Shown one piece after another: positions 1 to 64,000 of a stretch of 64,000 nucleotides of DNA; position 1 is the stretch's first letter; every line of letters begins with the position of its first letter. The notes beneath the pieces were generated by a model. That model did no database searches. It was not told where the DNA came from and saw only the letters and a program-made list of their open reading frames with translations. The position numbers and the translations under genes are program-made. Origin of the DNA: Desulfosudis oleivorans (GTDB lineage Bacteria > Desulfobacterota > Desulfobacteria > Desulfobacterales > SURF-7); NCBI GenBank assembly GCA_020723325.1, contig DYJD01000028.1:1-64000 (forward strand). Reading direction: 5' to 3'.

Positions 1-265
1 ATCATGGCACGGATTTTTGAGCCTGTGAAGATGGGGTTATTTGAGCGCTTACACTTTACCGGCTCCTTCGATCTGCAGGTACTATGGTTACTACAGCAAC
101 AAATCGCGGGGCATTCGCCAAAAGGCCGGAAAGGACAATGATATCCCGGCTGTCATGGATTCAGGGCTTTTGCAAAAGGTGTTTCGTAAAAACTGGACGC
201 GCCTTATTCAAAAGGGCAAGATAGCTTGCCATCGCAATCCATTAAAAACGATGCACATTGTATGA
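1..265 (+). pseudogene. IS91-family transposase remnant (C-terminal part)
   Basis: The reading frame from 41 contains RYYGYYSNKSRG followed later by W-RLIQK. This resembles the C-terminal part of IS91/ISCR Y2 transposases, where RYYGxYSN-RG precedes a W-LI-K segment and a Cys-rich end. Upstream the match appears to shift into frame 1 (ARIFEPV), with a stop in frame 2 at 26-28, and the Cys-rich end is degenerate, so this is a frameshifted remnant. It runs into a repeat (230-300) that recurs at 1477-1570. The assignment rests on remembered family motifs only. Confidence 0.5.
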
Positions 266-300
266 CGATTGCGTTGTCAATTTGTTAATCCCACCCGGTT
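230..300 (+). repeat. Diverged direct repeat, copy 1 (IS91-like end)
   Basis: CATCGCAA-CCA-TAAAAACGATGCACATTG is followed by TGACGATT-CG-TGTCAATTT and a CCACCC block. The same order of blocks occurs at 1477-1570, where about 25 extra bases separate the two blocks. It lies at the end of the transposase remnant, so it may be a terminal sequence of that element. Confidence 0.6.
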
Positions 301-533
301 TTCTATCCCTCGACAGGGGGGCTGCTGTGCATTTTTTTCACACATGAGCAATTTCTGGTATTCGACAGCGATATTGCTCCAGGTGACGAGCCCCCCTATT
401 TTATTGTATGTTCTATCTTAACATGTTGTTACAATTTTATTCACTTGTCTTGCATATAATTTGCTATGGTTTTCTACATTTATCAAAACATACATTTGGT
501 TTGAAACTGTTGTGATTGCTAAATGAGGATGAA

Positions 534-812
534 ATGACCGTAGAATCCTTTAAATCGGAAATTCGCAAGCTGGAAATGGGAAAAAACTACATCATAGCCG
601 TCGTCGAAGGCCCCGGTATCGGTCTGATCGGACTGAATTCCAGTTCAGAGTTCATTCCCTGTCAAATCATCGCCGAAGACAAGCACGATTATTACTTCAT
701 TGACTCAACCGGAAATAATGGTAGCTGTCCGAAACGTTCTTTCCAGATCGTTACTGCCCTCCACCAGGGGTTCGATAAAGTTGACAGTTTGCAGCAGAAC
801 AGGTGGTCATAA
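534..812 (+). CDS. Small hypothetical protein
   Basis: This reads as a soluble protein of 92 residues beginning MTVESFKSEIRKLEMGKNY; I do not recognise a family. A short charged helix is followed by beta-rich hydrophobic segments (YIIAVVEGPGIGLIGL) and a C-terminal region with one Cys. The ATG at 534 is chosen because GAGGA lies about 5 bases upstream; a TTG at 516 in the same frame is an alternative. It is enclosed between two copies of the IS91-like repeat together with the next gene, so it may be carried cargo. No function can be assigned. Confidence 0.5.
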   Translation: MTVESFKSEIRKLEMGKNYIIAVVEGPGIGLIGLNSSSEFIPCQIIAEDKHDYYFIDSTGNNGSCPKRSFQIVTALHQGFDKVDSLQQNRWS

Positions 813-815
813 ATA

Positions 816-858
816 GGTTCCGTACATCGGAAAGGCCCCTCATGATGTATGGAACCAT
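816..858 (+). repeat. Inverted repeat GGTTCCGTACATC / GATGTATGGAACC
   Basis: Two 13-base arms (12 of 13 paired) with a loop of about 15 bases lie between the two small genes. The left-arm sequence GGTTCCGTACAT recurs at about 1379 just after the next gene, so that gene is bracketed by direct copies of it. Confidence 0.6.
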
Positions 859-895
859 TCTGTGGCCTTTAATCTTATTAGCAGAGGGCTTTATT

Positions 896-1375
896 ATGTT
901 ACTTTGTAAGCAGTGCAATGGAAAAAATGAGGACAATTTTGATGCATGCTGGAATTGCGGAACACCAATAAATGGAATTTTTTCAAAAGATACTGATGAA
1001 TTTAAAAGAATAGAAAGAGAACTATATGTAAGCAATGAGAAAGTTAATACGAATGGTATAAAATTTGTGGCAAGCGGTCAAAAATTTATTATTTATTCAA
1101 TTTTGGGAAATTTTCTGGGCATGGTCCTTATGGTTGCATCTTATCCAGCTTTAGGCTTGCTATGTTTGTCTGTATGCTGTCTGCTTTCATTAGTTGGCAT
1201 GTTTCAAATGGCATCTGGCTTAGGCTATTCGGAAGTAATAAAAATCCTCTTAGTGATTCTCATGTTTGCTCCAGGTATTGGTCTATGCATATCACTGATC
1301 CTGAATTCGCGAGCAACAAAAGCTCTAATTTCCGCTGGCTATAAAATTGGTTTGTTGGGTGCTTCTGCCCCGTGA
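896..1375 (+). CDS. Zinc-ribbon membrane protein
   Basis: The 159-residue product begins with an N-terminal zinc ribbon: Cys4 and Cys7 (CKQC) and Cys18 and Cys21 (CWNC). Three hydrophobic segments follow (roughly residues 60-85, 87-110 and 118-140), suggesting an integral membrane protein with a cytosolic zinc finger, a common architecture of uncharacterised bacterial proteins. The start at 896 is preferred over an upstream in-frame ATG at 803, because the upstream residues are encoded by the inverted repeat at 816-858 and an AGAGGG motif precedes 896. The gene is visibly more AT-rich than its neighbours, which fits acquisition by transfer. Function unknown. Confidence 0.6.
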   Translation: MLLCKQCNGKNEDNFDACWNCGTPINGIFSKDTDEFKRIERELYVSNEKVNTNGIKFVASGQKFIIYSILGNFLGMVLMVASYPALGLLCLSVCCLLSLVGMFQMASGLGYSEVIKILLVILMFAPGIGLCISLILNSRATKALISAGYKIGLLGASAP

Positions 1376-1476
1376 TCTGGTTCCGTACATGGCCTAAAAG
1401 GTAGCTACCGGCAAGTCGGGTTTGTCTATAACTTTATAAAGCACCCCAAAAGTCCAGAATACTTGATGTTCTGGCC

Positions 1477-1570
1477 CATCGCAACCCACTAAAAACGATG
1501 CACATTGCTCCTGCTATTCTGCACTTTACCAGCCTGACGATTCCGCTGTCAATTTATTTAACCTACCCGC
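1477..1570 (+). repeat. Diverged direct repeat, copy 2 (IS91-like end)
   Basis: This is the second copy of the sequence at 230-300, with about 25 additional bases between its two conserved blocks. The two copies flank about 1.2 kb carrying two small genes. Confidence 0.6.
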
Positions 1571-1705
1571 TTTCAACATTAAAATCGATAGTCTTCAAAG
1601 CATGAAAATTTACAATATTGCCGGTTAATAGCTGTGTGTTGTGATTTCGGCTTTTGTAAACTAGCTTTTTATAACTTAGTTCAACAAGTTACATTATCAA
1701 TATCC

Positions 1706-1734
1706 TTGACACACAAACGCCGTTTGCATATAGT
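1706..1734 (+). promoter_or_regulatory. Sigma-70-type promoter for the MBL-fold gene
   Basis: TTGACA (1706-1711) is followed by a 17-base spacer and TATAGT (1729-1734). It predicts transcription starting near 1741 and a leader of about 100 bases before the start codon at 1845. AAGGTGAC precedes that codon as a ribosome binding site. Confidence 0.7.
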
Positions 1735-1844
1735 CCGATATAAAAAAAGGCAACGTCTTATCCCTTCCCTCATACCTATTAGCATGTTGAGAAGGCTTCT
1801 AACAAAAACGGACCATGGTATGGATCTAAAAAGGTGACAACATC

Positions 1845-2834
1845 ATGAAGAAGGCTGGACAGTATTTCCGTTGTATATTCTTCTTCGTTTTCAGCTACAC
1901 CGTGATGCTTCCAGCCTGCGCCAATCAGGCGGGAGTGGAAAAAGCGGAGCGGTTGTGGAAGGAATACCGTCCGTTGAAAATTCGCGATTTCGGCAGCACG
2001 CAAACACTTTCCATCCTGCCCCTGATCGATTATCACACGATGGATGAAAATCTAGTCGGTGAACCGGGGGTTTCCTACCTGATTCAGACCGATCACCACA
2101 CCATATTGTTTGATGTCGGCTTCAATCAGAAGGGAACCGAGCCATCCCCGCTGGAGTGCAACATGAAACGATTGGGGGTCGCGCTTCAGGACATCGACAC
2201 CATCGTCATATCCCACAATCATCCAGATCATGTCGGTGGATTTGAGAATATGGAGAAGAAGACCTTTTCCCTGGGCAAGACCCAGGCCGATTTTACCGGC
2301 AAGCGCGTCTTCACACCCACTCCCATGACCTATCCGGGACTGGAACCGGCCTGCATCACCGAAGCAACGGTCCTCGGGCCGGGTATCGCCACCATCGGAA
2401 CCATACCGCGGCAGTTGTTTCTGCTCGGCTGGACCGACGAACAGGCCCTGGTCGTAAATGTAGCAAATAAGGGGGTCGTGATCATCGTCGGGTGCGGGCA
2501 TCAAACCGTTCCAAAATTCTTGAAGCGTGTCGATGATATTTTTACGGAACCGGTATACGGGATAATCGGCGGCCTGCATTATCCCGTCCCGGACGGCAGA
2601 ATTCGAAAATTCGGTTTAGATGTTCAGCCCATGGTTTCAACCGAGTCTCCTTTCCGTGGCATTACAATGGAAGACGTGCAGGACAATATCGAACAGATCA
2701 AAGCCGTCAAGCCCGCCATTGTCGCTCTCAGTCCCCATGACAGCAGCGATGAAGCTCTGGAATCGTTCCGGCAGGCCTTTGGGCCGGCATATCGTGAACT
2801 GCGGGTCGGAGACCGGATCATCATCGGACTCTAA
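1845..2834 (+). CDS. Exported MBL-fold metallohydrolase
   Basis: The 329-residue product has an N-terminal hydrophobic signal ending in LPAC, a plausible lipobox, so it is probably an envelope lipoprotein or secreted. The metallo-beta-lactamase signature SHNHPDHVGG (HxHxDH), preceded by FDVGFNQ, supplies the metal ligands. Later GCGH and GGLH motifs provide further histidines. The layout (DVG, HNHPDH, GCGH, GGLH) resembles the subgroup annotated as dihydropteridine/ribofuranosylaminobenzene phosphate synthase-like MBL proteins. The true substrate is unknown and export argues against that cytosolic reaction. The gene stands alone behind its own promoter. Confidence 0.8.
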   Translation: MKKAGQYFRCIFFFVFSYTVMLPACANQAGVEKAERLWKEYRPLKIRDFGSTQTLSILPLIDYHTMDENLVGEPGVSYLIQTDHHTILFDVGFNQKGTEPSPLECNMKRLGVALQDIDTIVISHNHPDHVGGFENMEKKTFSLGKTQADFTGKRVFTPTPMTYPGLEPACITEATVLGPGIATIGTIPRQLFLLGWTDEQALVVNVANKGVVIIVGCGHQTVPKFLKRVDDIFTEPVYGIIGGLHYPVPDGRIRKFGLDVQPMVSTESPFRGITMEDVQDNIEQIKAVKPAIVALSPHDSSDEALESFRQAFGPAYRELRVGDRIIIGL

Positions 2835-3393
2835 GCAATTTGTTTGTCCGCAATATAACTGGCTAAAGGAATTGTTTCAGCGTCCAGCAAGATAGAGCGG
2901 GTCGGGGAAAACTAGACAGGTGCATAAGTCTGGAAGCTGAAAATTCGCTAAAATGCCGGTCAAATAGACGTTAGGCTCGCTATTAACTCGAAATCAGGTA
3001 TCCTGGCTTTGCTCCCTCAGCACTATGAAGTGGTGTGCAACAATCGGTTGCTGAGCTTGAAGATGAACTTGCGGCAGGAATCAAAGATGATGCTATGTGA
3101 GATCGGTTGTATTTATAGGCAATAAGCTTATTTGCACTTATTGTGGGCCGGTGACTTATAATGTGGGTCGAAAATCGCGATGATTGCGGGTCCGGGGTGG
3201 TTATGTTCGCGGGCCGCTACACGTAGTCCAGTGCAATGGGACCGACATGGCCGGCCGACCGGTAACATCGGCAATCAGGGTATAAGGCCTCCGGCCTTGC
3301 ATGGTTTTGTGAGCCATCTCTTCCCGAATCTGCACCAATGCCGTCAAATTGATCATACTCTGAAAATCCAATCATATGGCGGCTCCATGGCTA
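2835..3393. other. Intergenic stretch without recognisable gene
   Basis: About 560 bases lie between the MBL-fold gene and the small basic protein. Open frames exist but none shows a ribosome binding site or a recognisable protein. No clear promoter, repeat or RNA was seen. Confidence 0.4.
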
Positions 3394-3711
3394 TTAATCG
3401 CGTTGATCTTTTTTTCTGCGGGCGCCAACCCGTCGTTCATAAATGTTGGCAGTATAAAGGGAACCAACATGAATTTTGTGTTGCCTTCGTTCTTTCCGTT
3501 TGCGGTTATCCAGCGGGGCAAGGTCGGAATCCTCGATATCGGAATTGGTATTTCGACGATCCGCCAACCGATTTTCGGAACCACCGGATAAATAATAAAC
3601 CAGTGTGCCCCAGCCCTTGCGTCTATCTTTTTTAGAGCGTTGTACGGGTTGATGCTCAGCCCTGGGAGAGGTATTATCTTTATTATAATCGGAATCTGAA
3701 GGGTGAATCAT
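3394..3711 (-). CDS. Small arginine-rich hypothetical protein
   Basis: This product of about 105 residues is hydrophilic and very basic, with repeated DRRK / DRR / ERR clusters (KKDRRKGW, NRLADRR, RKRKERRQ, ERRVGARRKKDQRD) around a short LVYYLSGG segment. The ATG at 3711 is selected because a full AAGGAGGT lies 5 bases upstream on this strand; the frame remains open further upstream but without such support. Similar Arg-cluster proteins occur as uncharacterised proteins in delta- and gammaproteobacteria. The charge suggests binding to nucleic acid or another polyanion, but no domain can be named. Confidence 0.6.
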   Translation of the reverse strand: MIHPSDSDYNKDNTSPRAEHQPVQRSKKDRRKGWGTLVYYLSGGSENRLADRRNTNSDIEDSDLAPLDNRKRKERRQHKIHVGSLYTANIYERRVGARRKKDQRD

Positions 3712-3874
3712 CGACCACCTCCTTAAATATAATAAGGGTTGATGTGTGAACAACTCGGGCCTGATCATCTTTTTAGGCCAATAGACGTGAATACAATATC
3801 CATATGCAGTCCATCCGGCCATGTCAAGTGGACCTTTTTATTTAAAGCGGATTGTTACTACCCAGGTAAATAGA

Positions 3875-3951
3875 CCGAAGGCTGAAGGCTGAAGGTTTTT
3901 GAATCGAAGCATACGATATAAGAGTATTTACCTTCAGTCTTCAGCCTTCAG
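3875..3951. repeat. Inverted repeat of CTTCAGCC units
   Basis: The left arm at 3875-3895 is made of GAAGGCT units and the right arm at 3931-3951 is its reverse complement in 19 of 21 positions, with a loop of about 35 bases. It lies just downstream of the kup stop codon, so it could act as a transcript end or be a dispersed simple repeat. Confidence 0.6.
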
Positions 3952-3979
3952 ACTTAAAACCTGAGCAGTTACAGGGGAA

Positions 3980-5878
3980 TTACAGCCTTATATGCGTTCC
4001 AATCTCCACCACCCGGTTGGGGGGCAGACCGAAAAAAGTCATGGGGGTCTGGGCCATGCGGGCCATGAGGGCGAAAAGGTCTTTGCGCCACTGGTGCATT
4101 TTGGAAGTACCGGTGGTCAGCATGGTTTCCCGGCTTAAATAATAGACAGCGGCTTGGACATCCACTGCCAGGCCTTGCTTTCTGGCCATGGCAAAAACCT
4201 TGGGCACCAGCGGTGTCTCCATGAAACCGAATTGAGCAATGATGCGGTGGAATCCCTGACCCAAGTCTTGAATGGTCAATTTTTGGTTGTCAGGCACATG
4301 GGGGGTATTGGCTGTGAGCATGCTCAGAAACAATACCCGTTCGTACAGTACTTTATTGAATTTATAATGGTGCATGAGGGCCACGGGAATGCCCTCCGGC
4401 GAAACCGAGAGAAAAACAGCCGTGCCGGGCACGCGCAAGGGTTTTTTATCAGCCACATCGGATAAAAATAATTCTTCCGGTACCCTTTGCTTCATGACGA
4501 TCCGTGAAATCTCGGACCGGCCGTCTTTCCAGGCGGTCATGACCACGGCCACGGCCGCGGCCACACCGATGGTGATCCAGCCGCCATCCAGCAGTTTGAA
4601 CAAATTGGCGCTGAAGTACATGCCGTCGAAAAGGAGAAAGCTTCCCACGAGTAAAGCAGCTTGCCACAAGGGCCGCTCCCAGGTGCGCCAGACCACGAAA
4701 AAGTAGATCAGGGAAGTGATGCTCATGGTGGCGGTAACGGCTAGACCATAGGCCCCGGCCAAGCGGCCGGAGCTTTGAAAAATCAGCACCAGAATAACAC
4801 AAGCCACGAGCAGAAAACGATTGACAAAGGGCATGTAGATCTGCCCCTTGGTTTCGCTGGAAGTATGCATGATCCGCAGGCGCGGCAGCAAGCCCAGTTG
4901 AATCGCCTGTTGGCTCAAGGAAAAAACTCCAGAAATCATGGCCTGGGATGCAATGATGGTGGCGATGGTGGCGATCACCAGCAAGGGATACAGCAAAACC
5001 CGAGGGGCAAGACCGTAAAAGGGATTCACGGCGGTTTCCGGTGAGCGCAGCAGCAAGGCGCCCTGGCCGAAGTAATTGCACAAAAGGCACGGCCAGACAA
5101 TGTATAGCCACGACAGGCGGATGGTGTTTTTATTAAAATGCCCAAGATCAGCGTAAAGAGCCTCGGCGCCGGTGATGCACAGCACCACCGAACCCAAGAC
5201 CACGATGCCATGCAAATGATTGACCATGAAAAAGCGCACTGCATAGATGGGATTAATGGCCCAGAGAACTTCCGGGCATTGTACGATGGAACTGATTCCC
5301 AGAACAGCGATGACAATGAACCACAGCAGCATGATGGGGCCGAAAATCGAGCCGATGCCTTCGGTCCCGCGGCGTTGAAACAGAAAAAGTCCCACGAGAA
5401 TCAGGCAGGTGAGGGGAATCACGAAATGTTTGGAAGCGGGTGTGGCCACCTCCAGGCCTTCCACTGCTGAAAGCACGGAAATGGCCGGGGTAATGATGCC
5501 GTCACCGTACAACAGGGCCGCGCCAAAGATGCCGATGAGCACGATCCGGACATGAAATTTACGCGGATATTCCTTATAACGGCGGGGCAGCAGGGCGATC
5601 AGTGCGAAAATGCCGCCTTCGCCGTTGTTGTCGGCCTTGATGATGATGGCGATATATTTAAAGGTAACCACCACGGCCAGGGACCAAAAAACCAGGGAAA
5701 GAACCCCCATGATATTGGTTGTGGTAATGTCGATGGCATGCAGGCCGTGGAAACATTCCCGGATGGCATACAGGGGGCTGGTGCCGATATCACCGTATAC
5801 AACCCCCAGTGCGCTGATGGTCATGGCCGCCAATCGGGATTGGGCGGAACGGGAATTCTCAAGCTTTGTTTCAGGCAT
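3980..5878 (-). CDS. kup: Kup-family potassium uptake transporter
   Basis: This inner-membrane protein imports K+ as a K+/H+ symporter. The 632-residue length is standard for Kup/TrkD. Family signatures are clear: ALGVVYGDIGTSPLYAIRE near residue 23 and NNGEGGIFAL near residue 85, followed by about twelve hydrophobic segments to about residue 450 and a cytosolic C-terminal domain. The gene stands alone; the next gene upstream is transcribed in the opposite direction from 6177. No riboswitch or clear operator was seen upstream. The assignment to the family is secure. Confidence 0.93.
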   Translation of the reverse strand: MPETKLENSRSAQSRLAAMTISALGVVYGDIGTSPLYAIRECFHGLHAIDITTTNIMGVLSLVFWSLAVVVTFKYIAIIIKADNNGEGGIFALIALLPRRYKEYPRKFHVRIVLIGIFGAALLYGDGIITPAISVLSAVEGLEVATPASKHFVIPLTCLILVGLFLFQRRGTEGIGSIFGPIMLLWFIVIAVLGISSIVQCPEVLWAINPIYAVRFFMVNHLHGIVVLGSVVLCITGAEALYADLGHFNKNTIRLSWLYIVWPCLLCNYFGQGALLLRSPETAVNPFYGLAPRVLLYPLLVIATIATIIASQAMISGVFSLSQQAIQLGLLPRLRIMHTSSETKGQIYMPFVNRFLLVACVILVLIFQSSGRLAGAYGLAVTATMSITSLIYFFVVWRTWERPLWQAALLVGSFLLFDGMYFSANLFKLLDGGWITIGVAAAVAVVMTAWKDGRSEISRIVMKQRVPEELFLSDVADKKPLRVPGTAVFLSVSPEGIPVALMHHYKFNKVLYERVLFLSMLTANTPHVPDNQKLTIQDLGQGFHRIIAQFGFMETPLVPKVFAMARKQGLAVDVQAAVYYLSRETMLTTGTSKMHQWRKDLFALMARMAQTPMTFFGLPPNRVVEIGTHIRL

Positions 5879-6101
5879 GTGCGCTTGTACCTTTTTTTGT
5901 GAATTTCAGCAAGATATTACCGGCAGCCGGATGCCGCCTTTGAATCTCAGCTCAAAAACCGTATTCCTATATTCGTAAAAACTTGTAAAATCAATAAAAA
6001 AAATAAGATATGAAAAAAAGCGTTTTCTTGAATTTTCATGCATTTTACTTGTTTACAAAACCCGGAGCTTGCAGTATAGTCGACCTTCTTTAAAATGACG
6101 A

Positions 6102-6117
6102 TGGTTTTGCACTTGCA
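6102..6117 (+). promoter_or_regulatory. Possible sigma-54 promoter
   Basis: TGG (6102-6104) and TTGCA (6113-6117) give the diagnostic GG-N10-GC spacing of -24/-12 promoters, 60 bases upstream of the ferredoxin start. The bases after TGG are TTT rather than CAC, so this is an imperfect match. A sigma-54 activator is encoded 3 kb downstream. Confidence 0.4.
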
Positions 6118-6176
6118 GAGGGCCGGCAGGCAAAATCAGAATCCGTTAACGTTCGACAATTCATGTGAGTGACATT

Positions 6177-6689
6177 ATGGGTAAATATTTGATCAATCTC
6201 GATCCAAAACGATGTATCAACTGCAAGGCATGTGAAGTTCAGTGTCAAATCCATCATCAACTTCCAGAGGAAATCAGACTGGGGCTTTTATTGAGCGAGA
6301 AAATGCCGCCCACCTCTGAAAAGCCGCGGGTCATCTCCGCCTTCATGGCTTGTTTCCATTGCGAGCATCCGTGGTGTGTGTCGGTCTGTCCCACCCAGGC
6401 CATGGTCAGAAGGGCCGAGGACGGCCTGGTGTATGTGGACCAGGCCCTTTGCGTGGGCTGCAAGGCCTGCATCCTGGTTTGTCCCTGGCAGGTTCCCCGC
6501 TGGAACCAGACCACCGGTAAAGTCATGAAATGCGATTATTGCCGCGACCGGTTGGCCGATGGATTGAAACCCGCCTGTGTCACCGCCTGTACAACCCACG
6601 CCCTTTCTTTTGGCAGACCTGATCAAGATTCCCGCAAAATCCGTCAAGGATACGCCAAAGCGATTTGCGCTTCAAAGGAGTGGATCTAA
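6177..6689 (+). CDS. 4Fe-4S ferredoxin, electron-transfer subunit
   Basis: The 170-residue iron-sulfur subunit is of the DmsB/PsrB/HycB type, carrying electrons to or from a molybdopterin enzyme. Cysteine groups are CINCKACEVQC, CFHCEHPWCVSVC, CVGCKACILVC and CDYCRDRL-CVTAC, compatible with four [4Fe-4S] clusters. There is no signal or membrane segment, so it is cytosolic. ATG 6177 is chosen as the start; a GTG at 6165 in the same frame is possible. It precedes the molybdopterin oxidoreductase by 73 bases and is probably its partner. Confidence 0.85.
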   Translation: MGKYLINLDPKRCINCKACEVQCQIHHQLPEEIRLGLLLSEKMPPTSEKPRVISAFMACFHCEHPWCVSVCPTQAMVRRAEDGLVYVDQALCVGCKACILVCPWQVPRWNQTTGKVMKCDYCRDRLADGLKPACVTACTTHALSFGRPDQDSRKIRQGYAKAICASKEWI

Positions 6690-6762
6690 ACTTTCGGCGG
6701 TTATGGTTCCTGAAAATATCGAATATCGAAATTTGTCCCATTAGCAGGGGAGAAAGAAAGCC

Positions 6763-8853
6763 ATGAGCAAGACATTGAATTACAGCGTATGCGGCATTTG
6801 TCCGGCCCATTGTCCGGTGCAAGTTGAAATGGAAAACGGTGAGTGCGTGTTTGTTCAGGGAAACATGCAGTTCGCCGGTGTTAAAGGGGCTTTGTGCACC
6901 CGTGGCGCTGCGGCCCTGTCCTTTCTGCGGGATGAAGAACGCCCGCGTTTTCCCATGATCCGTAAAGGCGCCCGGGGAGAAGGCAAATGGCGCAAGGCCA
7001 CTTGGAAAGAAGCCTTGGATCATGTGGCCGAGAAGCTCACCGCTATCCGCAATCAATTCGGCGGCCGCAGCCTGCTTTGGTCCGACCATGAGGAATGCGG
7101 CAGCGACCTGCACCAGGCCTTTGTAAATGGCCTGGGATCACCCAATTACTGCACTTCCGATTCCGTTTGTACCAGCAATGTGGAACATGCCGCCCGATCC
7201 TTGTTCGGTTTCGGCCGGGAAGCCCTTGTCCTGGATTTGAAAAATGCCAAGCAGGTGGTGCTTCAGACCCGCAACATCATGGAATCCGTGGATGTCAAGG
7301 AAGTCAATGCCCTTTTGGACGGCCTGGAAGCCGGCGGCCGCATGACGGTCATCGACAGCCGGGCCAATGTGGCCGCCGGCAAGGCCGACCGTTTCCTGTT
7401 GATCCGGCCGGGCACGGATCATGCCCTTAATCTGGCGGTCATCCATGTGCTTTTGGAAAAGAAATTATATCCGGAAGCTTATGTCCAAGCCCATATCAAA
7501 GATCTGGACCGGCTTACAGCCTATGTTCAGCCCTATACGCCGGCCTTTGCCCAGGCGGAAACCGGCATCAAGGCCGAGGACATCATCGCCCTGGCCCAGG
7601 ATCTTGCCGAAGCGGCACCGGCCGTCATCTGGCATCCCGGCCGCATGACCGCGCGCTACAAGGATTCCTTTCAGGTGAGCCGCAGCGCATATATCATCAA
7701 TGTCTTGCTAGGAGCCGTGGGCGCCCGGGGCGGTTTGCCCTTGGCTGTCATGCCGGAAGATATCGGCCGCACTGGTTTGAAAAAATTTACGGAACTTGCC
7801 CCCTTCGGCGGGGAAAAACGGGCGGACGGCGTGGGCTGGCGCTATCCCCAAATGGATCCTTCCACCGGTCTGTTGCATCTGGCGTTCAAGGCCATGGAAA
7901 CCGGTGAGCCTTATCCCATCAAGGCTTATATTGCCTGTGCCGATGATCCCCTGGCCACCTATCCGGACCCCTTTGCCTTGAAAAAGGCCTTGGATAAGCT
8001 GGATCTGCTGGTCAGTATGCCCTATACCTGGTCCAACACAGCCCAATATGCCGACGTGATTCTGCCGCTTTCACCCTATCTGGAGGCAAATGCCCCCCTG
8101 CTGCAGGTCAATGGACTGAAACCGAGCTTCTTCAGAACCAAACAATGTGCCAAACCCCGTTATGAGACCATGGCAGCCTGGGAAATCGTCACCGGCCTTG
8201 CCAAACGCCTGGGACTTATCTCTCTATCCCTTGACAGCATTGATAAGATCTGGAGTTATCAGTTGCAGGGAACCGGCGTGGCCATCGAGTCCTTTGAGGA
8301 AAAGGGTTTTGTGGAACTTTCGTCCAAAGTGGTTTACCGGGATCTTGGGCAAGGGGTTTTTCAAACTCCTTCAGGCAAGATCGAACTAGTCAATGAAAAA
8401 TGGGAAGGCCAAGGCCTGCATAGCCTGGCCACCTATGCCAAAAAAGACAAGCCGGCAGCGGATTCCTTCCGTCTCACGGTGGGAAGCTGTGCCGTGCAGG
8501 CGCCGGTATATACCCGCAACAATACCTTGCTCAACCGCCAGATGAAAGAGAATGTCCTGTGGTTGAACCGCGCTGCGGCTGAAAAAATGGGCATCAAGGC
8601 GGATGATGTGGTCACCCTTCTGAACAGTCGCAATGAACCCATGGGCCGCACCAAGGTTTTTCTCACCGAACTGATCCATCCGGAAGCGATCTACCTGGTC
8701 CATGGTTTGGGCCAGCCGCTCCAGCTTGAAAAAAGACCGGCGGAAATCGGCCTGGCCGACAACACCCTCATGCCCGGCGGCCTGGAAATCTGGGACCCGG
8801 CCGGCGGCGGAGTGGCCCTGCAAGAACATTTCATCAAAATTCAACGATCCTAA
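6763..8853 (+). CDS. Molybdopterin (Mo/W) oxidoreductase, catalytic subunit
   Basis: This 696-residue member of the DMSO-reductase superfamily carries an N-terminal [4Fe-4S] site formed by Cys10, Cys13, Cys17 and Cys45, then the molybdopterin domains and a C-terminal cofactor-dinucleotide-binding domain. Cys136 (in SDSVCTSN) sits where a Cys metal ligand occurs in related enzymes such as polysulfide reductases and acetylene hydratase. No Tat signal is present, so it acts in the cytosol. GGGGAGA precedes the start. Partner: the ferredoxin upstream; no membrane anchor is encoded. Substrate unknown. The adjacent reductase regulon suggests supply of low-potential electrons or oxidation of a related intermediate, which is inference. 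Confidence 0.85.
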   Translation: MSKTLNYSVCGICPAHCPVQVEMENGECVFVQGNMQFAGVKGALCTRGAAALSFLRDEERPRFPMIRKGARGEGKWRKATWKEALDHVAEKLTAIRNQFGGRSLLWSDHEECGSDLHQAFVNGLGSPNYCTSDSVCTSNVEHAARSLFGFGREALVLDLKNAKQVVLQTRNIMESVDVKEVNALLDGLEAGGRMTVIDSRANVAAGKADRFLLIRPGTDHALNLAVIHVLLEKKLYPEAYVQAHIKDLDRLTAYVQPYTPAFAQAETGIKAEDIIALAQDLAEAAPAVIWHPGRMTARYKDSFQVSRSAYIINVLLGAVGARGGLPLAVMPEDIGRTGLKKFTELAPFGGEKRADGVGWRYPQMDPSTGLLHLAFKAMETGEPYPIKAYIACADDPLATYPDPFALKKALDKLDLLVSMPYTWSNTAQYADVILPLSPYLEANAPLLQVNGLKPSFFRTKQCAKPRYETMAAWEIVTGLAKRLGLISLSLDSIDKIWSYQLQGTGVAIESFEEKGFVELSSKVVYRDLGQGVFQTPSGKIELVNEKWEGQGLHSLATYAKKDKPAADSFRLTVGSCAVQAPVYTRNNTLLNRQMKENVLWLNRAAAEKMGIKADDVVTLLNSRNEPMGRTKVFLTELIHPEAIYLVHGLGQPLQLEKRPAEIGLADNTLMPGGLEIWDPAGGGVALQEHFIKIQRS

Positions 8854-8864
8854 TCCGGTTGATG

Positions 8865-8896
8865 GTGTGGGGTGCGGAATATCATGCACCCCACAC
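8865..8896 (+). terminator. Strong hairpin after the oxidoreductase gene
   Basis: GTGTGGGGTGC and GCACCCCACAC form a perfect 11-bp stem with a 10-base loop, 12 bases after the stop codon. No T-run follows, so it may stabilise the mRNA end or act with Rho rather than be a classical intrinsic terminator. The rest of 8897-9144 holds nothing I can identify. Confidence 0.55.
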
Positions 8897-9144
8897 AGGT
8901 AGAAAGATGCGGATTGTCTTGTCCGTGCCCGCTCACTAAGTTGTTTTTTTTCAACAGTTTTCCCGCCCCATTACAATCCATCCGGTTGGAAGCCCGAAAA
9001 GATAATTTCCTACGACACTAAGCCACGTTTTGCTTTTTTTTGCCTGATAAGCACCCTTGTGATATGAGGAAGATGCAAAAATGGCATCTGTCAGTCTCAA
9101 CACTTGATCTTTTCATCCTCAATACAATATTCGGTTGAGAAAGC

Positions 9145-12100
9145 ATGATTTTAAAAGGCTATCGATTCAAGCAGGAAATTTATAAAACCGATCGCAGCCG
9201 CTATTGGTCGGCGGTGCGGGAAGTGGATGGAAAGCCGGTAATAATCAAGACAGTGCTGGGATTAGGGTCGGCTTCCATTGCCCAGGCCTGGTTGCAACGG
9301 GAATTTGATCTTATCCGGAATCTGGCCGTCAAAGGGATTCCAAGACCTATCGGTCTGCAAACTTTTTCCGGTGGATCGGCACTGATCTATGAACAAATTG
9401 ACGGCCGACCTTTGCGCGAGCATACCCAGGGAAAAAGATTGGGCAACATGGGTTTTTTCCTGGACATGGCTATTTCCCTTGTTGAACTTTTGGATGAATT
9501 GCATGGCCGTCATTTGATCCATAAGGATATTCAACCGGATCATCTTTTTGTTCAGCCTGAGACCCGGCAGGTCTGGTTGACGGATTTTCGCTTTGCCACC
9601 TTACTGCCCAAGGAAACCCCGGCCTTGTCCGCTGCCGGAATGGTGGAAGGCACTTTGGCGTATGTGTCGCCGGAACAGACCGGTCGGACCAATCGCAACC
9701 TTGATTACCGCACGGATTTTTATTCACTGGGGGTCACTTTCTATCAGTTGTTGACCGGTCGGTTGCCTTTTGAAAGCCGGGACGCATTGGAATTGCTCCA
9801 TGCCCATCTGGCGATACAACCCCGGTCTCCGATGGAAGCGGAGCCGGGAATTCCAGAGGTAGTCTCCGAGCTGGTGCTGAAATTGCTTTCCAAAAACGCG
9901 GAAGAACGTTATCAGAGCGCAAAAGGATTATTGGAAGACCTTCGGCTGTGCCGGAAGAAGCTCACAAAGACCGGCAGCATACCGGCTTTCCGTTTGGGAG
10001 AACGGGATGTTCCCATGGAATTTCAGATCTCCCAAAAACTGTATGGACGGGAGCAGGAAGTCGCGCAATTGCTGGCGCTTTTTGAGGAGTCCGGACAGGG
10101 TCGCGTCCGAATGGCGGCCGTGGAAGGCCCCCCGGGGGTCGGCAAGACTTCCCTGGTCCTGGAAATATACAAAAACATCACCCGTAAGAAGGGTTATTTC
10201 ATAACCGGAAAATGCGATTCTTTTCATCAGGATATTCCCTACCGGGTGCTGGTGCATGCCTTTCAGGACCTGATCCGACAGGTTCTGACGGAAAGCAGTC
10301 TGCGGCTGGAAAACTGGAAGGAGAGGCTGCGCAACGCCATGGGGGAAAACGGCAGGGTTATCGTGGAAGTCATCCCGCAATTGGAGCTGATCATCGGCCC
10401 CCAGCCCGTGGTCACCCCCCTCGATCCGGTCAAATCCCAAAACCGCTTTAACCGTGTGTTCATTGATTTTATCCAGGCTTTTTGTCGCATAGAGAACCCT
10501 CTGGTCATTTTCCTAGATGATTTGCAATGGGTGGACGGCGCCAGTTTATATCTGATCGAGAACCTCCTCACCGATGCAAGCATGCATCATCTTTTTCTGA
10601 TCATTTCCTTTCGCGACAGCGAACTGCACCCGGCCCATCCATTGGCGCAGACTTTGCAAAAACTCAAACACCAGGGTTATGACTACAGCCGGATTCCCAT
10701 CAGCCCCTTGAACCTGGAGGATATCGGCCGGCTGTTGCAGGACTCCCTGCACGCTGATGGCAAAGATTTGCAACTCCTGGCCCGCCTGGTATGGCAGAAA
10801 ACCGGCGGGAACCCGTTTTTCGTCAACCAGTTCCTGATTCTTTTGCATCAGGAGCGGGGGATCCTGTTCAATACCAAACACCGGGAATGGGAATGGAATC
10901 TGCGCAAGATCCGGGGGCTGGATATCACCGAAAACGTGTTGGAACTACTGATGCGTCGTTTGGAGCGCCTGCCGGAATCCACCCGCGGCATTCTCACCAT
11001 GGCCGCCTGCATCGGCAGCTTTTTTGATATAAAGACCCTGCAAACCATCACCAATCAAAAGGCCCCGAGTCTGCTCCAGGCCCTGACGCCGGCCGTACAT
11101 GAAGATCTTCTGGTAACCATGGCCGGCTCCGTCCCTGGTGAAGCTGAATCAGAACCGGTAGTCGCTGCTGTGGAAACCTTTAAATTCCGCCATGACCGGG
11201 TGCGCCAGGCAGCCTACAGTTTGATTACCGATACGGAAAAAAAGGCGGTGCATTTGAAAATCGGGCGGCTGATGCTGGGCCGAATGCAGTCCGATCAGGT
11301 GGAAAATCAGCTTTTCAGTATTCTGCACCATTTCAATTTTGCTCATGAATTGATCCGCACCCAACCGGAACGTAAGAAAATCGCCGAGCTCAACCTTGCA
11401 GCCGGCATCAAGGCAAAACACTCCGCCGCCTTTGAGACGGCCCATGCCTATTTCACTGCCGGTATTCTTTTATTGGGTGCCGGAGGATGGCGGCGCTATT
11501 ATGACCTCATGTTGAAACTGCATCTGGAAGCCATGGAATCCGCCCGTTTATGCGGCAAAAATGCCATCATGGAAATTTGTTTTTCAGCGGTGAAGCAAAA
11601 TACCCGGACGGTTTTGGATCAGGTGGATGCTTATCAAAATAAGATCCAGGCCTTAATGGCGGAAAACCAGCCTCTTCAGGCCCTTAAAAATGCAAACGAC
11701 ATATTGAAGCAGATCGGCGTAATTCTTCACCCCTTGTCCTCAGAGGTGGATGTGGGGGGGCTTATCGACGAGACCCTTTTGGAAACAGAAGGCCGGGCGC
11801 CGGAGGATCTGGCGGAGCTGCAGGCCATGAAGGATCCTTTTCATCTGGCGGCCATGAAAATTCTTGGGTCCATATTGGCCTCGGCTTATTTGGGGGCGCC
11901 GGCCTTGTTCCCCATCATCGCTTGCCAGCAGGTGAAATTGTCCATTCAGCACGGCAATGCACCGGATTCGGCCATTGCCTACAGTGCCTTCGGTATTGTG
12001 CTGTGCGAATTCAAAAACAATATCGAAACCGGATACCGCTTCGGCCGGTTGGGCCTGATGCTCCTGAAACGTTTTGCCATGAAGGAACGGGAGGCCCGGG

Positions 12101-14994
12101 TCCATTTTCTGTTGGGCAGCATGGTGTTTCACTGGAAGATCCATTTTCGGGAAACTTTGGAACTACTGCTGGCCGGGTATTTCAGCGGTGTGGAAACCGG
12201 TGATTTTGAATTTGCCGGTTACAATGCCCTGGGTTTTACCGCTGTTTCCTTTTGCTCGGACCGATCCCTGATGGAGATCGAGCAAGATATGCGCCGCTAT
12301 GGGGAAGCCGTCAAGCGCTTGAAACAAATGCCTTCCAGCGGCTATATCGCCATTTTTCATCAGATGGTGCTGAATCTGCTTTGGAAAAGCCGGCCGGCGG
12401 AAGTTTTGCAGGGGGAGATCTATGACGAGCGGACCATGCTGCCCGTTCACCGGGAAAAATGTGATTTGCTGGCCGTATTCATTCATAGCTTTTGCAAGAT
12501 GATTCTTGGTTATTTTTTTGAGGATTATAGCGGGGCTTGGGAATGCGCTGAGGAGGCCGAAGCGTATATCAGCATGCCGCTGGGAACACCCCTGATTCCC
12601 TTGTACCATTTCTATGCTGCCCTGATCCGCCTGGCCCGGCATGTGTCCATGGGTAAGGCTTTACAGGAACAAAATTTGAAAAAAGTGGAATTCAGTTTAT
12701 CCCGTTTGAAAATATGGGGGCGGCATGCGCCCATGAACTATGAAAACAAATATCAACTGGTGGCGGCGGAATCCGCCGGCCTGCAAGGAATGGAAGCTGA
12801 GGCCATTCGCAGTTATGATGCGGCGATTCAATTTTCCCATGAAAACGGATTTGGCAGCGACGAAGCCCTGGCCAATGAGCTTGCCGCCAAATTCTGGTTG
12901 CGGCAAGGTAAGAATGAGTTCGCCCGTCTTTGCATGCAAAGAGCCTATACCTGTTATTCTACTTGGGGAGTCGTAACCAAAGCTGAGGCCCTGGTCAAGA
13001 AACACCCCCAATTGTTTTCTACACCCTGGCAGGCTGCGTTGATGTCCACCCCGGCCGGGGATTTTCGCAAGGATCACTGGAGCCAAGCCGGGCTGGACCT
13101 GGCCAGCTTCATGAAAGCCTCCCAGGCCATTTCCGGCGAAATCGAATTCCAGGGGTTGTTGCGTACCCTGATGAAAATCGTCATGGAAAACGCCGGCGCC
13201 GACCGGGGCTTTTTGCTGATGGAAGCGACCGGAGGCTTCGGGATTGCCGCCCAGGGAACTTTAGAAGGTCAGAAAATCGCTGTGGAGCTGGGCGAAATGA
13301 GCATGGAAGGCTCTGCACATATATCCATGCCGGTGGTTCACTATGTGGTCCGGACCAGGGAGCAGGTCGTTCTCAATCCACAGGAACAGGAGCGTTTTCA
13401 GGAAGGCGGTCACCTGCGGGGCCATAGACCCAAATCCTTGTTATGCGCCCCCATTCTGCATAAATCCAAACTGACCGGCATCCTGTATCTGGAAAACCAG
13501 CTGGTGGCGGATGCTTTTTCCGCCGGCCGTATGGAACTGCTCAAACTTTTATGTTCCCAGATCGCTATTTCCATTGAAAATACGCGATTGTTTGAAGAAC
13601 GCAAAAAAGCCGAGGAAAAATACCGTAGTATTTTTGAAAATGCCTTGGAAGGGATTTTCATTGCCACGCCTGAAGGAAAATTTTTGAGCGCCAATCCGGC
13701 CACGGCACAGATTTTGGGATACGCCACGCCTGAAGAACTGTTGGAAAAAGTGACGGATATAGTCAGTCAATTGGAGATCGCGGACCAAGCCAGAGTCGAC
13801 TTTTTCAATCTCATCGGGAAACAGCGATCCGTGGCGGATTTTGAAGTGCGCTGCCGGCGCAAACATGGCGATTATATCTGGGTTTCCTTGAATGCCAGGC
13901 CGATTTTCAACACCGGTGATCAAATCGATCTGTTTGAAGGGTTTATCGTGGATATCACCGCCCGCAAGGCTGCCACGGATGCCTTGCGGCGGCAGGAGGA
14001 ACAGTTGCGCAAGGAAAACATCCGCCTGCGCACGGAAATCAAGGATCGCTTCCGTTTCGGCCGCATAATCGGCAAAAGTACGGCCATGCAAGAGGTGTAT
14101 GGCTTAATCGCCCAAGCCGCCGCCACGGACGTGCCGGTGATCATTTATGGAGAATCGGGCACAGGCAAGGAATTGGTGGCCAAGGCCATCCATGAGCTAA
14201 GCGAGCGCAAGGAAGGCGATTTTGTGCCAGTCAACTGCGGCGCCATTCCCGGCACGCTTCTGGAAAGCGAGTTTTTCGGTTACAAAAAAGGGGCTTTTAC
14301 CGGCGCCCATGCTGATAAAAAAGGCTTGCTGGATCAAAGTCGCAACGGTACCCTGTTTTTAGACGAGGTTGGCGAGATCGATTTGTCTTTCCAGGTCAAG
14401 TTGTTGCGAGCCTTGGAGGACGGTAGCTACACGCCTCTGGGTGAACAGATTGTCAGGAAGACCAATGCCCGGATCATCACCGCCACCAACCGCGATCTCC
14501 AGCAGGTCCTGCGCACCGGCCGCATGCGCGAGGATTTTTTCTATCGTATCCATGTGATTCCCATTCACTTGCCCCCATTGCGAGAGCGAAAGGAGGACAT
14601 CCCGTTGTTGGTGGAGCACTTTTTAGAGACCAACAGTCGCGGCCGTAAAACACCGCCCCTGACCGGCGAAGCCATTGAAGGATTGCTGTCCCATGATTGG
14701 CCGGGCAATGTGCGCGAACTTCAAAATGTTTTGCAACGCTATTTGACCATAGGAAAAATGGATTTCCTGGCCAAATCCATTCCCAAAAGTACTTCCGAGG
14801 TTGTTCATGCCGAGGATGTTGAAAAGACCGGCCATGGTCAAATCCCATATCAGGAAGTCATGGAAAACATGGAAAAGAAACTCATTCTCAAAGCTCTGGA
14901 GCGGCACCATGGCAATCGCCGAAGAGCCGCGGCACATCTGGCCATTCCGCTGCGATCGTTTTACCGCAAAATGAAGCAATATCAGATTGTATGA
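9145..14994 (+). CDS. Giant kinase-ATPase-GAF-PAS sigma-54-dependent activator
   Basis: The 1949 residues comprise, in order: a Ser/Thr protein kinase-like domain (about 1-270); a large STAND/AAA-type ATPase (Walker A GPPGVGKTS near 327, Walker B VIFLDDLQW near 455); a helical TPR-like region (about 700-1250); GAF (about 1316-1484); PAS (about 1492-1615); a sigma-54 interaction AAA+ domain (about 1637-1870) with GESGTGKE and an intact GAFTGA loop; and a Fis-type helix-turn-helix (about 1915-1945). It should bind enhancer palindromes and activate RNA polymerase-sigma-54. The kinase catalytic loop reads HKDIQPDH with DFR in place of DFG, so kinase activity is doubtful. A perfect sigma-54 promoter begins 300 bases downstream, making the 15380-24107 operon its likely target. 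Confidence 0.9.
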   Translation: MILKGYRFKQEIYKTDRSRYWSAVREVDGKPVIIKTVLGLGSASIAQAWLQREFDLIRNLAVKGIPRPIGLQTFSGGSALIYEQIDGRPLREHTQGKRLGNMGFFLDMAISLVELLDELHGRHLIHKDIQPDHLFVQPETRQVWLTDFRFATLLPKETPALSAAGMVEGTLAYVSPEQTGRTNRNLDYRTDFYSLGVTFYQLLTGRLPFESRDALELLHAHLAIQPRSPMEAEPGIPEVVSELVLKLLSKNAEERYQSAKGLLEDLRLCRKKLTKTGSIPAFRLGERDVPMEFQISQKLYGREQEVAQLLALFEESGQGRVRMAAVEGPPGVGKTSLVLEIYKNITRKKGYFITGKCDSFHQDIPYRVLVHAFQDLIRQVLTESSLRLENWKERLRNAMGENGRVIVEVIPQLELIIGPQPVVTPLDPVKSQNRFNRVFIDFIQAFCRIENPLVIFLDDLQWVDGASLYLIENLLTDASMHHLFLIISFRDSELHPAHPLAQTLQKLKHQGYDYSRIPISPLNLEDIGRLLQDSLHADGKDLQLLARLVWQKTGGNPFFVNQFLILLHQERGILFNTKHREWEWNLRKIRGLDITENVLELLMRRLERLPESTRGILTMAACIGSFFDIKTLQTITNQKAPSLLQALTPAVHEDLLVTMAGSVPGEAESEPVVAAVETFKFRHDRVRQAAYSLITDTEKKAVHLKIGRLMLGRMQSDQVENQLFSILHHFNFAHELIRTQPERKKIAELNLAAGIKAKHSAAFETAHAYFTAGILLLGAGGWRRYYDLMLKLHLEAMESARLCGKNAIMEICFSAVKQNTRTVLDQVDAYQNKIQALMAENQPLQALKNANDILKQIGVILHPLSSEVDVGGLIDETLLETEGRAPEDLAELQAMKDPFHLAAMKILGSILASAYLGAPALFPIIACQQVKLSIQHGNAPDSAIAYSAFGIVLCEFKNNIETGYRFGRLGLMLLKRFAMKEREARVHFLLGSMVFHWKIHFRETLELLLAGYFSGVETGDFEFAGYNALGFTAVSFCSDRSLMEIEQDMRRYGEAVKRLKQMPSSGYIAIFHQMVLNLLWKSRPAEVLQGEIYDERTMLPVHREKCDLLAVFIHSFCKMILGYFFEDYSGAWECAEEAEAYISMPLGTPLIPLYHFYAALIRLARHVSMGKALQEQNLKKVEFSLSRLKIWGRHAPMNYENKYQLVAAESAGLQGMEAEAIRSYDAAIQFSHENGFGSDEALANELAAKFWLRQGKNEFARLCMQRAYTCYSTWGVVTKAEALVKKHPQLFSTPWQAALMSTPAGDFRKDHWSQAGLDLASFMKASQAISGEIEFQGLLRTLMKIVMENAGADRGFLLMEATGGFGIAAQGTLEGQKIAVELGEMSMEGSAHISMPVVHYVVRTREQVVLNPQEQERFQEGGHLRGHRPKSLLCAPILHKSKLTGILYLENQLVADAFSAGRMELLKLLCSQIAISIENTRLFEERKKAEEKYRSIFENALEGIFIATPEGKFLSANPATAQILGYATPEELLEKVTDIVSQLEIADQARVDFFNLIGKQRSVADFEVRCRRKHGDYIWVSLNARPIFNTGDQIDLFEGFIVDITARKAATDALRRQEEQLRKENIRLRTEIKDRFRFGRIIGKSTAMQEVYGLIAQAAATDVPVIIYGESGTGKELVAKAIHELSERKEGDFVPVNCGAIPGTLLESEFFGYKKGAFTGAHADKKGLLDQSRNGTLFLDEVGEIDLSFQVKLLRALEDGSYTPLGEQIVRKTNARIITATNRDLQQVLRTGRMREDFFYRIHVIPIHLPPLRERKEDIPLLVEHFLETNSRGRKTPPLTGEAIEGLLSHDWPGNVRELQNVLQRYLTIGKMDFLAKSIPKSTSEVVHAEDVEKTGHGQIPYQEVMENMEKKLILKALERHHGNRRRAAAHLAIPLRSFYRKMKQYQIV

Positions 14995-15096
14995 ATCCAT
15001 CGCCCTTATGGATGGGGACAATTTCAAATGCATCGATGCGGAATAGGACTCGGCAAGAGGTTTTCCGGCGCCGATCTATTGAGGAATTCTGGGGAT

Positions 15097-15111
15097 ATGC
15101 CGATATGGCAT
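15097..15111. promoter_or_regulatory. Palindromic activator-site candidate 1
   Basis: ATGCC-GATAT-GGCAT is a perfect inverted repeat centred at 15104, about 200 bases upstream of the sigma-54 promoter. It matches the site at 15185 in its outer arms, so both are likely to be bound by one dimeric regulator. Confidence 0.6.
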
Positions 15112-15117
15112 CTTTTG

Positions 15118-15132
15118 TTGACAAATTGGCAC
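15118..15132. promoter_or_regulatory. Palindromic activator-site candidate 2 (imperfect)
   Basis: TGaCAAATTGgCA, centred at 15125, pairs except at one position and shares its core CAAATTG with the site at 15185. It lies 21 bases (two helical turns) from site 1. A sigma-70-like TTGACA-N18-TATGAT overlaps it (15118-15147). Confidence 0.45.
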
Positions 15133-15184
15133 TATACTCAATATGATAAAAATATAATAAAAAATAAATCGAAAAGCAGAAATA

Positions 15185-15199
15185 ATGCCAAATTGGCAT
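15185..15199. promoter_or_regulatory. Palindromic activator-site candidate 3
   Basis: ATGCCAAATTGGCAT is a perfect palindrome centred at 15192, about 105 bases upstream of the -24 element, a usual distance for sigma-54 enhancer sites. Its arms match site 1 and its core matches site 2. Confidence 0.65.
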
Positions 15200-15297
15200 A
15201 TAATTATATCCCACCCACCTGGGTTCTCCAAAGTCAGCCATTCCATGCCAGTTAAATAATTATTATATTTCAATAAGATAAAAATAAATATGCATTA

Positions 15298-15313
15298 TGG
15301 CACACCTGTTGCT
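15298..15313 (+). promoter_or_regulatory. Sigma-54 promoter of the reductase operon
   Basis: TGGCAC (15298-15303), five bases, TTGCT (15309-15313) matches the -24/-12 consensus TGGCAC-N5-TTGCW. Transcription would begin near 15324, about 55 bases before the start codon at 15380. Confidence 0.85.
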
Positions 15314-15379
15314 GAATGCCTTCGTCAGGTGCAGTTGTGACTTATCAATCATGGAACCACCAGTACGAAGGAGAGGGAG

Positions 15380-16747
15380 ATGAGAACATCGTCAGGGAAG
15401 GAATTGGATGCCATTGTTGTGGGTAGCGGTCCGGGCGGGGCCACGGTGGCTAGGGAACTGGCTTTGGCAGGCCGGAAGGTTTTGATTCTGGAATGGGGAG
15501 ATAATGATCCGGTCAAAGGCACCTTGACCCAAACCATTCCCCGGGCTTTTGTGCCCGGCAAAAGCATGTTGATCACCGGCCAGGCCCTGGGCATGGTGCG
15601 GGCCATCACCACCGGCGGCAGTTCCCTGCTTTTTTGCGCCACAGCCTTTGATCCGCCGGTGGATATGCTGAAAAAATACGGCATCGATGTCACTCAAGAA
15701 GTGGCTGAAGTACGCAAGGAGGTGCCCAACGCGCCCTTGACCGATGAGCTGATGAGCCCGGCCGGGGTGCGTTTTGAGGAAAGCGCATTGGATCTCGGCT
15801 ACGATTGCAGACGTCTCAACAAATTCATCTATCAGAACAAATGCAAGCCGGATTGCCAGCTTTGCCTTTACGGCTGCCCCTATGACGCCAAATGGAACGC
15901 CCGCAATTTCGTGAATGAGGCCTTGGAAAACGGGGCCAAGATGATCAATTTCGCCAAAGTAGACAAGGTGATCTTTGAGAATCGCAAGGCTGTGGGAGTG
16001 GAATACAAGCAGGGCCAGGACTACTACCGCGCCTTTGCCTCCAAGATCATCATCGCCGCGGGCGGCATTGGTTCGCCGGTGATTTTAAACAACAGCGGCA
16101 TTCACGGGGTGGGCTATGATTTTTTCTTTGATCCGCTCATTTATGTATTTGGAAAAATACGGGATGTGAAGAGCGGGCGGGGCTTGTGCATGAGTGCCGG
16201 CATTCATTTTCCGGAAGACGGTATTGTCATGACCGATTTCAATCTGCCCCAGATGCTGAAAATGGTGTTTGATGTGGAAGTCTTCAGGTTCAAACAAGTC
16301 TTTTCCTATTCCAATGTGGTGCCCATCATGATCAAGGTCCGGGACTGTCTGTCCGGCCGGATCATCAACGACAAGTTGATCTGGAAAACCTTGTCCAAGG
16401 CCGACAAACAGAAACTGGACAAAGGTGCGGAGCACGCCAAGCGGATCCTCACCCATGCCGGCGCCGCGGAAGTATATCGTTCCTGGGTGCTGGCGGCCCA
16501 TCCCGGCGGCACGGTGAAAATCGGCGAACATGTGGACGCCGATCTGAAAACCAAATTCGACAATCTGTATGTCTGCGATTGTTCAGTGGTGCCGGAAGAA
16601 TGGGGCCTGCCGCCCACCATGACCCTTTTGAGTCTGGGGAAACGTCTGGCCAAACATCTGCTGGGAGTGAAAGGGAACGTGACTGAAAAGGAAACCTTTG
16701 CCGGCAAGGTTCGGGAATTGTCCCGCCAGGAAGAAAAGGCGGCTTGA
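15380..16747 (+). CDS. GMC-like FAD oxidoreductase with Cys cluster
   Basis: This 455-residue flavoprotein has an N-terminal FAD-binding fold (VVGSGPGGATVARELA near residue 12, then VLILEWG) and a GMC-type C-terminal domain with AAHPGGT and the FAD-contacting PPTMTLLSLGKRLA. Cys155, 159, 162 and 166 form CX3CX2CX3CP, like the CxxC-x-GC motif of long-chain alcohol oxidases/dehydrogenases and possibly a metal or Fe-S site. A GGAGAGGGAG ribosome site precedes the ATG. It is the first gene behind the sigma-54 promoter. Expected chemistry is oxidation of an alcohol or reduction of a C=C/C=O group. Its place before the reductase genes suggests action on the same substrate or product, which is inference. 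Confidence 0.8.
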   Translation: MRTSSGKELDAIVVGSGPGGATVARELALAGRKVLILEWGDNDPVKGTLTQTIPRAFVPGKSMLITGQALGMVRAITTGGSSLLFCATAFDPPVDMLKKYGIDVTQEVAEVRKEVPNAPLTDELMSPAGVRFEESALDLGYDCRRLNKFIYQNKCKPDCQLCLYGCPYDAKWNARNFVNEALENGAKMINFAKVDKVIFENRKAVGVEYKQGQDYYRAFASKIIIAAGGIGSPVILNNSGIHGVGYDFFFDPLIYVFGKIRDVKSGRGLCMSAGIHFPEDGIVMTDFNLPQMLKMVFDVEVFRFKQVFSYSNVVPIMIKVRDCLSGRIINDKLIWKTLSKADKQKLDKGAEHAKRILTHAGAAEVYRSWVLAAHPGGTVKIGEHVDADLKTKFDNLYVCDCSVVPEEWGLPPTMTLLSLGKRLAKHLLGVKGNVTEKETFAGKVRELSRQEEKAA

Positions 16748-16786
16748 AGCATTCGGCGAATCTCAATAGAGGGGAGGAAAAACGTG

Positions 16787-18274
16787 ATGAACAATACCCA
16801 ATCGTTAAGCAGTGCGCTGCCGGGCATTCAAAAAATCACCCACAGCCGCAACGGCGGCGGGGATGATCTGAATGCCCTGTTGCACGACTTGCTGGCCACC
16901 CGGGAAGTGCGGCGTTTGCTGATCACCCTGGTACCCGAATTCCTGAACGTCTGGGCTGGGGGCAGTTTTTGGAAGCAGACGATTTCCAAGCTGGCGGGGC
17001 ATGTGCTGGGCCGGCAGCTGTCACGACCGGAGGATGCGCTGGAAAACCAGGAAATCCGGCAATTGCTGGAAAGCCGAGAATTCGTTCAAAGTCTGGCCGG
17101 TCATATTCCGGATTGGCTGGCCTTGATCAAGGATGCCGCTGCCGCCTTCGGGCGCACCCTTTCAGACCTTCCGGCTGAAAAGCAAAAAGCCCTGTTGGAA
17201 AAGCTCATGGGGGAAATCAATCAGGGTCATAGCGGCGATTTGCTCACCAGCCTAGCCCGCATGGTGAACCAGGTGCATCGGGCTGATCCCCTATTTTTCG
17301 CCCGGGTTTTGGCCCCGGGCTTTCAAAAATGGGTTGAGGCCGTTGATTTCGGGGAACTCAAGGAGGCATTGGAAAATGCCGGTCCGGATATCCGCGCCCT
17401 GGTGACCATGGCCAACGAGACCATCTGGGAATACCCGTCCAAGGTCGTGCTGCTGCTTTCCCTGCTGCCTTCCCTGGTGAACGTGATCTCCGCTGCCGGG
17501 CAGATCTCCCTTGCCAGGCTGAATGAGGTGCCGCCGGATATGCTCGCCGACATCGTTCTGGCCTTTATAAAGGAAATTGATGCCAAAGCTTTGGCCCGCC
17601 TGGGGGATGAGTTGAGCGAGGTGATCCGTAAAATTCACACCGGCAGCGCCCTTTTGGGGGAACCCGGTGCGCCGCAAATGCCCAAGGTATTCAACGAGAC
17701 CATCGGCCGAATGATGGGTGAATTGGATCCTGCCTTGTTCTGGAAAGCCCGGATCGCCCTGGCGGAGTTGCAGTCCGTCGGTGAACAGGCCTTGGCCGCA
17801 GCCGCCCAGGGACGGCCTGAATTTCGACGGGAAGGGAGTCTGCGTTCACCGGAACTCATGAATATCCGTCTGCGCAACCGGCTTCACAAGCTGAGCTTGT
17901 GGGAAAACCTGGAGGATGAGGAATTGGCCAATGCCCTGGCCCGGCAATTGTCCGGGTATGATGCCCAGGCTGCAGCCGAAGTGTGCAACCAGTGGATGCG
18001 CCTGGCCCTGCGCCTGTATTACCGCAAGCCGGGTGTGTGCGCTGAATTTCTGCGCCAGTTCCTGGGAGCTTTGGACGTGGATGCCCTGGCAAAAACCACC
18101 CGGGGAGTATTCACCGGCATGGGCGCCGATCTCCGGCCGGCGGCCCGCAGCGTGGTACCGGACCTGGTGACCTTTGTCTGCAATACCCTGCAACCTTTGG
18201 ATGACGAGCATGAAGACCGCGCGGCCCGGGCCCGGGAGGCTGTCCGCGCCCTATTGACGGTCGAGGAGGTATAG
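16787..18274 (+). CDS. Unknown all-helical protein of the reductase operon
   Basis: The 495-residue protein has no signal peptide, no clear membrane helix and no cysteine cluster. Composition and periodicity indicate an almost entirely alpha-helical fold with Leu/Ala-rich amphipathic segments. I recognise no family. A strong GGGGAGGA lies 8 bases before ATG 16787 (a GTG at 16784 is the alternative). It sits between the flavoprotein and the BcrC-like subunit, 3 bases from the latter (stop 18274, start 18278), so it is certainly co-expressed with them. A scaffold or assembly role is possible but nothing in the sequence proves it. Confidence 0.7.
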   Translation: MNNTQSLSSALPGIQKITHSRNGGGDDLNALLHDLLATREVRRLLITLVPEFLNVWAGGSFWKQTISKLAGHVLGRQLSRPEDALENQEIRQLLESREFVQSLAGHIPDWLALIKDAAAAFGRTLSDLPAEKQKALLEKLMGEINQGHSGDLLTSLARMVNQVHRADPLFFARVLAPGFQKWVEAVDFGELKEALENAGPDIRALVTMANETIWEYPSKVVLLLSLLPSLVNVISAAGQISLARLNEVPPDMLADIVLAFIKEIDAKALARLGDELSEVIRKIHTGSALLGEPGAPQMPKVFNETIGRMMGELDPALFWKARIALAELQSVGEQALAAAAQGRPEFRREGSLRSPELMNIRLRNRLHKLSLWENLEDEELANALARQLSGYDAQAAAEVCNQWMRLALRLYYRKPGVCAEFLRQFLGALDVDALAKTTRGVFTGMGADLRPAARSVVPDLVTFVCNTLQPLDDEHEDRAARAREAVRALLTVEEV

Positions 18275-18277
18275 AAC

Positions 18278-19435
18278 ATGGATGCTTTTTACGCTGCCGC
18301 AACCCAAATCAAAACCCAGTCCATTCTGGATTGGAAAGCCCAAGGCAAGCAAGTGGTAGGCTACACCTGTTCCTATGTGCCGGCGGAGATTTTTCATGCC
18401 GCGGATCTGCTGCCGGTGCGGCTCAGGGGCATTGAAACCGACGGCATGGAAATCGGCGACGCTTATTACGGCCCCTTTATCTGCAGCTTTCCCAAATGCA
18501 TTTTACAATTGGCCGGGAAAGGCATGTTCGATTTCCTGGACGGGGTTGTGATCACACCCGGTTGCGACGCCATGCGCAGGCTGGATGAATGCTGGCGCAA
18601 GGCCGGGGAGGATTATCCCGGGATTGTGCCGGCCTATTTCTACTATTTTGATGTGCCCCACAAGGCCGAAGCCCATGGTCTGCGCTGGTTTGTCACGGAA
18701 ATCCGCAACCTGATCCACAGTTTGGAAATCCATTTCAACAAGCGCATCACCGCTGAGAAACTGCGGGCGGCCATAGCCCATTACAATCAGGGCCGGCGTT
18801 TGCTGCAAACCCTGGAGGACTTGCGGGCCCAAGGCCGGGTACCGGTCAGCGGTACCGAAGTCTTTGCCGCCACCGTGGCCGGTACGGTCATGCCCCGGGA
18901 AGAATTCACCCGAAGCCTGGAGAAATGGATCAAAACCCTAAAAAAACGACCAACCCCCACCAGCAATCGCAAAAGGCTTATGCTGGTGGGCAGCATCAGC
19001 GACGACATCGATCTCGTGGAACTCATCGAAAAGAACACCAACGCCCTGGTGGTGGCGGAGAATCTCTGTTTCGGCGTGCGTTACGAGGGTAATGAAATCC
19101 CCGAACAGGGTGATCCGGTGGAAGCCCTGGCCGAACATTATCTCGGACGTTCCATATGTCCGCGTATGTACGGCAAATACAAGGAGCGCCTCGGTTACCT
19201 CAAAGAAAAAATCCGCAAAGCCGGCGTGGAAGGCGTGGTCATGCAGAACATCCGTTTCTGCGACCTGCACGGTGCGGAAAATGCCTTGTTCGAGCGGGAT
19301 CTGGAAGCCGAGGGCATCCCCTGTCTGCGCATCGAGCGGGAGTACGGCCCTTTGATTGAGACCGGGCGGATGAAACTCAGGATCAATGCATTTCTGGAAA
19401 GGATATCAATAAAGGAGAAAAACCATGCGGCCTGA
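18278..19435 (+). CDS. Benzoyl-CoA reductase/2-hydroxyacyl-CoA dehydratase, BcrC-like subunit
   Basis: The 385-residue D-component-type subunit carries the family opening GYTCSYVPAEIFHAADLLPVR, where the Cys commonly ligates the active-site [4Fe-4S] cluster. Near the end, QNIRFCDLHGAEN and LRIEREYG match the C-terminal region of BcrC/BzdN/HgdB. Paired with the next gene it would form the catalytic half of an ATP-dependent aryl-CoA reductase or a 2-hydroxyacyl-CoA dehydratase, receiving single electrons from the activator. Two different activator genes follow, which favours the class I benzoyl-CoA reductase arrangement over a dehydratase. It overlaps the next gene by 11 bases. Substrate not established. 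Confidence 0.85.
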   Translation: MDAFYAAATQIKTQSILDWKAQGKQVVGYTCSYVPAEIFHAADLLPVRLRGIETDGMEIGDAYYGPFICSFPKCILQLAGKGMFDFLDGVVITPGCDAMRRLDECWRKAGEDYPGIVPAYFYYFDVPHKAEAHGLRWFVTEIRNLIHSLEIHFNKRITAEKLRAAIAHYNQGRRLLQTLEDLRAQGRVPVSGTEVFAATVAGTVMPREEFTRSLEKWIKTLKKRPTPTSNRKRLMLVGSISDDIDLVELIEKNTNALVVAENLCFGVRYEGNEIPEQGDPVEALAEHYLGRSICPRMYGKYKERLGYLKEKIRKAGVEGVVMQNIRFCDLHGAENALFERDLEAEGIPCLRIEREYGPLIETGRMKLRINAFLERISIKEKNHAA

Positions 19436-20825
19436 AATCAAGGAATACAATTATGATTGGATGATGGCCGGCGTCATGAACATGGCCGGCAAGGTGCCCA
19501 ACGGAACGGCCAAGGAAACGGCTTTGACCTACCGCTATGTGCCGTATTTCAGCAAGGTGGCCAGAACCTTCATTGAATCCGGCGAAGTGGGCGTCCAGAT
19601 CCTGAATCTGTTCGCCCGTTATTACGGCAATGTGCTCGGTGCCCATGCCGCCGGCAAAAAGATCGCCCTTACCACGTTTTGTTTTTCACCGGCCATTCTG
19701 TATGCCATGGATGTGGTGCCCATCTGCACGGAGATATTCACCGCCTTGGGGGGCATTGTCTGGCGCCGGGGCATGTTCGACTACCTGGACCATGCCTGCC
19801 AGATAGGACTGCCCGAAACGTCCTGCTCCTCCCAACGGGGGGCCATGGGCGCTTATCTCGCAGGTCTGGGGGAGTCCTTTGACTTTGTCATCTGCGACAC
19901 CCCCGGCGTCTGCGACACCAACGCCAATGCTTTTGCCTTTGCCGCCGCCTATCTGGACAAACCTTTTTTCCAGCTCAATTACCCCCAGAACATCGGCGAC
20001 CACCGCACCGAGGGGTATCACTTGGAAGACTACCAAGCCATGGTTCGTTTCGTGGAAGAACAAACCGGTAAAAAAATGGATTACGAGCGTCTGGCAGAAG
20101 TTCTGGCGGAAGTGGAGAAGCAAGACGCCCTGATTGCGGATCTAGAGGATCTGCATACCCTGACGCCCACGCCGATTCCGCCTTTGTTCAATCTGGCGCT
20201 GTATGCCGGCAAGTTCACCTTTTCCGGCAACCCGGAATATACTGTTCTTTTGGAAAAAATGGCGGCGACAGCCAAGCAGTTGGCGGCGGCCGGTTTGTCC
20301 GGTTTAAAAACCGGCCGGGAAAAATTGCGGGCCTGCATGTTCTATATCGATCACTACACCCTGAACGTGAACTTCTGGAACTGGCTCAGTGAAAACGGCG
20401 TGGCCCATATGGGCAGTATTCTCAGCCATCATTTCCGGGACAACCTGGATTATGCCAAGGCCCTCAAGGGTTCGGCTTACGGTGTGGATACCTCATCGCC
20501 GGACGCCATGCTCAATAGCGTGGCCCAGATGAATGCCCGGCTGCCCATGGTACGTTCCGTGCGGGGGCCCTATGATCAGCCCAATATGTGGCTGGAGGAG
20601 ACCCTGGTGCTGGCCAAACATTTCGGCGCCGAATGCATGATCTACAACGGCACTCCCGGCTGCCGGAACACCTGGGCCAATGTCAAGCTAATCGCCCGGG
20701 ACCTGGAGAGACACGGCTACCCAGTGCACATCATGTACGACGACGCCTTTGACGACCGCGTGGAATCCTGGGAAGCCACCCGTGAACGCCTGGAAGAATT
20801 TTTTACCATAAGGGGGTTACTATGA
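19425..20825 (+). CDS. Benzoyl-CoA reductase/2-hydroxyacyl-CoA dehydratase, BcrB-like subunit
   Basis: The 466-residue second subunit of the catalytic half is close to the usual length of BcrB/BzdO. Family features are TTFCFSPAILYAMDVVPI with its conserved Cys near residue 87, RRGMFDYLDHACQ, SCSSQRGAMGAYL, and the C-terminal NGTPGCRNTWA segment. A GGAGAAA ribosome site lies in the end of the preceding gene. Its stop overlaps the start of the first activator by 4 bases (ATGA type), so the subunits are translationally coupled. It probably binds the substrate CoA thioester together with the BcrC-like subunit, by analogy with the family. Confidence 0.85.
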   Translation: MRPEIKEYNYDWMMAGVMNMAGKVPNGTAKETALTYRYVPYFSKVARTFIESGEVGVQILNLFARYYGNVLGAHAAGKKIALTTFCFSPAILYAMDVVPICTEIFTALGGIVWRRGMFDYLDHACQIGLPETSCSSQRGAMGAYLAGLGESFDFVICDTPGVCDTNANAFAFAAAYLDKPFFQLNYPQNIGDHRTEGYHLEDYQAMVRFVEEQTGKKMDYERLAEVLAEVEKQDALIADLEDLHTLTPTPIPPLFNLALYAGKFTFSGNPEYTVLLEKMAATAKQLAAAGLSGLKTGREKLRACMFYIDHYTLNVNFWNWLSENGVAHMGSILSHHFRDNLDYAKALKGSAYGVDTSSPDAMLNSVAQMNARLPMVRSVRGPYDQPNMWLEETLVLAKHFGAECMIYNGTPGCRNTWANVKLIARDLERHGYPVHIMYDDAFDDRVESWEATRERLEEFFTIRGLL

Positions 20826-21625
20826 GCATTGTCGCCGGATGTGATGTCGGCTCGCTGACATCCAAAGCCGTCATCCTGAAAGACCATCGAATTATCGCAA
20901 GTTGTATCGTCAAGTCCAAACCGCGTCCGATGGATTCGGCCGCGGCGGTCATGGAAGGGGTCCTTAGCGCCGCCGGGCTTTCCATGAACGTGGTGGAGCA
21001 CTGCACCGGGACCGGCTACGGCCGGGAGCAGATCCCCTTTGTGCAGGAGATCGTTTCGGAGATTTCTTGTCACGGCAAAGGGGCGCGCTGGATGCTGTCT
21101 TCGGCCCGGACCGTGATCGACATCGGCGGTCAGGACTGCAAGACCATGAAGATCGATGCTGAGGGTAACGTGATCAAGTTCACGGCCAATGACAAATGCG
21201 CTTCCGGCACCGGTCGCTTTCTGGAGGTCATGGCCCGGGTGCTGGGGGTGGAAATCGATGAACTGGGCCGGATGACCGACCGGGCCAAAACACCGGTGAC
21301 CTTGGCCTCCACCTGCACGGTGTGGGCCCAGGCGGATGTAATCAAATACATCAATTCCGGTTTGGCCGTGGAGGATATCGGCGCCGGCATCAACACGGCC
21401 ATGGCCCAGCGGGTGGCCATCCTGGTGAACGCCCTTACACCCGAGGGTGATATTTTCATGACCGGCGGCGTGGCCAAGAACACCGGGGTGGTGAGCACCC
21501 TTGAAAAACTCATCGGCCGCAAAATCAAAAAAACCGTGAAGGCTGATCCGCAAATCGCCGGTGCATTGGGGGCTGCCTTGATTTCACTTGAAAAAATCAA
21601 TGGAAAAGGGAGGAGCACAATATGA
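20822..21625 (+). CDS. ATP-dependent activator/reductase component, BcrA/BcrD-like (1)
   Basis: This 267-residue ASKHA-fold ATPase (BadF/BadG/BcrA/BcrD family) uses ATP hydrolysis to drive low-potential electrons onto the catalytic subunits. Visible features are the first phosphate loop GCDVGSLTSKAVIL, GTGYGREQIPF, IDIGGQDCK, and cluster ligands Cys126 (NDKCASGTGRF) and Cys165 (STCTVW), which match the two bridging cysteines of HgdC-type activators; the second phosphate loop is MTGGVAKN. The subunit is of the short (about 265 residue) type. It overlaps both neighbours by 4 bases. With the next gene it should form a heterodimer holding one [4Fe-4S] cluster between subunits. Confidence 0.88.
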   Translation: MSIVAGCDVGSLTSKAVILKDHRIIASCIVKSKPRPMDSAAAVMEGVLSAAGLSMNVVEHCTGTGYGREQIPFVQEIVSEISCHGKGARWMLSSARTVIDIGGQDCKTMKIDAEGNVIKFTANDKCASGTGRFLEVMARVLGVEIDELGRMTDRAKTPVTLASTCTVWAQADVIKYINSGLAVEDIGAGINTAMAQRVAILVNALTPEGDIFMTGGVAKNTGVVSTLEKLIGRKIKKTVKADPQIAGALGAALISLEKINGKGRSTI

Positions 21626-22407
21626 TCACAGCAGGCTGCGATATCGGTTCCCTGACCGCCAAGGCGGTCATCCTGGAGAACGACCGGATCTTGTCCCAGG
21701 CAGTTATGCGCGCCAAGACCAAGCCGGCGGAATCCGCTGCGGAAGTCATGAACCTGGCCCTTGCCAAAGCGGGCTTTGATCTGACGGGCGTTGATCATGT
21801 GACCGGCACGGGTTACGGCCGGGAGCAGATTCCCTTTGTGAGCAGCGTGGAATCGGAAATTTCCTGCCATGCCCGGGCCGCTGCCCATCTCATGCCCTCA
21901 GTGCGCATGGTCATCGACATCGGGGGCCAGGATGCCAAGGCCACACGGCTGGATGAAAACGGAAAAGTTGTGCGCTATCTGTATAACGATAAATGCGCCT
22001 CTGGTACAGGACGTTTTCTTGAGGTCATGGCCGAGGCCCTGGAGATTCCCTTGGAAGAACTGGGTCGGGCTGGTTCCCAGGCCAAGGAAAAGCTCACCAT
22101 CTCCAACCAGTGTGTTATTTTCGCGGAAACCGAAGTGGTCTCCCTGGTGAACGAAGGCAAGGATCCGGCCGATATCATCCAGGCCCTGCACCAGGCCCTG
22201 GCCAGACGGGTGGCGGCCCTGGCCAAGAGCATCGAGGTCCGGGAGGATGTGGTCATGACCGGCGGAGTGGCCAAGAACCAGGGAGTGTTTGCGGCCCTGG
22301 AGGAAGCCCTCAGAGTGCGCATCAAGATCCTGGACAACGTGGATCCCCAGATCATGGGGGCTTTGGGCGCCGCGTTGTATGCCCAAGAGAAAGCACGCCG
22401 GTCCTGA
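21622..22407 (+). CDS. ATP-dependent activator/reductase component, BcrA/BcrD-like (2)
   Basis: The 261-residue paralogue of the preceding gene retains all motifs: GCDIGSLTAKAVILE, GTGYGREQIPF, IDIGGQDAK, Cys125 (NDKCASGTGRF), Cys164 (NQCVIF) and MTGGVAKN. Two distinct activators side by side are characteristic of class I benzoyl-CoA reductases (BcrA/BcrD, BzdP/BzdQ); dehydratases and HgdC systems normally have one homodimeric activator. This is the main ground for reading the operon as an aryl-CoA reductase. About 110 bases separate it from the next gene, and a partial copy of the dispersed palindrome lies there. Confidence 0.88.
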   Translation: MITAGCDIGSLTAKAVILENDRILSQAVMRAKTKPAESAAEVMNLALAKAGFDLTGVDHVTGTGYGREQIPFVSSVESEISCHARAAAHLMPSVRMVIDIGGQDAKATRLDENGKVVRYLYNDKCASGTGRFLEVMAEALEIPLEELGRAGSQAKEKLTISNQCVIFAETEVVSLVNEGKDPADIIQALHQALARRVAALAKSIEVREDVVMTGGVAKNQGVFAALEEALRVRIKILDNVDPQIMGALGAALYAQEKARRS

Positions 22408-22480
22408 CTTGTTTCCGGGGTCGGTATCGAAAGCAATTTCAAACGATTTTGTTCATCAGGATTCTTACAACTCTCCCATG

Positions 22481-22502
22481 GTGGGAGCGGCTTCCAGCCG
22501 CG
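22481..22502 (+). repeat. Dispersed palindrome, partial copy A
   Basis: GTGGGAGCGGCTTCCAGCCGCG is the core of the repeat family described at 24465, 49785, 58223 and 59308, present here without its outer arms. It ends 18 bases before the start codon at 22520, inside the reductase operon, so its hairpin would form in the mRNA. A short GGGGTCGGTATCG fragment of another repeat type is at about 22418. Confidence 0.75.
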
Positions 22503-22519
22503 CTTGGAAGGAGAAGCAA

Positions 22520-23257
22520 ATGGGACTTTTCGATCATCAGATCCGGGCCATCCGCGGTTTTCTGGATCAGAAGCGAGGGGAGGGAAAGGTGCGGGAAATC
22601 TTTCAAGTCCGGCCGATTCCATGGCCGACTTCCAACGGCGGCAATCTGGTGTTGGGCCAGGATACGGCCGTGGAACTGGGGCATCCCCAGGATGCTTCCG
22701 CTTCTTTCTTGCTGTGGCACAATGAACCCAGGGAAGTGAAAAACGGCCGCATCACCCTGGTGGGTCCGGATTTACCGGAAATAAAAAGCGGGCGCGCGTC
22801 CTTTGCCAGAATTGTGCTGGTGGCCGGAAATGATTTTGATGAGCACAACAGTTTTGACCGCTGGCGGGAGATGGAATTGCTGCGCTATGACATCAAACTT
22901 TCAGGCTATATGATGCGGGGAGTTTCCCAATATCAGCGGGAATGGAGCCGGGTTTCCAGGGCAGCCATGGACAACGGTTTCTCCCTGCAGGTGCTGGGCG
23001 GCGCTCTGATGGCCGAGTTTGCCGCATTGCCTTATATCCAAGCTGTGGAAGTGGTTTTCATCACTTCCGGCCGCGAGGATGTGCACGTGGTCCAGGCAGT
23101 GGCCGGCGCAGCGGGTAGAATCATCGGCGCCATGAACAAGATGGCTCAGGAATTGTCATTTGACTGCGATGGGTGTGAGTATACGTCGGTGTGCAATGAT
23201 GTAGCCGAGCTGCGGGCCATGCGCAACACCGCCCATGGAAGGAGGCGGCATGGGTAA
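22520..23257 (+). CDS. Orphan acetyl-CoA synthase beta-subunit middle-domain protein
   Basis: This 245-residue protein resembles the start of the CdhC/AcsB family alignment. GRITLVGPDLPEIKSG corresponds to the GKI-VVGPDIDDM-EG region; the following segment with ERWRE-like, YMMRGVSQYQREWSRVS and GFSLQVLGGALMAEF parallels the family's GVMHIGQRDIIWIRIS and GL-KHIGEVLHAKF. The C terminus has Cys216, Cys219 and Cys225 where the A-cluster domain would begin, but that domain is absent. The protein is therefore a free-standing middle domain. GGAAGGAG precedes ATG 22520. It overlaps the CooC-like gene by 8 bases, the pairing seen in CODH/ACS loci. Role in this operon unknown; CoA-ester binding or electron/metal handling are possibilities. 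Confidence 0.7.
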   Translation: MGLFDHQIRAIRGFLDQKRGEGKVREIFQVRPIPWPTSNGGNLVLGQDTAVELGHPQDASASFLLWHNEPREVKNGRITLVGPDLPEIKSGRASFARIVLVAGNDFDEHNSFDRWREMELLRYDIKLSGYMMRGVSQYQREWSRVSRAAMDNGFSLQVLGGALMAEFAALPYIQAVEVVFITSGREDVHVVQAVAGAAGRIIGAMNKMAQELSFDCDGCEYTSVCNDVAELRAMRNTAHGRRRHG

Positions 23258-24107
23258 ATTGAGGGCCGGTAAAACCACCATCATCGCCCTGTGCGGTAAG
23301 GGCGGCGTGGGCAAAACTTCCATCAGTGCAACCATTGTAAAACTCTTGGCAGAAAATCCTGAAAGCAAAGTTCTGGCCATCGACGCCGACCCGGCCGTAG
23401 GGCTTGCCACGGCCCTGGGCATCACTGTGCGCAAAACCGTGGACGATATCCGCAATGATTTGATAAGGCGCGTGGAGATGGGGCAGGGCGGCGGCAGGGC
23501 GGAAATGGTTTCCCAGTTGGACTATGAAATGTTAACCGCCTTGGAAGAGTACCGGAATCTGGCCTTTATTGCCATCGGCCGGCCGGAAAAAGACGGCTGT
23601 TACTGCCAGGTGAACCATATTCTCAAAGATTTGATCGCGGCCCTGGCGGAAAATTTCGACTACGTGGTCATTGACGGTGAAGCCGGCATTGAACAGGTCA
23701 ATCGCCGGGTGATGGAGCAGGTCAGCCACCTGATTCTGGTTTCCGATGCATCTGCCAAGGGCCTGAATGTGGTGAAAACCATCCAAGCGGTGGCGGCGTC
23801 GGCCATTCAATTTGAAAAAGCCGGGCTGATCCTGAACCGGCTGCGGGGGGAGCAGGAAAGGGAAAAACTATCCATACCGACGAACCTCAACTGTCTGGGA
23901 TGGATTCCGGAAGACGATGCCGTACGGACTTTTGACATGGAAGGGCGCAGCCTCCTCACCCTTCCGGACTGCCGGGCACTCAGGGCTGTGAAAAGCTGCA
24001 TGGCGTTATTGGGCCTGCCGAAATCCATTATTTTAAATCCATCCGTTTTACCGGGATCAAGCGGTGGCCCAACAGGTCCACGGCGATTTGCGACTGCTCC
24101 AGAATAA
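23250..24107 (+). CDS. CooC/AcsF-like nickel-insertion-type ATPase
   Basis: The roughly 285-residue MinD/CooC-type P-loop ATPase has a deviant Walker A (CGKGGVGKTS), LAIDADPAVGLA, a GCYCQVN segment giving the Cys117-x-Cys119 pair found in CooC metal-binding dimers, and VVIDGEAGIEQ as Walker B. CooC and AcsF mature the nickel sites of CO dehydrogenase and acetyl-CoA synthase. ATG 23250 is selected because GGAAGGAGG lies just before it; an in-frame ATG at 23235 would contain that site. The last gene of the operon, its tail overlaps the convergent protease-like gene by 80 bases. No CO dehydrogenase catalytic subunit is encoded in the window. Confidence 0.82.
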   Translation: MGKLRAGKTTIIALCGKGGVGKTSISATIVKLLAENPESKVLAIDADPAVGLATALGITVRKTVDDIRNDLIRRVEMGQGGGRAEMVSQLDYEMLTALEEYRNLAFIAIGRPEKDGCYCQVNHILKDLIAALAENFDYVVIDGEAGIEQVNRRVMEQVSHLILVSDASAKGLNVVKTIQAVAASAIQFEKAGLILNRLRGEQEREKLSIPTNLNCLGWIPEDDAVRTFDMEGRSLLTLPDCRALRAVKSCMALLGLPKSIILNPSVLPGSSGGPTGPRRFATAPE

Positions 24108-24414
24108 TGTAGCCGATCAGCGGCTCATATTCACCGTTTTCCGGTTTCATTTCAATGAAAAGGACTTCGTTGTAAATCGGCCGGAAGCCTTCGATTTGAA
24201 TTCGTACAGGGCCGCAAATCCTGCCTTCAATGGTTTCCTGGGATGCAATTTCCAGTTGAATCGTGGCGATCTCGTCTAATTTCCCCAAACGTTCCCGCCA
24301 GGCGCTGGGCAGCACCAAATGGGATGCACCTGTATCCACCAAAGCATCGCAGCGGATCTTTGAATTTGGATCTGTTACATTCTCAATTTTTATCGATGCG
24401 ACGATTCGTCCCAT
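24028..24414 (-). CDS. Retropepsin-like aspartyl protease-family protein
   Basis: The roughly 128-residue protein has the single-domain aspartyl protease motif DTGASHLVLP at about residue 40, followed by a beta-rich body (PVRIQIEGFRPIYNEVLFIE) and the late GYIILEQ segment that usually carries a second conserved Gly/Ile patch. Such clan AA proteins act as dimers. The start at 24414 is supported by AGGAG 7 bases upstream; the longer open frame to 24510 is encoded by the dispersed repeat and is not part of the protein. It is convergent with, and overlaps, the CooC-like gene. Substrate unknown; no signal peptide. Confidence 0.7.
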   Translation of the reverse strand: MGRIVASIKIENVTDPNSKIRCDALVDTGASHLVLPSAWRERLGKLDEIATIQLEIASQETIEGRICGPVRIQIEGFRPIYNEVLFIEMKPENGEYEPLIGYIILEQSQIAVDLLGHRLIPVKRMDLK

Positions 24415-24464
24415 TTGCGTCTCCTGACATGGCAGTCCGGATGCGGCCTGGTTCAAATTATCGG

Positions 24465-24542
24465 TCTTGGTCATCGTTTCGGCCTTATCGCGGCTGGAAG
24501 CCGCTCCCACAATGGAGGATGGCCGAAATGATGATCAAGGCC
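24465..24542 (-). repeat. Dispersed palindromic element, full copy B
   Basis: Outer arms CTTGGTCATCGTTTCGGCC and GGCCGAAATGATGATCAAGG are inverted repeats enclosing a second palindrome CGCGGCTGGAAGCCGC, about 78 bases in all. The core is on the minus strand relative to the other copies. It lies about 50 bases upstream of the protease-like gene start. The rest of 24543-24798 contains only short CTGACTT repeats near 24610. Confidence 0.85.
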
Positions 24543-24798
24543 AAATTATCTGATTGATAATTTACTGTTTATCAAATTAACGTAAGAATTGTAAAGAGAT
24601 TGTTCGTTCTGACTTCTGACTTCTGTCTCCATAGCATTAATGGCTTGAAAATCAAATGAAAGCGGAAAAAAACTTGTCATCATCGGCGGGATTATGTTAA
24701 CTGCGATAAAAGTTACGATTTTTTCTCTCGCCAAGCCGCAAAGAACGTATAGAAGCACTTTAGTCAAAGTCTGTATTGTGAAGGAGATAATAACGCCT

Positions 24799-25155
24799 AT
24801 GAATCATAAAAAAATAGCATGGGTTGCGGCGGTTTTGAATCTTGCGCTGCTCGGTTCCGCCGGTCTGTCTGAGTTGTCGGCGCAGGACGCTGTAAAAAAA
24901 GGCGCGGTGCTGGAGTCGGACAAAACCGTGATCGTCCGGGAAAAGCCGCCCAAGCAGGAGGCCTTGATTTTTGTGGGCAGTCCGGGCAGGCAAACCGACC
25001 TGATCCAGCCCGGCGAAAAGGTTACGGTTGAAGAAGTGGACCGGATCAAAGTGCCCATGGATGAGCATATCTGGCTGAAAGTCAAGAAAGATTCCGGCAG
25101 GTCCGGCTGGGTTTACTATGGAAATCAGGAGCGCTCGGAAAATTTCAAGAAATAA
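24799..25155 (+). CDS. Exported SH3-like hypothetical protein
   Basis: The 118-residue protein has an N-terminal signal peptide (MNHKKIAWVAAVLNLALLGSAG, cut near SAQ/DA). The mature part is short and beta-rich with KVTVEEVDRIKVP and WLKVKKDSGRSGWVYYG, the pattern of bacterial SH3 (SH3b) domains that end in G-W-V. AAGGAG lies 12 bases before the ATG; earlier in-frame ATG codons are not supported by a ribosome site. It probably acts in the periplasm. The next gene follows after 14 bases. Confidence 0.65.
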   Translation: MNHKKIAWVAAVLNLALLGSAGLSELSAQDAVKKGAVLESDKTVIVREKPPKQEALIFVGSPGRQTDLIQPGEKVTVEEVDRIKVPMDEHIWLKVKKDSGRSGWVYYGNQERSENFKK

Positions 25156-25169
25156 GGACGGAGGTGTCC

Positions 25170-25472
25170 ATGGAGCCGAATTACTCTCTGAATAATTTTG
25201 TTGTGTTGCTGCTGCCGTTTCTCTGCTACTATCTGGGTATCTTCATCCGCAAAATCGTTTTTCCTGGCACCAATAGTCCGCCATTGTTGCATCAATTACT
25301 GCTGGGCGTGCCGGTATCCCTGGTGGTGGTTTCGCCCCTGGTGCCGGTGCTGGCCAAAACCATTTCCGATCTTCCGGCTTTTCTGGTGAGCCTGGGCATC
25401 ATCATGGAGCACGGGATGCTGCTCAATGAAACCGCCACCCGGCATTTATCACAGTTGCGCAAGCGGGCATGA
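25170..25472 (+). CDS. Small integral membrane protein
   Basis: The 100-residue protein has two to three hydrophobic segments: about residues 10-27 (FVVLLLPFLCYYLGIFI), 43-62 (LLGVPVSLVVVSPLVPVL) and 67-80. The C terminus is polar. GGAGGT precedes ATG 25170 closely. It is probably co-transcribed with the SH3-like gene and converges on the efflux permease gene, whose stop codon is 2 bases away. I recognise no family. Confidence 0.6.
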   Translation: MEPNYSLNNFVVLLLPFLCYYLGIFIRKIVFPGTNSPPLLHQLLLGVPVSLVVVSPLVPVLAKTISDLPAFLVSLGIIMEHGMLLNETATRHLSQLRKRA

Positions 25473-25474
25473 TT

Positions 25475-26647
25475 TCAGAGTCCGCGCAATGCCGGCGCAA
25501 TCGGCCTGCGGGCGGCGCGCAGGGCCGGGAAAAATCCGCCGAAAAAACCCAGTATCAGCGAAAAAAGCAGGCCCTGGATCAGGATATCCGGTGTTACGGC
25601 AAAGGCGAAACTCATGTGGGAAAAAGTCTGCCAGTTGATGGTGGAGGCGGTATAGCCGTTGATGGGCAGAATGATCAGGGCCCCCAGCAGGCCTCCCAGA
25701 AAAGCGATGATAAGGGATTCCAACATAAAAGAAAGCACCACCTGACTGCCCCGGAAACCGATGGCCCGCAGGGTGGCGATTTCCCGGTAGCGGCTTGAAA
25801 CCGCCGCATACATGGTGTTGAGGGCTCCGAAAATGGCGCCGATCCCCATCACGCCGGCCACCAGAAAACCCAGGACATTGATCAGGGTGGTGATCATAAC
25901 GGACTGCTCTTCATAATAGGCGATTTCGCTTTTCACTCCCACCGTAAGACGTGGGTCTGTGCTTACCGCGTTTTTCAGATCTTGCAGCGCAGCCGGAGCT
26001 GTCAGGCGGGCGGTCATGGATTGAAACAAATTCTCCGGACGCTTGTAGGCCTGATTGAGCACATTGGCGTCGCACCAGCTTTCCGAGTCAAAGGCGCTGC
26101 CGCCGGCATCGAAAACACCGACAATGGACCAGTCGCGGCCGCCGAAATGAATATTTTTACCCAAATCAAAACCCGAATAAGTCTCCTGGGCATGCTTGCC
26201 GATGACGATTTCCGCCAGGCCGGGGGTAAAGAAACGGCCTTTGAGCAACTTGACCGTATCCCGGATGGCCAGGGCGTCCTGGGACACACCGCGGATCTGA
26301 ACATTGGCGTCCGTGCCGCTGGAACGCAAGGGCAGGGCGGCGATGACCACCACTTCAGCCGAATACAACGGCCGGCCTGCGGAATCCCGGGCAATGCGCG
26401 GATCATCGCCGATGATTTTAATCTGTTCCAATTCCAGACTGCTTTCCATTTCCGAAGTGGCCCCGCCTCGCAGGATGATGGCGTTGTGGGCCGAGCCGGA
26501 AGCCACCAGGGTTTTTTTAAAGCCGCTGGCCATGGCCAGCATGGCGATCAGTACCGCCACCACGCCGGCAATGGAAAACAGGGCCACCAGGGTGGAAGAA
26601 AACCGCCCCTGGATGCTGCGGACATTATAAATCAAAGGAATGGCCAT
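25475..26647 (-). CDS. ABC transporter permease, MacB/FtsX type (2)
   Basis: The 390-residue permease has one N-terminal transmembrane helix (about 20-42), a periplasmic MacB_PCD-type domain, and three C-terminal helices in an FtsX domain that includes SRYREIATLRAIGF, the signature loop of these permeases. It overlaps no neighbour but follows the paralogous permease after 2 bases and ends the four-gene efflux operon (adaptor, ATPase, permease 1, permease 2). By family it works mechanically across the inner membrane on lipids, peptides or antibiotics, without moving substrate through a classical channel. Confidence 0.88.
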   Translation of the reverse strand: MAIPLIYNVRSIQGRFSSTLVALFSIAGVVAVLIAMLAMASGFKKTLVASGSAHNAIILRGGATSEMESSLELEQIKIIGDDPRIARDSAGRPLYSAEVVVIAALPLRSSGTDANVQIRGVSQDALAIRDTVKLLKGRFFTPGLAEIVIGKHAQETYSGFDLGKNIHFGGRDWSIVGVFDAGGSAFDSESWCDANVLNQAYKRPENLFQSMTARLTAPAALQDLKNAVSTDPRLTVGVKSEIAYYEEQSVMITTLINVLGFLVAGVMGIGAIFGALNTMYAAVSSRYREIATLRAIGFRGSQVVLSFMLESLIIAFLGGLLGALIILPINGYTASTINWQTFSHMSFAFAVTPDILIQGLLFSLILGFFGGFFPALRAARRPIAPALRGL

Positions 26648-26649
26648 TG

Positions 26650-27789
26650 TTATACCCTCCTCATGGCATCGACAATGTTCAGGCGCATGGCCACCAGAGC
26701 CGGAATTGAACCGGAAACAAGGCCCACCAGCAGGGTGATGCCGATTCCATACAACACGGTTTCATGGGAAAGGAAAAAGACCGGCAGAAGCCCGTTGGTG
26801 GGATCACCGGACAGAGTGAAAAGCTTGCACAGACTCAAGCCCAGAAAACCGCCGATAACGGCATAGCCGATGGATTCCGCCAGTACCAGGCCGAGCACGC
26901 GCACAGGGCCGAAGCCGATGGCCTTGAGCACGGCGATTTCGTTGATTCTTTCCCGGATGGAAAGGGACATGTTGCCGCCGGTGATCAGCAGCAGGGTGAA
27001 CATGACCACGCTGCCCACGGAAAGGATGATCAGCTTGATATTGCCGAATTGTTTTACAAAGCCGGCCATAAAAGCCTTTTCCGTTTCCGTGGTGGTTTCA
27101 AAGGAGGAATTGGCAAAACGCTCGTCAACGGCCTTGGCAACAGGTCCGGCATTGTCCGGATCATGGATCCGCACCGTATACCAGCCCACATAGTCCTTGG
27201 GAAAAGGGGTGCGTTCATTCAGGTAGTTGAAGTGAAACCAGAATTGGGTGGTGTCGTCGGCCTCGCGCTTGGCGTCATACACACCGCGAATGGTGAAATC
27301 CCACAAACCCCGATAGATGGTGGCTTGGATGGGAATGCGATCGCCGATTTTCCAGTTGAAGCGCTCCAGGGTCTTGCGACCCACGATGCAGCCTTGACGG
27401 TCCCGGGCAAAGTCTTCCCATTGTTGGTCGGGGATGATGAATTCCGGAAACATGCCGCGATAGGTGTCCACATCAATGGCGAATTGGGGAAAGAAATTTT
27501 TGGGTTCCTGATAAACTCCGCCGAACCAGGAAGCAAAGGTGACGTCCTTGACTCCCTGGATCTGGCCGAGTCTTTCCTTGTAGGCAATGGGCAGGGGCAT
27601 GATCAGGGAGGTTTTATTGCGCACGATCAGGCGATCCACGCCGGCCACTTCCACACCTTGATTAAAGGACATGTCGATCACCCCCAGCAGGCCGAATAGG
27701 AACAGGGCCACGGTAAAGGAGCCGATGGTGAGAATGGTGCGCATTTTTTTGCGGCCGAGATTGGCCAGCAGCAAGGGCAGATATTTCAT
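26650..27789 (-). CDS. ABC transporter permease, MacB/FtsX type (1)
   Basis: The 379-residue permease has the same layout as the downstream paralogue: N-terminal helix (IGSFTVALFLFGLLGVI), long periplasmic domain, then three helices with RINEIAVLKAIGFG in the FtsX loop. It overlaps the ATPase gene by 4 bases. Having two different FtsX-type permeases suggests a heterodimeric exporter, like LolCE or YknZ-type pairs rather than single-gene MacB. Confidence 0.88.
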   Translation of the reverse strand: MKYLPLLLANLGRKKMRTILTIGSFTVALFLFGLLGVIDMSFNQGVEVAGVDRLIVRNKTSLIMPLPIAYKERLGQIQGVKDVTFASWFGGVYQEPKNFFPQFAIDVDTYRGMFPEFIIPDQQWEDFARDRQGCIVGRKTLERFNWKIGDRIPIQATIYRGLWDFTIRGVYDAKREADDTTQFWFHFNYLNERTPFPKDYVGWYTVRIHDPDNAGPVAKAVDERFANSSFETTTETEKAFMAGFVKQFGNIKLIILSVGSVVMFTLLLITGGNMSLSIRERINEIAVLKAIGFGPVRVLGLVLAESIGYAVIGGFLGLSLCKLFTLSGDPTNGLLPVFFLSHETVLYGIGITLLVGLVSGSIPALVAMRLNIVDAMRRV

Positions 27790-28502
27790 GGCGCTTCCCC
27801 CTTTGAATTAACGGCCAAAACGCCTTTTTCCAAATGAAATCTGGTGCCGGCCCGATTGGCGGCAAGGGGGTCGTGGGTCACCATCAGGACGGTCTTGGCA
27901 TGCTCCTGCACCAGACGGGTGAGCAGATCCAGAATTTCATTGGCGCTTTTGCGGTCCAGGTCGCCGGTGGGTTCGTCGCACAAGAGAAAAGTGGGGTCTG
28001 TGACAATGGCCCGGGCAATGGCCACGCGTTGCTCCTGGCCGCCGGACAACTGGCGCGGATAATGGCTCATGCGATCGGCCAGACCCACAATGGCAAGGGC
28101 CGCTTCCACATGACGGCGGCGTTCTGATTTGGAAAGCCTGGTGAGCAACAGGGGCAGTTCCACATTCTGAAAGGCGGTCATGACCGGAATGAGGTTGTAC
28201 ATCTGAAAGATGAACCCCACGTGGCGCGAGCGCCAGGTGGTCAGTTTTTTCGCCGACATGCCGGCGATGTCCTCGCCGTCGATGAAAATATGGCCGGAAG
28301 TGGGAACATCCAGACCCCCCAGCAAATTGAGCAGGGTGGTCTTGCCCGAGCCGCTGGGACCCATGAAGGCCACAAATTCGCCTTTATGAATGTTCAGGTT
28401 GACATCTCTCAGCACTTCAATGGTTTCACTGCCCCGTTGGTAATTTTTATGAATGTTTTTTACGGCAATCAGGGCGTCTTGAGCATGCAGATTGTTTGTC
28501 AT
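27786..28502 (-). CDS. ABC transporter ATP-binding protein, LolD/MacB type
   Basis: The 238-residue ATPase shows Walker A (GPSGSGKTTLLN near residue 46), Q-loop (FIFQMYNLIPVMTAFQNVELPL), signature LSGGQEQRVAIARAI, Walker B LLCDEPTGDLD and the switch His in VTHDP. The length and the LIPVMTAxxNVELPL stretch are typical of the LolD/MacB exporter subfamily. It powers the two downstream permeases and overlaps the first of them by 4 bases. The 150-base gap to the adaptor gene contains a heptamer repeat. Confidence 0.92.
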   Translation of the reverse strand: MTNNLHAQDALIAVKNIHKNYQRGSETIEVLRDVNLNIHKGEFVAFMGPSGSGKTTLLNLLGGLDVPTSGHIFIDGEDIAGMSAKKLTTWRSRHVGFIFQMYNLIPVMTAFQNVELPLLLTRLSKSERRRHVEAALAIVGLADRMSHYPRQLSGGQEQRVAIARAIVTDPTFLLCDEPTGDLDRKSANEILDLLTRLVQEHAKTVLMVTHDPLAANRAGTRFHLEKGVLAVNSKGEAP

Positions 28503-28581
28503 GGTTGATCCACCTTAAGAGAATAGTAGTCAGTAGTTAGGAGATAGAAGACAGAATACCATGAGATACATTTTTTGATTT

Positions 28582-28630
28582 TTTCTGATTTCTGATTTCT
28601 GATTTCTGATTTCTGATTTCTGGTTTCTGT
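28582..28630. repeat. Tandem heptamer repeat (TTTCTGA)n
   Basis: Seven consecutive 7-base units are visible: five perfect TTTCTGA, then TTTCTGG and TTTCTGT. It lies inside the efflux operon between the adaptor and the ATPase genes, downstream of the adaptor stop in transcript sense, and could vary in copy number. A second simple motif (TAGTAGTCAGTAGTTAG) is at about 28525. Confidence 0.85.
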
Positions 28631-28651
28631 ATTCTAAAATTATCCGTCATT

Positions 28652-29890
28652 TTAATTGCCGCCGGCCAACCGTGCTTTTTGTCCATCTTGAAGATTTGCG
28701 AGGTTGCCCACCGCCACTTGCTCGCCGGCAAGAATACCGGCTTGGATTTCAATGAATTGGGCATTGCTGGGGCCGCTCTTGACCGCACGGCTTTCCAAGC
28801 GGTTGTTTTTGTAAATGAAGACCACTGATTGGGCTCCATCCCGGCGCACGGCCTCAAGGGGGATGCGCACGGAATTCCCATTGATTTGCGGCTCTGCTGC
28901 CGCTTCCATAAAGGCGACCTTCACCCCCATATCCGGCAGGATCTTGGGGGAAAGGGCTTCAAAGGCAATGCGCACCTTGACCGTGGCTTTTTGACGGTCC
29001 GCCGAGGGAATAATGGTGCGCACCCGGGCCGGTATGCGCCAGTCCGGATAGGCATCCAGTATGGCTGTTACCTTTTGGCCGATTTTAACCTTGGCAATGA
29101 AGGATTCATTGATATCCACCTCGATTTCAAGGGATTCCATGTCCACGATGGTGGCGATGCCCGTGCGCGTAAACCCGCCACCGGCGGAAACAGGGGATAC
29201 GATTTCACCCACCTGGGCATCTTTGGAAACCACGATGCCGGCAAACGGAGCGGTAATGGTATAATTGGCAAGCTCCTGTTTCATTTCCGCCAGGCGGTTG
29301 CGTGAAACCTCGATCTGCTTCTGGGCCAGCTTGAGCTTGGCGGCGGTTCCATCAAACAGGGTTTTGGCATCATCCAGGTCCTTGGCGGTGATGATCCCGG
29401 TTTGGTGTAAACTCTGGCTGCGCGATAGGTTCCTTTCCGCGTTTCTCAAATTGACGTTGATCTCGGCAATGGCAGCTTCCGCTGCTTCCACTTCCGCTTC
29501 CAGGGTCCTGATCATGGCTTTGATATTCACATCGTCAAAGCGGGCCAGCACTTCCCCTTTTTCAACGCGCATACCTTCTTCCACACGCATTTCGACGATT
29601 TGTCCCGTGATTTTTGCCGCAATGGTGGCCCGCCTGCGGGGGGTTACATAACCGCTGGCGTTTAAGATCGTATGTTCCCGACCCGGCTCAATCCCCTCGG
29701 CTACAGCCGCCTTGATTGTCGCCACGGGTTCTTGGAAAAAATAAAGGAAAACTCCTGCCGCAATCAGAAGAACTACTGCCCCGCTGATGAAAAAGACCCA
29801 TTTGCCCGCGGGCCGTGCTTCCTTATCCTGCGGAGCGATGCGCAGTTGGGATATATCAGGACGGAGGGCATTGTCATCCGGCTTCAACAT
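28652..29890 (-). CDS. Efflux periplasmic adaptor (HlyD/MacA-type membrane fusion protein)
   Basis: The roughly 412-residue adaptor links the inner-membrane permeases to an outer-membrane channel. It has an N-terminal membrane anchor (VFFISGAVVLLIAAGVFLYFF), then the biotinyl-lipoyl half-motifs (GYVTPRRRATIAAKITGQIVEMRVEEG and later ITAPFAGIVVSKDAQVGE) flanking a long coiled-coil hairpin (about residues 110-190), and a beta-barrel region. Start is uncertain: in-frame ATG codons exist at 29944, 29911 and 29890; only 29890 has a GGAAAG nearby. First gene of the efflux operon. No outer-membrane channel gene is in the window. Confidence 0.88.
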   Translation of the reverse strand: MLKPDDNALRPDISQLRIAPQDKEARPAGKWVFFISGAVVLLIAAGVFLYFFQEPVATIKAAVAEGIEPGREHTILNASGYVTPRRRATIAAKITGQIVEMRVEEGMRVEKGEVLARFDDVNIKAMIRTLEAEVEAAEAAIAEINVNLRNAERNLSRSQSLHQTGIITAKDLDDAKTLFDGTAAKLKLAQKQIEVSRNRLAEMKQELANYTITAPFAGIVVSKDAQVGEIVSPVSAGGGFTRTGIATIVDMESLEIEVDINESFIAKVKIGQKVTAILDAYPDWRIPARVRTIIPSADRQKATVKVRIAFEALSPKILPDMGVKVAFMEAAAEPQINGNSVRIPLEAVRRDGAQSVVFIYKNNRLESRAVKSGPSNAQFIEIQAGILAGEQVAVGNLANLQDGQKARLAGGN

Positions 29891-30125
29891 GGTCTTTCCA
29901 TATCTTTTCATTTTCAGAAAAAAGTTGAAAGAAGGATATGGCATGGGTATTAATTTTTGGCAATGGAAAAAAATAGGTGTTGCCTTAAAAAGTATCGATC
30001 TGCTAAATTCAGGGCCGACTTTCCGGAATCGAGTGACGACAACAACCGAATTCTAAATAAAGTATTTCATTTTATTCATAATAGATAATTTCATTTTATC
30101 GGCCATGCTGCCTGAGGGAACCCTG

Positions 30126-32273
30126 ATGAAGCAAATGAAGTCCAATGGCTTGCTGTTTGTTATGTGTTTGTTGCTGAGTGTGATTTTTTTCCCGGATTTT
30201 TCCCTGGCCGGCAAGGATCAATGGACCGCCAATGGACCACCCGGAGGCGACGTTCGCGCAATGGTCGTCCATCCCAAAAGCCCTGCCGTCATTTATGCCG
30301 GCACCGGTGCTGGTATCTTTACAAGCAGCAACAGCGGTGCTGATTGGAATTCCGTGAACAACGGCCTCACCAATATAAATGTCAATGCCCTGGCCATTGA
30401 TCCGGTCAATCCCGCTATTCTATACGCCGGCACCAGCACCGGTGTATTCAGAAGCGTGGATGAGGGTGCCAATTGGACTGCCATGACCGCGGGTCTTGCC
30501 AACGCGAGCGTGTCGGCCCTGGCCGTGAATCCTTCCAGCACATCCATTGTATACGCCGGTACCAGCAATGGTATTTACAAAAGCCTCAATAACGGCGGAA
30601 GCTGGGCGCCAGTCAACAATGGCCTTACCAGCACCTATGTGAAGACGCTGGCCATCAGCCGGTTTAATGTCAATATCGTATATGCCGGTGCAAACGGCGG
30701 GGTTTTTATCAGCGGCAATGCCGGCGCCATCTGGACCGCGGCAAATAACGGCCTTACCAATACCGATGTGAATGCCCTGCTTATTGATCCGGCCAGTCCC
30801 ACAATAGTGTATGCCGGTTCCGCGGGCGGTGTCTTTAAAAGCACGGACAGCGGAGGGAACTGGGTGGCGGTCAACAACGGCCTTGCCAATACAAATATTA
30901 ATGTACTGGCCATGGATCCGGTCAACCCGGCGATATTGTATGCCGGTTCTGAAGGCGGATTGTTCAAGAGCACGGCAGCCGGCGACAGTTGGCTCGCCAT
31001 CGGAACGGACTTTTCCGGCACTGCCATCAAAGCCTTGGGTATTGACCCGAACAACCCAACCTTTCTTTACGCCGGAGTCGGTCAAATCGGTGTTTACAAA
31101 AGCACCAATGGCGGTGATGATTGGGAACCTGCCTATAATGGAATCACCAATACATTCATCAGCGCCTTGGCAATTGATCCCAAAACCACCGGCACGATTT
31201 ATGCCGCATCCACCAGCGGCGCCGTATCCAAGAGCTTGAATCAGGGCGGGACCTGGTCCGCCGCCGGCGCTACTTTTACCCATTCGCGCCTGAACACGTT
31301 GGCAGTGGATCCGGTTACACCAACGATTGTGTATGCCGGTTCCGAATCCGGGGAGGTCTTCAAGAGCAGCGACGGCGGCGCCACCTGGAGCTCGGTGGCC
31401 AGCGGCCTGACCAATAAATATGTGGAAGTTTTAGCCATTGATCCAAAGACACCCGCCATTCTCTATGCCGGCACCCATGCCAACGGCGTATTCAAGAGCA
31501 GCGACGCAGGCCGGACTTGGCTGGAAGCCAATGCTGGTTTGAATCGTCCTACGGTTACAGCCCTGGTAATTGATCCGGGCACACCCAGTACTTTATACAT
31601 AGGGACCTCGGGAAGCGGAGTATATAAGAGCAGCGACAGCGGTTCCAATTGGATTTCCGTGGGCAGCGGCAGCCTGACCAACAAAAATGTGACGGCCCTG
31701 ACCATTGATCCGAAAACACCGGCCAGCCTGTATCTCGGAACTTTCGGCGGTGTATTCAAAAGTACGGACAGCGGCAACACTTGGAGCGCCGTCAACAATG
31801 GACTGACCAGCACCATGTTGACAGCCATTGCGCTCAATCCGGATACACCGGCCATCATCTATGCCGGAACCGAAAACGGGGGCGTATTTAAAAGCCGTGA
31901 CAGCGGCAGCAGTTGGACTGCGCTTAATAACGGTCTCACCAATTTATCCGTGAATATTCTGGCTGTTGATCCCGGCGCGCCGTCCAACATTTACGCCGGT
32001 ACCGACGGCGGCGGCGTCTTTCATTATCAGGACAGCCAAGGGTCTGATGCGGATGAGGAGGAGGAGAGTTGTTTTATTAATTCCGTTAAGGAGATGAGTC
32101 CGATGAAACGAATTTTCTACCATTTTTCCTTTATTGCCTTGGGTATATCTTTTTTGGCTGTTTTGCTAGTTGACCTTTATCTGGAAGGCGTGAATCAAAA
32201 AATCCGTCATCGCGCCAATCAAAAATCGTATTTCTTAAAAGGCAATTCCTCCCAATCCGGCAGAACAAAATGA
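30126..32273 (+). CDS. Secreted beta-propeller protein of fourteen BNR-like repeats
   Basis: The roughly 715-residue protein has a signal peptide (MKQMKSNGLLFVMCLLLS, cut after SLAG). Fourteen repeats of about 43 residues follow, each with the pattern V-ALAIDP--P-ILYAGT--GGVFKS-D-G-NW--VNNGLTN. This is the sortilin/YCF48/BNR-type propeller blade; fourteen blades fit two seven-bladed propellers. After an acidic linker (SDADEEEES) comes a short tail with one transmembrane segment near residue 680, which may anchor it. That tail begins at ATG 32102 preceded by AAGGAG, so it may be a separate small gene in the same frame. GAGGGA supports ATG 30126. Role likely in cell-surface binding or envelope assembly. 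Confidence 0.8.
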   Translation: MKQMKSNGLLFVMCLLLSVIFFPDFSLAGKDQWTANGPPGGDVRAMVVHPKSPAVIYAGTGAGIFTSSNSGADWNSVNNGLTNINVNALAIDPVNPAILYAGTSTGVFRSVDEGANWTAMTAGLANASVSALAVNPSSTSIVYAGTSNGIYKSLNNGGSWAPVNNGLTSTYVKTLAISRFNVNIVYAGANGGVFISGNAGAIWTAANNGLTNTDVNALLIDPASPTIVYAGSAGGVFKSTDSGGNWVAVNNGLANTNINVLAMDPVNPAILYAGSEGGLFKSTAAGDSWLAIGTDFSGTAIKALGIDPNNPTFLYAGVGQIGVYKSTNGGDDWEPAYNGITNTFISALAIDPKTTGTIYAASTSGAVSKSLNQGGTWSAAGATFTHSRLNTLAVDPVTPTIVYAGSESGEVFKSSDGGATWSSVASGLTNKYVEVLAIDPKTPAILYAGTHANGVFKSSDAGRTWLEANAGLNRPTVTALVIDPGTPSTLYIGTSGSGVYKSSDSGSNWISVGSGSLTNKNVTALTIDPKTPASLYLGTFGGVFKSTDSGNTWSAVNNGLTSTMLTAIALNPDTPAIIYAGTENGGVFKSRDSGSSWTALNNGLTNLSVNILAVDPGAPSNIYAGTDGGGVFHYQDSQGSDADEEEESCFINSVKEMSPMKRIFYHFSFIALGISFLAVLLVDLYLEGVNQKIRHRANQKSYFLKGNSSQSGRTK

Positions 32274-32343
32274 AACCATACACGTTGACTCCTGCGGATG
32301 AAAGCGAATTCCCCGGTTGCACATGGTCCGAGATTGCTGCTGA

Positions 32344-33069
32344 TTAGATTTTTGTGTATATTGTTTCCTTTCCGGAAGCGCGTATACACCCAACATTCCT
32401 GTTCATAAGGTGACGGACGAGATATTGGAACAGAAACCGGCGCACGCCTGTTAAATTGGTGCCATATTGCTGATAGAAATCATCCGGTGCATCAAAGATG
32501 CCCAAATCCTGAACGATGCTCCGGTTCTGGATATAAGTATGATCACCCTGCCAGGCAACCGGCGGGTTGTGAAGATTGTCAGCAGCCACTCCATATCCGC
32601 AGAAAGCCCCTTTGATGTTTTGGAAGCGCTGCTGGACACTGCGCAGATAGGGTCTGTCCAGGATGAAGCCCTCCAGATTGATCCAGCGGTTCTTAAAATG
32701 GATTTCCGTCCAACTATGGATGATTTGCTGTGGAGCCAGTTGATACAATAGCCCGTCGACCACTCCGCGTTGAACGGATTTATCCACCATAAAACCATGA
32801 AACCGGCAGGGAATTTTGAGTTTTCGGAACAGGGCCATGGCTAAAGAGGTTTTGGTGTTGCATTGGCCGTAACCATCCTGCAGGATGCGGGAGGCGCGGC
32901 TATCATCGGATTCATTGTATCCAAAAACGATTTCATTTTGAACAAAATCATATACGGCCTGGATTTTGGCAAACAGGTCTCGTTCCGTCCAGTCTCTTCC
33001 TTTGATCAGCTTGTTGAAAACCGGTTGATGAAAATCCAGAATTGGTGTTTCTTGAAGGTAGTTCTTCAT
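32344..33069 (-). CDS. Transglutaminase-like cysteine protein
   Basis: The 241-residue cytosolic protein has the transglutaminase-core pattern: DGYGQCNTKTSLAMAL holds the presumed nucleophilic Cys, and HSWTEIHF the His. The usual third residue, an Asp after W, appears as Glu in WINLEG. Such proteins include peptidases and acyl/amide hydrolases. A second transglutaminase-like gene is at 47487. The gene is monocistronic and convergent with the propeller gene. Confidence 0.78.
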   Translation of the reverse strand: MKNYLQETPILDFHQPVFNKLIKGRDWTERDLFAKIQAVYDFVQNEIVFGYNESDDSRASRILQDGYGQCNTKTSLAMALFRKLKIPCRFHGFMVDKSVQRGVVDGLLYQLAPQQIIHSWTEIHFKNRWINLEGFILDRPYLRSVQQRFQNIKGAFCGYGVAADNLHNPPVAWQGDHTYIQNRSIVQDLGIFDAPDDFYQQYGTNLTGVRRFLFQYLVRHLMNRNVGCIRASGKETIYTKI

Positions 33070-33155
33070 TGTCTAATCCTCCTGACAGTTTTTGTTTAAA
33101 TTCCAAGCCAGCATTCACATTATTCCCGAAATGCCGGCAAGATGCTCAAAATTTA

Positions 33156-33938
33156 TCAGGCAGGACAGAAGATCGCTTGAACGAACTGGTCATTTTTGAA
33201 AATATCTGAGGGCGCAAAACCGAACATCAAACGGAAGGTGCGGCTGAGATGGGCTGAGTCGGCAAAACCCGCGGCATGGGCCGCCTCGGTGAAAGAGACG
33301 CCGGATAAGATGATTTTCACAGCCTGAATCAATCGCAACCAGCGCAAATACGGGCGCATGGGGATGCCGATGTTCTCCTTGAAAAGATGAATCAGGCGGG
33401 TTTCGGAAAGGGCGAGTTCAGCGGCCAGGAGCTTGGCGGAAAGGATTTTGGTTTCCATTTCCTCCATCAGTTTCAGGGCTTTTTGGATCCGGCCATCCAT
33501 GGATAGCGGTGTGCTCTTTACAAATCCCAAGGAAGACAGGATCTGAACATAAGCTTGTTTTGCCAGGTCGCAGTTCAACTGCCCCTTGGCCGATACGGAA
33601 AAGGCCGGGTTTACCTGCCGTGGATCAATGCGCGTTCCAAGGTCGGCCATGGGTGCTTGGGCCAGGAAGATGTTGGTCAAGTAGGCCCCTGGGGCGGATT
33701 CCGGTTCGATCAGCAAGAGGATATGACGGCCATAGGCGCCGTAAAATTGATGGGGGATATCTGAAGCAAGCAGGGTGGCGCTGTATGCCCCGGATTCGGA
33801 TTCCAGCGTCAGGTGGAAGGGTTCATCCAGGGCCAGGCAGAGCTGGATGGCATGATGCTGATGCCGGCTGTTGTCCTTCAAACTGCCGATAAACAGGGCA
33901 ATCCCATTCCAGAAAAACAAGCGTGAAAATTCGGCCAT
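33156..33938 (-). CDS. AraC-family transcriptional regulator
   Basis: This is a 260-residue DNA-binding regulator. The N-terminal part (about 1-150) is a ligand-sensing or oligomerisation domain without a family I can name. The C-terminal two-helix-turn-helix unit contains LALSETRLIHLFKENIG and the more conserved second motif FTEAAHAAGFADSAHLSRTFRLMFGFAPS. It stands alone, divergent from the DUF1499 lipoprotein gene, and may control itself or that gene. Confidence 0.85.
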   Translation of the reverse strand: MAEFSRLFFWNGIALFIGSLKDNSRHQHHAIQLCLALDEPFHLTLESESGAYSATLLASDIPHQFYGAYGRHILLLIEPESAPGAYLTNIFLAQAPMADLGTRIDPRQVNPAFSVSAKGQLNCDLAKQAYVQILSSLGFVKSTPLSMDGRIQKALKLMEEMETKILSAKLLAAELALSETRLIHLFKENIGIPMRPYLRWLRLIQAVKIILSGVSFTEAAHAAGFADSAHLSRTFRLMFGFAPSDIFKNDQFVQAIFCPA

Positions 33939-34078
33939 GGCGTTTTACAAACAGTCTTTCCAAAGGGTCAAGGGGTGAATAAAGTCCCAGCCGGATAACT
34001 GCATATGCAAATTTTGGCATAGGCCCATCATAATATAATTGTGCGTCCAAAACAAAAGATAAGTTTACAATTATTGAC

Positions 34079-34105
34079 TTGACATTTGATGTTTTAAAAT
34101 AATAT
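34079..34105 (+). promoter_or_regulatory. Possible promoter of the DUF1499 gene
   Basis: TTGACA (34079-34084), a short 15-base spacer and TAATAT (34100-34105) occur in a strongly AT-rich stretch about 80 bases before the start codon. The spacer is shorter than ideal. Otherwise 33939-34186 holds no recognised gene. Confidence 0.35.
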
Positions 34106-34186
34106 TGTACACAATTAATTTGGATACGATATAAAACGGCTTGATGGTTTTTCCGGCCGGAATAAATGTAGAAAGGATTGATGTAA

Positions 34187-34624
34187 ATGAATAGACCATT
34201 TTTTTTAACTGTTTGCACCATGATATTGGCGGGCTGTGCCGGGACCCAGCCCAAAAATATCGGCGTTCACAAAGGCCGCCTGAATCCTTGTCCCAATAAG
34301 CCCAATTGCGTTATCAGCGATGTGAAGGACACGGATCATTATATCGAACCCATCCGATACTCCGGCGATTACAAGACCGCCTTGGCACGCTTGAAAACCG
34401 TGGTGACTTCTTTTAAAAGAACGCGCATCGTCACGGAAGAGGAACGCTATCTCCATGTGGAATTCACCTCGTTGATTTTTCGATTTGTGGACGATGTGGA
34501 ATTTCTTATCACCGCTGAAGGGGACATCCAAGTTCGTTCCGCCTCCCGGGTCGGTTATTCTGATTTGGGGGTCAATCGAAAACGCATTGAAGCCATCCGT
34601 GCGCGGTTTGCGGAAGCGCGGTGA
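34187..34624 (+). CDS. DUF1499-family lipoprotein
   Basis: The 145-residue protein has a lipoprotein signal with lipobox LAGC (Cys18). The mature domain shows the DUF1499 hallmarks: CPNKPNCVISD near the start, Y-GDYKTALARLK, YLHVEFTSLIFRFVDDVEFL and VRSASRVGYSDLGVNRKRIE. Function of the family is unknown. It is followed after about 30 bases by the OhrR-type regulator gene and is probably co-transcribed with it. Confidence 0.85.
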   Translation: MNRPFFLTVCTMILAGCAGTQPKNIGVHKGRLNPCPNKPNCVISDVKDTDHYIEPIRYSGDYKTALARLKTVVTSFKRTRIVTEEERYLHVEFTSLIFRFVDDVEFLITAEGDIQVRSASRVGYSDLGVNRKRIEAIRARFAEAR

Positions 34625-34654
34625 TGGATTTATGAATGCTGCCGGAGAAGGCCG

Positions 34655-35131
34655 ATGAACCGCGATGAACTGCTGCGTCTGGACAATCAGCTTTGTTTTT
34701 TACTTTATGCCGCTTCCCGCATGATCGCCGGGTTATACCGACCCTTGCTGGATAAGCTCGGCATCACTTATCCCCAATACCTGGTGATGCTGGTGTTGTG
34801 GGAACATGGAGACCTTTCAGTGGGTGAAATCGGCACCCGCCTGCACCTGGATTCCGGAACACTCACTCCATTATTGAAGCGTTTGGAAAAACAGGAATTG
34901 ATTCAACGGAGTCGCTCCCTGGAAGATGAGCGCAGGGTTATGATCCGTTTAACCGACACCGGCGCGGCCATGAAAGCATCGGCTTACAGCATTCCGGAAA
35001 CCTTGATCTGCAATACCGGTATGAGTATGGCCCAATACCGAACATTGAAAGGGGAATTGGGAAAATTGTTCGACCAACTCAAGCAAGTCAAATCTTGCGC
35101 AAAGGAGCCTGGGAATCATGAAAACCTTTAG
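34655..35131 (+). CDS. MarR-family regulator of the OhrR type
   Basis: The 158-residue winged-helix repressor opens with [16 protein letters not shown], which matches OhrR organic-hydroperoxide sensors; Cys14 corresponds to the redox-sensing Cys. [16 protein letters not shown] and [18 protein letters not shown] (recognition helix and wing) also agree with OhrR. No ohr peroxidase gene lies nearby; the neighbours are a DUF1499 lipoprotein and a TPR protein, which overlaps its end by 14 bases. The regulon is therefore unclear. Confidence 0.85.
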
Positions 35132-36365
35132 AAATATGCTTGGACCATCTATTCCGTGGACCGGCTTGGTCTTAATCTGCTTATGGATCATGCTGTCCGG
35201 ACAGATAGTGGCGGCAGAGTCCCCACCGGGGGACATGGAGGCCCAACTGTTAAGGGGCATTGAAATCAATTATGCCGGTGATTACGACAAGGCTTTTTCG
35301 GTTTTCAAGGATCTGGAAGATGCTGCGCCGGATCATCCGGCCGGCGCATTTTACCAGGCTTCGGTCCTGTTCTGGAAGAACAGTCTGGACCCCAATAACC
35401 CGCGCTTTGACAATCAAATTCAAGTGTTGCTGGAGCGGGCCATGGCCTTGTCCCAGAAACGCCTGGAAAAGCAGGCCGACGACCCTGAGGCCCTGCATTA
35501 TTTAGGACTTGCCTATACCTATCTGGGCCGGATGGATGCCCACCGGGGCAGGCTTTACGCCGGCGGCGTCAAGGGTGAAACCGGCCGAAAATATCTGGAA
35601 AAAGCCATGCATCTTTCCCGCTGCAGCGCCCCGTTACAGGACAAGCAAGCTGCGGAGGCTTCCATGGTGTGTGAAGATATTCAGTTTCCCTACGGGGCCT
35701 ATGTCTATTTTGCCGGGCGTCTGCCGCGGCTTTTGCGCATGTTTAATTTTCTTTGGTTCATTCCCCAAGGCGCCAGCGACGCAGGCATCATTGCCCTGGA
35801 ACGGGCCCGGCAAAACAGCCGATTGCACCATTGGGGCGCCACCCACTTGCTGGCCAATATTTATGCCTTTCTGGAGCCCGGCAAGACAAGTGCGGCCCTG
35901 GCTTTATCAACAGAACTGGTCCAACGTTTTCCCGACAACCCGACCATCGCATTGCAGCAGGCGCGCCTGTTGCTGCTCAATGGAAAATATGAAGAGGCCT
36001 ATACCCTGACCCAGTCCATCCTGAACAAGGTCCGGGCCGGCCGGCTGAATTATGATGACTGGGTTCTTAACGGAGCCCGGCTGCTTGTATCTGAAATCGA
36101 TATCTACAAAGGCCGAATACAGACATCGACAACCACCCTCGCCGAAATAGAATCCACAGCCGCACCGGAGATAACCGCCGCCCTTTCGCCTCAAATTTTA
36201 TTGCTGAAGGGCATGATCGAAGACCTTCGGGGCCTGCGACAAGAAGCCATCCGGTACTACAAGGCCGTACTCAATCAGCAGGAACGCTTTCGCAACCGGA
36301 TTGCGGAAAAGGAAGCCCAACGGCGAATTGATCAGGCTTTTTCCCTGGGACTGCCGCTGAAATAG
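35118..36365 (+). CDS. Exported TPR-repeat protein
   Basis: The 415-residue protein has an N-terminal hydrophobic signal segment (WTGLVLICLWIMLSGQIVAAES). The remainder is helical with TPR-like repeats: YAGDYDKAFSVFKDLEDAAPDHPAGAFYQA, HYLGLAYTYLGRMDAHRGR, and later NPTIALQQARLLLLNGKYEEA. It may act in the periplasm as a scaffold. The start overlaps the OhrR-type gene by 14 bases, so translation is coupled; it may belong to a stress-responsive envelope operon. Confidence 0.7.
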   Translation: MKTFRNMLGPSIPWTGLVLICLWIMLSGQIVAAESPPGDMEAQLLRGIEINYAGDYDKAFSVFKDLEDAAPDHPAGAFYQASVLFWKNSLDPNNPRFDNQIQVLLERAMALSQKRLEKQADDPEALHYLGLAYTYLGRMDAHRGRLYAGGVKGETGRKYLEKAMHLSRCSAPLQDKQAAEASMVCEDIQFPYGAYVYFAGRLPRLLRMFNFLWFIPQGASDAGIIALERARQNSRLHHWGATHLLANIYAFLEPGKTSAALALSTELVQRFPDNPTIALQQARLLLLNGKYEEAYTLTQSILNKVRAGRLNYDDWVLNGARLLVSEIDIYKGRIQTSTTTLAEIESTAAPEITAALSPQILLLKGMIEDLRGLRQEAIRYYKAVLNQQERFRNRIAEKEAQRRIDQAFSLGLPLK

Positions 36366-36403
36366 GTCCTGCTCCAGAGATTCCAATTTTTGAACCTTGA
36401 CTT

Positions 36404-36434
36404 TGATGCAAAATTACTTTACATTTTTGCATCA
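36404..36434 (+). promoter_or_regulatory. Inverted repeat touching the start codon of the DUF4143 ATPase gene
   Basis: TGATGCAAAA (36404-36413) and TTTTGCATCA (36425-36434) pair perfectly over 10 bases with an 11-base loop, and the last A is the first base of the ATG. As DNA it could be an operator; as RNA it would hide the start codon. Confidence 0.55.
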
Positions 36435-37603
36435 TGTTTACACGAATTGTAAATCTTCCCGATAAGCGCTCCTTTTTTCTTTTCGGTCCTCGTCAGACCG
36501 GAAAAACATCTCTGATCCAAGCCAGGTTCAGCGAGGATGCTTGGACGGTGAATCTCCTTCATGGAGAGGAATACAGCCGCTATGCCAAACAGCCGTCCCA
36601 ATATCGGCTGGATGCGGCCGAAAAGATCAGAAGGGAAAATACCCGCAGGTTCATCATCGATGAGGTACAGCGGATCCCGGAACTCTTGAATGAAGTGCAT
36701 GCCCTAATGGAAAAATATTCTGACCGGCAGTTCATCCTGCTGGGTTCCAGCGCTCGCAAGCTCAAGCGCGGTGGAGCTAACCTGTTGGCCGGAAGAGCAG
36801 TCCAGAGGTTCCTATTCCCACTTACATGTATGGAATTGGGTGAGAGCTTCAAGCTGGATGAGGCTTTGCGCTTTGGAAGCCTTCCCCCGCTCTTTTCTCA
36901 ATCCGATGCGGAAAAACAGGATACCCTCAATACCTATACCGAAACCTATCTGCGTGAAGAAATCCAGATGGAGGGATTGGTTCGTAATTTAGGAGGTTTT
37001 TACCGCTTTTTGGAAATTGCCGCTGCAGCTTCCGGCGAACTTCTCAACTTTTCCAGCCTTGCCAGAGATTGTCGATTGCCTGTGCGGACCGTGCAGTCCT
37101 ATTATGAAATTCTCGAAGACACCCTTATCGGTTTTCGACTCCAACCCTGGATGAAGAGTGCGCGCAAACGGATGGTGGCCCACCCGAAGTTCTATTTTTT
37201 TGATACTGGTGTGACCAATGCCCTCAATCGACGCTTAACCGCTCCCCCTGATCCACGTTTGGCCGGGCGTCTTTTTGAACAGCTTCTTGTTCTCGAACTT
37301 AATCGCCATTTGCACTATGCCGGTTCGGAAACACGGGTGTTTTTCTGGCGCACCAATACGGGTGCAGAAGTAGACTTGGTGTTGGAGCGACATGGTCAGT
37401 TGATCGGCGCCTATGAAATTAAATCTACAATGGAAGTCAGCGGCAATGATTTTTCCGGACTACGATCCTTTCGCAACGATAATCCCACAGTCCCGCTTTT
37501 TGTCGTCTATCGCGGGGAACATCCATTCCAGATCAATGGTATTAGCGTGGTCCCTTGGCAGACATTTTTAGAAGAGATGAGCAAAGGGTTCTTAAAGCTA
37601 TGA
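36434..37603 (+). CDS. AAA ATPase with DUF4143 C-terminal domain
   Basis: The 389-residue protein is of the widespread AAA_14/DUF4143 family. Walker A is FGPRQTGKTSLI (about residue 17), Walker B RFIIDEVQRIPEL (about 75), and the sensor ILLGSSARKL. The C-terminal DUF4143 part ends in a nuclease-like TGAEVDLVLE and YEIKST arrangement. The family is linked to mobile or defence loci in many genomes but its function is unproven. It overlaps the next gene by 4 bases (ATGA). No ribosome site is obvious ahead of the ATG; a hairpin occupies that place. Confidence 0.85.
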   Translation: MFTRIVNLPDKRSFFLFGPRQTGKTSLIQARFSEDAWTVNLLHGEEYSRYAKQPSQYRLDAAEKIRRENTRRFIIDEVQRIPELLNEVHALMEKYSDRQFILLGSSARKLKRGGANLLAGRAVQRFLFPLTCMELGESFKLDEALRFGSLPPLFSQSDAEKQDTLNTYTETYLREEIQMEGLVRNLGGFYRFLEIAAAASGELLNFSSLARDCRLPVRTVQSYYEILEDTLIGFRLQPWMKSARKRMVAHPKFYFFDTGVTNALNRRLTAPPDPRLAGRLFEQLLVLELNRHLHYAGSETRVFFWRTNTGAEVDLVLERHGQLIGAYEIKSTMEVSGNDFSGLRSFRNDNPTVPLFVVYRGEHPFQINGISVVPWQTFLEEMSKGFLKL

Positions 37604-38568
37604 AAGAGATTTTTAGCACAGTATTACTAATTTTCTTAATGCCGGGAACCGCTTTTTCAAAAGTATCACATCCACCAACATATAATGAGATAAAAAAGTG
37701 TTACAAATCGGAAGTGAATTGTGAGGATTTAGAAGAAGCGAAAAATTACACAGTAAAGGAAGTAAAAAAACTATATCAACAAATGGATTATCGCTTTGAT
37801 ATTTCATTGGCAATAAAATCGTTTCATGATGGAGATATGCACCCACTTTGGAAGGCAACTCAAAAATATCGCGATAAACCAGAAGTGCATGCGGTATTCA
37901 TAGCTGGTATCCTTTCTGATTATAACAGTGATGAGAAAATTAAGAAAAATATATCGGATTTTCCGGGCATAGATGAACAAATCATATTGTTTAAGCTTGT
38001 CGATCCTGACAATTCACTTCCTCATTATTTTCAAGCCTACTATTTTTTTTTAAACAACAACTATGCTGAAGCAAAAAGATCTCTAGAAATGGCAGAAAAA
38101 AAGCCGGATTTTCGAGTGTATACCCATAAATTTATCGAACACTCTGTTGCGACCTCAAAATTCTTGAACTATCCGAAATTTCTGGCTATGGATATCGGTA
38201 TTAAAATCGCGATAACCGGAGTAAGGCCATATGTATTTAAAAAACTCGGTGATCAAATTGATAAGAACTGTGACAATCCACAGCGAGCGAATAGTCTTAA
38301 GATATTAGGAGAAAGGCTTAGTAATAGTTGTATTATGGGGATAACAAAAATCATTGGATACAGAATCCTTTTTCAAGCGAGCCCAACAAATAGCATAGAA
38401 GCAAATACTTATAATGCTAAATGCAAAGAAATAATTTCATTAAGTGAACAATTCAAAGAAAAAAGCGCAGATTTTTCAGAAGAACAACTTGTTAAATTTT
38501 TTGATGATGTGGTAAAAACAAATGAAGTAAACGCAATGAAAAAAGCAATGGGAATTCTGCAAAAATAA
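37600..38568 (+). CDS. AT-rich exported hypothetical protein
   Basis: The 322-residue protein has a signal peptide (MKEIFSTVLLIFLMPGTAFS). The mature part is Lys/Asn/Glu-rich and mostly helical, with TPR-like YFQAYYFFLNNNYAEAKRSLEMAEK in the middle. ATG 37600 is chosen: it overlaps the stop of the DUF4143 gene and starts the signal peptide; a longer frame from 37555 would spoil it. Codon use is markedly more AT-rich than in adjacent genes, pointing to horizontal transfer, perhaps together with the ATPase gene. Family not recognised. Confidence 0.65.
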   Translation: MKEIFSTVLLIFLMPGTAFSKVSHPPTYNEIKKCYKSEVNCEDLEEAKNYTVKEVKKLYQQMDYRFDISLAIKSFHDGDMHPLWKATQKYRDKPEVHAVFIAGILSDYNSDEKIKKNISDFPGIDEQIILFKLVDPDNSLPHYFQAYYFFLNNNYAEAKRSLEMAEKKPDFRVYTHKFIEHSVATSKFLNYPKFLAMDIGIKIAITGVRPYVFKKLGDQIDKNCDNPQRANSLKILGERLSNSCIMGITKIIGYRILFQASPTNSIEANTYNAKCKEIISLSEQFKEKSADFSEEQLVKFFDDVVKTNEVNAMKKAMGILQK

Positions 38569-38625
38569 ATAATTGCTAATGCACCTTTTCTCAGGGAAGT
38601 ATGCAAAAATATATTTAACCACCCG

Positions 38626-38645
38626 CTTCGCTGAAGTAAGCGAAG
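38626..38645 (+). terminator. Short hairpin between genes
   Basis: CTTCGCT-GAAGTA-AGCGAAG forms a 7-bp stem after the AT-rich gene; a T-rich stretch follows 10 bases later. Weak candidate for transcript termination. Confidence 0.35.
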
Positions 38646-38716
38646 TTCACGAAGTTTTTCAATAAAATACTTGCCCAACTGTCAGTAAAACGAAAAGTGT
38701 GAAAGGAGGTCCCGGT

Positions 38717-39454
38717 ATGAAAACCATCGGTTGTCTATTAATCTGCTTTGTTATGGTTTCCGGTATGGCCGGCGCGGTTCATGCAAAATTTGAGACAGAT
38801 GTCATCCAGACCACCACCGGCGACTTGAAAATTACCTTCATCGGCCACGGCACTCTGATGTTTCAGTTTGATGGCCGGACCATCCATGTGGATCCTTTTG
38901 GGCAATTGGCGGACTTCGGCCAATTGCCCAAGGCGGATCTGGTATTGATCACCCATGAGCATTTCGATCACCTGGACTCCAATGCCTTGGCCAAGGTGCG
39001 CACGGAAAAAACTACCCTGGTATTAAATGAAGCTGCCGCCAAGCAAGTGACCGGCGGTACGCTCATGAAAAACGGCGATCAGCAGACCATCCAGGGAATT
39101 CCCATTGAAGCGGTGCCGGCCTACAACATCATTCACCTGCGGGACGGCAAAAATCCATTTCATCCCAAGGGCAGCGGCAACGGTTATGTCCTCACCTTGG
39201 GCGGCAAGCGGGTCTATGTGGCCGGAGACACGGAAAACATACCGGAGATGAAGAACCTTCGGAACATCGATATCGCCTTCTTGCCCATGAACCTGCCCTA
39301 CACCATGACCCCGGAAATGACCGCCGCCGCTGCCTTGTCTTTCAAGCCGAAAATTCTATATCCGTATCATTTCGGTGAAACTGACACGAATCAACTTATC
39401 CGTTTGCTCAAGGATCAGCCGGAGATCGAAGTGCGCATCCGGGCCATGAAATAA
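38717..39454 (+). CDS. Exported metal-dependent hydrolase (UPF0173-like MBL fold)
   Basis: The 245-residue MBL-fold protein of the YtkL/UPF0173 type carries FIGHGTLMFQF near the start of the mature protein, the metal motif THEHFDHLD, VYVAGDTENIPEM and late LYPYHFGETD. A signal peptide (MKTIGCLLICFVMVSGMAGAVHA) directs it to the periplasm, unusual for a family that is mostly cytosolic. AAAGGAGGT lies 6 bases before ATG 38717. A DUF5329 gene follows after 17 bases and is probably in the same operon. Confidence 0.85.
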   Translation: MKTIGCLLICFVMVSGMAGAVHAKFETDVIQTTTGDLKITFIGHGTLMFQFDGRTIHVDPFGQLADFGQLPKADLVLITHEHFDHLDSNALAKVRTEKTTLVLNEAAAKQVTGGTLMKNGDQQTIQGIPIEAVPAYNIIHLRDGKNPFHPKGSGNGYVLTLGGKRVYVAGDTENIPEMKNLRNIDIAFLPMNLPYTMTPEMTAAAALSFKPKILYPYHFGETDTNQLIRLLKDQPEIEVRIRAMK

Positions 39455-39471
39455 TTTTCAGGGGAGTTCTT

Positions 39472-39864
39472 TTGAAAAGCATTCATGCAGCCATCGTTTT
39501 ATTCTGTCTGCTCTTCCTCTTTGCATCAAGCGCAAGGTGCGATTGGAAGGAGGAAGAGCGGAAGATTCAATATCTCTTGCAGGAAGTGGCCAGGTTGGAT
39601 GGGGTGTTCATCCGCAACGGGTTAGAGTATCCACCTGCGGAAGCTGCGGCTCATTTGAAAATGAAGCTGGAGAAGGCCATGGACAGTTGGTTTGCCCCGG
39701 ATCAATCCCAATGGACAGCGGAAATGTTCATCGACCGGATCGCTTCCAAGTCTTCCATGTCCGGTGAACCCTATGCCATCAAATTCAAGGACGGCCGTAC
39801 GGTTCCGGCCGGGGACTGGCTGCATGAACGGCTGAAAGCCTATCATGATAGGCCCATCAAATGA
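39472..39864 (+). CDS. DUF5329-family exported protein
   Basis: The 130-residue protein has an N-terminal signal (MKSIHAAIVLFCLLFLFASSARC). The mature domain has the DUF5329 pattern: I-YLLQEVARLDGVFIRNG-EYPPAEAAAHLKMK, then F-IASKSSMSGEPY and a C-terminal PAGDWLHERL. The start is a TTG at 39472, with GGGGAG 7 bases upstream. Function unknown. Confidence 0.75.
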   Translation: MKSIHAAIVLFCLLFLFASSARCDWKEEERKIQYLLQEVARLDGVFIRNGLEYPPAEAAAHLKMKLEKAMDSWFAPDQSQWTAEMFIDRIASKSSMSGEPYAIKFKDGRTVPAGDWLHERLKAYHDRPIK

Positions 39865-40022
39865 ATCCTGCAAAAAAGAATTACTTTTTACTTTTTGACT
39901 GCCGCCTGATCCAATCCGAAAAGGATATTGCTTCCCTGAGGTAAGATTGAGGACGGCATCTTGCCGTCCCATCTCTCAGATGCAGCTTTGTATGCCTGCG
40001 CCCGAATGGTTTCGATAACTTG

Positions 40023-40421
40023 TTATGCAGCCCAATCCTCAACTCTCAGTCCTTGAATCCTATGAAATTCTTTCGTGTTGTGTGTGACCAATACCAGATT
40101 GTTGGCCATGGCGATGGAGGCAATCTGAAGGTCCCGCTCGCTGATGGGAGCTCCTTTTTTTTCCAGAGCAGACCGGATCAACCCGTATTTCTTGGCTGCG
40201 GATTCATCAAATGGAAGAACATCCAGTTGCGAACAAATGCTTTCCAATTTTTTTATTCTTTGGCGTTTTTTGGATTCCGATCTTTCAATTCCGTATAGAA
40301 TTTCAGCCAGCGTTATCGTTGATATGCACAGATCGCACGGCCGGTACTGTTTCAAATGCTGAATGACTTTTTCATCACCACGCATCCAGTAGCTGACGAT
40401 ATTCGTATCCAGCATAAACAC
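40023..40421 (-). CDS. vapC: VapC-type PIN-domain toxin
   Basis: The 132-residue PIN-domain ribonuclease opens FMLDTNIVSYW with the first catalytic Asp; TLAEILYG gives the conserved Glu and SERDLQIASIA the later Asp, with NTKEF at the end of the active site. VapC toxins cleave tRNA or rRNA and are blocked by VapB. It follows the antitoxin gene by 14 bases on the same strand. Length and motifs are standard, and nothing suggests inactivation. Confidence 0.9.
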   Translation of the reverse strand: MFMLDTNIVSYWMRGDEKVIQHLKQYRPCDLCISTITLAEILYGIERSESKKRQRIKKLESICSQLDVLPFDESAAKKYGLIRSALEKKGAPISERDLQIASIAMANNLVLVTHNTKEFHRIQGLRVEDWAA

Positions 40422-40435
40422 GAAAAGAGATCCTG

Positions 40436-40669
40436 TCAGTCGTCTAAATCAATTTTGGTTGTGGGCAGGGGAGGCGGAATTTCAAATTCTGAATCTGTCG
40501 AAAATTTCGCCCAAAAGCCACGCGGCCACTCTGTTTTTTCAATGGGTTCCAGAATTATTTTTTTTCCAATTTTACTAATTTTGATTTTGTCGCCGGTAAA
40601 GCGAAATTCTTTGGGCAAGCGAACAGCCTGGGAGCGACCATTTTTAAAAATTTTTGCGGTGGTTTCCAT
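40436..40669 (-). CDS. vapB: VapB-type antitoxin (AbrB/SpoVT swapped-hairpin)
   Basis: This 77-residue antitoxin has the DNA-binding N-terminal swapped-hairpin motif TAKIFKNGRSQAVRLPKEFRF, typical of VapB, followed by a flexible C-terminal tail (FWAKFSTDSEFEIPPP) of the kind that wraps the VapC active site. It probably represses its own operon through the promoter and palindrome at 40701-40738. Confidence 0.9.
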   Translation of the reverse strand: METTAKIFKNGRSQAVRLPKEFRFTGDKIKISKIGKKIILEPIEKTEWPRGFWAKFSTDSEFEIPPPLPTTKIDLDD

Positions 40670-40700
40670 TGATCTTGATCAGTCCTCGTAAATCGGCAAT

Positions 40701-40738
40701 GATATATATCAGTATATACCGCGTATAATTAAAGTCAA
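40701..40738 (-). promoter_or_regulatory. vapBC promoter with overlapping palindrome
   Basis: On the minus strand TTGACT (40738-40733), a 16-base spacer and TATACT (40716-40711) form a good promoter. GATATATATC (40701-40710), a perfect palindrome, lies at the predicted transcription start and fits an autoregulatory VapBC site. Confidence 0.6.
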
Positions 40739-40856
40739 TGGTTTTTATGAGAATCCTTTCGCATAATTTCAACTTGCATAGAGACTCCAATCATGACAAA
40801 ACCAAACCCGTCCATTGGGGCGATGAATTCTGCTGATATACGCCAAAGGGGGAAGA

Positions 40857-41741
40857 ATGCGAAGCGGGTTTGATCTATTTTTCATAATGCTTATGCTGAT
40901 GCTTGCCGCTCCGGCACAGGCAGATGATTCTGCTTGTAATGAATTGATTGTTAAAGCCGAACAGGCCTGGGCGGCTTATCATTATGACGGCAGCGATCGG
41001 TTTCTGGACCAGGCCATGAAAGCCTGTCCGGAACGGTCCGAAATTTACTGGCGCAAGATCCGGAACGAATATGACCGTATTGAAGCCATTCCCCGGGAGA
41101 AGAAACCGGATAAGGAAGCCCTGATCAAACGCTATCGGGCCATGGAGGAGCTGGCGGATACCGGCGCGGCTAAGGACGAAACTGACGGCAACTGCCTGTT
41201 CTGGAAAGGCGTGGCCATGGGCCGGCGGGGAACCACCCAGGGTATTTTGAAATCCCTGGCGGAAGTGGATGATCTGGAAACGGTTTTGCTGAAGGCGGAG
41301 AAGATGAAGCCCGAATACCGTTCGGAAAAGGGCAGCGCCAATGCACAGGGGGACATCTACACGGCTTTGGGGCAATTCTACCGCGTGGTGCCGGAATGGC
41401 TGTGTGTTTTTCCATTCAAGCAGATGTTCGGCGCCTGCGGTGATCTGGAAAATTCCGTGGCCTATCAGCGCAAAGCAGTTCAACGGGAACCCAAGCGGAT
41501 CGAATATGCCAAGGAGATGGCCATCAGTCTGATGTGTTACGGCCAGAAAAAGGACAAACCGGAAGCTGTGGCGGAAGGCAAAAAGATACTGACTGAATTA
41601 CAAACCTATCCCGAGATCAAGCCTTCGGACAGTATTGATAAGCAACACGCCCGCATGCTAGTGCAGGACCCCTCCCAGGCTTGCGGCTACAGCCGCGATG
41701 CCCAGCAGGAGCAAAGCCGGGATGCTTACAAGGATAAATGA
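40857..41741 (+). CDS. Exported helical (TPR-like) hypothetical protein
   Basis: The 294-residue protein has a signal peptide (MRSGFDLFFIMLMLMLAAPAQA). The mature part contains paired helices with TPR-like spacing (AEQAWAAYHYDGSDRFLDQAMKACP; NSVAYQRKAVQREPKRIEYAKEMAISL) and several cysteines (ACNE, ACPE, NCLFW, ACGD). It may bind proteins in the periplasm. It is separated from the AraC-type gene by 18 bases and could be co-transcribed with it. Function unknown. Confidence 0.6.
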   Translation: MRSGFDLFFIMLMLMLAAPAQADDSACNELIVKAEQAWAAYHYDGSDRFLDQAMKACPERSEIYWRKIRNEYDRIEAIPREKKPDKEALIKRYRAMEELADTGAAKDETDGNCLFWKGVAMGRRGTTQGILKSLAEVDDLETVLLKAEKMKPEYRSEKGSANAQGDIYTALGQFYRVVPEWLCVFPFKQMFGACGDLENSVAYQRKAVQREPKRIEYAKEMAISLMCYGQKKDKPEAVAEGKKILTELQTYPEIKPSDSIDKQHARMLVQDPSQACGYSRDAQQEQSRDAYKDK

Positions 41742-41759
41742 TTCAACTAAAAGCAGTGG

Positions 41760-42773
41760 ATGATGACCGACCTGAAAACCTCCGCCATTGTGCTGCCCGG
41801 AATCATCAATACAGCCTTGAAACTCGGGGTGGATATCCGGGGGATACTGAAACGTTTCGATATCCACATGGACTGGGACGACATCTCCCAAGCCACCATT
41901 GATCTCACCAAAGTCCACGCCGTGGTCCAGGCCCTTGAAGAGGCGGCCCAATTTCCGGCCATCGGGCTGCGATCCGGCGAGGATTTTGATTTCGAGTACC
42001 TGCCCCATTTGAAAACCTATCTCATGTCCGCCCCCACCCTGCGGGAAGCCTTTGCCGCCACCCGGCATATGCAGCAATTGATTTCATCCTTGCTGGTTCT
42101 GGATCTACAGGAAACCGCAACGGAAGCTGTTCTCACCCTTCAACCGGACGAACGGCTTTCGGATGAAGATGAGCGCCGTTATGCGGAAATGGTTTTTTCC
42201 GCCGTAAAGACCACCGCAGATCGCCTCCTCAAACAAAAATATGCGCCGCGGAAGGTTCGATTCCGTCATGGCCGTTTGTCCATCGCGCCGTTGTATGAAG
42301 CCTTTTTCAATTGCCCGGTGGAACTGGGCGCGGAGGATAACTCTTTGATCTATGATCGAACCCTCATGGATATTCCCTTGCCGGGTGCTTTTCCGGAAAT
42401 CCGGCGACAGGCTGGTAAAGTCGTAAAACGTCAGTCGGCCGAATCCCCGCTCCAGGGTGGAATCGAGGAAAATGTCCGACGGGTCCTGACCAGGCAAAAC
42501 GAATTGCTGAATGCCCCGGTTGCCCAGGTGGCCCGGGCATTGAACATGAGCACCCGCACCTTGCAGCGCAGACTGGCGGAGCAGGGCCTCAGCCTGGCGG
42601 ACCTGCGCGATCAGATCCGCTTCCAACTGGCTGCCAAGGCCCTTCAATCCAATCGTGAGAACATTGAAGAAATCAGCGAGAAGCTCGGTTTTTCCGATCG
42701 CCACAGCTTTACCCGGGCCTTTAAACGCTGGTCAGGGTTTTCTCCAAGCAACTATCGTAAGAATATAAAATAA
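41760..42773 (+). CDS. AraC-family regulator with arabinose-binding-like N domain
   Basis: The 337-residue protein has an OruR/ArgR-type N-terminal sensing domain (about 1-200; LPGIINTALKLGVDIRGILKRF at the start). The C-terminal AraC helix-turn-helix pair contains QVARALNMSTRTLQRRLAEQGLS and IEEISEKLGFSDRHSFTRAFKRWSGFSPS. Regulators of this type control catabolic operons. It lies 200 bases upstream of the M24/DUF362/dehydrogenase/BKACE genes on the same strand and is the likely regulator of them. The gap 42774-42977 has an AT-rich TATTTCGATATTCG repeat but no clear promoter. Confidence 0.85.
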   Translation: MMTDLKTSAIVLPGIINTALKLGVDIRGILKRFDIHMDWDDISQATIDLTKVHAVVQALEEAAQFPAIGLRSGEDFDFEYLPHLKTYLMSAPTLREAFAATRHMQQLISSLLVLDLQETATEAVLTLQPDERLSDEDERRYAEMVFSAVKTTADRLLKQKYAPRKVRFRHGRLSIAPLYEAFFNCPVELGAEDNSLIYDRTLMDIPLPGAFPEIRRQAGKVVKRQSAESPLQGGIEENVRRVLTRQNELLNAPVAQVARALNMSTRTLQRRLAEQGLSLADLRDQIRFQLAAKALQSNRENIEEISEKLGFSDRHSFTRAFKRWSGFSPSNYRKNIK

Positions 42774-42977
42774 CGATTGGTAACCGGCTGGTCAGGCAGA
42801 ACTGTTTGTTTTGAATTTTGATCATTCGGATTTGTTTCGTATTTCGATATTCGAATTTCTTTTTTATTTTTTTTGGCGCTGATAGTTCCTTTCTTGGCAC
42901 AGTCCGTCATAGCTGTTTTTCAACAAGCTCCGTATGATGGCCCCATCTTAAACGATCAACCAAAGGGGGACAAAATC

Positions 42978-44216
42978 ATGGCGCTGGGAAAATACGCAGT
43001 GGATTATGAGGAACGCATCAATTATGAACGCTTGAGAAGAGAGCGGTTGCAACGGGCCAAGGATCAGATCCAGGCCGGCGGCCTGGGGGCCCTGGTGACC
43101 TGGGACGAGGCCAATATCCGCTATCTGACTTCGTATTATGTTACAACTCCCATGCGGCCTTCGGAAACCCAATGTGTGTTCATTCCGCGCAACGGCGAGC
43201 CCATCCTGTTCGGCGGCGGCACCCCCCGGGAAGTCGAGCGCCGTATGCCCTGGATGCAGGGCCGGGTGCAGCCCACCATTTCAGCCTTCAAATTCAACGC
43301 CGCCGATGTGGACGACATTTCCATTCTGGTCTTTGTGAACACCATCGCCCGTCTGATGGCGGAACACGGCGTGGAGAAGGAACCCCTCGCAATCGACGGC
43401 AGCACCTGTGGTCTGTTGCTGGACCGGGCTTTCCGTCGGTCCGGCATCCAAACCGTCCATGGTAAACCCTTCATGGACAGAGCACGCATGCTCAAGACCG
43501 CGGATGAGGTGGAACTCATGCGCATCACCTGCGCCAATGCGGAAAGCGCTTTTGCCGCCATAGCCGCAGCCATCCGGCCCGGCATCCGCGAATGCGACCT
43601 GGTGGGCATCGGCATCAAGGCCCTTTATCAAGAAGGTGCCGACCACACCGAGGATCTGGTGTGCTGTTCTGGTTTCAATACCAATCCCTATGGCTGGTCT
43701 TTTTCCGACAAACCCGTGCGGCCCGGGGATCTCATCTACATCGATGTGGACGGGAACTCCTACCAGGGCTACAAATCCTGCGTTTACCGTACTTTCTGTT
43801 GCGGCAAGGCCACCACAAAGCAAAAGGAACTCTATGCCGAATGCCACGACATGTTGTACCGGGCCATTGCCGTGGTGCGGGACGGGGTCACGGATTACGA
43901 CATTCTGGCGCAGTGGCCCGATTCCCCGGAATACTGGGGCTATGATTCCTGGGAAGAAGTTATGCCCTATGTGTGCGGCCACGGCATCGGACTCGGCCTG
44001 CATGACGCGCCCATGATCAGCCCTTTGCGCAAGGCCTACGGTCTGCCGCCGGTGACTTTGAAGTCAGGCATGGTTATCGCCCTGGAAACCTATGCCGGGC
44101 ACAAGGGCGGCAGGGACGGGGTGCGGCTGGAGGAGAATCTGCTTGTCACCCAGGATGGTTGTGAGGTGCTTTCGCGCTGGCCGGTAGCCGAGTTGATGGA
44201 ATGTCCGATTGCGTAA
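42978..44216 (+). CDS. M24-family (aminopeptidase P/creatinase-like) enzyme
   Basis: The 412-residue protein has a creatinase-type N-terminal domain and a pita-bread metal domain. Metal-ligand positions are IDVDGNSYQGYKSCVYRT (two Asp, then Cys where a third Asp is usual), CGHGIGLGLHD (His), ALETYAG (Glu) and RLEENLLV (Glu). The D-x-D spacing recalls DddP-like and creatinase-like members that are not peptidases, so it may cleave a small C-N or C-S compound. ATG 42978 fits the family start. It opens the catabolic gene group. Confidence 0.85.
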   Translation: MALGKYAVDYEERINYERLRRERLQRAKDQIQAGGLGALVTWDEANIRYLTSYYVTTPMRPSETQCVFIPRNGEPILFGGGTPREVERRMPWMQGRVQPTISAFKFNAADVDDISILVFVNTIARLMAEHGVEKEPLAIDGSTCGLLLDRAFRRSGIQTVHGKPFMDRARMLKTADEVELMRITCANAESAFAAIAAAIRPGIRECDLVGIGIKALYQEGADHTEDLVCCSGFNTNPYGWSFSDKPVRPGDLIYIDVDGNSYQGYKSCVYRTFCCGKATTKQKELYAECHDMLYRAIAVVRDGVTDYDILAQWPDSPEYWGYDSWEEVMPYVCGHGIGLGLHDAPMISPLRKAYGLPPVTLKSGMVIALETYAGHKGGRDGVRLEENLLVTQDGCEVLSRWPVAELMECPIA

Positions 44217-44246
44217 TAGCGGCTTATTTCTTTGATTAAACTTCAA

Positions 44247-44343
44247 TCGGGGTCGGTATCGGTATCGGAATCGGTATCGAAAATTCAGCGATGGTTTTTT
44301 TAATGGGCGACCCCGATACCGATAGCGACCCCGACCCCGATCA
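44247..44343. repeat. Inverted repeat of TATCGG/GGTCGG units
   Basis: The left arm (44247-44279) is built of GGTATCGG units, and the right arm (44308-44343) is its imperfect reverse complement made of CCGATACC and CCCCGA units. It lies between the M24-like and DUF362 genes and would form a long mRNA hairpin. A related repeat is at 61545-61603. Confidence 0.75.
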
Positions 44344-44383
44344 AGAACAGAATCGGTTGCCAACGAAATACCAAGGAGAAAAC

Positions 44384-45643
44384 ATGCAACCATCCATTGT
44401 AGCCATTGCCAAAGGAAGCGATGCCGATCAACTCGTGCATCAAGCGCTTGAGAATCTGGGCGGCATCCGGCGCTTTGTGAAAAAAGGTTCCGTGGTGGTG
44501 ATCAAGCCCAATGCCGGCCATGAAGGCGCGCCGGAAACCGCCATCAACACCAGCCCGGAAGTGGTGCGGGCCGTGATCCGGGAAGTCCGGCTGGCAAATC
44601 CCAGAAAGATCATTCTGGCGGAAAGCTCGGCCATCGGCTGCGATACCATGACCTGCCTTGAATCCAGCGGTATCAAACAGGCGGCCGAGGAGGCCGGGGT
44701 CGATGAAATTCGTGACATCAAGCAGGACAAGGACCTGGTGAAAAAGGAAATCGAGCATCCCACTTCTTCCATCACTTCCGTGGAACTGCCCCGTTTTCTT
44801 CTGGAAGCGGATCACATGATCAATGTGCCCATATTCAAATCCCATGTGAGCATGGTGTTTTCCTGCGCCTTAAAAAATCTGAAAGGAGTAGTGCAGGACA
44901 TCCACCATTTCATTATGCACACCACCAACCTGGCCTCGGCCATGATGGATCTTGGCGATGTGTTCAAACCAGACCTCACCATCGCCGACATGATTCGCCC
45001 CATGGAAGGGTTCGGACCCCATTCCGGCACACCGGTGGAATTCGGGGCGGTGTTGGCCAGCGCCGACATGGTGGCCCTGGACGCCACGGCTTGCAGACTG
45101 GTGGGGCTGGATGTGGACCGGGTGGAGTATTTTGCCGCGGCCCGGGAAAAAGGGCTGGGTAATTTCCAGGAGGAACGCATCGAAATCCGTGGTGCCGATT
45201 TTGCGGAAGTAAAAAAAGAGCTCTACCTGCCCTATTTGCAGGGCTTCAATGCCTGGCCGGAATACCGCTTCCATGTGAAAATGGCCTGCAGTACCTGTCA
45301 GGGGCTGGTGGCCTTCACCATGGAACGGCTCAAGGCCCTTGAAGCCTATGATAAAAACAAGGGGCTGCACATTGTGCTGGGCCGCCATGCCAAAGTTCCC
45401 GAAGGTGTTCAACCCGGCGACGAACTGATTCTGCATGGGGACTGCACCCTGGCCCTCAAGAAAAAAATCGAAAAAGCCGGCGGCAAATGCCTGCATGTGT
45501 CGGGCTGCCCGCCAGTGGAATCCTTTCCGGTCTGGACCATTCTGGACCGTAGGGAGCAGCCCACAGAGCGGTCCACCCGTGAACGCCACACAGCCGAAGA
45601 TGAAATTTTCCGAAAATGGCTACAGGAAAAGCAAAGGAAATAA
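44384..45643 (+). CDS. DUF362-domain protein
   Basis: The roughly 419-residue protein is of the DUF362 family. Characteristic parts are VVVIKPNAGHEGAPETAINTSPEVV, HMINVPIFKSH, SCALKNLKGVVQDIHHF, DLTIADMIRPMEGFGPHSG and DMVALDATACRLVGLD. Some members carry Fe-S clusters; here a few isolated Cys (MACSTCQG, HVSGCPPVE) are present but no ferredoxin motif. GGAGAA precedes ATG 44384; longer frames start inside the repeat. The stop lies 4 bases before the dehydrogenase gene. Biochemical role unknown. Confidence 0.8.
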   Translation: MQPSIVAIAKGSDADQLVHQALENLGGIRRFVKKGSVVVIKPNAGHEGAPETAINTSPEVVRAVIREVRLANPRKIILAESSAIGCDTMTCLESSGIKQAAEEAGVDEIRDIKQDKDLVKKEIEHPTSSITSVELPRFLLEADHMINVPIFKSHVSMVFSCALKNLKGVVQDIHHFIMHTTNLASAMMDLGDVFKPDLTIADMIRPMEGFGPHSGTPVEFGAVLASADMVALDATACRLVGLDVDRVEYFAAAREKGLGNFQEERIEIRGADFAEVKKELYLPYLQGFNAWPEYRFHVKMACSTCQGLVAFTMERLKALEAYDKNKGLHIVLGRHAKVPEGVQPGDELILHGDCTLALKKKIEKAGGKCLHVSGCPPVESFPVWTILDRREQPTERSTRERHTAEDEIFRKWLQEKQRK

Positions 45644-45647
45644 AGCA

Positions 45648-46589
45648 ATGGAGATGAATTCTATCAAAACAATCACAGTAGTGGGCGCCGGGCTCATGGG
45701 TCACGGCATTGCCCAGGTTTTTGCCCAGGCAGGGTATTCCGTATGGCTGGTGGATCTTAAGCAGGCGGCCCTGGAGCGGGCCCTCAACTTGATTCAGAAC
45801 AGCCTGAACATTCTGGAAAAGAAGGGAGTCATGCCGAAAAAGCAGGGTAGGGAAGTGCTGGCGCGCATCCGGTTTTCCACGGATCTCATGCCGGCTGCGG
45901 CTGCGGCTGATTTTGTGGTGGAAGCCGTGGCGGAAAACGCCGAGATCAAGCGGACGGTGTTCGGGGAATTGCAGCGTCTTTGCCCTCCCACGACCTTGTT
46001 TGCTTCCAATACTTCCGGTTTGGATGTGTTCAATCTGGTGGACCCCGGCATGGCCGGTGGCCTGATCGCCACGCATTTTTTTGCACCGGCCCAGATCATT
46101 CCCCTGGTGGAAGTATGCCCTGGACCGCAGACCCGGCCGGAGGTGGTGGAACTCACCCGACGCCTGCTCCTTTCCGTGGGCAAGGAACCGGTGGTCATGC
46201 AGCGCTTTGTGCCTTCCTTCATCGTCAACCGGATTCAGAACTAAATTTCCATGGCGGTCTTTGAGATGCTTTCCAATAACTGGGCCACACCGGAAGAAAT
46301 CGATCTGGCGGTAAAGACCAGCCTGGGCATCCGTCTACCGGTGGTGGGGGTGGTCCAATCCCTGGATTTCACCGGCCTGGATCTGGTCAACGACATCAGT
46401 AAAAGCAACGGGTTTACTATCCCGCTGATCGCCGACAAGGTGGCCAAAGGTCATCTGGGAGCCAAGACCGCCAAGGGCTTTTATGACTATGACGGCCGCA
46501 GTGAGGCCGAGATCACGGCGGAAAGAGATCAGCGCTATCTGGATATGCTCGGTTTTCTAAAAAAAATGAACGCCTTTGGGGCGATTTAA
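45648..46589 (+). pseudogene. 3-hydroxyacyl-CoA dehydrogenase, interrupted by in-frame TAA
   Basis: The two frames together encode one enzyme. The first part (45648-46244) is the NAD-binding domain: VVGAGLMGHGIAQVFAQAGY, SNTSGLDV, THFFAPAQIIPLVEV and FIVNRIQN. A TAA at 46242-46244 follows, and the same frame continues (46245 on) with the C-terminal domain (ISMAVFEMLSNNWATPEEID, KTAKGFYDY). The stop falls exactly between the two domains; ATG 46251 comes 7 bases later but has no ribosome site. It is either a nonsense mutation or a natural split with reinitiation. In the intact family the enzyme oxidises a 3-hydroxy substrate to the 3-keto form. Confidence 0.8.
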
Positions 46590-46614
46590 TTCTCCAGGAA
46601 AGGAAGTAACAGAA

Positions 46615-47475
46615 ATGTCCGACAAAGTCATCATCACAGCGGCCCTGTCCGGAGCCGGCACTTTCAAACACAATAATCCGGCGGTGCCGTATACACCCAT
46701 GGAGTTCGCCGAGGAAGCCCACAAGGCCTTTCAAGCCGGGGCAGCCATGGTGCATATCCATGCCCGGGGTGAGGACGGCATGGCCACCCATGATGTGGAG
46801 CGCATCCGCGCCACCCACGATGCCATCAAAGAGCGGGTACCGGACATCATTGTCAATTTAAGCTCGGCAGTCGGGCCACTGGCCACACCGGAGCAGCGCA
46901 TTGCCCAGATCGCCGCCATCCGTCCGGAAATGGCTTCGCTGAACACCAATACCATGAATTTCAGCATCGTGGATCGCAAATCCGGAATGGTGGCCGTGGA
47001 TTTTGTTTTCACCAACACCTTTACCATGCTTCAGGATTTCGGCAAGACCATGGAGGCCAATCAGGTCAAACCCGAAGTGGAAGTCTATGATATCGGCGGC
47101 CTGGATAATTTTTTATTGATCGCCCGCCAGGGTTTTTTCTCCGGGCCGGTGAACTTCAATTTTGTCTGGGGGGTGGCCGGGGGCCAGAAATTCCGACCGG
47201 ATGCTTTTACCACCCTGGTGCATGCCCTGCCGCCGGAATCGAATTTCACCACTTGCGGTATTGCCAGGGATCAGTTCAAAGCCTGCATGCAGTCCTGTCT
47301 CATGGGCGGCCACATGCGGGTTGGGCTGGAGGATAACACCCGCATGCCTGACGGCGAAATGGCCAGAGACAATGCCGAGTTGGTGGAATGGGCCGTGGGT
47401 GTGGCCCGGGCCCTGGGCCGGGAGCCGGCCACACCGGCAGAGGCGCGCGCCATTATGGGTTTGAAAAGGATATGA
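46615..47475 (+). CDS. BKACE-family beta-keto acid cleavage enzyme (DUF849)
   Basis: The 286-residue zinc enzyme of the Kce/BKACE family condenses a beta-keto acid with acetyl-CoA to give acetoacetate and a new CoA ester. Features are ITAALSGAGTF at the N terminus, the metal motif MVHIHARGEDG, NLSSAVG, and GHMRVGLEDN near the end, which holds the conserved Arg, Glu and Asp. GGAAAGGAAG precedes ATG 46615. It follows the dehydrogenase gene, as in carnitine-type pathways where a dehydrogenase supplies the keto acid. Actual substrate unknown. Confidence 0.88.
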   Translation: MSDKVIITAALSGAGTFKHNNPAVPYTPMEFAEEAHKAFQAGAAMVHIHARGEDGMATHDVERIRATHDAIKERVPDIIVNLSSAVGPLATPEQRIAQIAAIRPEMASLNTNTMNFSIVDRKSGMVAVDFVFTNTFTMLQDFGKTMEANQVKPEVEVYDIGGLDNFLLIARQGFFSGPVNFNFVWGVAGGQKFRPDAFTTLVHALPPESNFTTCGIARDQFKACMQSCLMGGHMRVGLEDNTRMPDGEMARDNAELVEWAVGVARALGREPATPAEARAIMGLKRI

Positions 47476-47486
47476 GCGATATATGC

Positions 47487-48200
47487 TTATTCCTGTAAGA
47501 CATCCTCTGCCATGATATTTCGTTCCGCAGTGCCCCGGGCTTGTTCAAACATGTGGATCCACTGTTCGACGCGGTCTGCGCCGTAGACCCGTCGCCAGTT
47601 TACTATAATTTCGTCCAACGGCAAATCGGCAAAGGAACCGTGAAATTCCAGGTATTCCATGTAACGGTTGTTGTTGCAATCATAGGCATGAAAAATGGAA
47701 TCCGCATGGCCGTTGAATTCCAGGGGCGGCACATTATGGCGGCGGCAGAGTTCGATGTTGAAGGTGGGCGTGGCCTTGACCCATTTGCCGTTCAGGTAAA
47801 ATTCGGTAAAGCCGTGATAGACGAAAATGTTGGAGCCCAGGGTCTCCACGAGCTGCCGGGTGGCAATATGGTTGGTGACCGTGGCGAAACCGATGCGGGA
47901 CGGAACAGCACAGGCCCGGCCCAGGGCGCACAGCAGCACGGCCTTGCTGACGCAATAACCCTTGCCGCTTTTCAACACCCGGCTGGCTTGATAATGCTCG
48001 GGAAGATAAAAAGGGTAGTAGGGATCATAGTAGATTTCGTCGCGCACGGCGTAAAAAAGCTTGACGGCCTTGGCTACCGGATCGGTTTGAGAAATTCCCT
48101 CAATGGTCTTTTGCGCAAAAGTGATGATATCCGGGTGATCGCTGTCGATCACCGCTGTGGGGGCCAGAAAGGCTTGATCAATGATTTCCATTAATAGCAC
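47487..48200 (-). CDS. Transglutaminase-like domain protein
   Basis: The 237-residue cytosolic protein has GKGYCVSKAVLLCALGRA (nucleophile Cys), YHGFTEFYLNGKWVKATPTFN (His; the usual Asp position is Ala), and a preceding helical N domain. AAAGGAG lies 10 bases upstream of a GTG start at 48200. Its stop is only 11 bases from that of the convergent BKACE gene. Related in fold to the gene at 32344 but not closely in sequence. Likely a cysteine peptidase or amidase; substrate unknown. Confidence 0.75.
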   Translation of the reverse strand: MLLMEIIDQAFLAPTAVIDSDHPDIITFAQKTIEGISQTDPVAKAVKLFYAVRDEIYYDPYYPFYLPEHYQASRVLKSGKGYCVSKAVLLCALGRACAVPSRIGFATVTNHIATRQLVETLGSNIFVYHGFTEFYLNGKWVKATPTFNIELCRRHNVPPLEFNGHADSIFHAYDCNNNRYMEYLEFHGSFADLPLDEIIVNWRRVYGADRVEQWIHMFEQARGTAERNIMAEDVLQE

Positions 48201-48235
48201 CGTGTAAACGCTCCTTTCAATTTGGATTGTGGGGA

Positions 48236-49156
48236 TTATTGATTCGTGGGATACTCAGTAATGACGCGGTCACAGAGTTTTTCATGCAATTCCCAATCAA
48301 GGTGGTTCAGGGTCTGGCCCTGGGAACGTACCTGCCGGATTAAAGAGAGATCGACATCTGCATAAACCCAGCCGGGTTCATTCAGATTTCCGCCGGCAAG
48401 GACTCCATTTTGAATAACGCTGTTTTCCGGCGTGAAAAAGATCGAAGCAGAACCGACATTTTCATCAAGGGCTTCTGTCCAGGGTGCAGTTCCAACGGTA
48501 GTGGACTGGACGACAAAAAATTGATTTTCAAGGGCTCTTGCCCGGCAGCCCACGCGGACCCTCGAGTATCCGGCCAGGCTGTCCGTACAACTGGGAACAA
48601 GAAGAATTTCGGCTCCGGCCAGAGCTTGCTTTCGGGCAATGAAAGGGAATTCCACATCATAGCAGATATTGATGCCGATGGAGCCGAATTCGGTTCGGAT
48701 AATTTTGATCTGGTGGTCCCCTTGAATAAAACCCAATTTTTCTTTTTCAAAGCGGGTCATGATTAATTTGTCCTGATAGACCATGCTCCCATTTGGTCCG
48801 AAGAAATAAGCGCGGTTTCGGTATGTTCCGCTCTCAACCTTCACAGGGAACGTTCCGGCAAGGATGTGTAACCCAAATTGTTGGGAAACGCTGCTGAAAA
48901 GCCGGATATATTTCTGCAGAAAGGTTTGCAGGTTTTCCATTTGGCTGGCCAAATCCTTCTCCTCCGGGAACAGGGAAACCAATTCCCATCCGCTGTATTC
49001 CGGGAATACCAGGAGTTTTGCTTCCGCGGCCGCTGCTTCACCCACCCATTTTGTTATTTTATCTTCATAATATAAAAAGGAGGCAATTTGATCAATGGGA
49101 TATTGGGCAGCAGCTACTTTTATTATAGACGGTCGATCTTTTTGTGAGCTGGTCAA
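48236..49156 (-). CDS. Carbon-nitrogen hydrolase (nitrilase superfamily)
   Basis: The 306-residue enzyme hydrolyses C-N bonds of amides. The catalytic Glu is in VFPEYSGWEL, the Lys in KLIMTRFEKEKLGF, and the Cys in GINICYDVEFPF, the Glu-Lys-Cys triad of the superfamily. It overlaps the GNAT acetyltransferase gene by 4 bases. In many bacteria these two domains are fused in one YhcX-type protein, so the pair probably acts together in one pathway. Confidence 0.88.
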   Translation of the reverse strand: MTSSQKDRPSIIKVAAAQYPIDQIASFLYYEDKITKWVGEAAAAEAKLLVFPEYSGWELVSLFPEEKDLASQMENLQTFLQKYIRLFSSVSQQFGLHILAGTFPVKVESGTYRNRAYFFGPNGSMVYQDKLIMTRFEKEKLGFIQGDHQIKIIRTEFGSIGINICYDVEFPFIARKQALAGAEILLVPSCTDSLAGYSRVRVGCRARALENQFFVVQSTTVGTAPWTEALDENVGSASIFFTPENSVIQNGVLAGGNLNEPGWVYADVDLSLIRQVRSQGQTLNHLDWELHEKLCDRVITEYPTNQ

Positions 49157-49761
49157 GGCGCACCTTTCTTCAAAGATTTAATCCAAAAAACCATTGGTTT
49201 GGGCGTTTCCGCAATTTCGTCGATTTCCTGCCAAGGGAAATGGCAGATTAAATCATCGCGCTTGGTGAACCCCTGTTTTTCCCAGTACCCATCCAAGGAT
49301 TTATAACCTTCCGGTTTGCGGGGATGGTGATCCGGCCGAACCACAGCGCAGAACGTCACCCAATCGAACCGGCCCAGCCTTTTTGCATAATTCTCTCTTT
49401 CCTTGAAGAAAAAGACATAATGACCTTTTCCCCGATATTCTTTTAAGAGCACCGATTCCCCAAAATAAAAGATACGCCTGGGATCAAAGCCCTTGTCAAT
49501 GAAAGGTTTCTGAAATCCCGGATCGGCATTTTCCATGGGAATACCGGTGGACGCGCCCACCACCCTATCCCCGTCAAAAGCGATCACGACAATGCTTTCC
49601 GGTGAATCCGTATAAGCTTTCAGATATTTTTCTTCATATTCCAGCGTTCCGTCATACAGATAGGGGAATTCCCGGAATACGGTTATGCGCAATTGGGCCA
49701 GATCCCGTATATAAATTTTGGCCTCATTCCCGATATGCGGGCTGATTTTCAGATTTTCCAT
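49153..49761 (-). CDS. GNAT-family N-acetyltransferase
   Basis: The roughly 202-residue acetyl-CoA-dependent acyltransferase contains RDLAQLRITVFREFPYLYDG near the N terminus, VVIAFDGDRVVGASTGIP, the acetyl-CoA loop LLKEYRGKGHYVFFF and YWEKQGFTKRDD. GGAG lies about 6 bases before ATG 49761. A longer open frame upstream joins repeat sequence and the broken methyltransferase and is not part of this protein. The stop overlaps the nitrilase start (ATGA). The amino substrate is unknown. Confidence 0.82.
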   Translation of the reverse strand: MENLKISPHIGNEAKIYIRDLAQLRITVFREFPYLYDGTLEYEEKYLKAYTDSPESIVVIAFDGDRVVGASTGIPMENADPGFQKPFIDKGFDPRRIFYFGESVLLKEYRGKGHYVFFFKERENYAKRLGRFDWVTFCAVVRPDHHPRKPEGYKSLDGYWEKQGFTKRDDLICHFPWQEIDEIAETPKPMVFWIKSLKKGAP

Positions 49762-49784
49762 ATACAACTCCGTCTTTTGCCCAT

Positions 49785-49820
49785 CCTCCATTGTGGGAGC
49801 GGCTTCCAGCCGCGATTCGA
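49785..49820 (+). repeat. Dispersed palindrome, partial copy C
   Basis: CCATTGTGGGAGCGGCTTCC and AGCCGCGATTCG are the core plus short flanks of the family, without the outer arms. It lies 24 bases upstream of the GNAT start codon. Confidence 0.75.
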
Positions 49821-49866
49821 CTGAGTGGTTTCTATTTTTATTGGAAACGGGGCGTTCCGGGCAATG

Positions 49867-49892
49867 GGTTCCCAAGCTGGGGCTTGGGAACC
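49867..49892. repeat. Palindrome GGTTCCCAAGC / GCTTGGGAACC
   Basis: Perfect 11-bp arms with a TGGG loop. It lies at the broken 3' end of the FkbM-type methyltransferase gene. Repeats of this type are known as dispersed elements in several bacterial genomes. Confidence 0.75.
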
Positions 49893-50605
49893 AGGGGATA
49901 TCCACGTCAGGGCTCCCCATCTGGTTCAATCCGAACCGGTTTATCTCGCAAATGACATATGGGATTTGCAAACTCGACAAGCTGCGGGCGGTCCCTCGTA
50001 GCACACTCAATTCCGCACCTTCAGTATCGATTTTGATTAATTTTGGCCGGCGCGGGGCCTGACCCATAATGATTCCATCCAGGGTTGCCAAGCGGATTTT
50101 ACGGAGTTGTTTCTCCTGCCGGGATTTTTCATTAAAAGGGTGAAGGGCCACGTCCCATAAGGCATGCCCGCCATCGTTGTCAGAGTTGAAAAAAATCAAC
50201 TTCTTTATCTTCTGAACCAGCAGCCATTGGAAGCAAATCGATATTGTCAATCTTGTTCAAACGAATGTTTTCCATAAAGCGCGCTGCATTTGAGGCTTCC
50301 GGTTCTAGGGCAATCACCTTGCCTTGGTTGCCCACCCATTTTGAAGCCATGAGGGAAATAAAACCGATATGGGCGCCCACGTCTATAAATAAATCGCCGG
50401 GCTTTAATATTCGCGCTATGCATTCCAGGGTTTCCATTTCATACAATTGGCCATGGTTTAAATGGTCCCATAAAATCTTTTGGGTATACTGAGTGGGGTC
50501 CAGATAAAGCTGTAATTCATGAGTCCCAGTTTCGGTCCGAATGGAAAGGGAAATCCATTTTAATGCAGATGCGTCCGCTGGTGTTTCTTTTGATTGAAAG
50601 CTCAT
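49890..50605 (-). pseudogene. FkbM-family methyltransferase, frameshifted and truncated
   Basis: The 5' part (50605 to about 50190) encodes the SAM-binding half: LKPGDLFIDVGAHIGFISLMAS and VIALEPEASNAARF. The 3' part, in another frame from about 50190 downward, encodes NSDNDGGHALWDV, PKLIKIDTEGAELSVLRG and YVICEINRFGLNQMG. The frames join at a run of seven T (plus-strand A at 50189-50195); removing one base restores continuity. The usual C-terminal end is replaced by repeat sequence. FkbM enzymes methylate hydroxyl groups of small molecules or sugars. It is probably inactive unless the run slips. Confidence 0.8.
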
Positions 50606-50789
50606 TATTTGGGGCCGTTTTAATGTTTTCTGGGGTAGAGGATGTAATTTTTTTCAAAGACAGCTTATAAGAACAGCGTTCATGTGTCAACATTCAATAG
50701 GGCTTGTTCAGGGGAATCGCATGTAAACTTGACATGGTTTCGTATATGCAACCAGCTTGGGCTATGTTTCAGATTCTCCATTGTTCAAA

Positions 50790-50943
50790 ATGAGGGTTGG
50801 ACTTCTGGACTTAAAATTGCCTATCAGGGGGCTGTTTTTGGCATCGCCGAAATGTACGAAGTTTTGAACTCCACGTTGCCCTCCGGAGATTACATCTTCT
50901 ATTTCGGACTTGATACAACTGCAAACGGATCAGTTTACGTGAT
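50790..50943 (+). pseudogene. Fragment of a secreted-protein C-terminal domain
   Basis: Residues such as YQGAVFGIAEMYEVLNSTLPSG and DYIFYFGLDTTANGSVY resemble the LPAGTYTFYFGVDTNMNG domain found at the end of many secreted deltaproteobacterial proteins. No start, signal or complete gene is present, and the fragment runs into the convergent hydrolase gene. The rest of 50606-50929 has no recognised content. Confidence 0.4.
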
Positions 50944-51901
50944 TCAGAAAAACGAAAGCATCGCGCCAATACCGGCGCGCGTTTTTACGCCAGAACATGA
51001 AATGAAACACATGGGGTTCGCCCGGATAATAGTAAGCTTTCACGATTGCGCCTTTGGCGGTTAAGGCGTTTTCCAATCTTTCCGTATCTGTCAGCAGGAT
51101 GTCGGACGTACCAACGGCTGCAAATACCGGCGGGAAAGGACGCCGGGGCTGCCCGGCGGTTTCGAGAACCAGGAGGGGATCGGCCAGGGTAGGGGAGGCG
51201 CTGGAAGCACGGTAGTCACGGCCGAGATAGGCCCTGGAAACATCCCGGGCGATCTGAACAGCGGTTTTTCTTAGCATGCCTTGCCGATGACGAGTTGCCA
51301 AGCGTTGCGGCCGGCTGACCTCAAGATATCCGGCGATGCATTTCAGGGCCGCCGGTGTAACGGCTGTATCCCACACCAATTGGGCCGGCGGCTCCGGTCG
51401 TTCATAGCAGGTAGCCAGGGTCAGGGCCAATCCCAGGTTGCCGCCGGCGGATTCGCCGGCAATCACCATGCGTCTGGGATCACCGCCGTAAGCAGCCGCA
51501 TTCTCCACTACCCAGCAAAAGGCCCGGCAGACATCTTCAAAGGCCGCCGGATATTGATATCTCGGGGCCAGACGGTAGTTGATCATAAACACCACAAAAC
51601 CGTTGCGGGCATATATCAAGGCGCAACCCCGGTGGGTCTCCTTGGAGCACATGGTAAAACCGCCGCCGTGGATGTAGAAAATGATGGGTAGGGTCGTTTC
51701 GGTTGTTTCCGGCAGATAGACATCCAGCCGATGGGCGGCAGCGCCGTCCGGACAGTAGGCAATATCCTTGAGCACCCGGCATTTTTTTCTGGCTTTCACT
51801 AGGTAAGGGTTTTGATCGGCCATATCCGCCAAGCGAAGGAAAACTTGGTTCAAGACTATACGGCGGGTTGCCGCGGCCGAGGGTAATTGAAAAAAGGCCA
51901 T
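50930..51901 (-). CDS. Alpha/beta hydrolase (HSL-family esterase)
   Basis: The 323-residue esterase/lipase has the oxyanion motif HGGGF, the nucleophile elbow GESAGGN (Ser), Asp in GTSDILLTDTERL and His in GEPHVFHF, giving a complete catalytic triad of the hormone-sensitive-lipase family. There is no signal peptide. It is divergent from the Fe-S protein gene at 52131, with an intergenic palindrome that could control both. Confidence 0.88.
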   Translation of the reverse strand: MAFFQLPSAAATRRIVLNQVFLRLADMADQNPYLVKARKKCRVLKDIAYCPDGAAAHRLDVYLPETTETTLPIIFYIHGGGFTMCSKETHRGCALIYARNGFVVFMINYRLAPRYQYPAAFEDVCRAFCWVVENAAAYGGDPRRMVIAGESAGGNLGLALTLATCYERPEPPAQLVWDTAVTPAALKCIAGYLEVSRPQRLATRHRQGMLRKTAVQIARDVSRAYLGRDYRASSASPTLADPLLVLETAGQPRRPFPPVFAAVGTSDILLTDTERLENALTAKGAIVKAYYYPGEPHVFHFMFWRKNARRYWRDAFVFLNHVN

Positions 51902-52004
51902 CCTTCATCCTTCCTTCCAAATGTGAAATCAATAGTTCATGTTCATTGATCCAACCATACTGAAACCTGTGTCCGCCTTCAAGTATCTTTATTATAAAAT
52001 AGAG

Positions 52005-52014
52005 CGAGCGCTCG
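52005..52014. promoter_or_regulatory. Palindromic operator candidate
   Basis: CGAGCGCTCG is a perfect palindrome inside GAGCGAGCGCTCGA, 8 bases upstream of the -35 box at 52022. It resembles TetR-family operators. It lies between divergent genes; no TetR gene is in the window. Confidence 0.45.
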
Positions 52015-52021
52015 ATTTTTA

Positions 52022-52049
52022 TTGACAGGTACCACAATTTCGTCATAAT
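52022..52049 (+). promoter_or_regulatory. Sigma-70-type promoter
   Basis: TTGACA (52022-52027), 16 bases, CATAAT (52044-52049). It would start transcription near 52057, 75 bases before the Fe-S protein gene. Confidence 0.6.
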
Positions 52050-52130
52050 GGAATCATAAAGGTGCAGAATCCGGAAAATGGTACTCTTAACCATGGGACT
52101 AATACCGAAAACCATGAAAGGAAAAAATCA

Positions 52131-53201
52131 ATGGCCGATGTTTACCAACAATTGCGCGAGCGTCTAGATGACCTGTCCACCGGCTTTCCAGCCACAGCCC
52201 GGGGTACGGAAATCAAATTGTTGAAACAGCTTTTTACCGAAGATGAAGCGGAATTGTATCTATCCTTGAATCCTTTTCCGGAAACACCCCAGGAAGCGGC
52301 CCAGCGTCTGGGCCGGGACGTTGCGATATTGGCGCAGCAGATGGAAGCCATGGCTCAAAAAGGCCAACTGTTTCGCATCCGCAAGCAGGACGAGGTCAAG
52401 TACGTCATCGTGCCCTTTCTGGTGGGCATCATGGAATTCAGCCTGAAGCGGTTCGCCAACGACCGCAATCTTGCAAAAGACATGGCTGTTTACGGCAAGG
52501 AGGGCTTTCTTAAATCCTTACAGTCCACCAAAACCACCCATCAACGGCCGATACCGGTGAACCGCTCACTGGTTGCCAAATGGCCGGTGGCGCCTTATGA
52601 AGATGTGGTGGAAATTTTGAAAAAGCAGAAACGCATTGCCGTGGCTGATTGTGTCTGCCGGACCCTGGTGCGCAGTGTCACCGATAAGAATTGCTCCAAG
52701 CCCTTGCAGAACTGCATGATGTTCGGCGCTTCAGCCGACTACTATATTGAAAATAAACTCGGCCGCGAAATTTCCGTGGAAGAGGCTCTTGAAATCACGC
52801 GGCAGAGCGATGAGGCCGGTCTGGTGCTGCAGCCGGTCAATGCCCGGAAAGCCGGGGCCTTGTGCAGTTGCTGCGGAGACTGCTGCGGCATGCTGCAATC
52901 CCTGAAAATGCAACCCAAGCCGGCCCAATCGGTGCACAGCAATTATTTTGCGGTGGTGGATGCCGAGGCCTGCAGCGGTTGCGAGCTTTGTGTGGAGCGT
53001 TGTCAGATGGAAGCCGTCCGAATGGAAGCTGATAAGGCCATGATTGATCCGGACCGCTGCATCGGTTGCGGTTTGTGCGCCTCCAAATGCCCCACTGAGG
53101 CGGCCCGACTGGTGAAGAAAGATGAGGCGGAGCTTTACCTGCCGCCGGAAACCCATCTGGATATGTATATGGCCATGGCCAGGGAGCGGGGGAAACTATA
53201 G
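52131..53201 (+). CDS. Multi-cluster 4Fe-4S protein
   Basis: The 356-residue cytosolic protein has an N-terminal helical, winged-helix-like part (about 1-110; TPQEAAQRLGRDVAILAQQMEAM). A Cys-rich middle follows (CVCRTLVRS-CSKPLQNCMMFG, and CSCCGDCCGML), then two ferredoxin motifs, CSGCELCVERCQ and CIGCGLCASKCP, near residues 290 and 320. It probably transfers electrons. The next gene, another Fe-S protein, begins 25 bases downstream. ATG 52131 is chosen; an in-frame ATG at 52062 lies too near the predicted transcription start. Confidence 0.82.
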   Translation: MADVYQQLRERLDDLSTGFPATARGTEIKLLKQLFTEDEAELYLSLNPFPETPQEAAQRLGRDVAILAQQMEAMAQKGQLFRIRKQDEVKYVIVPFLVGIMEFSLKRFANDRNLAKDMAVYGKEGFLKSLQSTKTTHQRPIPVNRSLVAKWPVAPYEDVVEILKKQKRIAVADCVCRTLVRSVTDKNCSKPLQNCMMFGASADYYIENKLGREISVEEALEITRQSDEAGLVLQPVNARKAGALCSCCGDCCGMLQSLKMQPKPAQSVHSNYFAVVDAEACSGCELCVERCQMEAVRMEADKAMIDPDRCIGCGLCASKCPTEAARLVKKDEAELYLPPETHLDMYMAMARERGKL

Positions 53202-53225
53202 ACAATGCACGAAAGGAAGGGAATC

Positions 53226-54344
53226 ATGATCACCAAAGCAGATATCATCGCTGCGGCCCATGCCAACGGTTTTGAGGACGTGGGTTTCACCACTGCGGAG
53301 CCCTTTGACACCCACCGGGAATTTCTGGAAGCCAGAAAAGAAGAATACGGCTGGGCCGAAGCCGCCGGCCTGGCATTGTTAAAAGGCACGGCGCCCAAAG
53401 CCATCATGCCCACGGCCAGAAGCGTCATCGTGCTCATGGAAGTATATTTCCGCAAAGCCTATCCCCGGGTTCTGGAGGGACATTTCGGGCGCTGTTATCT
53501 GGATGACGACCGGGTCACCAAAGATGGGTTGAGCCGGCGCATCAAGGCCTTCCGGGCTTTTCTCCGGGAGAACGGGATTGAATCCCAGGTGCCCTTCAAC
53601 CTGCCCCATCGCATGGCCGCGGCCCGGGCCGGCATGGGCACTTTCGGTAAGAACTGCCTGTTTTATTCCAGCCGGGTGGCCAGGCAAAGTTCCTGGGTGC
53701 TGCCCATCGCCGTGGTCATCGATCGGGAATTCGCGCCGGACAATCCCACCATCGCCATGGGCTGTCCGGAGTGGTGTCGCAACTCCTGCATCGCCGCCTG
53801 TCCCACCCGGGCCCTCAAAGGCAATGGTACCATCGACCCCCGCAAATGTATTTCCTTCCTTTCCTATTTCGGCCAGGGGCTGACTCCCAAGGAATTGCGC
53901 GAACCCATGGGCAACTATATCTACGGCTGCGACCGCTGCCAGAATGTCTGCCCGCGCAACGCCGGCTGGCTGGCCAAGGATCTGGCCATGAACGAAAAAG
54001 CAGCGGCCAAGGCCGAACATTTTAATCTGTCAAAACTCCTCCGCATGGACAAACCCTATTTTGAGACCCATATCTGGCCGCATATGTTCTATATGTCCGC
54101 CGACGATATCTGGCGCTGGAAAATGAATACAGCCCGGGCCATGGGAAACACCCGTGATCCCATGTACGTAGAAAATTTACTGCAAGTATTCACAAGGGAA
54201 GCGGATGAGCGCGTGCTGGCCATGGCGGCCTGGGCCCTGGGCCGGATCGGCGGTCAGAAGGCGCGGGAGGGATTGGCGGCCCTGATGGAAGGAAACAGCG
54301 GCGTTGTGCTGGAGGAAATCAAAAGCGCTTTGGCTCAAATATGA
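53226..54344 (+). CDS. QueG-like 4Fe-4S protein with C-terminal HEAT-like repeats
   Basis: The 372-residue protein resembles epoxyqueuosine reductase and reductive-dehalogenase-like ferredoxins. It has an N-terminal domain with GFEDVGFTTAEP and RMAAARAGMGTFGKNCLFYS, and two cluster motifs, CRNSCIAACPTRAL and CDRCQNVCP. The C-terminal helical repeat includes RVLAMAAWALGRIGGQKAREGL. A start at 53226 agrees with a GGAAGGGAA site. QueG proper needs cobalamin; the sequence cannot settle whether this one does. It is co-transcribed with the Fe-S protein upstream. Confidence 0.8.
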   Translation: MITKADIIAAAHANGFEDVGFTTAEPFDTHREFLEARKEEYGWAEAAGLALLKGTAPKAIMPTARSVIVLMEVYFRKAYPRVLEGHFGRCYLDDDRVTKDGLSRRIKAFRAFLRENGIESQVPFNLPHRMAAARAGMGTFGKNCLFYSSRVARQSSWVLPIAVVIDREFAPDNPTIAMGCPEWCRNSCIAACPTRALKGNGTIDPRKCISFLSYFGQGLTPKELREPMGNYIYGCDRCQNVCPRNAGWLAKDLAMNEKAAAKAEHFNLSKLLRMDKPYFETHIWPHMFYMSADDIWRWKMNTARAMGNTRDPMYVENLLQVFTREADERVLAMAAWALGRIGGQKAREGLAALMEGNSGVVLEEIKSALAQI

Positions 54345-54355
54345 TGGGGCGCGAA

Positions 54356-55381
54356 TCAATTGTATTCGATTTCGCTTGACTGGCTGTCCGGATATTTGCG
54401 GTAGATGGTTTCAACTTCGTTTTTGCAATCAAAGAACAGCTCCGTCAGGTGGGGATCAAACTGGGTGCCCTTTCCCTTGAGAATGAGCTCAAAGGCATCC
54501 AGCAATGAAAGGGGGGCTTTGTAAGGCCGGTAGGATGTCAGGGCATCGAATACATCGACGATGTGTACAATGCGGCCGGCATAGGGGATTTCGGTTCCGC
54601 TCAAGCCCAAAGGATAGCCGCTGCCGTCCCAGCATTCATGATGGGTCAGGGCGATGATCCGCGCCGTTTCCATGAGTTTGGAACTGCTCCCCAGAAGATT
54701 ACGCTCGCCGAGCTGGGGATGGGTTCTCATTATCCGCAGTTCATCTTCATCCAGACGGGATTGTTTGCGCAGAATGTCATCCGGTATACCGATCTTGCCG
54801 ATATCGTGCATGGTGCTGGCCATGCCGAGCATTTCCGCTTCTTCCACCGGTAATCCGTCGCGCAGGGCCAATAGGGCCGTATACTCGCGGATACGGCGGA
54901 CATGCATGCCGGTGACAAGATCCCGGGATTCGGTGGCCAAAACCAGGCGCATCACGATTTCCTGGGTGCGTTCCTTGACCAGGCTTTCGAGTTTATCCTG
55001 GTGGTATTTCAGTTCAAGATGATTGCGCACACGCGCCTTGACCAGGCTCGGTTTAAAGGGTTTGCGGATATAGTCCAGGGCGCCCAGGGACAATCCTTTG
55101 GCTTCGTCACTTTCTTCACTCAGGCTGCTGACAAATATAATGGGGATGTGCTTGGTTTTGCCATCCGCTTTCAAGCGGCGGCAGACTTCATAGCCGTCCA
55201 GCAGGGGCATGATAATATCCAGCAGAATCAAATCCGGCGGGTTTGGGCCGGCGGCGATTTTCAGGGCCCGCTCGCCGTTGGTGGCGGCCCGCACATGGTA
55301 GTCTTTCAGGATTTCACCCAGCGAATCGATCATTTCAGGCATATCATCCACGATTAAGATGGAAAACTGTTCTGTCTTCAT
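54356..55381 (-). CDS. Response regulator with HD-GYP domain
   Basis: The 341-residue RpfG-type protein has an N-terminal receiver domain (VDDMPEM, phosphorylated Asp in LILLDIIMPLLDG, SLGALDYIRKPF) and a C-terminal HD-GYP phosphodiesterase (TMHDIGKIGIPDDIL, THHECWDGSGYPLGLSG). HD-GYP domains degrade cyclic di-GMP. The gene overlaps the end of the hybrid kinase gene by 4 bases, so the kinase is its probable phosphodonor. Confidence 0.93.
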   Translation of the reverse strand: MKTEQFSILIVDDMPEMIDSLGEILKDYHVRAATNGERALKIAAGPNPPDLILLDIIMPLLDGYEVCRRLKADGKTKHIPIIFVSSLSEESDEAKGLSLGALDYIRKPFKPSLVKARVRNHLELKYHQDKLESLVKERTQEIVMRLVLATESRDLVTGMHVRRIREYTALLALRDGLPVEEAEMLGMASTMHDIGKIGIPDDILRKQSRLDEDELRIMRTHPQLGERNLLGSSSKLMETARIIALTHHECWDGSGYPLGLSGTEIPYAGRIVHIVDVFDALTSYRPYKAPLSLLDAFELILKGKGTQFDPHLTELFFDCKNEVETIYRKYPDSQSSEIEYN

Positions 55382-58212
55382 GATGCCTCGTCAAGGGGAA
55401 TGTTCATTATCTGCGCAAGCTCATGCAATATTTTCAAGGCATTTTCATAGTCATAGCGTCCGATATGGGCTTGCAGGTCCCGGAATTTCGGCAGGATTTC
55501 CAGCTCGTCCGAAAGGTACGGTCCGATGGTTTCCGCGCATTGGCCGGCCTTGACATTGTCGTCTTTTAAATACCCTTGCAGTTGCAGAAAAGCTTGCTTG
55601 ACAGCATCCAGGCAAAAGCCCGGACTTGGTTGCCGGTTTTTCACAGCCACTGCCGGGCTGGGTGATTCCATTACACCTGAAGTCTTAATGGCTTCCAAAA
55701 CCTGCGACAGGGCTTGGTCAAGGGCGTCCAGCCGAAGGTTGTTTGCGGCCGGCTCTTGATTTCGAAGACCGGTTTCCAGAACGCCGGCCTGTTGAAAAAC
55801 AGCTTCGGCCCCGATATTCCCGGCCACGCCTTTTAGTGAATGCGCCAGCCGGCGGGATTGTTCCGCATCGCCGGCATTCATGGCGGTGCGAATTTTATCC
55901 GCCGTATCCAGATTATTATTGTAAAATTTGCTAAGCAATTTCCGAAAGAAATCGGCGTTGCCGTTGCAGTGCAGCAGGCCTGCTGAAGCATTGATTCCTT
56001 CAATATCCGGTAAGGCCGACGCATCCATGGCAGGGGGTATTGCGTTTTGATCCGCCTTGCCTGTTGCTAGTTCCGGCAGTCGTTCGGTTTTGATCCAGCG
56101 TCCAAGGATTGAAAAAAGATCATGGGGCTCAAAGGGTTTGGTGATGAAATCATTCATGCCTAGTTTCAGACATTTCTCCCGTTCGCTGTCAATGGCATGG
56201 GCGGTCATGGCAATGATGGGCAGGTCCCGCATTCCCAAGGATTCCCGAATCCAGCGCGTACAGGTGTAACCGTCCATTTCCGGCATCTCCAGATCCATCA
56301 GCACGGCATCAATGGGAAGGGTTTCCAGCAGCCCTAAGGCTTCTTTTCCGTTATTGGCCACCGTGACCAGGAAGCCTGCATGTTCAAGGAGTTTCTGGGC
56401 CACTTCCTGGTTCATTTCGTTGTCTTCCACCAGCAGCACGCGGGCCGCAGCGACATTGGAGGATTTAACAGGGCGCTCTTCCGGTTTGGTGAGAATGTGT
56501 TTTGTGTTTGAAAATTGGTTGCCAAAAAGCGACATAACCGTGTCGAGCAATTGGGATGGCGTTACCGGTTTCACCAAGAAGCCGTCGATCCCGGCTTCTT
56601 CCGCTTGCTGGAGTACGGTTTTTCTGTCAAAAGACGCCATCATGATGATTTTGGGAACCAGCTCCAGATCCAATTTTTTTTTGATGAGCGTGGCGGTTTG
56701 AATTCCGTCCATGCCGGGCATATTCCAATCCATGATGACCAGGTCATAGGGTTTTTCATGCTTTCGGCTAGCGGCTTGTTCCAGTTCAGCCAAGGCGGCG
56801 GCTCCGGAGGCAAGGGATTTGGCCGATATGGAAAAATGGGTCAATATCCTCAGCAGAACCTGCTGAACCACGGGATTGTCATCCACCACCAGTACATGCA
56901 GGTTTGAGATTGCCGTGGGCAAGGGCGGATGGGGCTCCTTTTTTTTGCAGGGACAATTGAATTCCGCGGTAAACATAAAGGTACTGCCTTGCCCGGGATT
57001 GCTCGTCACGGAAATCGATCCATTCATGATTTCCACAAGACCCTTGCAAATGGCGAGCCCTAGTCCGGACCCGCCGTACTTTCTTGTGCTGGAACCATCT
57101 GCCTGGGAAAAAGCATTGAAGATCGCATCGATTTTTTCCGCGCTGATCCCGATGCCGGTGTCCTGGACTGAAAATTGCAAGATAGCGGCTTGGTCCTTCT
57201 GCTCCAATACCTCGGCAGCCAGCACGATTTCCCCTTTATCGGTGAATTTTATGGCATTGCTTAAGAGGTTGGTGAGAACCTGTTCCAGACGCCGGGCATC
57301 CCCAATGAGGGTCACGGGGAAATTTTCAGTTATGCTGAAAATCAGTTCCAGGCCTTTTTCTTCGGCTTTGGCATGAAACATATCCGCAAGGTTCATCAAT
57401 ATGCTGTTGACGGTGAAATTGGACTTCTGCATGGTCAAACGGCCGGTCTCAATTTTGGAAAAATCGAGGATCTCATTGATGATGGTGAGCAGGGAATGGG
57501 AAGACGATTGAATCTTATTCAAATAGTCCGCTTGCATATCGGAAAGGGCTGTTTTTCGCAGCAGATGGGACATGCCGATGACCGCATTCAGGGGGGTGCG
57601 GATTTCATGGCTCATGCGCGCCAGAAAATCACTCTTGGCTTTATTGGCGATTTCCGCTTCCTCCTTGGCCTTTTTCATTTCCGTTTCCACCTTGACCAAA
57701 TCGGAAATATCGTCATAAAGCCAAATGGAACCATCCAAGGGCTTTGAAGGATCAACCGCTTTGCCCACCATGCGGCACCAAAATAGGCTGCCGTCTTTGC
57801 GCTTTAATTCCATTGTGGTCTCAAAGGTTTTCCCGTCGGCCAAAATCGGATAGGCGGTTTCGCCCAGGTTTTGATAGTCGGCTTCATTCTTATACATGAT
57901 CTTGGAGGAAGCGCCCATGAGAGCTTCCATGGAATATCCCATCATTTGGGCCAACCGGAAATTGGTCCATTCATATAAACGATTCCTTGAAAAAATAATG
58001 CCGATCATGCTGTTTTGAAGAATCAATTCCTGCAGTGCTTTTATTTTTTTTAATGATTCATTGCTGTCGGCGAGTTTTTGGATTTCTCTTCGCAAGCGTC
58101 GGTTCCATAAAATAATCACGATAAATATGCCCACGGCAACTATCACCACAAAAAATATGTTCCAACAATTCAGCATTACCATACTGGTGGGTATCAACAT
58201 AACGTTTTCCAT
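55378..58212 (-). CDS. Hybrid sensor histidine kinase
   Basis: The roughly 944-residue membrane kinase has one N-terminal membrane helix (IFFVVIVAVGIFIVIILW), a PAS domain, HisKA (SHEIRTPLNAVIGMSHLL), HATPase (NLLSNAIKFT; DTGIGIS; GSGLGLAI), two receiver domains (VVDDNPVV-DWNMPGMDG; VEDNEMN-DLEMPEMDG) and a C-terminal HPt domain (RRLAHSLKGVAGNIG). A phosphorelay through the HPt to the downstream HD-GYP regulator is likely. The open frame extends to 58245, but those residues are encoded by a dispersed repeat; ATG 58212 or 58200 is the real start. Confidence 0.92.
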   Translation of the reverse strand: MENVMLIPTSMVMLNCWNIFFVVIVAVGIFIVIILWNRRLRREIQKLADSNESLKKIKALQELILQNSMIGIIFSRNRLYEWTNFRLAQMMGYSMEALMGASSKIMYKNEADYQNLGETAYPILADGKTFETTMELKRKDGSLFWCRMVGKAVDPSKPLDGSIWLYDDISDLVKVETEMKKAKEEAEIANKAKSDFLARMSHEIRTPLNAVIGMSHLLRKTALSDMQADYLNKIQSSSHSLLTIINEILDFSKIETGRLTMQKSNFTVNSILMNLADMFHAKAEEKGLELIFSITENFPVTLIGDARRLEQVLTNLLSNAIKFTDKGEIVLAAEVLEQKDQAAILQFSVQDTGIGISAEKIDAIFNAFSQADGSSTRKYGGSGLGLAICKGLVEIMNGSISVTSNPGQGSTFMFTAEFNCPCKKKEPHPPLPTAISNLHVLVVDDNPVVQQVLLRILTHFSISAKSLASGAAALAELEQAASRKHEKPYDLVIMDWNMPGMDGIQTATLIKKKLDLELVPKIIMMASFDRKTVLQQAEEAGIDGFLVKPVTPSQLLDTVMSLFGNQFSNTKHILTKPEERPVKSSNVAAARVLLVEDNEMNQEVAQKLLEHAGFLVTVANNGKEALGLLETLPIDAVLMDLEMPEMDGYTCTRWIRESLGMRDLPIIAMTAHAIDSEREKCLKLGMNDFITKPFEPHDLFSILGRWIKTERLPELATGKADQNAIPPAMDASALPDIEGINASAGLLHCNGNADFFRKLLSKFYNNNLDTADKIRTAMNAGDAEQSRRLAHSLKGVAGNIGAEAVFQQAGVLETGLRNQEPAANNLRLDALDQALSQVLEAIKTSGVMESPSPAVAVKNRQPSPGFCLDAVKQAFLQLQGYLKDDNVKAGQCAETIGPYLSDELEILPKFRDLQAHIGRYDYENALKILHELAQIMNIPLDEAS

Positions 58213-58222
58213 GTGGGATTCA

Positions 58223-58302
58223 GCCTTGGTCATTGTTTCGGCCATCCCTTCACAGTGGGAGCGGCTTCCAGCCGCGATACGGCCGAAATGAAGATCAAGG
58301 CC
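58223..58302 (+). repeat. Dispersed palindromic element, full copy D
   Basis: CCTTGGTCATTGTTTCGGCC and GGCCGAAATGAAGATCAAGG are the outer arms, with the core GTGGGAGCGGCTTCCAGCCGCG between them. It lies directly upstream of the hybrid kinase start codon and provides false start codons for it. The stretch 58303-58557 has no other recognised feature. Confidence 0.85.
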
Positions 58303-58557
58303 TGGGATTCAATTTGGTGAACTCATTTTTTACGATGAGCTCAATCCGAATTATCGTTGACGTCGTGATGAAAGCAGTGGAATATTTCTTTTTATATTAT
58401 GCTACGATGCAATCGGTTTCAAGTGCTTATTTTGTTGCATCACAAGCTCTGAAAACATGGGGGTAGGGAATCAAACCCATGGGCAATGGCCGACAGATTA
58501 AATCCGGAGAAAGGAATCATTCTTGATATTTGTGTGGTTATCCATTAAAGATCCGGC

Positions 58558-59292
58558 ATGATAGATCAAAACCGAATACGTTCTCCGTCGGATCGAACCG
58601 ACAAACCGGCGGTCTGCCTGTCCTGCGGCACTCTTGAAAACATGCGCAACCGGCGCAGGTATTGTTCCATCCAATGCCGTCAACGGTTGCGATACAAGCT
58701 TTCCTTGCGCACCGGCTTGTTGAAGACTTTGAATATCTGTTTTGCCACGTTTTATTTTACAGGTAAAATTGTTGTCCTGGATGTGATGCCCTTTGGTTCC
58801 AAGGAATTGTTCAGTTTCATGTATCCACGCACACCGGGCAAGACCCCGGCGGATGATTTCAGCACCATGGCGGATATTCTCGGCAATGTCTGGTGGGCTG
58901 AGAAAAAGCGCTCCAATAAAAACTATATTGCCTCCCAGCAATTATTTGCCATAGCCGGCCAAAGGAAAAAAGGCATTGGTTCCGTGCAGCCCGTGGAAAT
59001 AAAAATTCCCACTATTCAAGGCGCGGCCTTGGTTTATCTCAAACTCGGCAAGGCGGACCTTGACGCCCCTCAGACCGAAAAAGTCATTCGTACGGCCTAC
59101 CGTAATCAGGCCAAAATCCATCATCCGGACCTGGGGGGAAGCAGTGAATCCTTCCGCAAAATCCACAAGGCCTATGAAGACCTGATCCAATGGGCGGCCA
59201 ATCCCTCCTTTGTGAAACGCTACGGTTTCCCGGACAAATGGTTTTACCGGGGGGATCAAAACCGCTGGGTACAACCCATTCCCCGACCATGA
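58558..59292 (+). CDS. J-domain protein with N-terminal Cys motif
   Basis: The 244-residue protein has an N-terminal zinc-finger-like CLSCGTLENMRNRRRYCSIQC. The C-terminal J-domain has IRTAYRNQAKIHHPDLGGSSESFRKIHKAYEDLI, containing the HPD tripeptide that stimulates DnaK. The J-domain is near the end, unlike classical DnaJ, and there is no G/F region. The middle resembles nothing I recognise. It may be a specialised Hsp70 co-chaperone. It stands alone. Confidence 0.78.
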   Translation: MIDQNRIRSPSDRTDKPAVCLSCGTLENMRNRRRYCSIQCRQRLRYKLSLRTGLLKTLNICFATFYFTGKIVVLDVMPFGSKELFSFMYPRTPGKTPADDFSTMADILGNVWWAEKKRSNKNYIASQQLFAIAGQRKKGIGSVQPVEIKIPTIQGAALVYLKLGKADLDAPQTEKVIRTAYRNQAKIHHPDLGGSSESFRKIHKAYEDLIQWAANPSFVKRYGFPDKWFYRGDQNRWVQPIPRP

Positions 59293-59307
59293 TGCCCCTT
59301 TGCAAGT

Positions 59308-59382
59308 CTTGATCATCGTTTCGACCATTCCCCATTGTGGGAGCGGCTTCCAGCCGCGATTCGGCCGAACCGATGATCAAGG
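59308..59382 (+). repeat. Dispersed palindromic element, full copy E
   Basis: CTTGATCATCGTTTCGACC and GGCCGAACCGATGATCAAGG flank the core GTGGGAGCGGCTTCCAGCCGCG, about 75 bases in all. It lies between the J-domain and alkylsulfatase-like genes. Confidence 0.85.
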
Positions 59383-59507
59383 CCCCCTTGCTTCATTTCC
59401 AGTAGAAGCGGATTTTTTTCTTGACTTTTGTACACATTTGACTACAATTTCCGCAATTATATCCGAGCCGCCGGCAGGCAAGAACGGCGGATCGTTTGGA
59501 GGATTGT

Positions 59508-61496
59508 ATGAAGAAAAAACGAACCATGTGGATGCTTTCATGTTTGGCAATGATCCTTCTTTGGGCTTGCAGCGGCAAACACCTCAAGCCCGGAGTCGAC
59601 GCCGATGAGCAAGGACATACCGCACCGACACCGGAAACCATTCAAGCCAATGCTGCTGTTCTTGGGGATTTGCCTTTCCATGATCAGCAGGATTTTAATG
59701 ACGCCCGGCGCGGCTTCATCGCCGGTGAAAATCCCCTGGTGGTGAAGAATGAAGCGGAGGTGGTTTTTGATCAGAAGGCCTATGCTTTCATTCAGGGACC
59801 GGCACCGGCCTCGGTTAACCCGAGTTTATGGCGCCAGGCTCAATTGAACAACATCCATGGTTTGTTCGAAGTCACCGAAGGCATCTATCAATTGCGCGGT
59901 TTTGATCTGGCCAACTTGACCCTGATCCAAGGAAACACGGGTTGGATTGTTGTGGATCCCCTGACCACTAGGGAAACCGCAGCCCAAGCCCTGGCCCTGG
60001 CCCGCCGCCATTTGGGAGACAGATCCGTTTCTGCGGTGATTTTTACCCACAGCCATGTGGATCATTTCGGCGGTGTCCTGGGCATCCTGACGCCGGAAGA
60101 AACTACTGCCCGGCATGTGCGCATCATCGCGCCCAAAGGTTTCATGCTTGAAGCCACCAGTGAGAATATCCTGGCAGGTCCCACCATGATTCGGCGGGCG
60201 GATTATATGTACGGCCGAGAACTGGCCCGTTCGGTCCGTGGTCACGTTGATTCCGGGCTGGGTAAACAACCGGCCATGGGTAAAGTGGGCATTTTGAATC
60301 CCACTGATCTGGTGGATGGAACCCCACAAGAAATGATTATTGACGGCGTAACCTTTATTTTTCAGTCCGTGCCTGAATCCGAGGCCCCGGCCGAGTTCAC
60401 ATTTTATCTGCCGGAAAAGAAAGCCTTCTGCGGCGCGGAGATGGTCTCCCGCCAGATGCACAATCTGTATACACTGCGGGGGGCCAAAGTCCGCAATGCT
60501 TTGGCCTGGAGCAATTATATCGATGAGGCTCTCCAGCTTTTCGGCCGGGCGGAGATCTATTTCGGCACCCATCACTGGCCCATCTGGGGCAATGAACGCA
60601 TCGTCACTTTTTTGAAGCAACAGCGGGATACGTATAAGTTTATCCATGACCAGACGCTGCGATTGGCCCATTCCGGTTATACCCCCCTTGAAATCGCCGA
60701 TCAGTTGCAGATGCCGGCATCCTTGCGCGGGGTCTTCTCCAGTCGGGAGTACTACGGCACCCTGCGGCACAATGCACGGGCGGTCTATCAATACTACTAT
60801 GGTTGGTTCGACGGCAATCCCGCGAACTTAAATCCTTTGCCGCCGGTGGAAGCAGCTCAGCGCTACATTGAATACATGGGCGGGGCTGAAGCCGTGCTGT
60901 CAAAAGCCAGGGCCTCCTTTGAAAAGGGGGATTATCGCTGGGTGGCAGAAATAGTTAATAAACTGGTTTTTGCCGACCCGGCAAATACGGCGGCAAGGGC
61001 TTTGTTGGCTTCTACCTACGACCAACTCGGCTATCAATCTGAATCCGGTCCCTGGCGGGATGTGTATCTGACCGGTGCGTTTGAACTGCGCCACGGCGGG
61101 CCTGAAAACGGTTTTGACTTGTCCCGCTCCAGGGAGTTGTTGAAACAGGCGCCGCTGGAACGGTTTTTTGATGCCATGGCCACCCGTTTGAATGGTCCCA
61201 AGGCCGACGGTGTACAAATGACGGTGAATTTCATTTTTACGGACCTGGCTGAGACCCATGTGCTTAATATTGAAAACGCCGTGCTGCACCATCGCAAGGG
61301 CGCACCGGACCCCCAGGCCGATGCTAGTGTAAAGCTGACCCATGATCTGTATCTGGACATGGCCCTGGGTTCGGTCAAGATTAAAGATGCTTTGTTCTCG
61401 GACTCTCTCTCCCTGGATGGAAACATCATCGATCTGGTAAGGTTCTTTGCCCTGTTCGACAAGCCGGAGAAGACCTTTGCGATTGTGACACCTTGA
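59508..61496 (+). CDS. Alkylsulfatase-like MBL lipoprotein (SdsA/BDS1 family)
   Basis: The 662-residue protein has a lipoprotein signal with LLWACSG (Cys lipidated). The N-terminal MBL domain carries IFTHSHVDHFGGV, CGAEMVS and GTHHWPIWGN metal ligands. A helical dimerisation domain and a C-terminal SCP2-like domain (VQMTVNFIFTDLAETHVLNIENAVL) follow, the three-domain order of SDS-hydrolysing alkylsulfatases. GGAGG lies 6 bases before ATG 59508. It would desulfate alkyl sulfates at the envelope. It stands alone. Confidence 0.88.
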   Translation: MKKKRTMWMLSCLAMILLWACSGKHLKPGVDADEQGHTAPTPETIQANAAVLGDLPFHDQQDFNDARRGFIAGENPLVVKNEAEVVFDQKAYAFIQGPAPASVNPSLWRQAQLNNIHGLFEVTEGIYQLRGFDLANLTLIQGNTGWIVVDPLTTRETAAQALALARRHLGDRSVSAVIFTHSHVDHFGGVLGILTPEETTARHVRIIAPKGFMLEATSENILAGPTMIRRADYMYGRELARSVRGHVDSGLGKQPAMGKVGILNPTDLVDGTPQEMIIDGVTFIFQSVPESEAPAEFTFYLPEKKAFCGAEMVSRQMHNLYTLRGAKVRNALAWSNYIDEALQLFGRAEIYFGTHHWPIWGNERIVTFLKQQRDTYKFIHDQTLRLAHSGYTPLEIADQLQMPASLRGVFSSREYYGTLRHNARAVYQYYYGWFDGNPANLNPLPPVEAAQRYIEYMGGAEAVLSKARASFEKGDYRWVAEIVNKLVFADPANTAARALLASTYDQLGYQSESGPWRDVYLTGAFELRHGGPENGFDLSRSRELLKQAPLERFFDAMATRLNGPKADGVQMTVNFIFTDLAETHVLNIENAVLHHRKGAPDPQADASVKLTHDLYLDMALGSVKIKDALFSDSLSLDGNIIDLVRFFALFDKPEKTFAIVTP

Positions 61497-61544
61497 TGAG
61501 GAGATCGGACGCCCAGGGGGATCGATTTGGTTTTTTCGGGGATA

Positions 61545-61603
61545 GGGTCGCTATCGGTATCGGGGTCGATAAAAACTCAATACCGATAACGATTTCGACC
61601 CCG
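61545..61603. repeat. Inverted repeat of TATCGG/GGTCG units
   Basis: GGGTCGCTATCGGTATCGGG and ATACCGATAACGATTTCGAC-CCCG are imperfect complementary arms with a short loop, downstream of the alkylsulfatase-like gene. It is related to the repeat at 44247-44343. The rest of 61604-61873 holds AT-rich sequence and CCATACT repeats only. Confidence 0.7.
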
Positions 61604-61873
61604 AGAGGTTGGAGAAAAGAGACGAACCCAAAGCACACATGACATTCTTTATTCTTCGGTCGGCAGAAGTATAGCCTTTGATTTCAATCTTTATCGACCC
61701 GGCAAAAAGCTACATGCAATTCCTCTGATCTACCCTCTGTAAATGATTTACTTTTTCCTTTATTGATTGTAAAATAACCCATGAAGGAAAAACACTTTCC
61801 ATACTATCCATACTCTCCATACCCCATACAATATAACTCAGTCCGATAAAATGAGCATATTGGGAGGAATGAA

Positions 61874-62641
61874 ATGAAAAAAGCGGCTTGGCTGTTTTTA
61901 TCCATTTTCATCATCTGCTCTAATGCGGCGGCAAATGAAACCGTAAAGCTCGCCATAGGGGATTGGGAGCCCTATACCTCCGAAAAGGATAATAAAAATA
62001 AATTGTTGGAAGAAGTAGTGACGGAAGCTTTCAAAGCAGAAGGGATCGATGTGCATTATGATTATTTTCCATGGAAAAGAAGCTATAACAGTGTCCTCGA
62101 GGGAAGACATGACGGCACTTTTCCGTGGAACAAAACCGAAGAACGTGAAAAAGAATTCTATTACCACAACATCTCATTGATAAGAGATGAGGGAGTATTT
62201 TTTCATCTCAAGAGTAAACCCTTCGACTGGAACACCATGGAAGACCTGAAAAAATATACACTGGGAGTGACACTAAGTTTTAAACAAGAAAAAATTTATA
62301 AAGAAAACGGCTTGAAAGCAGAACGTGTAACCCGTGAGGATTTGAATTTCAAAAAGATGCTGGTCGGTCGGATCGATGCGTATGAAACTTCCAAAACGGT
62401 CGGTTATAATTTGATTTCCAATTTGTTTTCAAAAGAGGAAGCCAAGTTGTTCACCCATCACCCCAAGGCGGTTGAAGTAAACGAATACTACATTCTTTTC
62501 TCCAAAAAAACATCCAACGGTAAAAGTTTTGCGGACAAATTCGACTCCGGATTACAAAAGATCAAAGCATCAGGATTGTACGATAGAATTCTTACGGAAT
62601 ATTTGGGCGACTCTTATATCAAAACCACTCAATCAGAATAG
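61874..62641 (+). CDS. Periplasmic solute-binding protein (SBP_bac_3-like)
   Basis: The 255-residue protein has a signal peptide (MKKAAWLFLSIFIICSNAAA) and the amino-acid-binding-protein pattern: VKLAIGDWEPYTS, EVVTEAFKAEGIDVHYDYFPWKRSYNSVLEGRHDGTFPW, and LKKYTLGVT. GGGAGGAA precedes the ATG. No permease or ATPase gene is adjacent, so it may feed a distant transporter or act as a sensor accessory. The gene is more AT-rich than its neighbours. Confidence 0.82.
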   Translation: MKKAAWLFLSIFIICSNAAANETVKLAIGDWEPYTSEKDNKNKLLEEVVTEAFKAEGIDVHYDYFPWKRSYNSVLEGRHDGTFPWNKTEEREKEFYYHNISLIRDEGVFFHLKSKPFDWNTMEDLKKYTLGVTLSFKQEKIYKENGLKAERVTREDLNFKKMLVGRIDAYETSKTVGYNLISNLFSKEEAKLFTHHPKAVEVNEYYILFSKKTSNGKSFADKFDSGLQKIKASGLYDRILTEYLGDSYIKTTQSE

Positions 62642-62711
62642 CGGGTCACGATTATTTAGTCCAGGTGTTTGTTTTGATTCGTCCATTGCCAAATGGTATC
62701 GATCTGATGTT

Positions 62712-63833
62712 TCATATTAGACATTCATAATATCCGCAAGTTCCCGTATCCAAAATTTCTTTTATCAGATCAGCGGTCTTGCCTCCGACCCCCTTGATCT
62801 GATGGAGCTTATTGCGCATTTCCGAGAGTGGTGTGTTGATTTGGGAAATTGAATAGGCGGCATAGCCGTATGGATTGGGCTGATTTCCGGCTTTAAACAA
62901 GTAATCCAGATGTTCCAGTATCACCATTACCCGGTCGTTTTCATCCAGGAAATCCCGAAAAAGCCTGGGCGGAATCCGTTTGGGGATTTTGAACCGTTTC
63001 ATGATCTCAAAAAAAACAGCATGGATGTGGTGATGGTATTCCGATACAGCGCGGCCCCATTTGTCATCTCGATAAATCATCTCGCATTCCACAGCAAGCT
63101 TTGGGAAGTGGTTTTGCAGGCTTTTGAAAAAATGTGCTTTTTGCTTCCCGGACTTCATGGTCATACCGCCGAAAAGGATGAAGTCGACACCGGCTTCAGC
63201 TCCTTTTTGCACGGCAGCGGCAATCTGGCCGGGTGTATCGGTGAGAAAGGGGAGTACCGGCATCAGCACCATGCCGCAGGCGATGCCTTGTTTTTTGAAA
63301 TCGGCCAGCACCGCCAGGCGCTCCAGCGGCGGCGGGACATGGGGTTCAAAGCGGGCGGAAATTTCCGCGTCCACGGATGAGAAACTGAAGCTGACCATGG
63401 CCCTGGTCTTTTGGTTGATGGCCCGGATCAGATCCAAGTCTCTTTTTATCAGGGTTGATTTGGTCAAAATATGCACCGGGAAAGAATGCTGGGAAATTCG
63501 CTCCAGGATCTTGCGGGTGATCTGATAATGGGTTTCCAGGGGTTGGTAACTGTCGCTTACACCTCCGCCCAGCATGATAAAACCGGGTTTGAACGGCGTG
63601 CGTTTCCGGGCCGGGTCGAGTTCCCGTGTCAATACCTCCGGGGCATTGATCTTCACCTGGATGTCCTGGTCAAAATCGCCTTCCACGTAGTAGTTTTCCG
63701 ATCTCCCGTCGCAATAGGCGCAGCCGTGCACACATCCCCGGTATAAATTCATATTGTAGCGGCTCAGAAACCAGGAGTCGATGCGCTTATGCTTGCGCAA
63801 AATGGATTTGGCTTGAGTCTCGGTGATTCCCAT
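62712..63833 (-). CDS. Spore-photoproduct-lyase-like radical SAM protein
   Basis: The 373-residue radical SAM enzyme has YRGCVHGCAYCDGR, the CxxxCxxC cluster motif, near residue 30, then GGGVSDSYQPLE, ILTKSTLIKRDLDLI and FSFSSVDAEISARFEP in the order typical of the SPL/Rv2578c family (COG1533). An extra C-terminal helix-hairpin-helix, IKGVGGKTADLIKEIL, suggests DNA contact, and two Cys lie at the end. It probably acts in nucleic-acid repair or modification; the exact reaction is unknown. Confidence 0.82.
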   Translation of the reverse strand: MGITETQAKSILRKHKRIDSWFLSRYNMNLYRGCVHGCAYCDGRSENYYVEGDFDQDIQVKINAPEVLTRELDPARKRTPFKPGFIMLGGGVSDSYQPLETHYQITRKILERISQHSFPVHILTKSTLIKRDLDLIRAINQKTRAMVSFSFSSVDAEISARFEPHVPPPLERLAVLADFKKQGIACGMVLMPVLPFLTDTPGQIAAAVQKGAEAGVDFILFGGMTMKSGKQKAHFFKSLQNHFPKLAVECEMIYRDDKWGRAVSEYHHHIHAVFFEIMKRFKIPKRIPPRLFRDFLDENDRVMVILEHLDYLFKAGNQPNPYGYAAYSISQINTPLSEMRNKLHQIKGVGGKTADLIKEILDTGTCGYYECLI

Positions 63834-63887
63834 GCTTGCCCTTATCAGCCGCGGCCGTCGGCCATAGTCGGATTCATTTTATCAAGA

Positions 63888-64000
63888 TTACTGATCCTGG
63901 GTTTTGTTGCCGGAATCGCGATCCAACTCCCGGCGCACCGCCTGGCCGAGTTTGGCGACCAGGTAGGGTTTTCTCACATAAGCGCCCACACCCAGGGACA
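63888..64000 (-). CDS. Response regulator receiver domain, C-terminal end (partial)
   Basis: The last 37 codons read SLGVGAYVRKPYLVAKLGQAV, then RRELDRDSGNKTQDQ and a stop. GAYVRKPY is the conserved Lys-Pro segment of receiver domains. The gene continues beyond the window; it may be a lone receiver or the end of a hybrid kinase. Confidence 0.65.
   Translation of the reverse strand, partial: SLGVGAYVRKPYLVAKLGQAVRRELDRDSGNKTQDQ

Follow-up and report, generated by a model that had tools for sequence, protein, structure and literature searches.

The systems described that come closest to the locus reported here have the following features, as given in excerpts of the papers cited. At the norVW promoter of Escherichia coli, three enhancer sites of NorR are essential for activation and serve as a scaffold for its oligomer (PMC2941729). 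The sigma-54 regulome of Desulfovibrio vulgaris contains one-component activators with upstream activating sites, and the biggest fraction of its promoters lies within 100 nt of the closest activating site (PMC4641369). In the BmoR/P-BMO system an alcohol-responsive sigma-54 activator has its upstream site 193 bp from the promoter, and a palindromic hairpin can be removed there without loss of activation (PMC8899819). Dual kinases of the HstK type combine a Ser/Thr kinase, GAF and a histidine kinase (PMC1262709).

Here we analyze a region in the genome of Desulfosudis oleivorans (G000 below) which lies between a very large activator gene and an operon headed by a GMC oxidoreductase gene. The window is the whole stretch of DNA analyzed, 64,000 nucleotides long. 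To judge from sequence comparison, this region is very probably an enhancer with a sigma-54 promoter, dedicated to the operon at 15380-24107 and controlled by the activator encoded at 9145-14994. The features are collected in Table 1.

Table 1. Features of the activator gene, the control region and the target operon (window positions unless residues are given)
Feature	Position	Strand	Basis or remark
Fourth operator-like site, weaker, ATGCAAAAATGGCAT	9073-9087	.	57 bp before the activator ATG; third-best cross-genus matrix hit in the window
Activator gene, 1949 aa	9145-14994	+	Pfam
Pkinase (kinase-like)	activator residues 22-258		Pfam
AAA_16	activator residues 298-486		Pfam
GAF	activator residues 1336-1477		Pfam
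PAS	activator residues 1502-1606		Pfam
Sigma54_activat	activator residues 1641-1808		Pfam; its lid domain was matched too
HTH_8 (Fis-type HTH)	activator residues 1906-1946		Pfam, E 6.5e-12
Site 1 (distal palindrome), ATGCCGATATGGCAT	15097-15111, centre 15104	.	read directly; triad scan
Sigma-70-like TTGACA-N18-TATGAT	15118-15147	+	11/12 consensus matches; first hexamer overlaps site 2
Site 2 (palindrome), TGACAAATTGGCA	15119-15131, centre 15125	.	21 bp from site 1; spacing kept in orthologous loci
Site 3 (proximal palindrome), ATGCCAAATTGGCAT	15185-15199, centre 15192	.	67 bp from site 2
Sigma-54 promoter (-24/-12), TGGCACACCTGTTGCT	15298-15313	+	112 bp from site 3; GG and GC correctly spaced
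GMC-family oxidoreductase, first gene	15380-16747	+	Pfam
496 aa protein	16784-18274	+	no Pfam or NCBIfam match; kept in the operon at 31-50% identity
HGD-D family protein	18278-19435	+	Pfam; BcrC/double-cubane-like but below the cut-offs of those models
Second HGD-D family protein	19425-20825	+	Pfam
BcrAD_BadFG ATPase/activator	20822-21625	+	Pfam
Second BcrAD_BadFG ATPase/activator	21622-22407	+	Pfam
CdhC (acetyl-CoA synthase beta)-like protein, 252 aa	22499-23257	+	start codon chosen by us
MinD/CooC-like ATPase, last gene of the conserved operon	23235-24107	+	CooC likeness is our reading

The control region

A preliminary description of this region had named three related palindromes and a near-perfect TGGCAC-N5-TTGCT promoter, and the letters of all four are present at the positions in Table 1. 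It had also placed the end of the activator gene about 100 bases before the palindromes, which agrees with a stop codon ending at 14994, 102 bp ahead of the first of them. The step of 21 bp between sites 1 and 2 bears out its view that these two share one helix face; site 3, about 6.4 turns beyond site 2, is off that face on straight DNA. Transcription from the sigma-54 promoter is predicted to start near 15324, and an rpoN gene was found in the genome.

Three matches to TGCC-N5-GGCA with at most one mismatch lie in the 385 bp intergenic region, versus an average of 0.20 in 500 dinucleotide shuffles, in which three were never reached. The -24/-12 element shows no excess by itself: with at most one mismatch it occurs three times in the 64 kb window, versus 3.07 expected, so that it is position and conservation which mark out the local promoter.

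The 7.2 Mb genome holds 11 exact copies of ATGCC-N5-GGCAT, and this control region accounts for two of these. Of the other nine, eight fall inside stop-to-stop frames with a length of 252 codons or above; the last, close to a contig end, sits in a frame of 111, against 123 codons for the chance frame over the two local sites. Exact TGGCAC-N5-TTGCW occurs 17 times, the local promoter included. The search for similar palindromes near other promoters of this type, proposed in the preliminary description, found no motif of comparable score in the 350 bp ahead of any of the 16 remaining exact matches. The best score there was 5.8 versus 24.3, 21.0 and 14.8 locally, and only the low scores elsewhere are informative since the scoring matrix included the local sites. 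The circuit thus looks dedicated and not part of a wider regulon. A genome-wide regulon was also sought with TGCCRAWNYGGCA at up to one mismatch and rejected, as 236 forward matches versus 234 for the backward control give no enrichment. The stretch C110:221773-222196 of the same genome has an exact TGCC-N5-GGCA (at 221773) some 401 bp ahead of an exact -24/-12, beyond the 350 bp scoring range.

A weight matrix made from six sites of G114, G299 and G342, which belong to one genus, was scanned over the whole window. Positions 15185, 15097 and 9073 ranked first to third (scores 23.1, 20.3 and 16.5), the fourth rank (12.4) fell at 49515, and site 2 was sixth. The six sites had been chosen by likeness to the local ones, which makes the test only partly independent; what it adds is the similar score of 9073, beyond the activator gene, and the lack of any other place in 64 kb that scores alike.

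The activator protein

The activator and its surroundings show sequence features of a sigma-54 enhancer-binding protein: Walker A, Walker B and the GAFTGA loop in an AAA+ domain, a C-terminal Fis-type HTH, a putative cognate -24/-12, rpoN in the genome, and conserved upstream sites, with the exceptions of the 3' side of the G061 ortholog (absent) and the G105 contig (none seen). Walker A, Walker B and GAFTGA are kept in the six orthologs that reach the Sigma54_activat domain. Residues 700-1320 have no Pfam match at all; TPR repeats, considered for the middle of the protein, were dropped for this reason.

In the N-terminal kinase-like domain the ATP-site Lys and the catalytic Asp are present, and the catalytic-loop Asn and DFG are altered (HKDIQPDH, DFR). 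These last two vary among orthologs, some of which keep Asn or DFG. The domain (9145-9990 in the window, and its counterparts in orthologs) may be a pseudokinase in some members. Among the open-access literature matches listed, we recognised no description of a kinase and sigma-54 activator fusion.

The ortholog search covered 389 genomes of the order (E <= 1e-300, two candidates scored per genome). Seven of them gave an activator match that was full-length or extended through the HTH: G000 itself, G114 (53% identity), G299 (53%, its 5' part off the contig), G061, G212 and G315 (45% each), and G105 (44%). G342 carries a 5' fragment whose class is not assignable. The remaining matches in the order stop at about residues 1485-1657 and presumably carry another output module. 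The same search in a phylum-wide sample of 395 genomes gave no further match through the HTH, and family searches for G114 (36 genomes), G315 (30) and G212 (8) gave no orthologs beyond those named. Within the sampled genomes the fusion protein looks rare and scattered. At locus L076 (G105:C53), the contig end beside the activator start appears by eye to fold back on itself, possibly through misassembly, and hides the upstream flank.

The target operon

Besides the GMC oxidoreductase, the operon encodes parts that resemble benzoyl-CoA reductase and a protein like acetyl-CoA synthase (Table 1), and we recognised no description of it among the open-access literature matches listed. The same operon type was seen in other Desulfobacterota and in one Spirochaetota MAG (loci L059, L060, L063 and L067). 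A second copy lies in the genome of D. oleivorans itself (L071, C110:280000-299900), with 36-68% identity gene by gene. It follows a gene for a GntR/FCD-type regulator, and no palindrome or -24/-12 was found in that stretch at up to one mismatch. One genome has, for one operon type, two kinds of control.

Among 41 loci with a GMC homolog, exact palindrome and exact -24/-12 are found together in the G000 and G114 loci. The other 39 (37 distinct, two contigs being present twice) have neither in mismatch-free form in the upstream sequence read, some of which was short or extrapolated. Since most of these loci lack the activator and the triad of sites, the operon can do without them.

Conservation of the triad

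Is the arrangement kept beside the orthologs of the activator? In G114 the activator precedes the same operon, and in G299 it precedes the first gene of this operon, where the contig ends. Both intergenic regions contain three TGCC-N5-GGCA sites, each with at most one mismatch, and an exact TGGCAC-N5-TTGCT. The G315 triad is found 5' of the activator and faces a divergent aldehyde dehydrogenase gene; the sites have the form TGCC-N6-GGCA, and the -24/-12, TGGCCTTCTTATTGCT, has two mismatches. In G212 the 3' neighbour of the activator encodes a fused aldehyde dehydrogenase/Fe-alcohol dehydrogenase. Two good N6 sites were detected here, only modestly beyond shuffles (0.024 of 500), together with a distal site with three mismatches inside the coding end of the activator and a -24/-12, TGGTTCAATTATTGCT, with two mismatches.

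The steps from site 1 to site 2, to site 3 and to the promoter are 21/67/112 bp in G000, 20/68/101 in G114, 20/67/101 in G299, 21/65/102 in G315 and 21/64/112 in G212. The promoter distances (101, 101, 102, 112 and 112 bp) form two groups about one helical turn apart. The poorest site is site 2 in G000, site 1 in G299, and sites 1 and 3 in G114; its variation by genome indicates that the positions are kept while single sites decay. When spacers of N2-N12 were scanned, the matches clustered at N5 in three genomes (G000, G114, G299) and at N6 in the other two (G212, G315).

The triad thus stands beside five of the seven orthologs that reach the HTH, in one of the five weakly. The 3' side of the G061 gene has an exact -24/-12, TGGCACACCTTTTGCT, a counterpart of the G000 promoter like those of G114 and G299, and no TGCC-N5-GGCA or TGCC-N6-GGCA site in that flank; GGGGCA/TGCCCC palindromes seen by eye near this promoter fit no triad and were dropped. 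For G105, no triad was found in the 445 bp of 3' flank remaining on its short contig.

In 1.06 Mb of loci, a triad with at most four mismatches and a -24/-12 within 95-119 bp was found at these five places only; locus L103 has one 4-mismatch triad, without promoter. Locally shuffled sequence (8.5 Mb, both strands) gave two triads, none with a promoter. These loci overlap and had been fetched for activator, operon or motifs, so they are not a random sample, and the spacing ranges were chosen after the loci had been seen; the figures describe rarity and are not p-values. A degenerate pattern of a site-2 half, site 3 and promoter at ranged distances was found in two of the 389 genomes, G000 and G299, both times beside the activator, and never in the backward control; G114, G315 and G212 cannot match it because of their mismatches or N6 sites.

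The local pairing of activator and target, which the preliminary description had thought likely, gains support from this phylogenetic footprinting, with triad and -24/-12 beside the orthologs in G114, G299, G315 and G212; the site-less promoter of the G061 ortholog speaks against it. The two target operons and the divergent gene of G315 indicate that the arrangement goes with the target instead of being a remnant of a single sequence. No description of this conserved three-site geometry was found among the open-access literature matches listed.

The form of the site also varies with the recognition helix. The helix IPLRSFYRK goes with N5 sites (G000, G114, G299), and M(A/S)RRTFFRK with N6 sites (G212, G315). 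G105 has a helix of the latter type and no readable target, and G061, with IDRKTLYRK, has its exact promoter with neither form of site. This suggests that recognition helix and site form change together; the helix groups also track protein relatedness, so the co-variation is suggestive and not proof.

The site upstream of the activator gene

In G000 the site at 9073 is the only clear one in the sequence ahead of the activator; a second match with one mismatch, TGCCTGATAAGCA at 9041-9053, is off the triad spacing. In G114 and G342 (loci L070 and L111) the corresponding sequence contains GGCA-N7-TGCC and an exact site 69 or 70 bp further. GGCA-N7-TGCC represents the inner halves of two sites 20 bp apart, and so the triad geometry is present upstream of the activator in both genomes. 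The counts of upstream sites alone are within those of shuffles (0.174 of 500 for G114, 0.090 for G342).

These positions suggest that the activator would be autoregulated through the 9073-9087 site. Autorepression is only suggested, because the adjoining sigma-70-like elements score weakly (8/12 in G000, 9/12 in G114, below 8 for the G342 pair). A conserved sigma-70 promoter beside this site was considered and dropped on these low scores.

Alternative explanations

The preliminary description had also pointed to the sigma-70-like TTGACA-N18-TATGAT, which is present in the sequence as claimed. The operon could be read mainly from this element, the palindromes then being operators of a repressor, either the neighbouring protein or another one. 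We regard this as unlikely. The 11 of 12 consensus matches and the overlap of the first hexamer with site 2 fit such a reading, but promoter-like matches are common in the region (three found versus 2.0 expected). Moreover, site 2 of G114 and G299 is an exact TGCC-N5-GGCA without TTGACA at the matching place, a promoter scan of both found no promoter-like match over site 2 reading towards the operon, and what is conserved there instead is the exact -24/-12. It is hardly credible that the palindromes are instead stem-loops which terminate transcription of the activator gene. Local stems have six pairs with three G-C pairs, and site 3 qualifies on the minus strand only, even though a simple scan gave sites 1 and 3 as terminator-like (two found versus 0.3 expected) and the stem of the exact G114 site has 11 pairs. 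Terminators do not typically come in three copies at set distances from a promoter, and the G315 triad sits 5' of the activator, ahead of the target gene.

Could the palindromes be bound by a regulator other than the neighbouring activator? Sites of a Fis-type HTH are not predictable from protein sequence with the methods used, and the G061 and G105 orthologs are without sites in the sequence read. On the other hand, sites flank the activator gene on both sides, at 9073 here and as triad-like sets upstream in G114 and G342; they accompany the activator to a different operon in G212 and G315; their form changes with its recognition helix; and no exact site was found in the sequence read at the 39 other GMC-homolog loci. 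A foreign regulator is therefore very improbable in our view. An enhancer of the neighbouring activator with its own sigma-54 promoter is the reading which we prefer.

Proposed mechanism and signal

Under the preferred reading, dimers of the Fis-type domain would bind the three palindromes, whose consensus is approximately ATGCCRAWNYGGCAT. Two dimers, spaced by 20-21 bp, would share a helix face, the third would follow 64-68 bp closer to the promoter, and the three together would nucleate the AAA+ ring. DNA looping could then carry the ring to the sigma-54 RNA polymerase at the -24/-12, 101 to 112 bp on, and the polymerase at 15298-15313 would be opened. Because site 3 is off the face of sites 1 and 2 on straight DNA, the DNA may have to bend or wrap between sites 2 and 3. 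For a bend we searched with the IHF consensus, WATCAANNNNTTR. It is present exactly in G212 only and with one mismatch in G114, G299, G315 and G061; the G000 and G342 regions have none.

In G061, the promoter without sites is followed by genes for a Zn-alcohol dehydrogenase and then an aldehyde:ferredoxin oxidoreductase. Taken with the GMC oxidoreductase and with the aldehyde dehydrogenase and Fe-alcohol dehydrogenase of the other loci, this pair indicates that the signal may be an alcohol or aldehyde. The first genes suggest that an alcohol, an aldehyde or a product of one would be read by the kinase-like, AAA_16, GAF and PAS parts of the activator. The regulator may point to the substrate of the operon.

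A broader interpretation is offered tentatively, as a possibility somewhat short of an even chance. Fusions of kinase-like, AAA_16, GAF, PAS, sigma-54 and Fis parts may constitute an enhancer-binding protein class of their own, whose nucleoprotein architecture is fixed: a pair of dimers spaced by 20-21 bp, another dimer after a further 64-68 bp, and then the promoter, 101-102 or 112 bp away. This architecture would be kept while specificity (N5 to N6) and target operon change, and the shape of the enhancer complex would thus be selected independently of sequence. The same geometry upstream of the activator in a second genus would make the circuit self-limiting.

Comparison with known systems

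A very large, uncharacterised sensor-activator fusion now gains a concrete candidate target and DNA site. The five loci provide a comparison set: the enhancer geometry is nearly the same in all, the sites come in two forms, and the target operons are two. They make two questions testable: the assembly of one AAA+ ring by three dimers on non-equivalent helix faces, and the shift of a Fis-type HTH from an odd to an even palindrome.

The N-terminal kinase-like domain is shared with the HstK-type dual kinases, as far as the excerpt describes them. The first 267 residues of the activator are 45-46% identical to cyanobacterial proteins (best 5 of 502 plasmid records), three of these best five being annotated as ATP-binding sensor histidine kinase. 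In contrast to HstK-type proteins, the output of the activator is a sigma-54 AAA+ domain with a Fis HTH, and no histidine kinase is among the 23 Pfam families matched. BmoR is comparable by description only, as a sigma-54 activator with an upstream site; the alcohol response in the excerpt is that of BmoR. On the side of differences from the D. vulgaris regulome, neither 'TGCC' nor 'serine' appears in the main text of PMC4641369.

NorR, in the description available in the excerpt, has GAF, AAA+ and a C-terminal DNA-binding domain, and three enhancer sites upstream of a sigma-54 promoter, as the local system does by its sequence. Unlike NorR, the activator has additional kinase-like, AAA_16 and PAS parts, and it scores 289.3 bits against the NorR model, whose cut-off is 476. 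The local sites are TGCC-N5-GGCA. Most likely the local system works like the three sites of NorR without being a NorR member. By its sequence it looks like an enhancer of known type that is dedicated to one operon, distinguished by its unusual activator and by the conservation of its three-site geometry.
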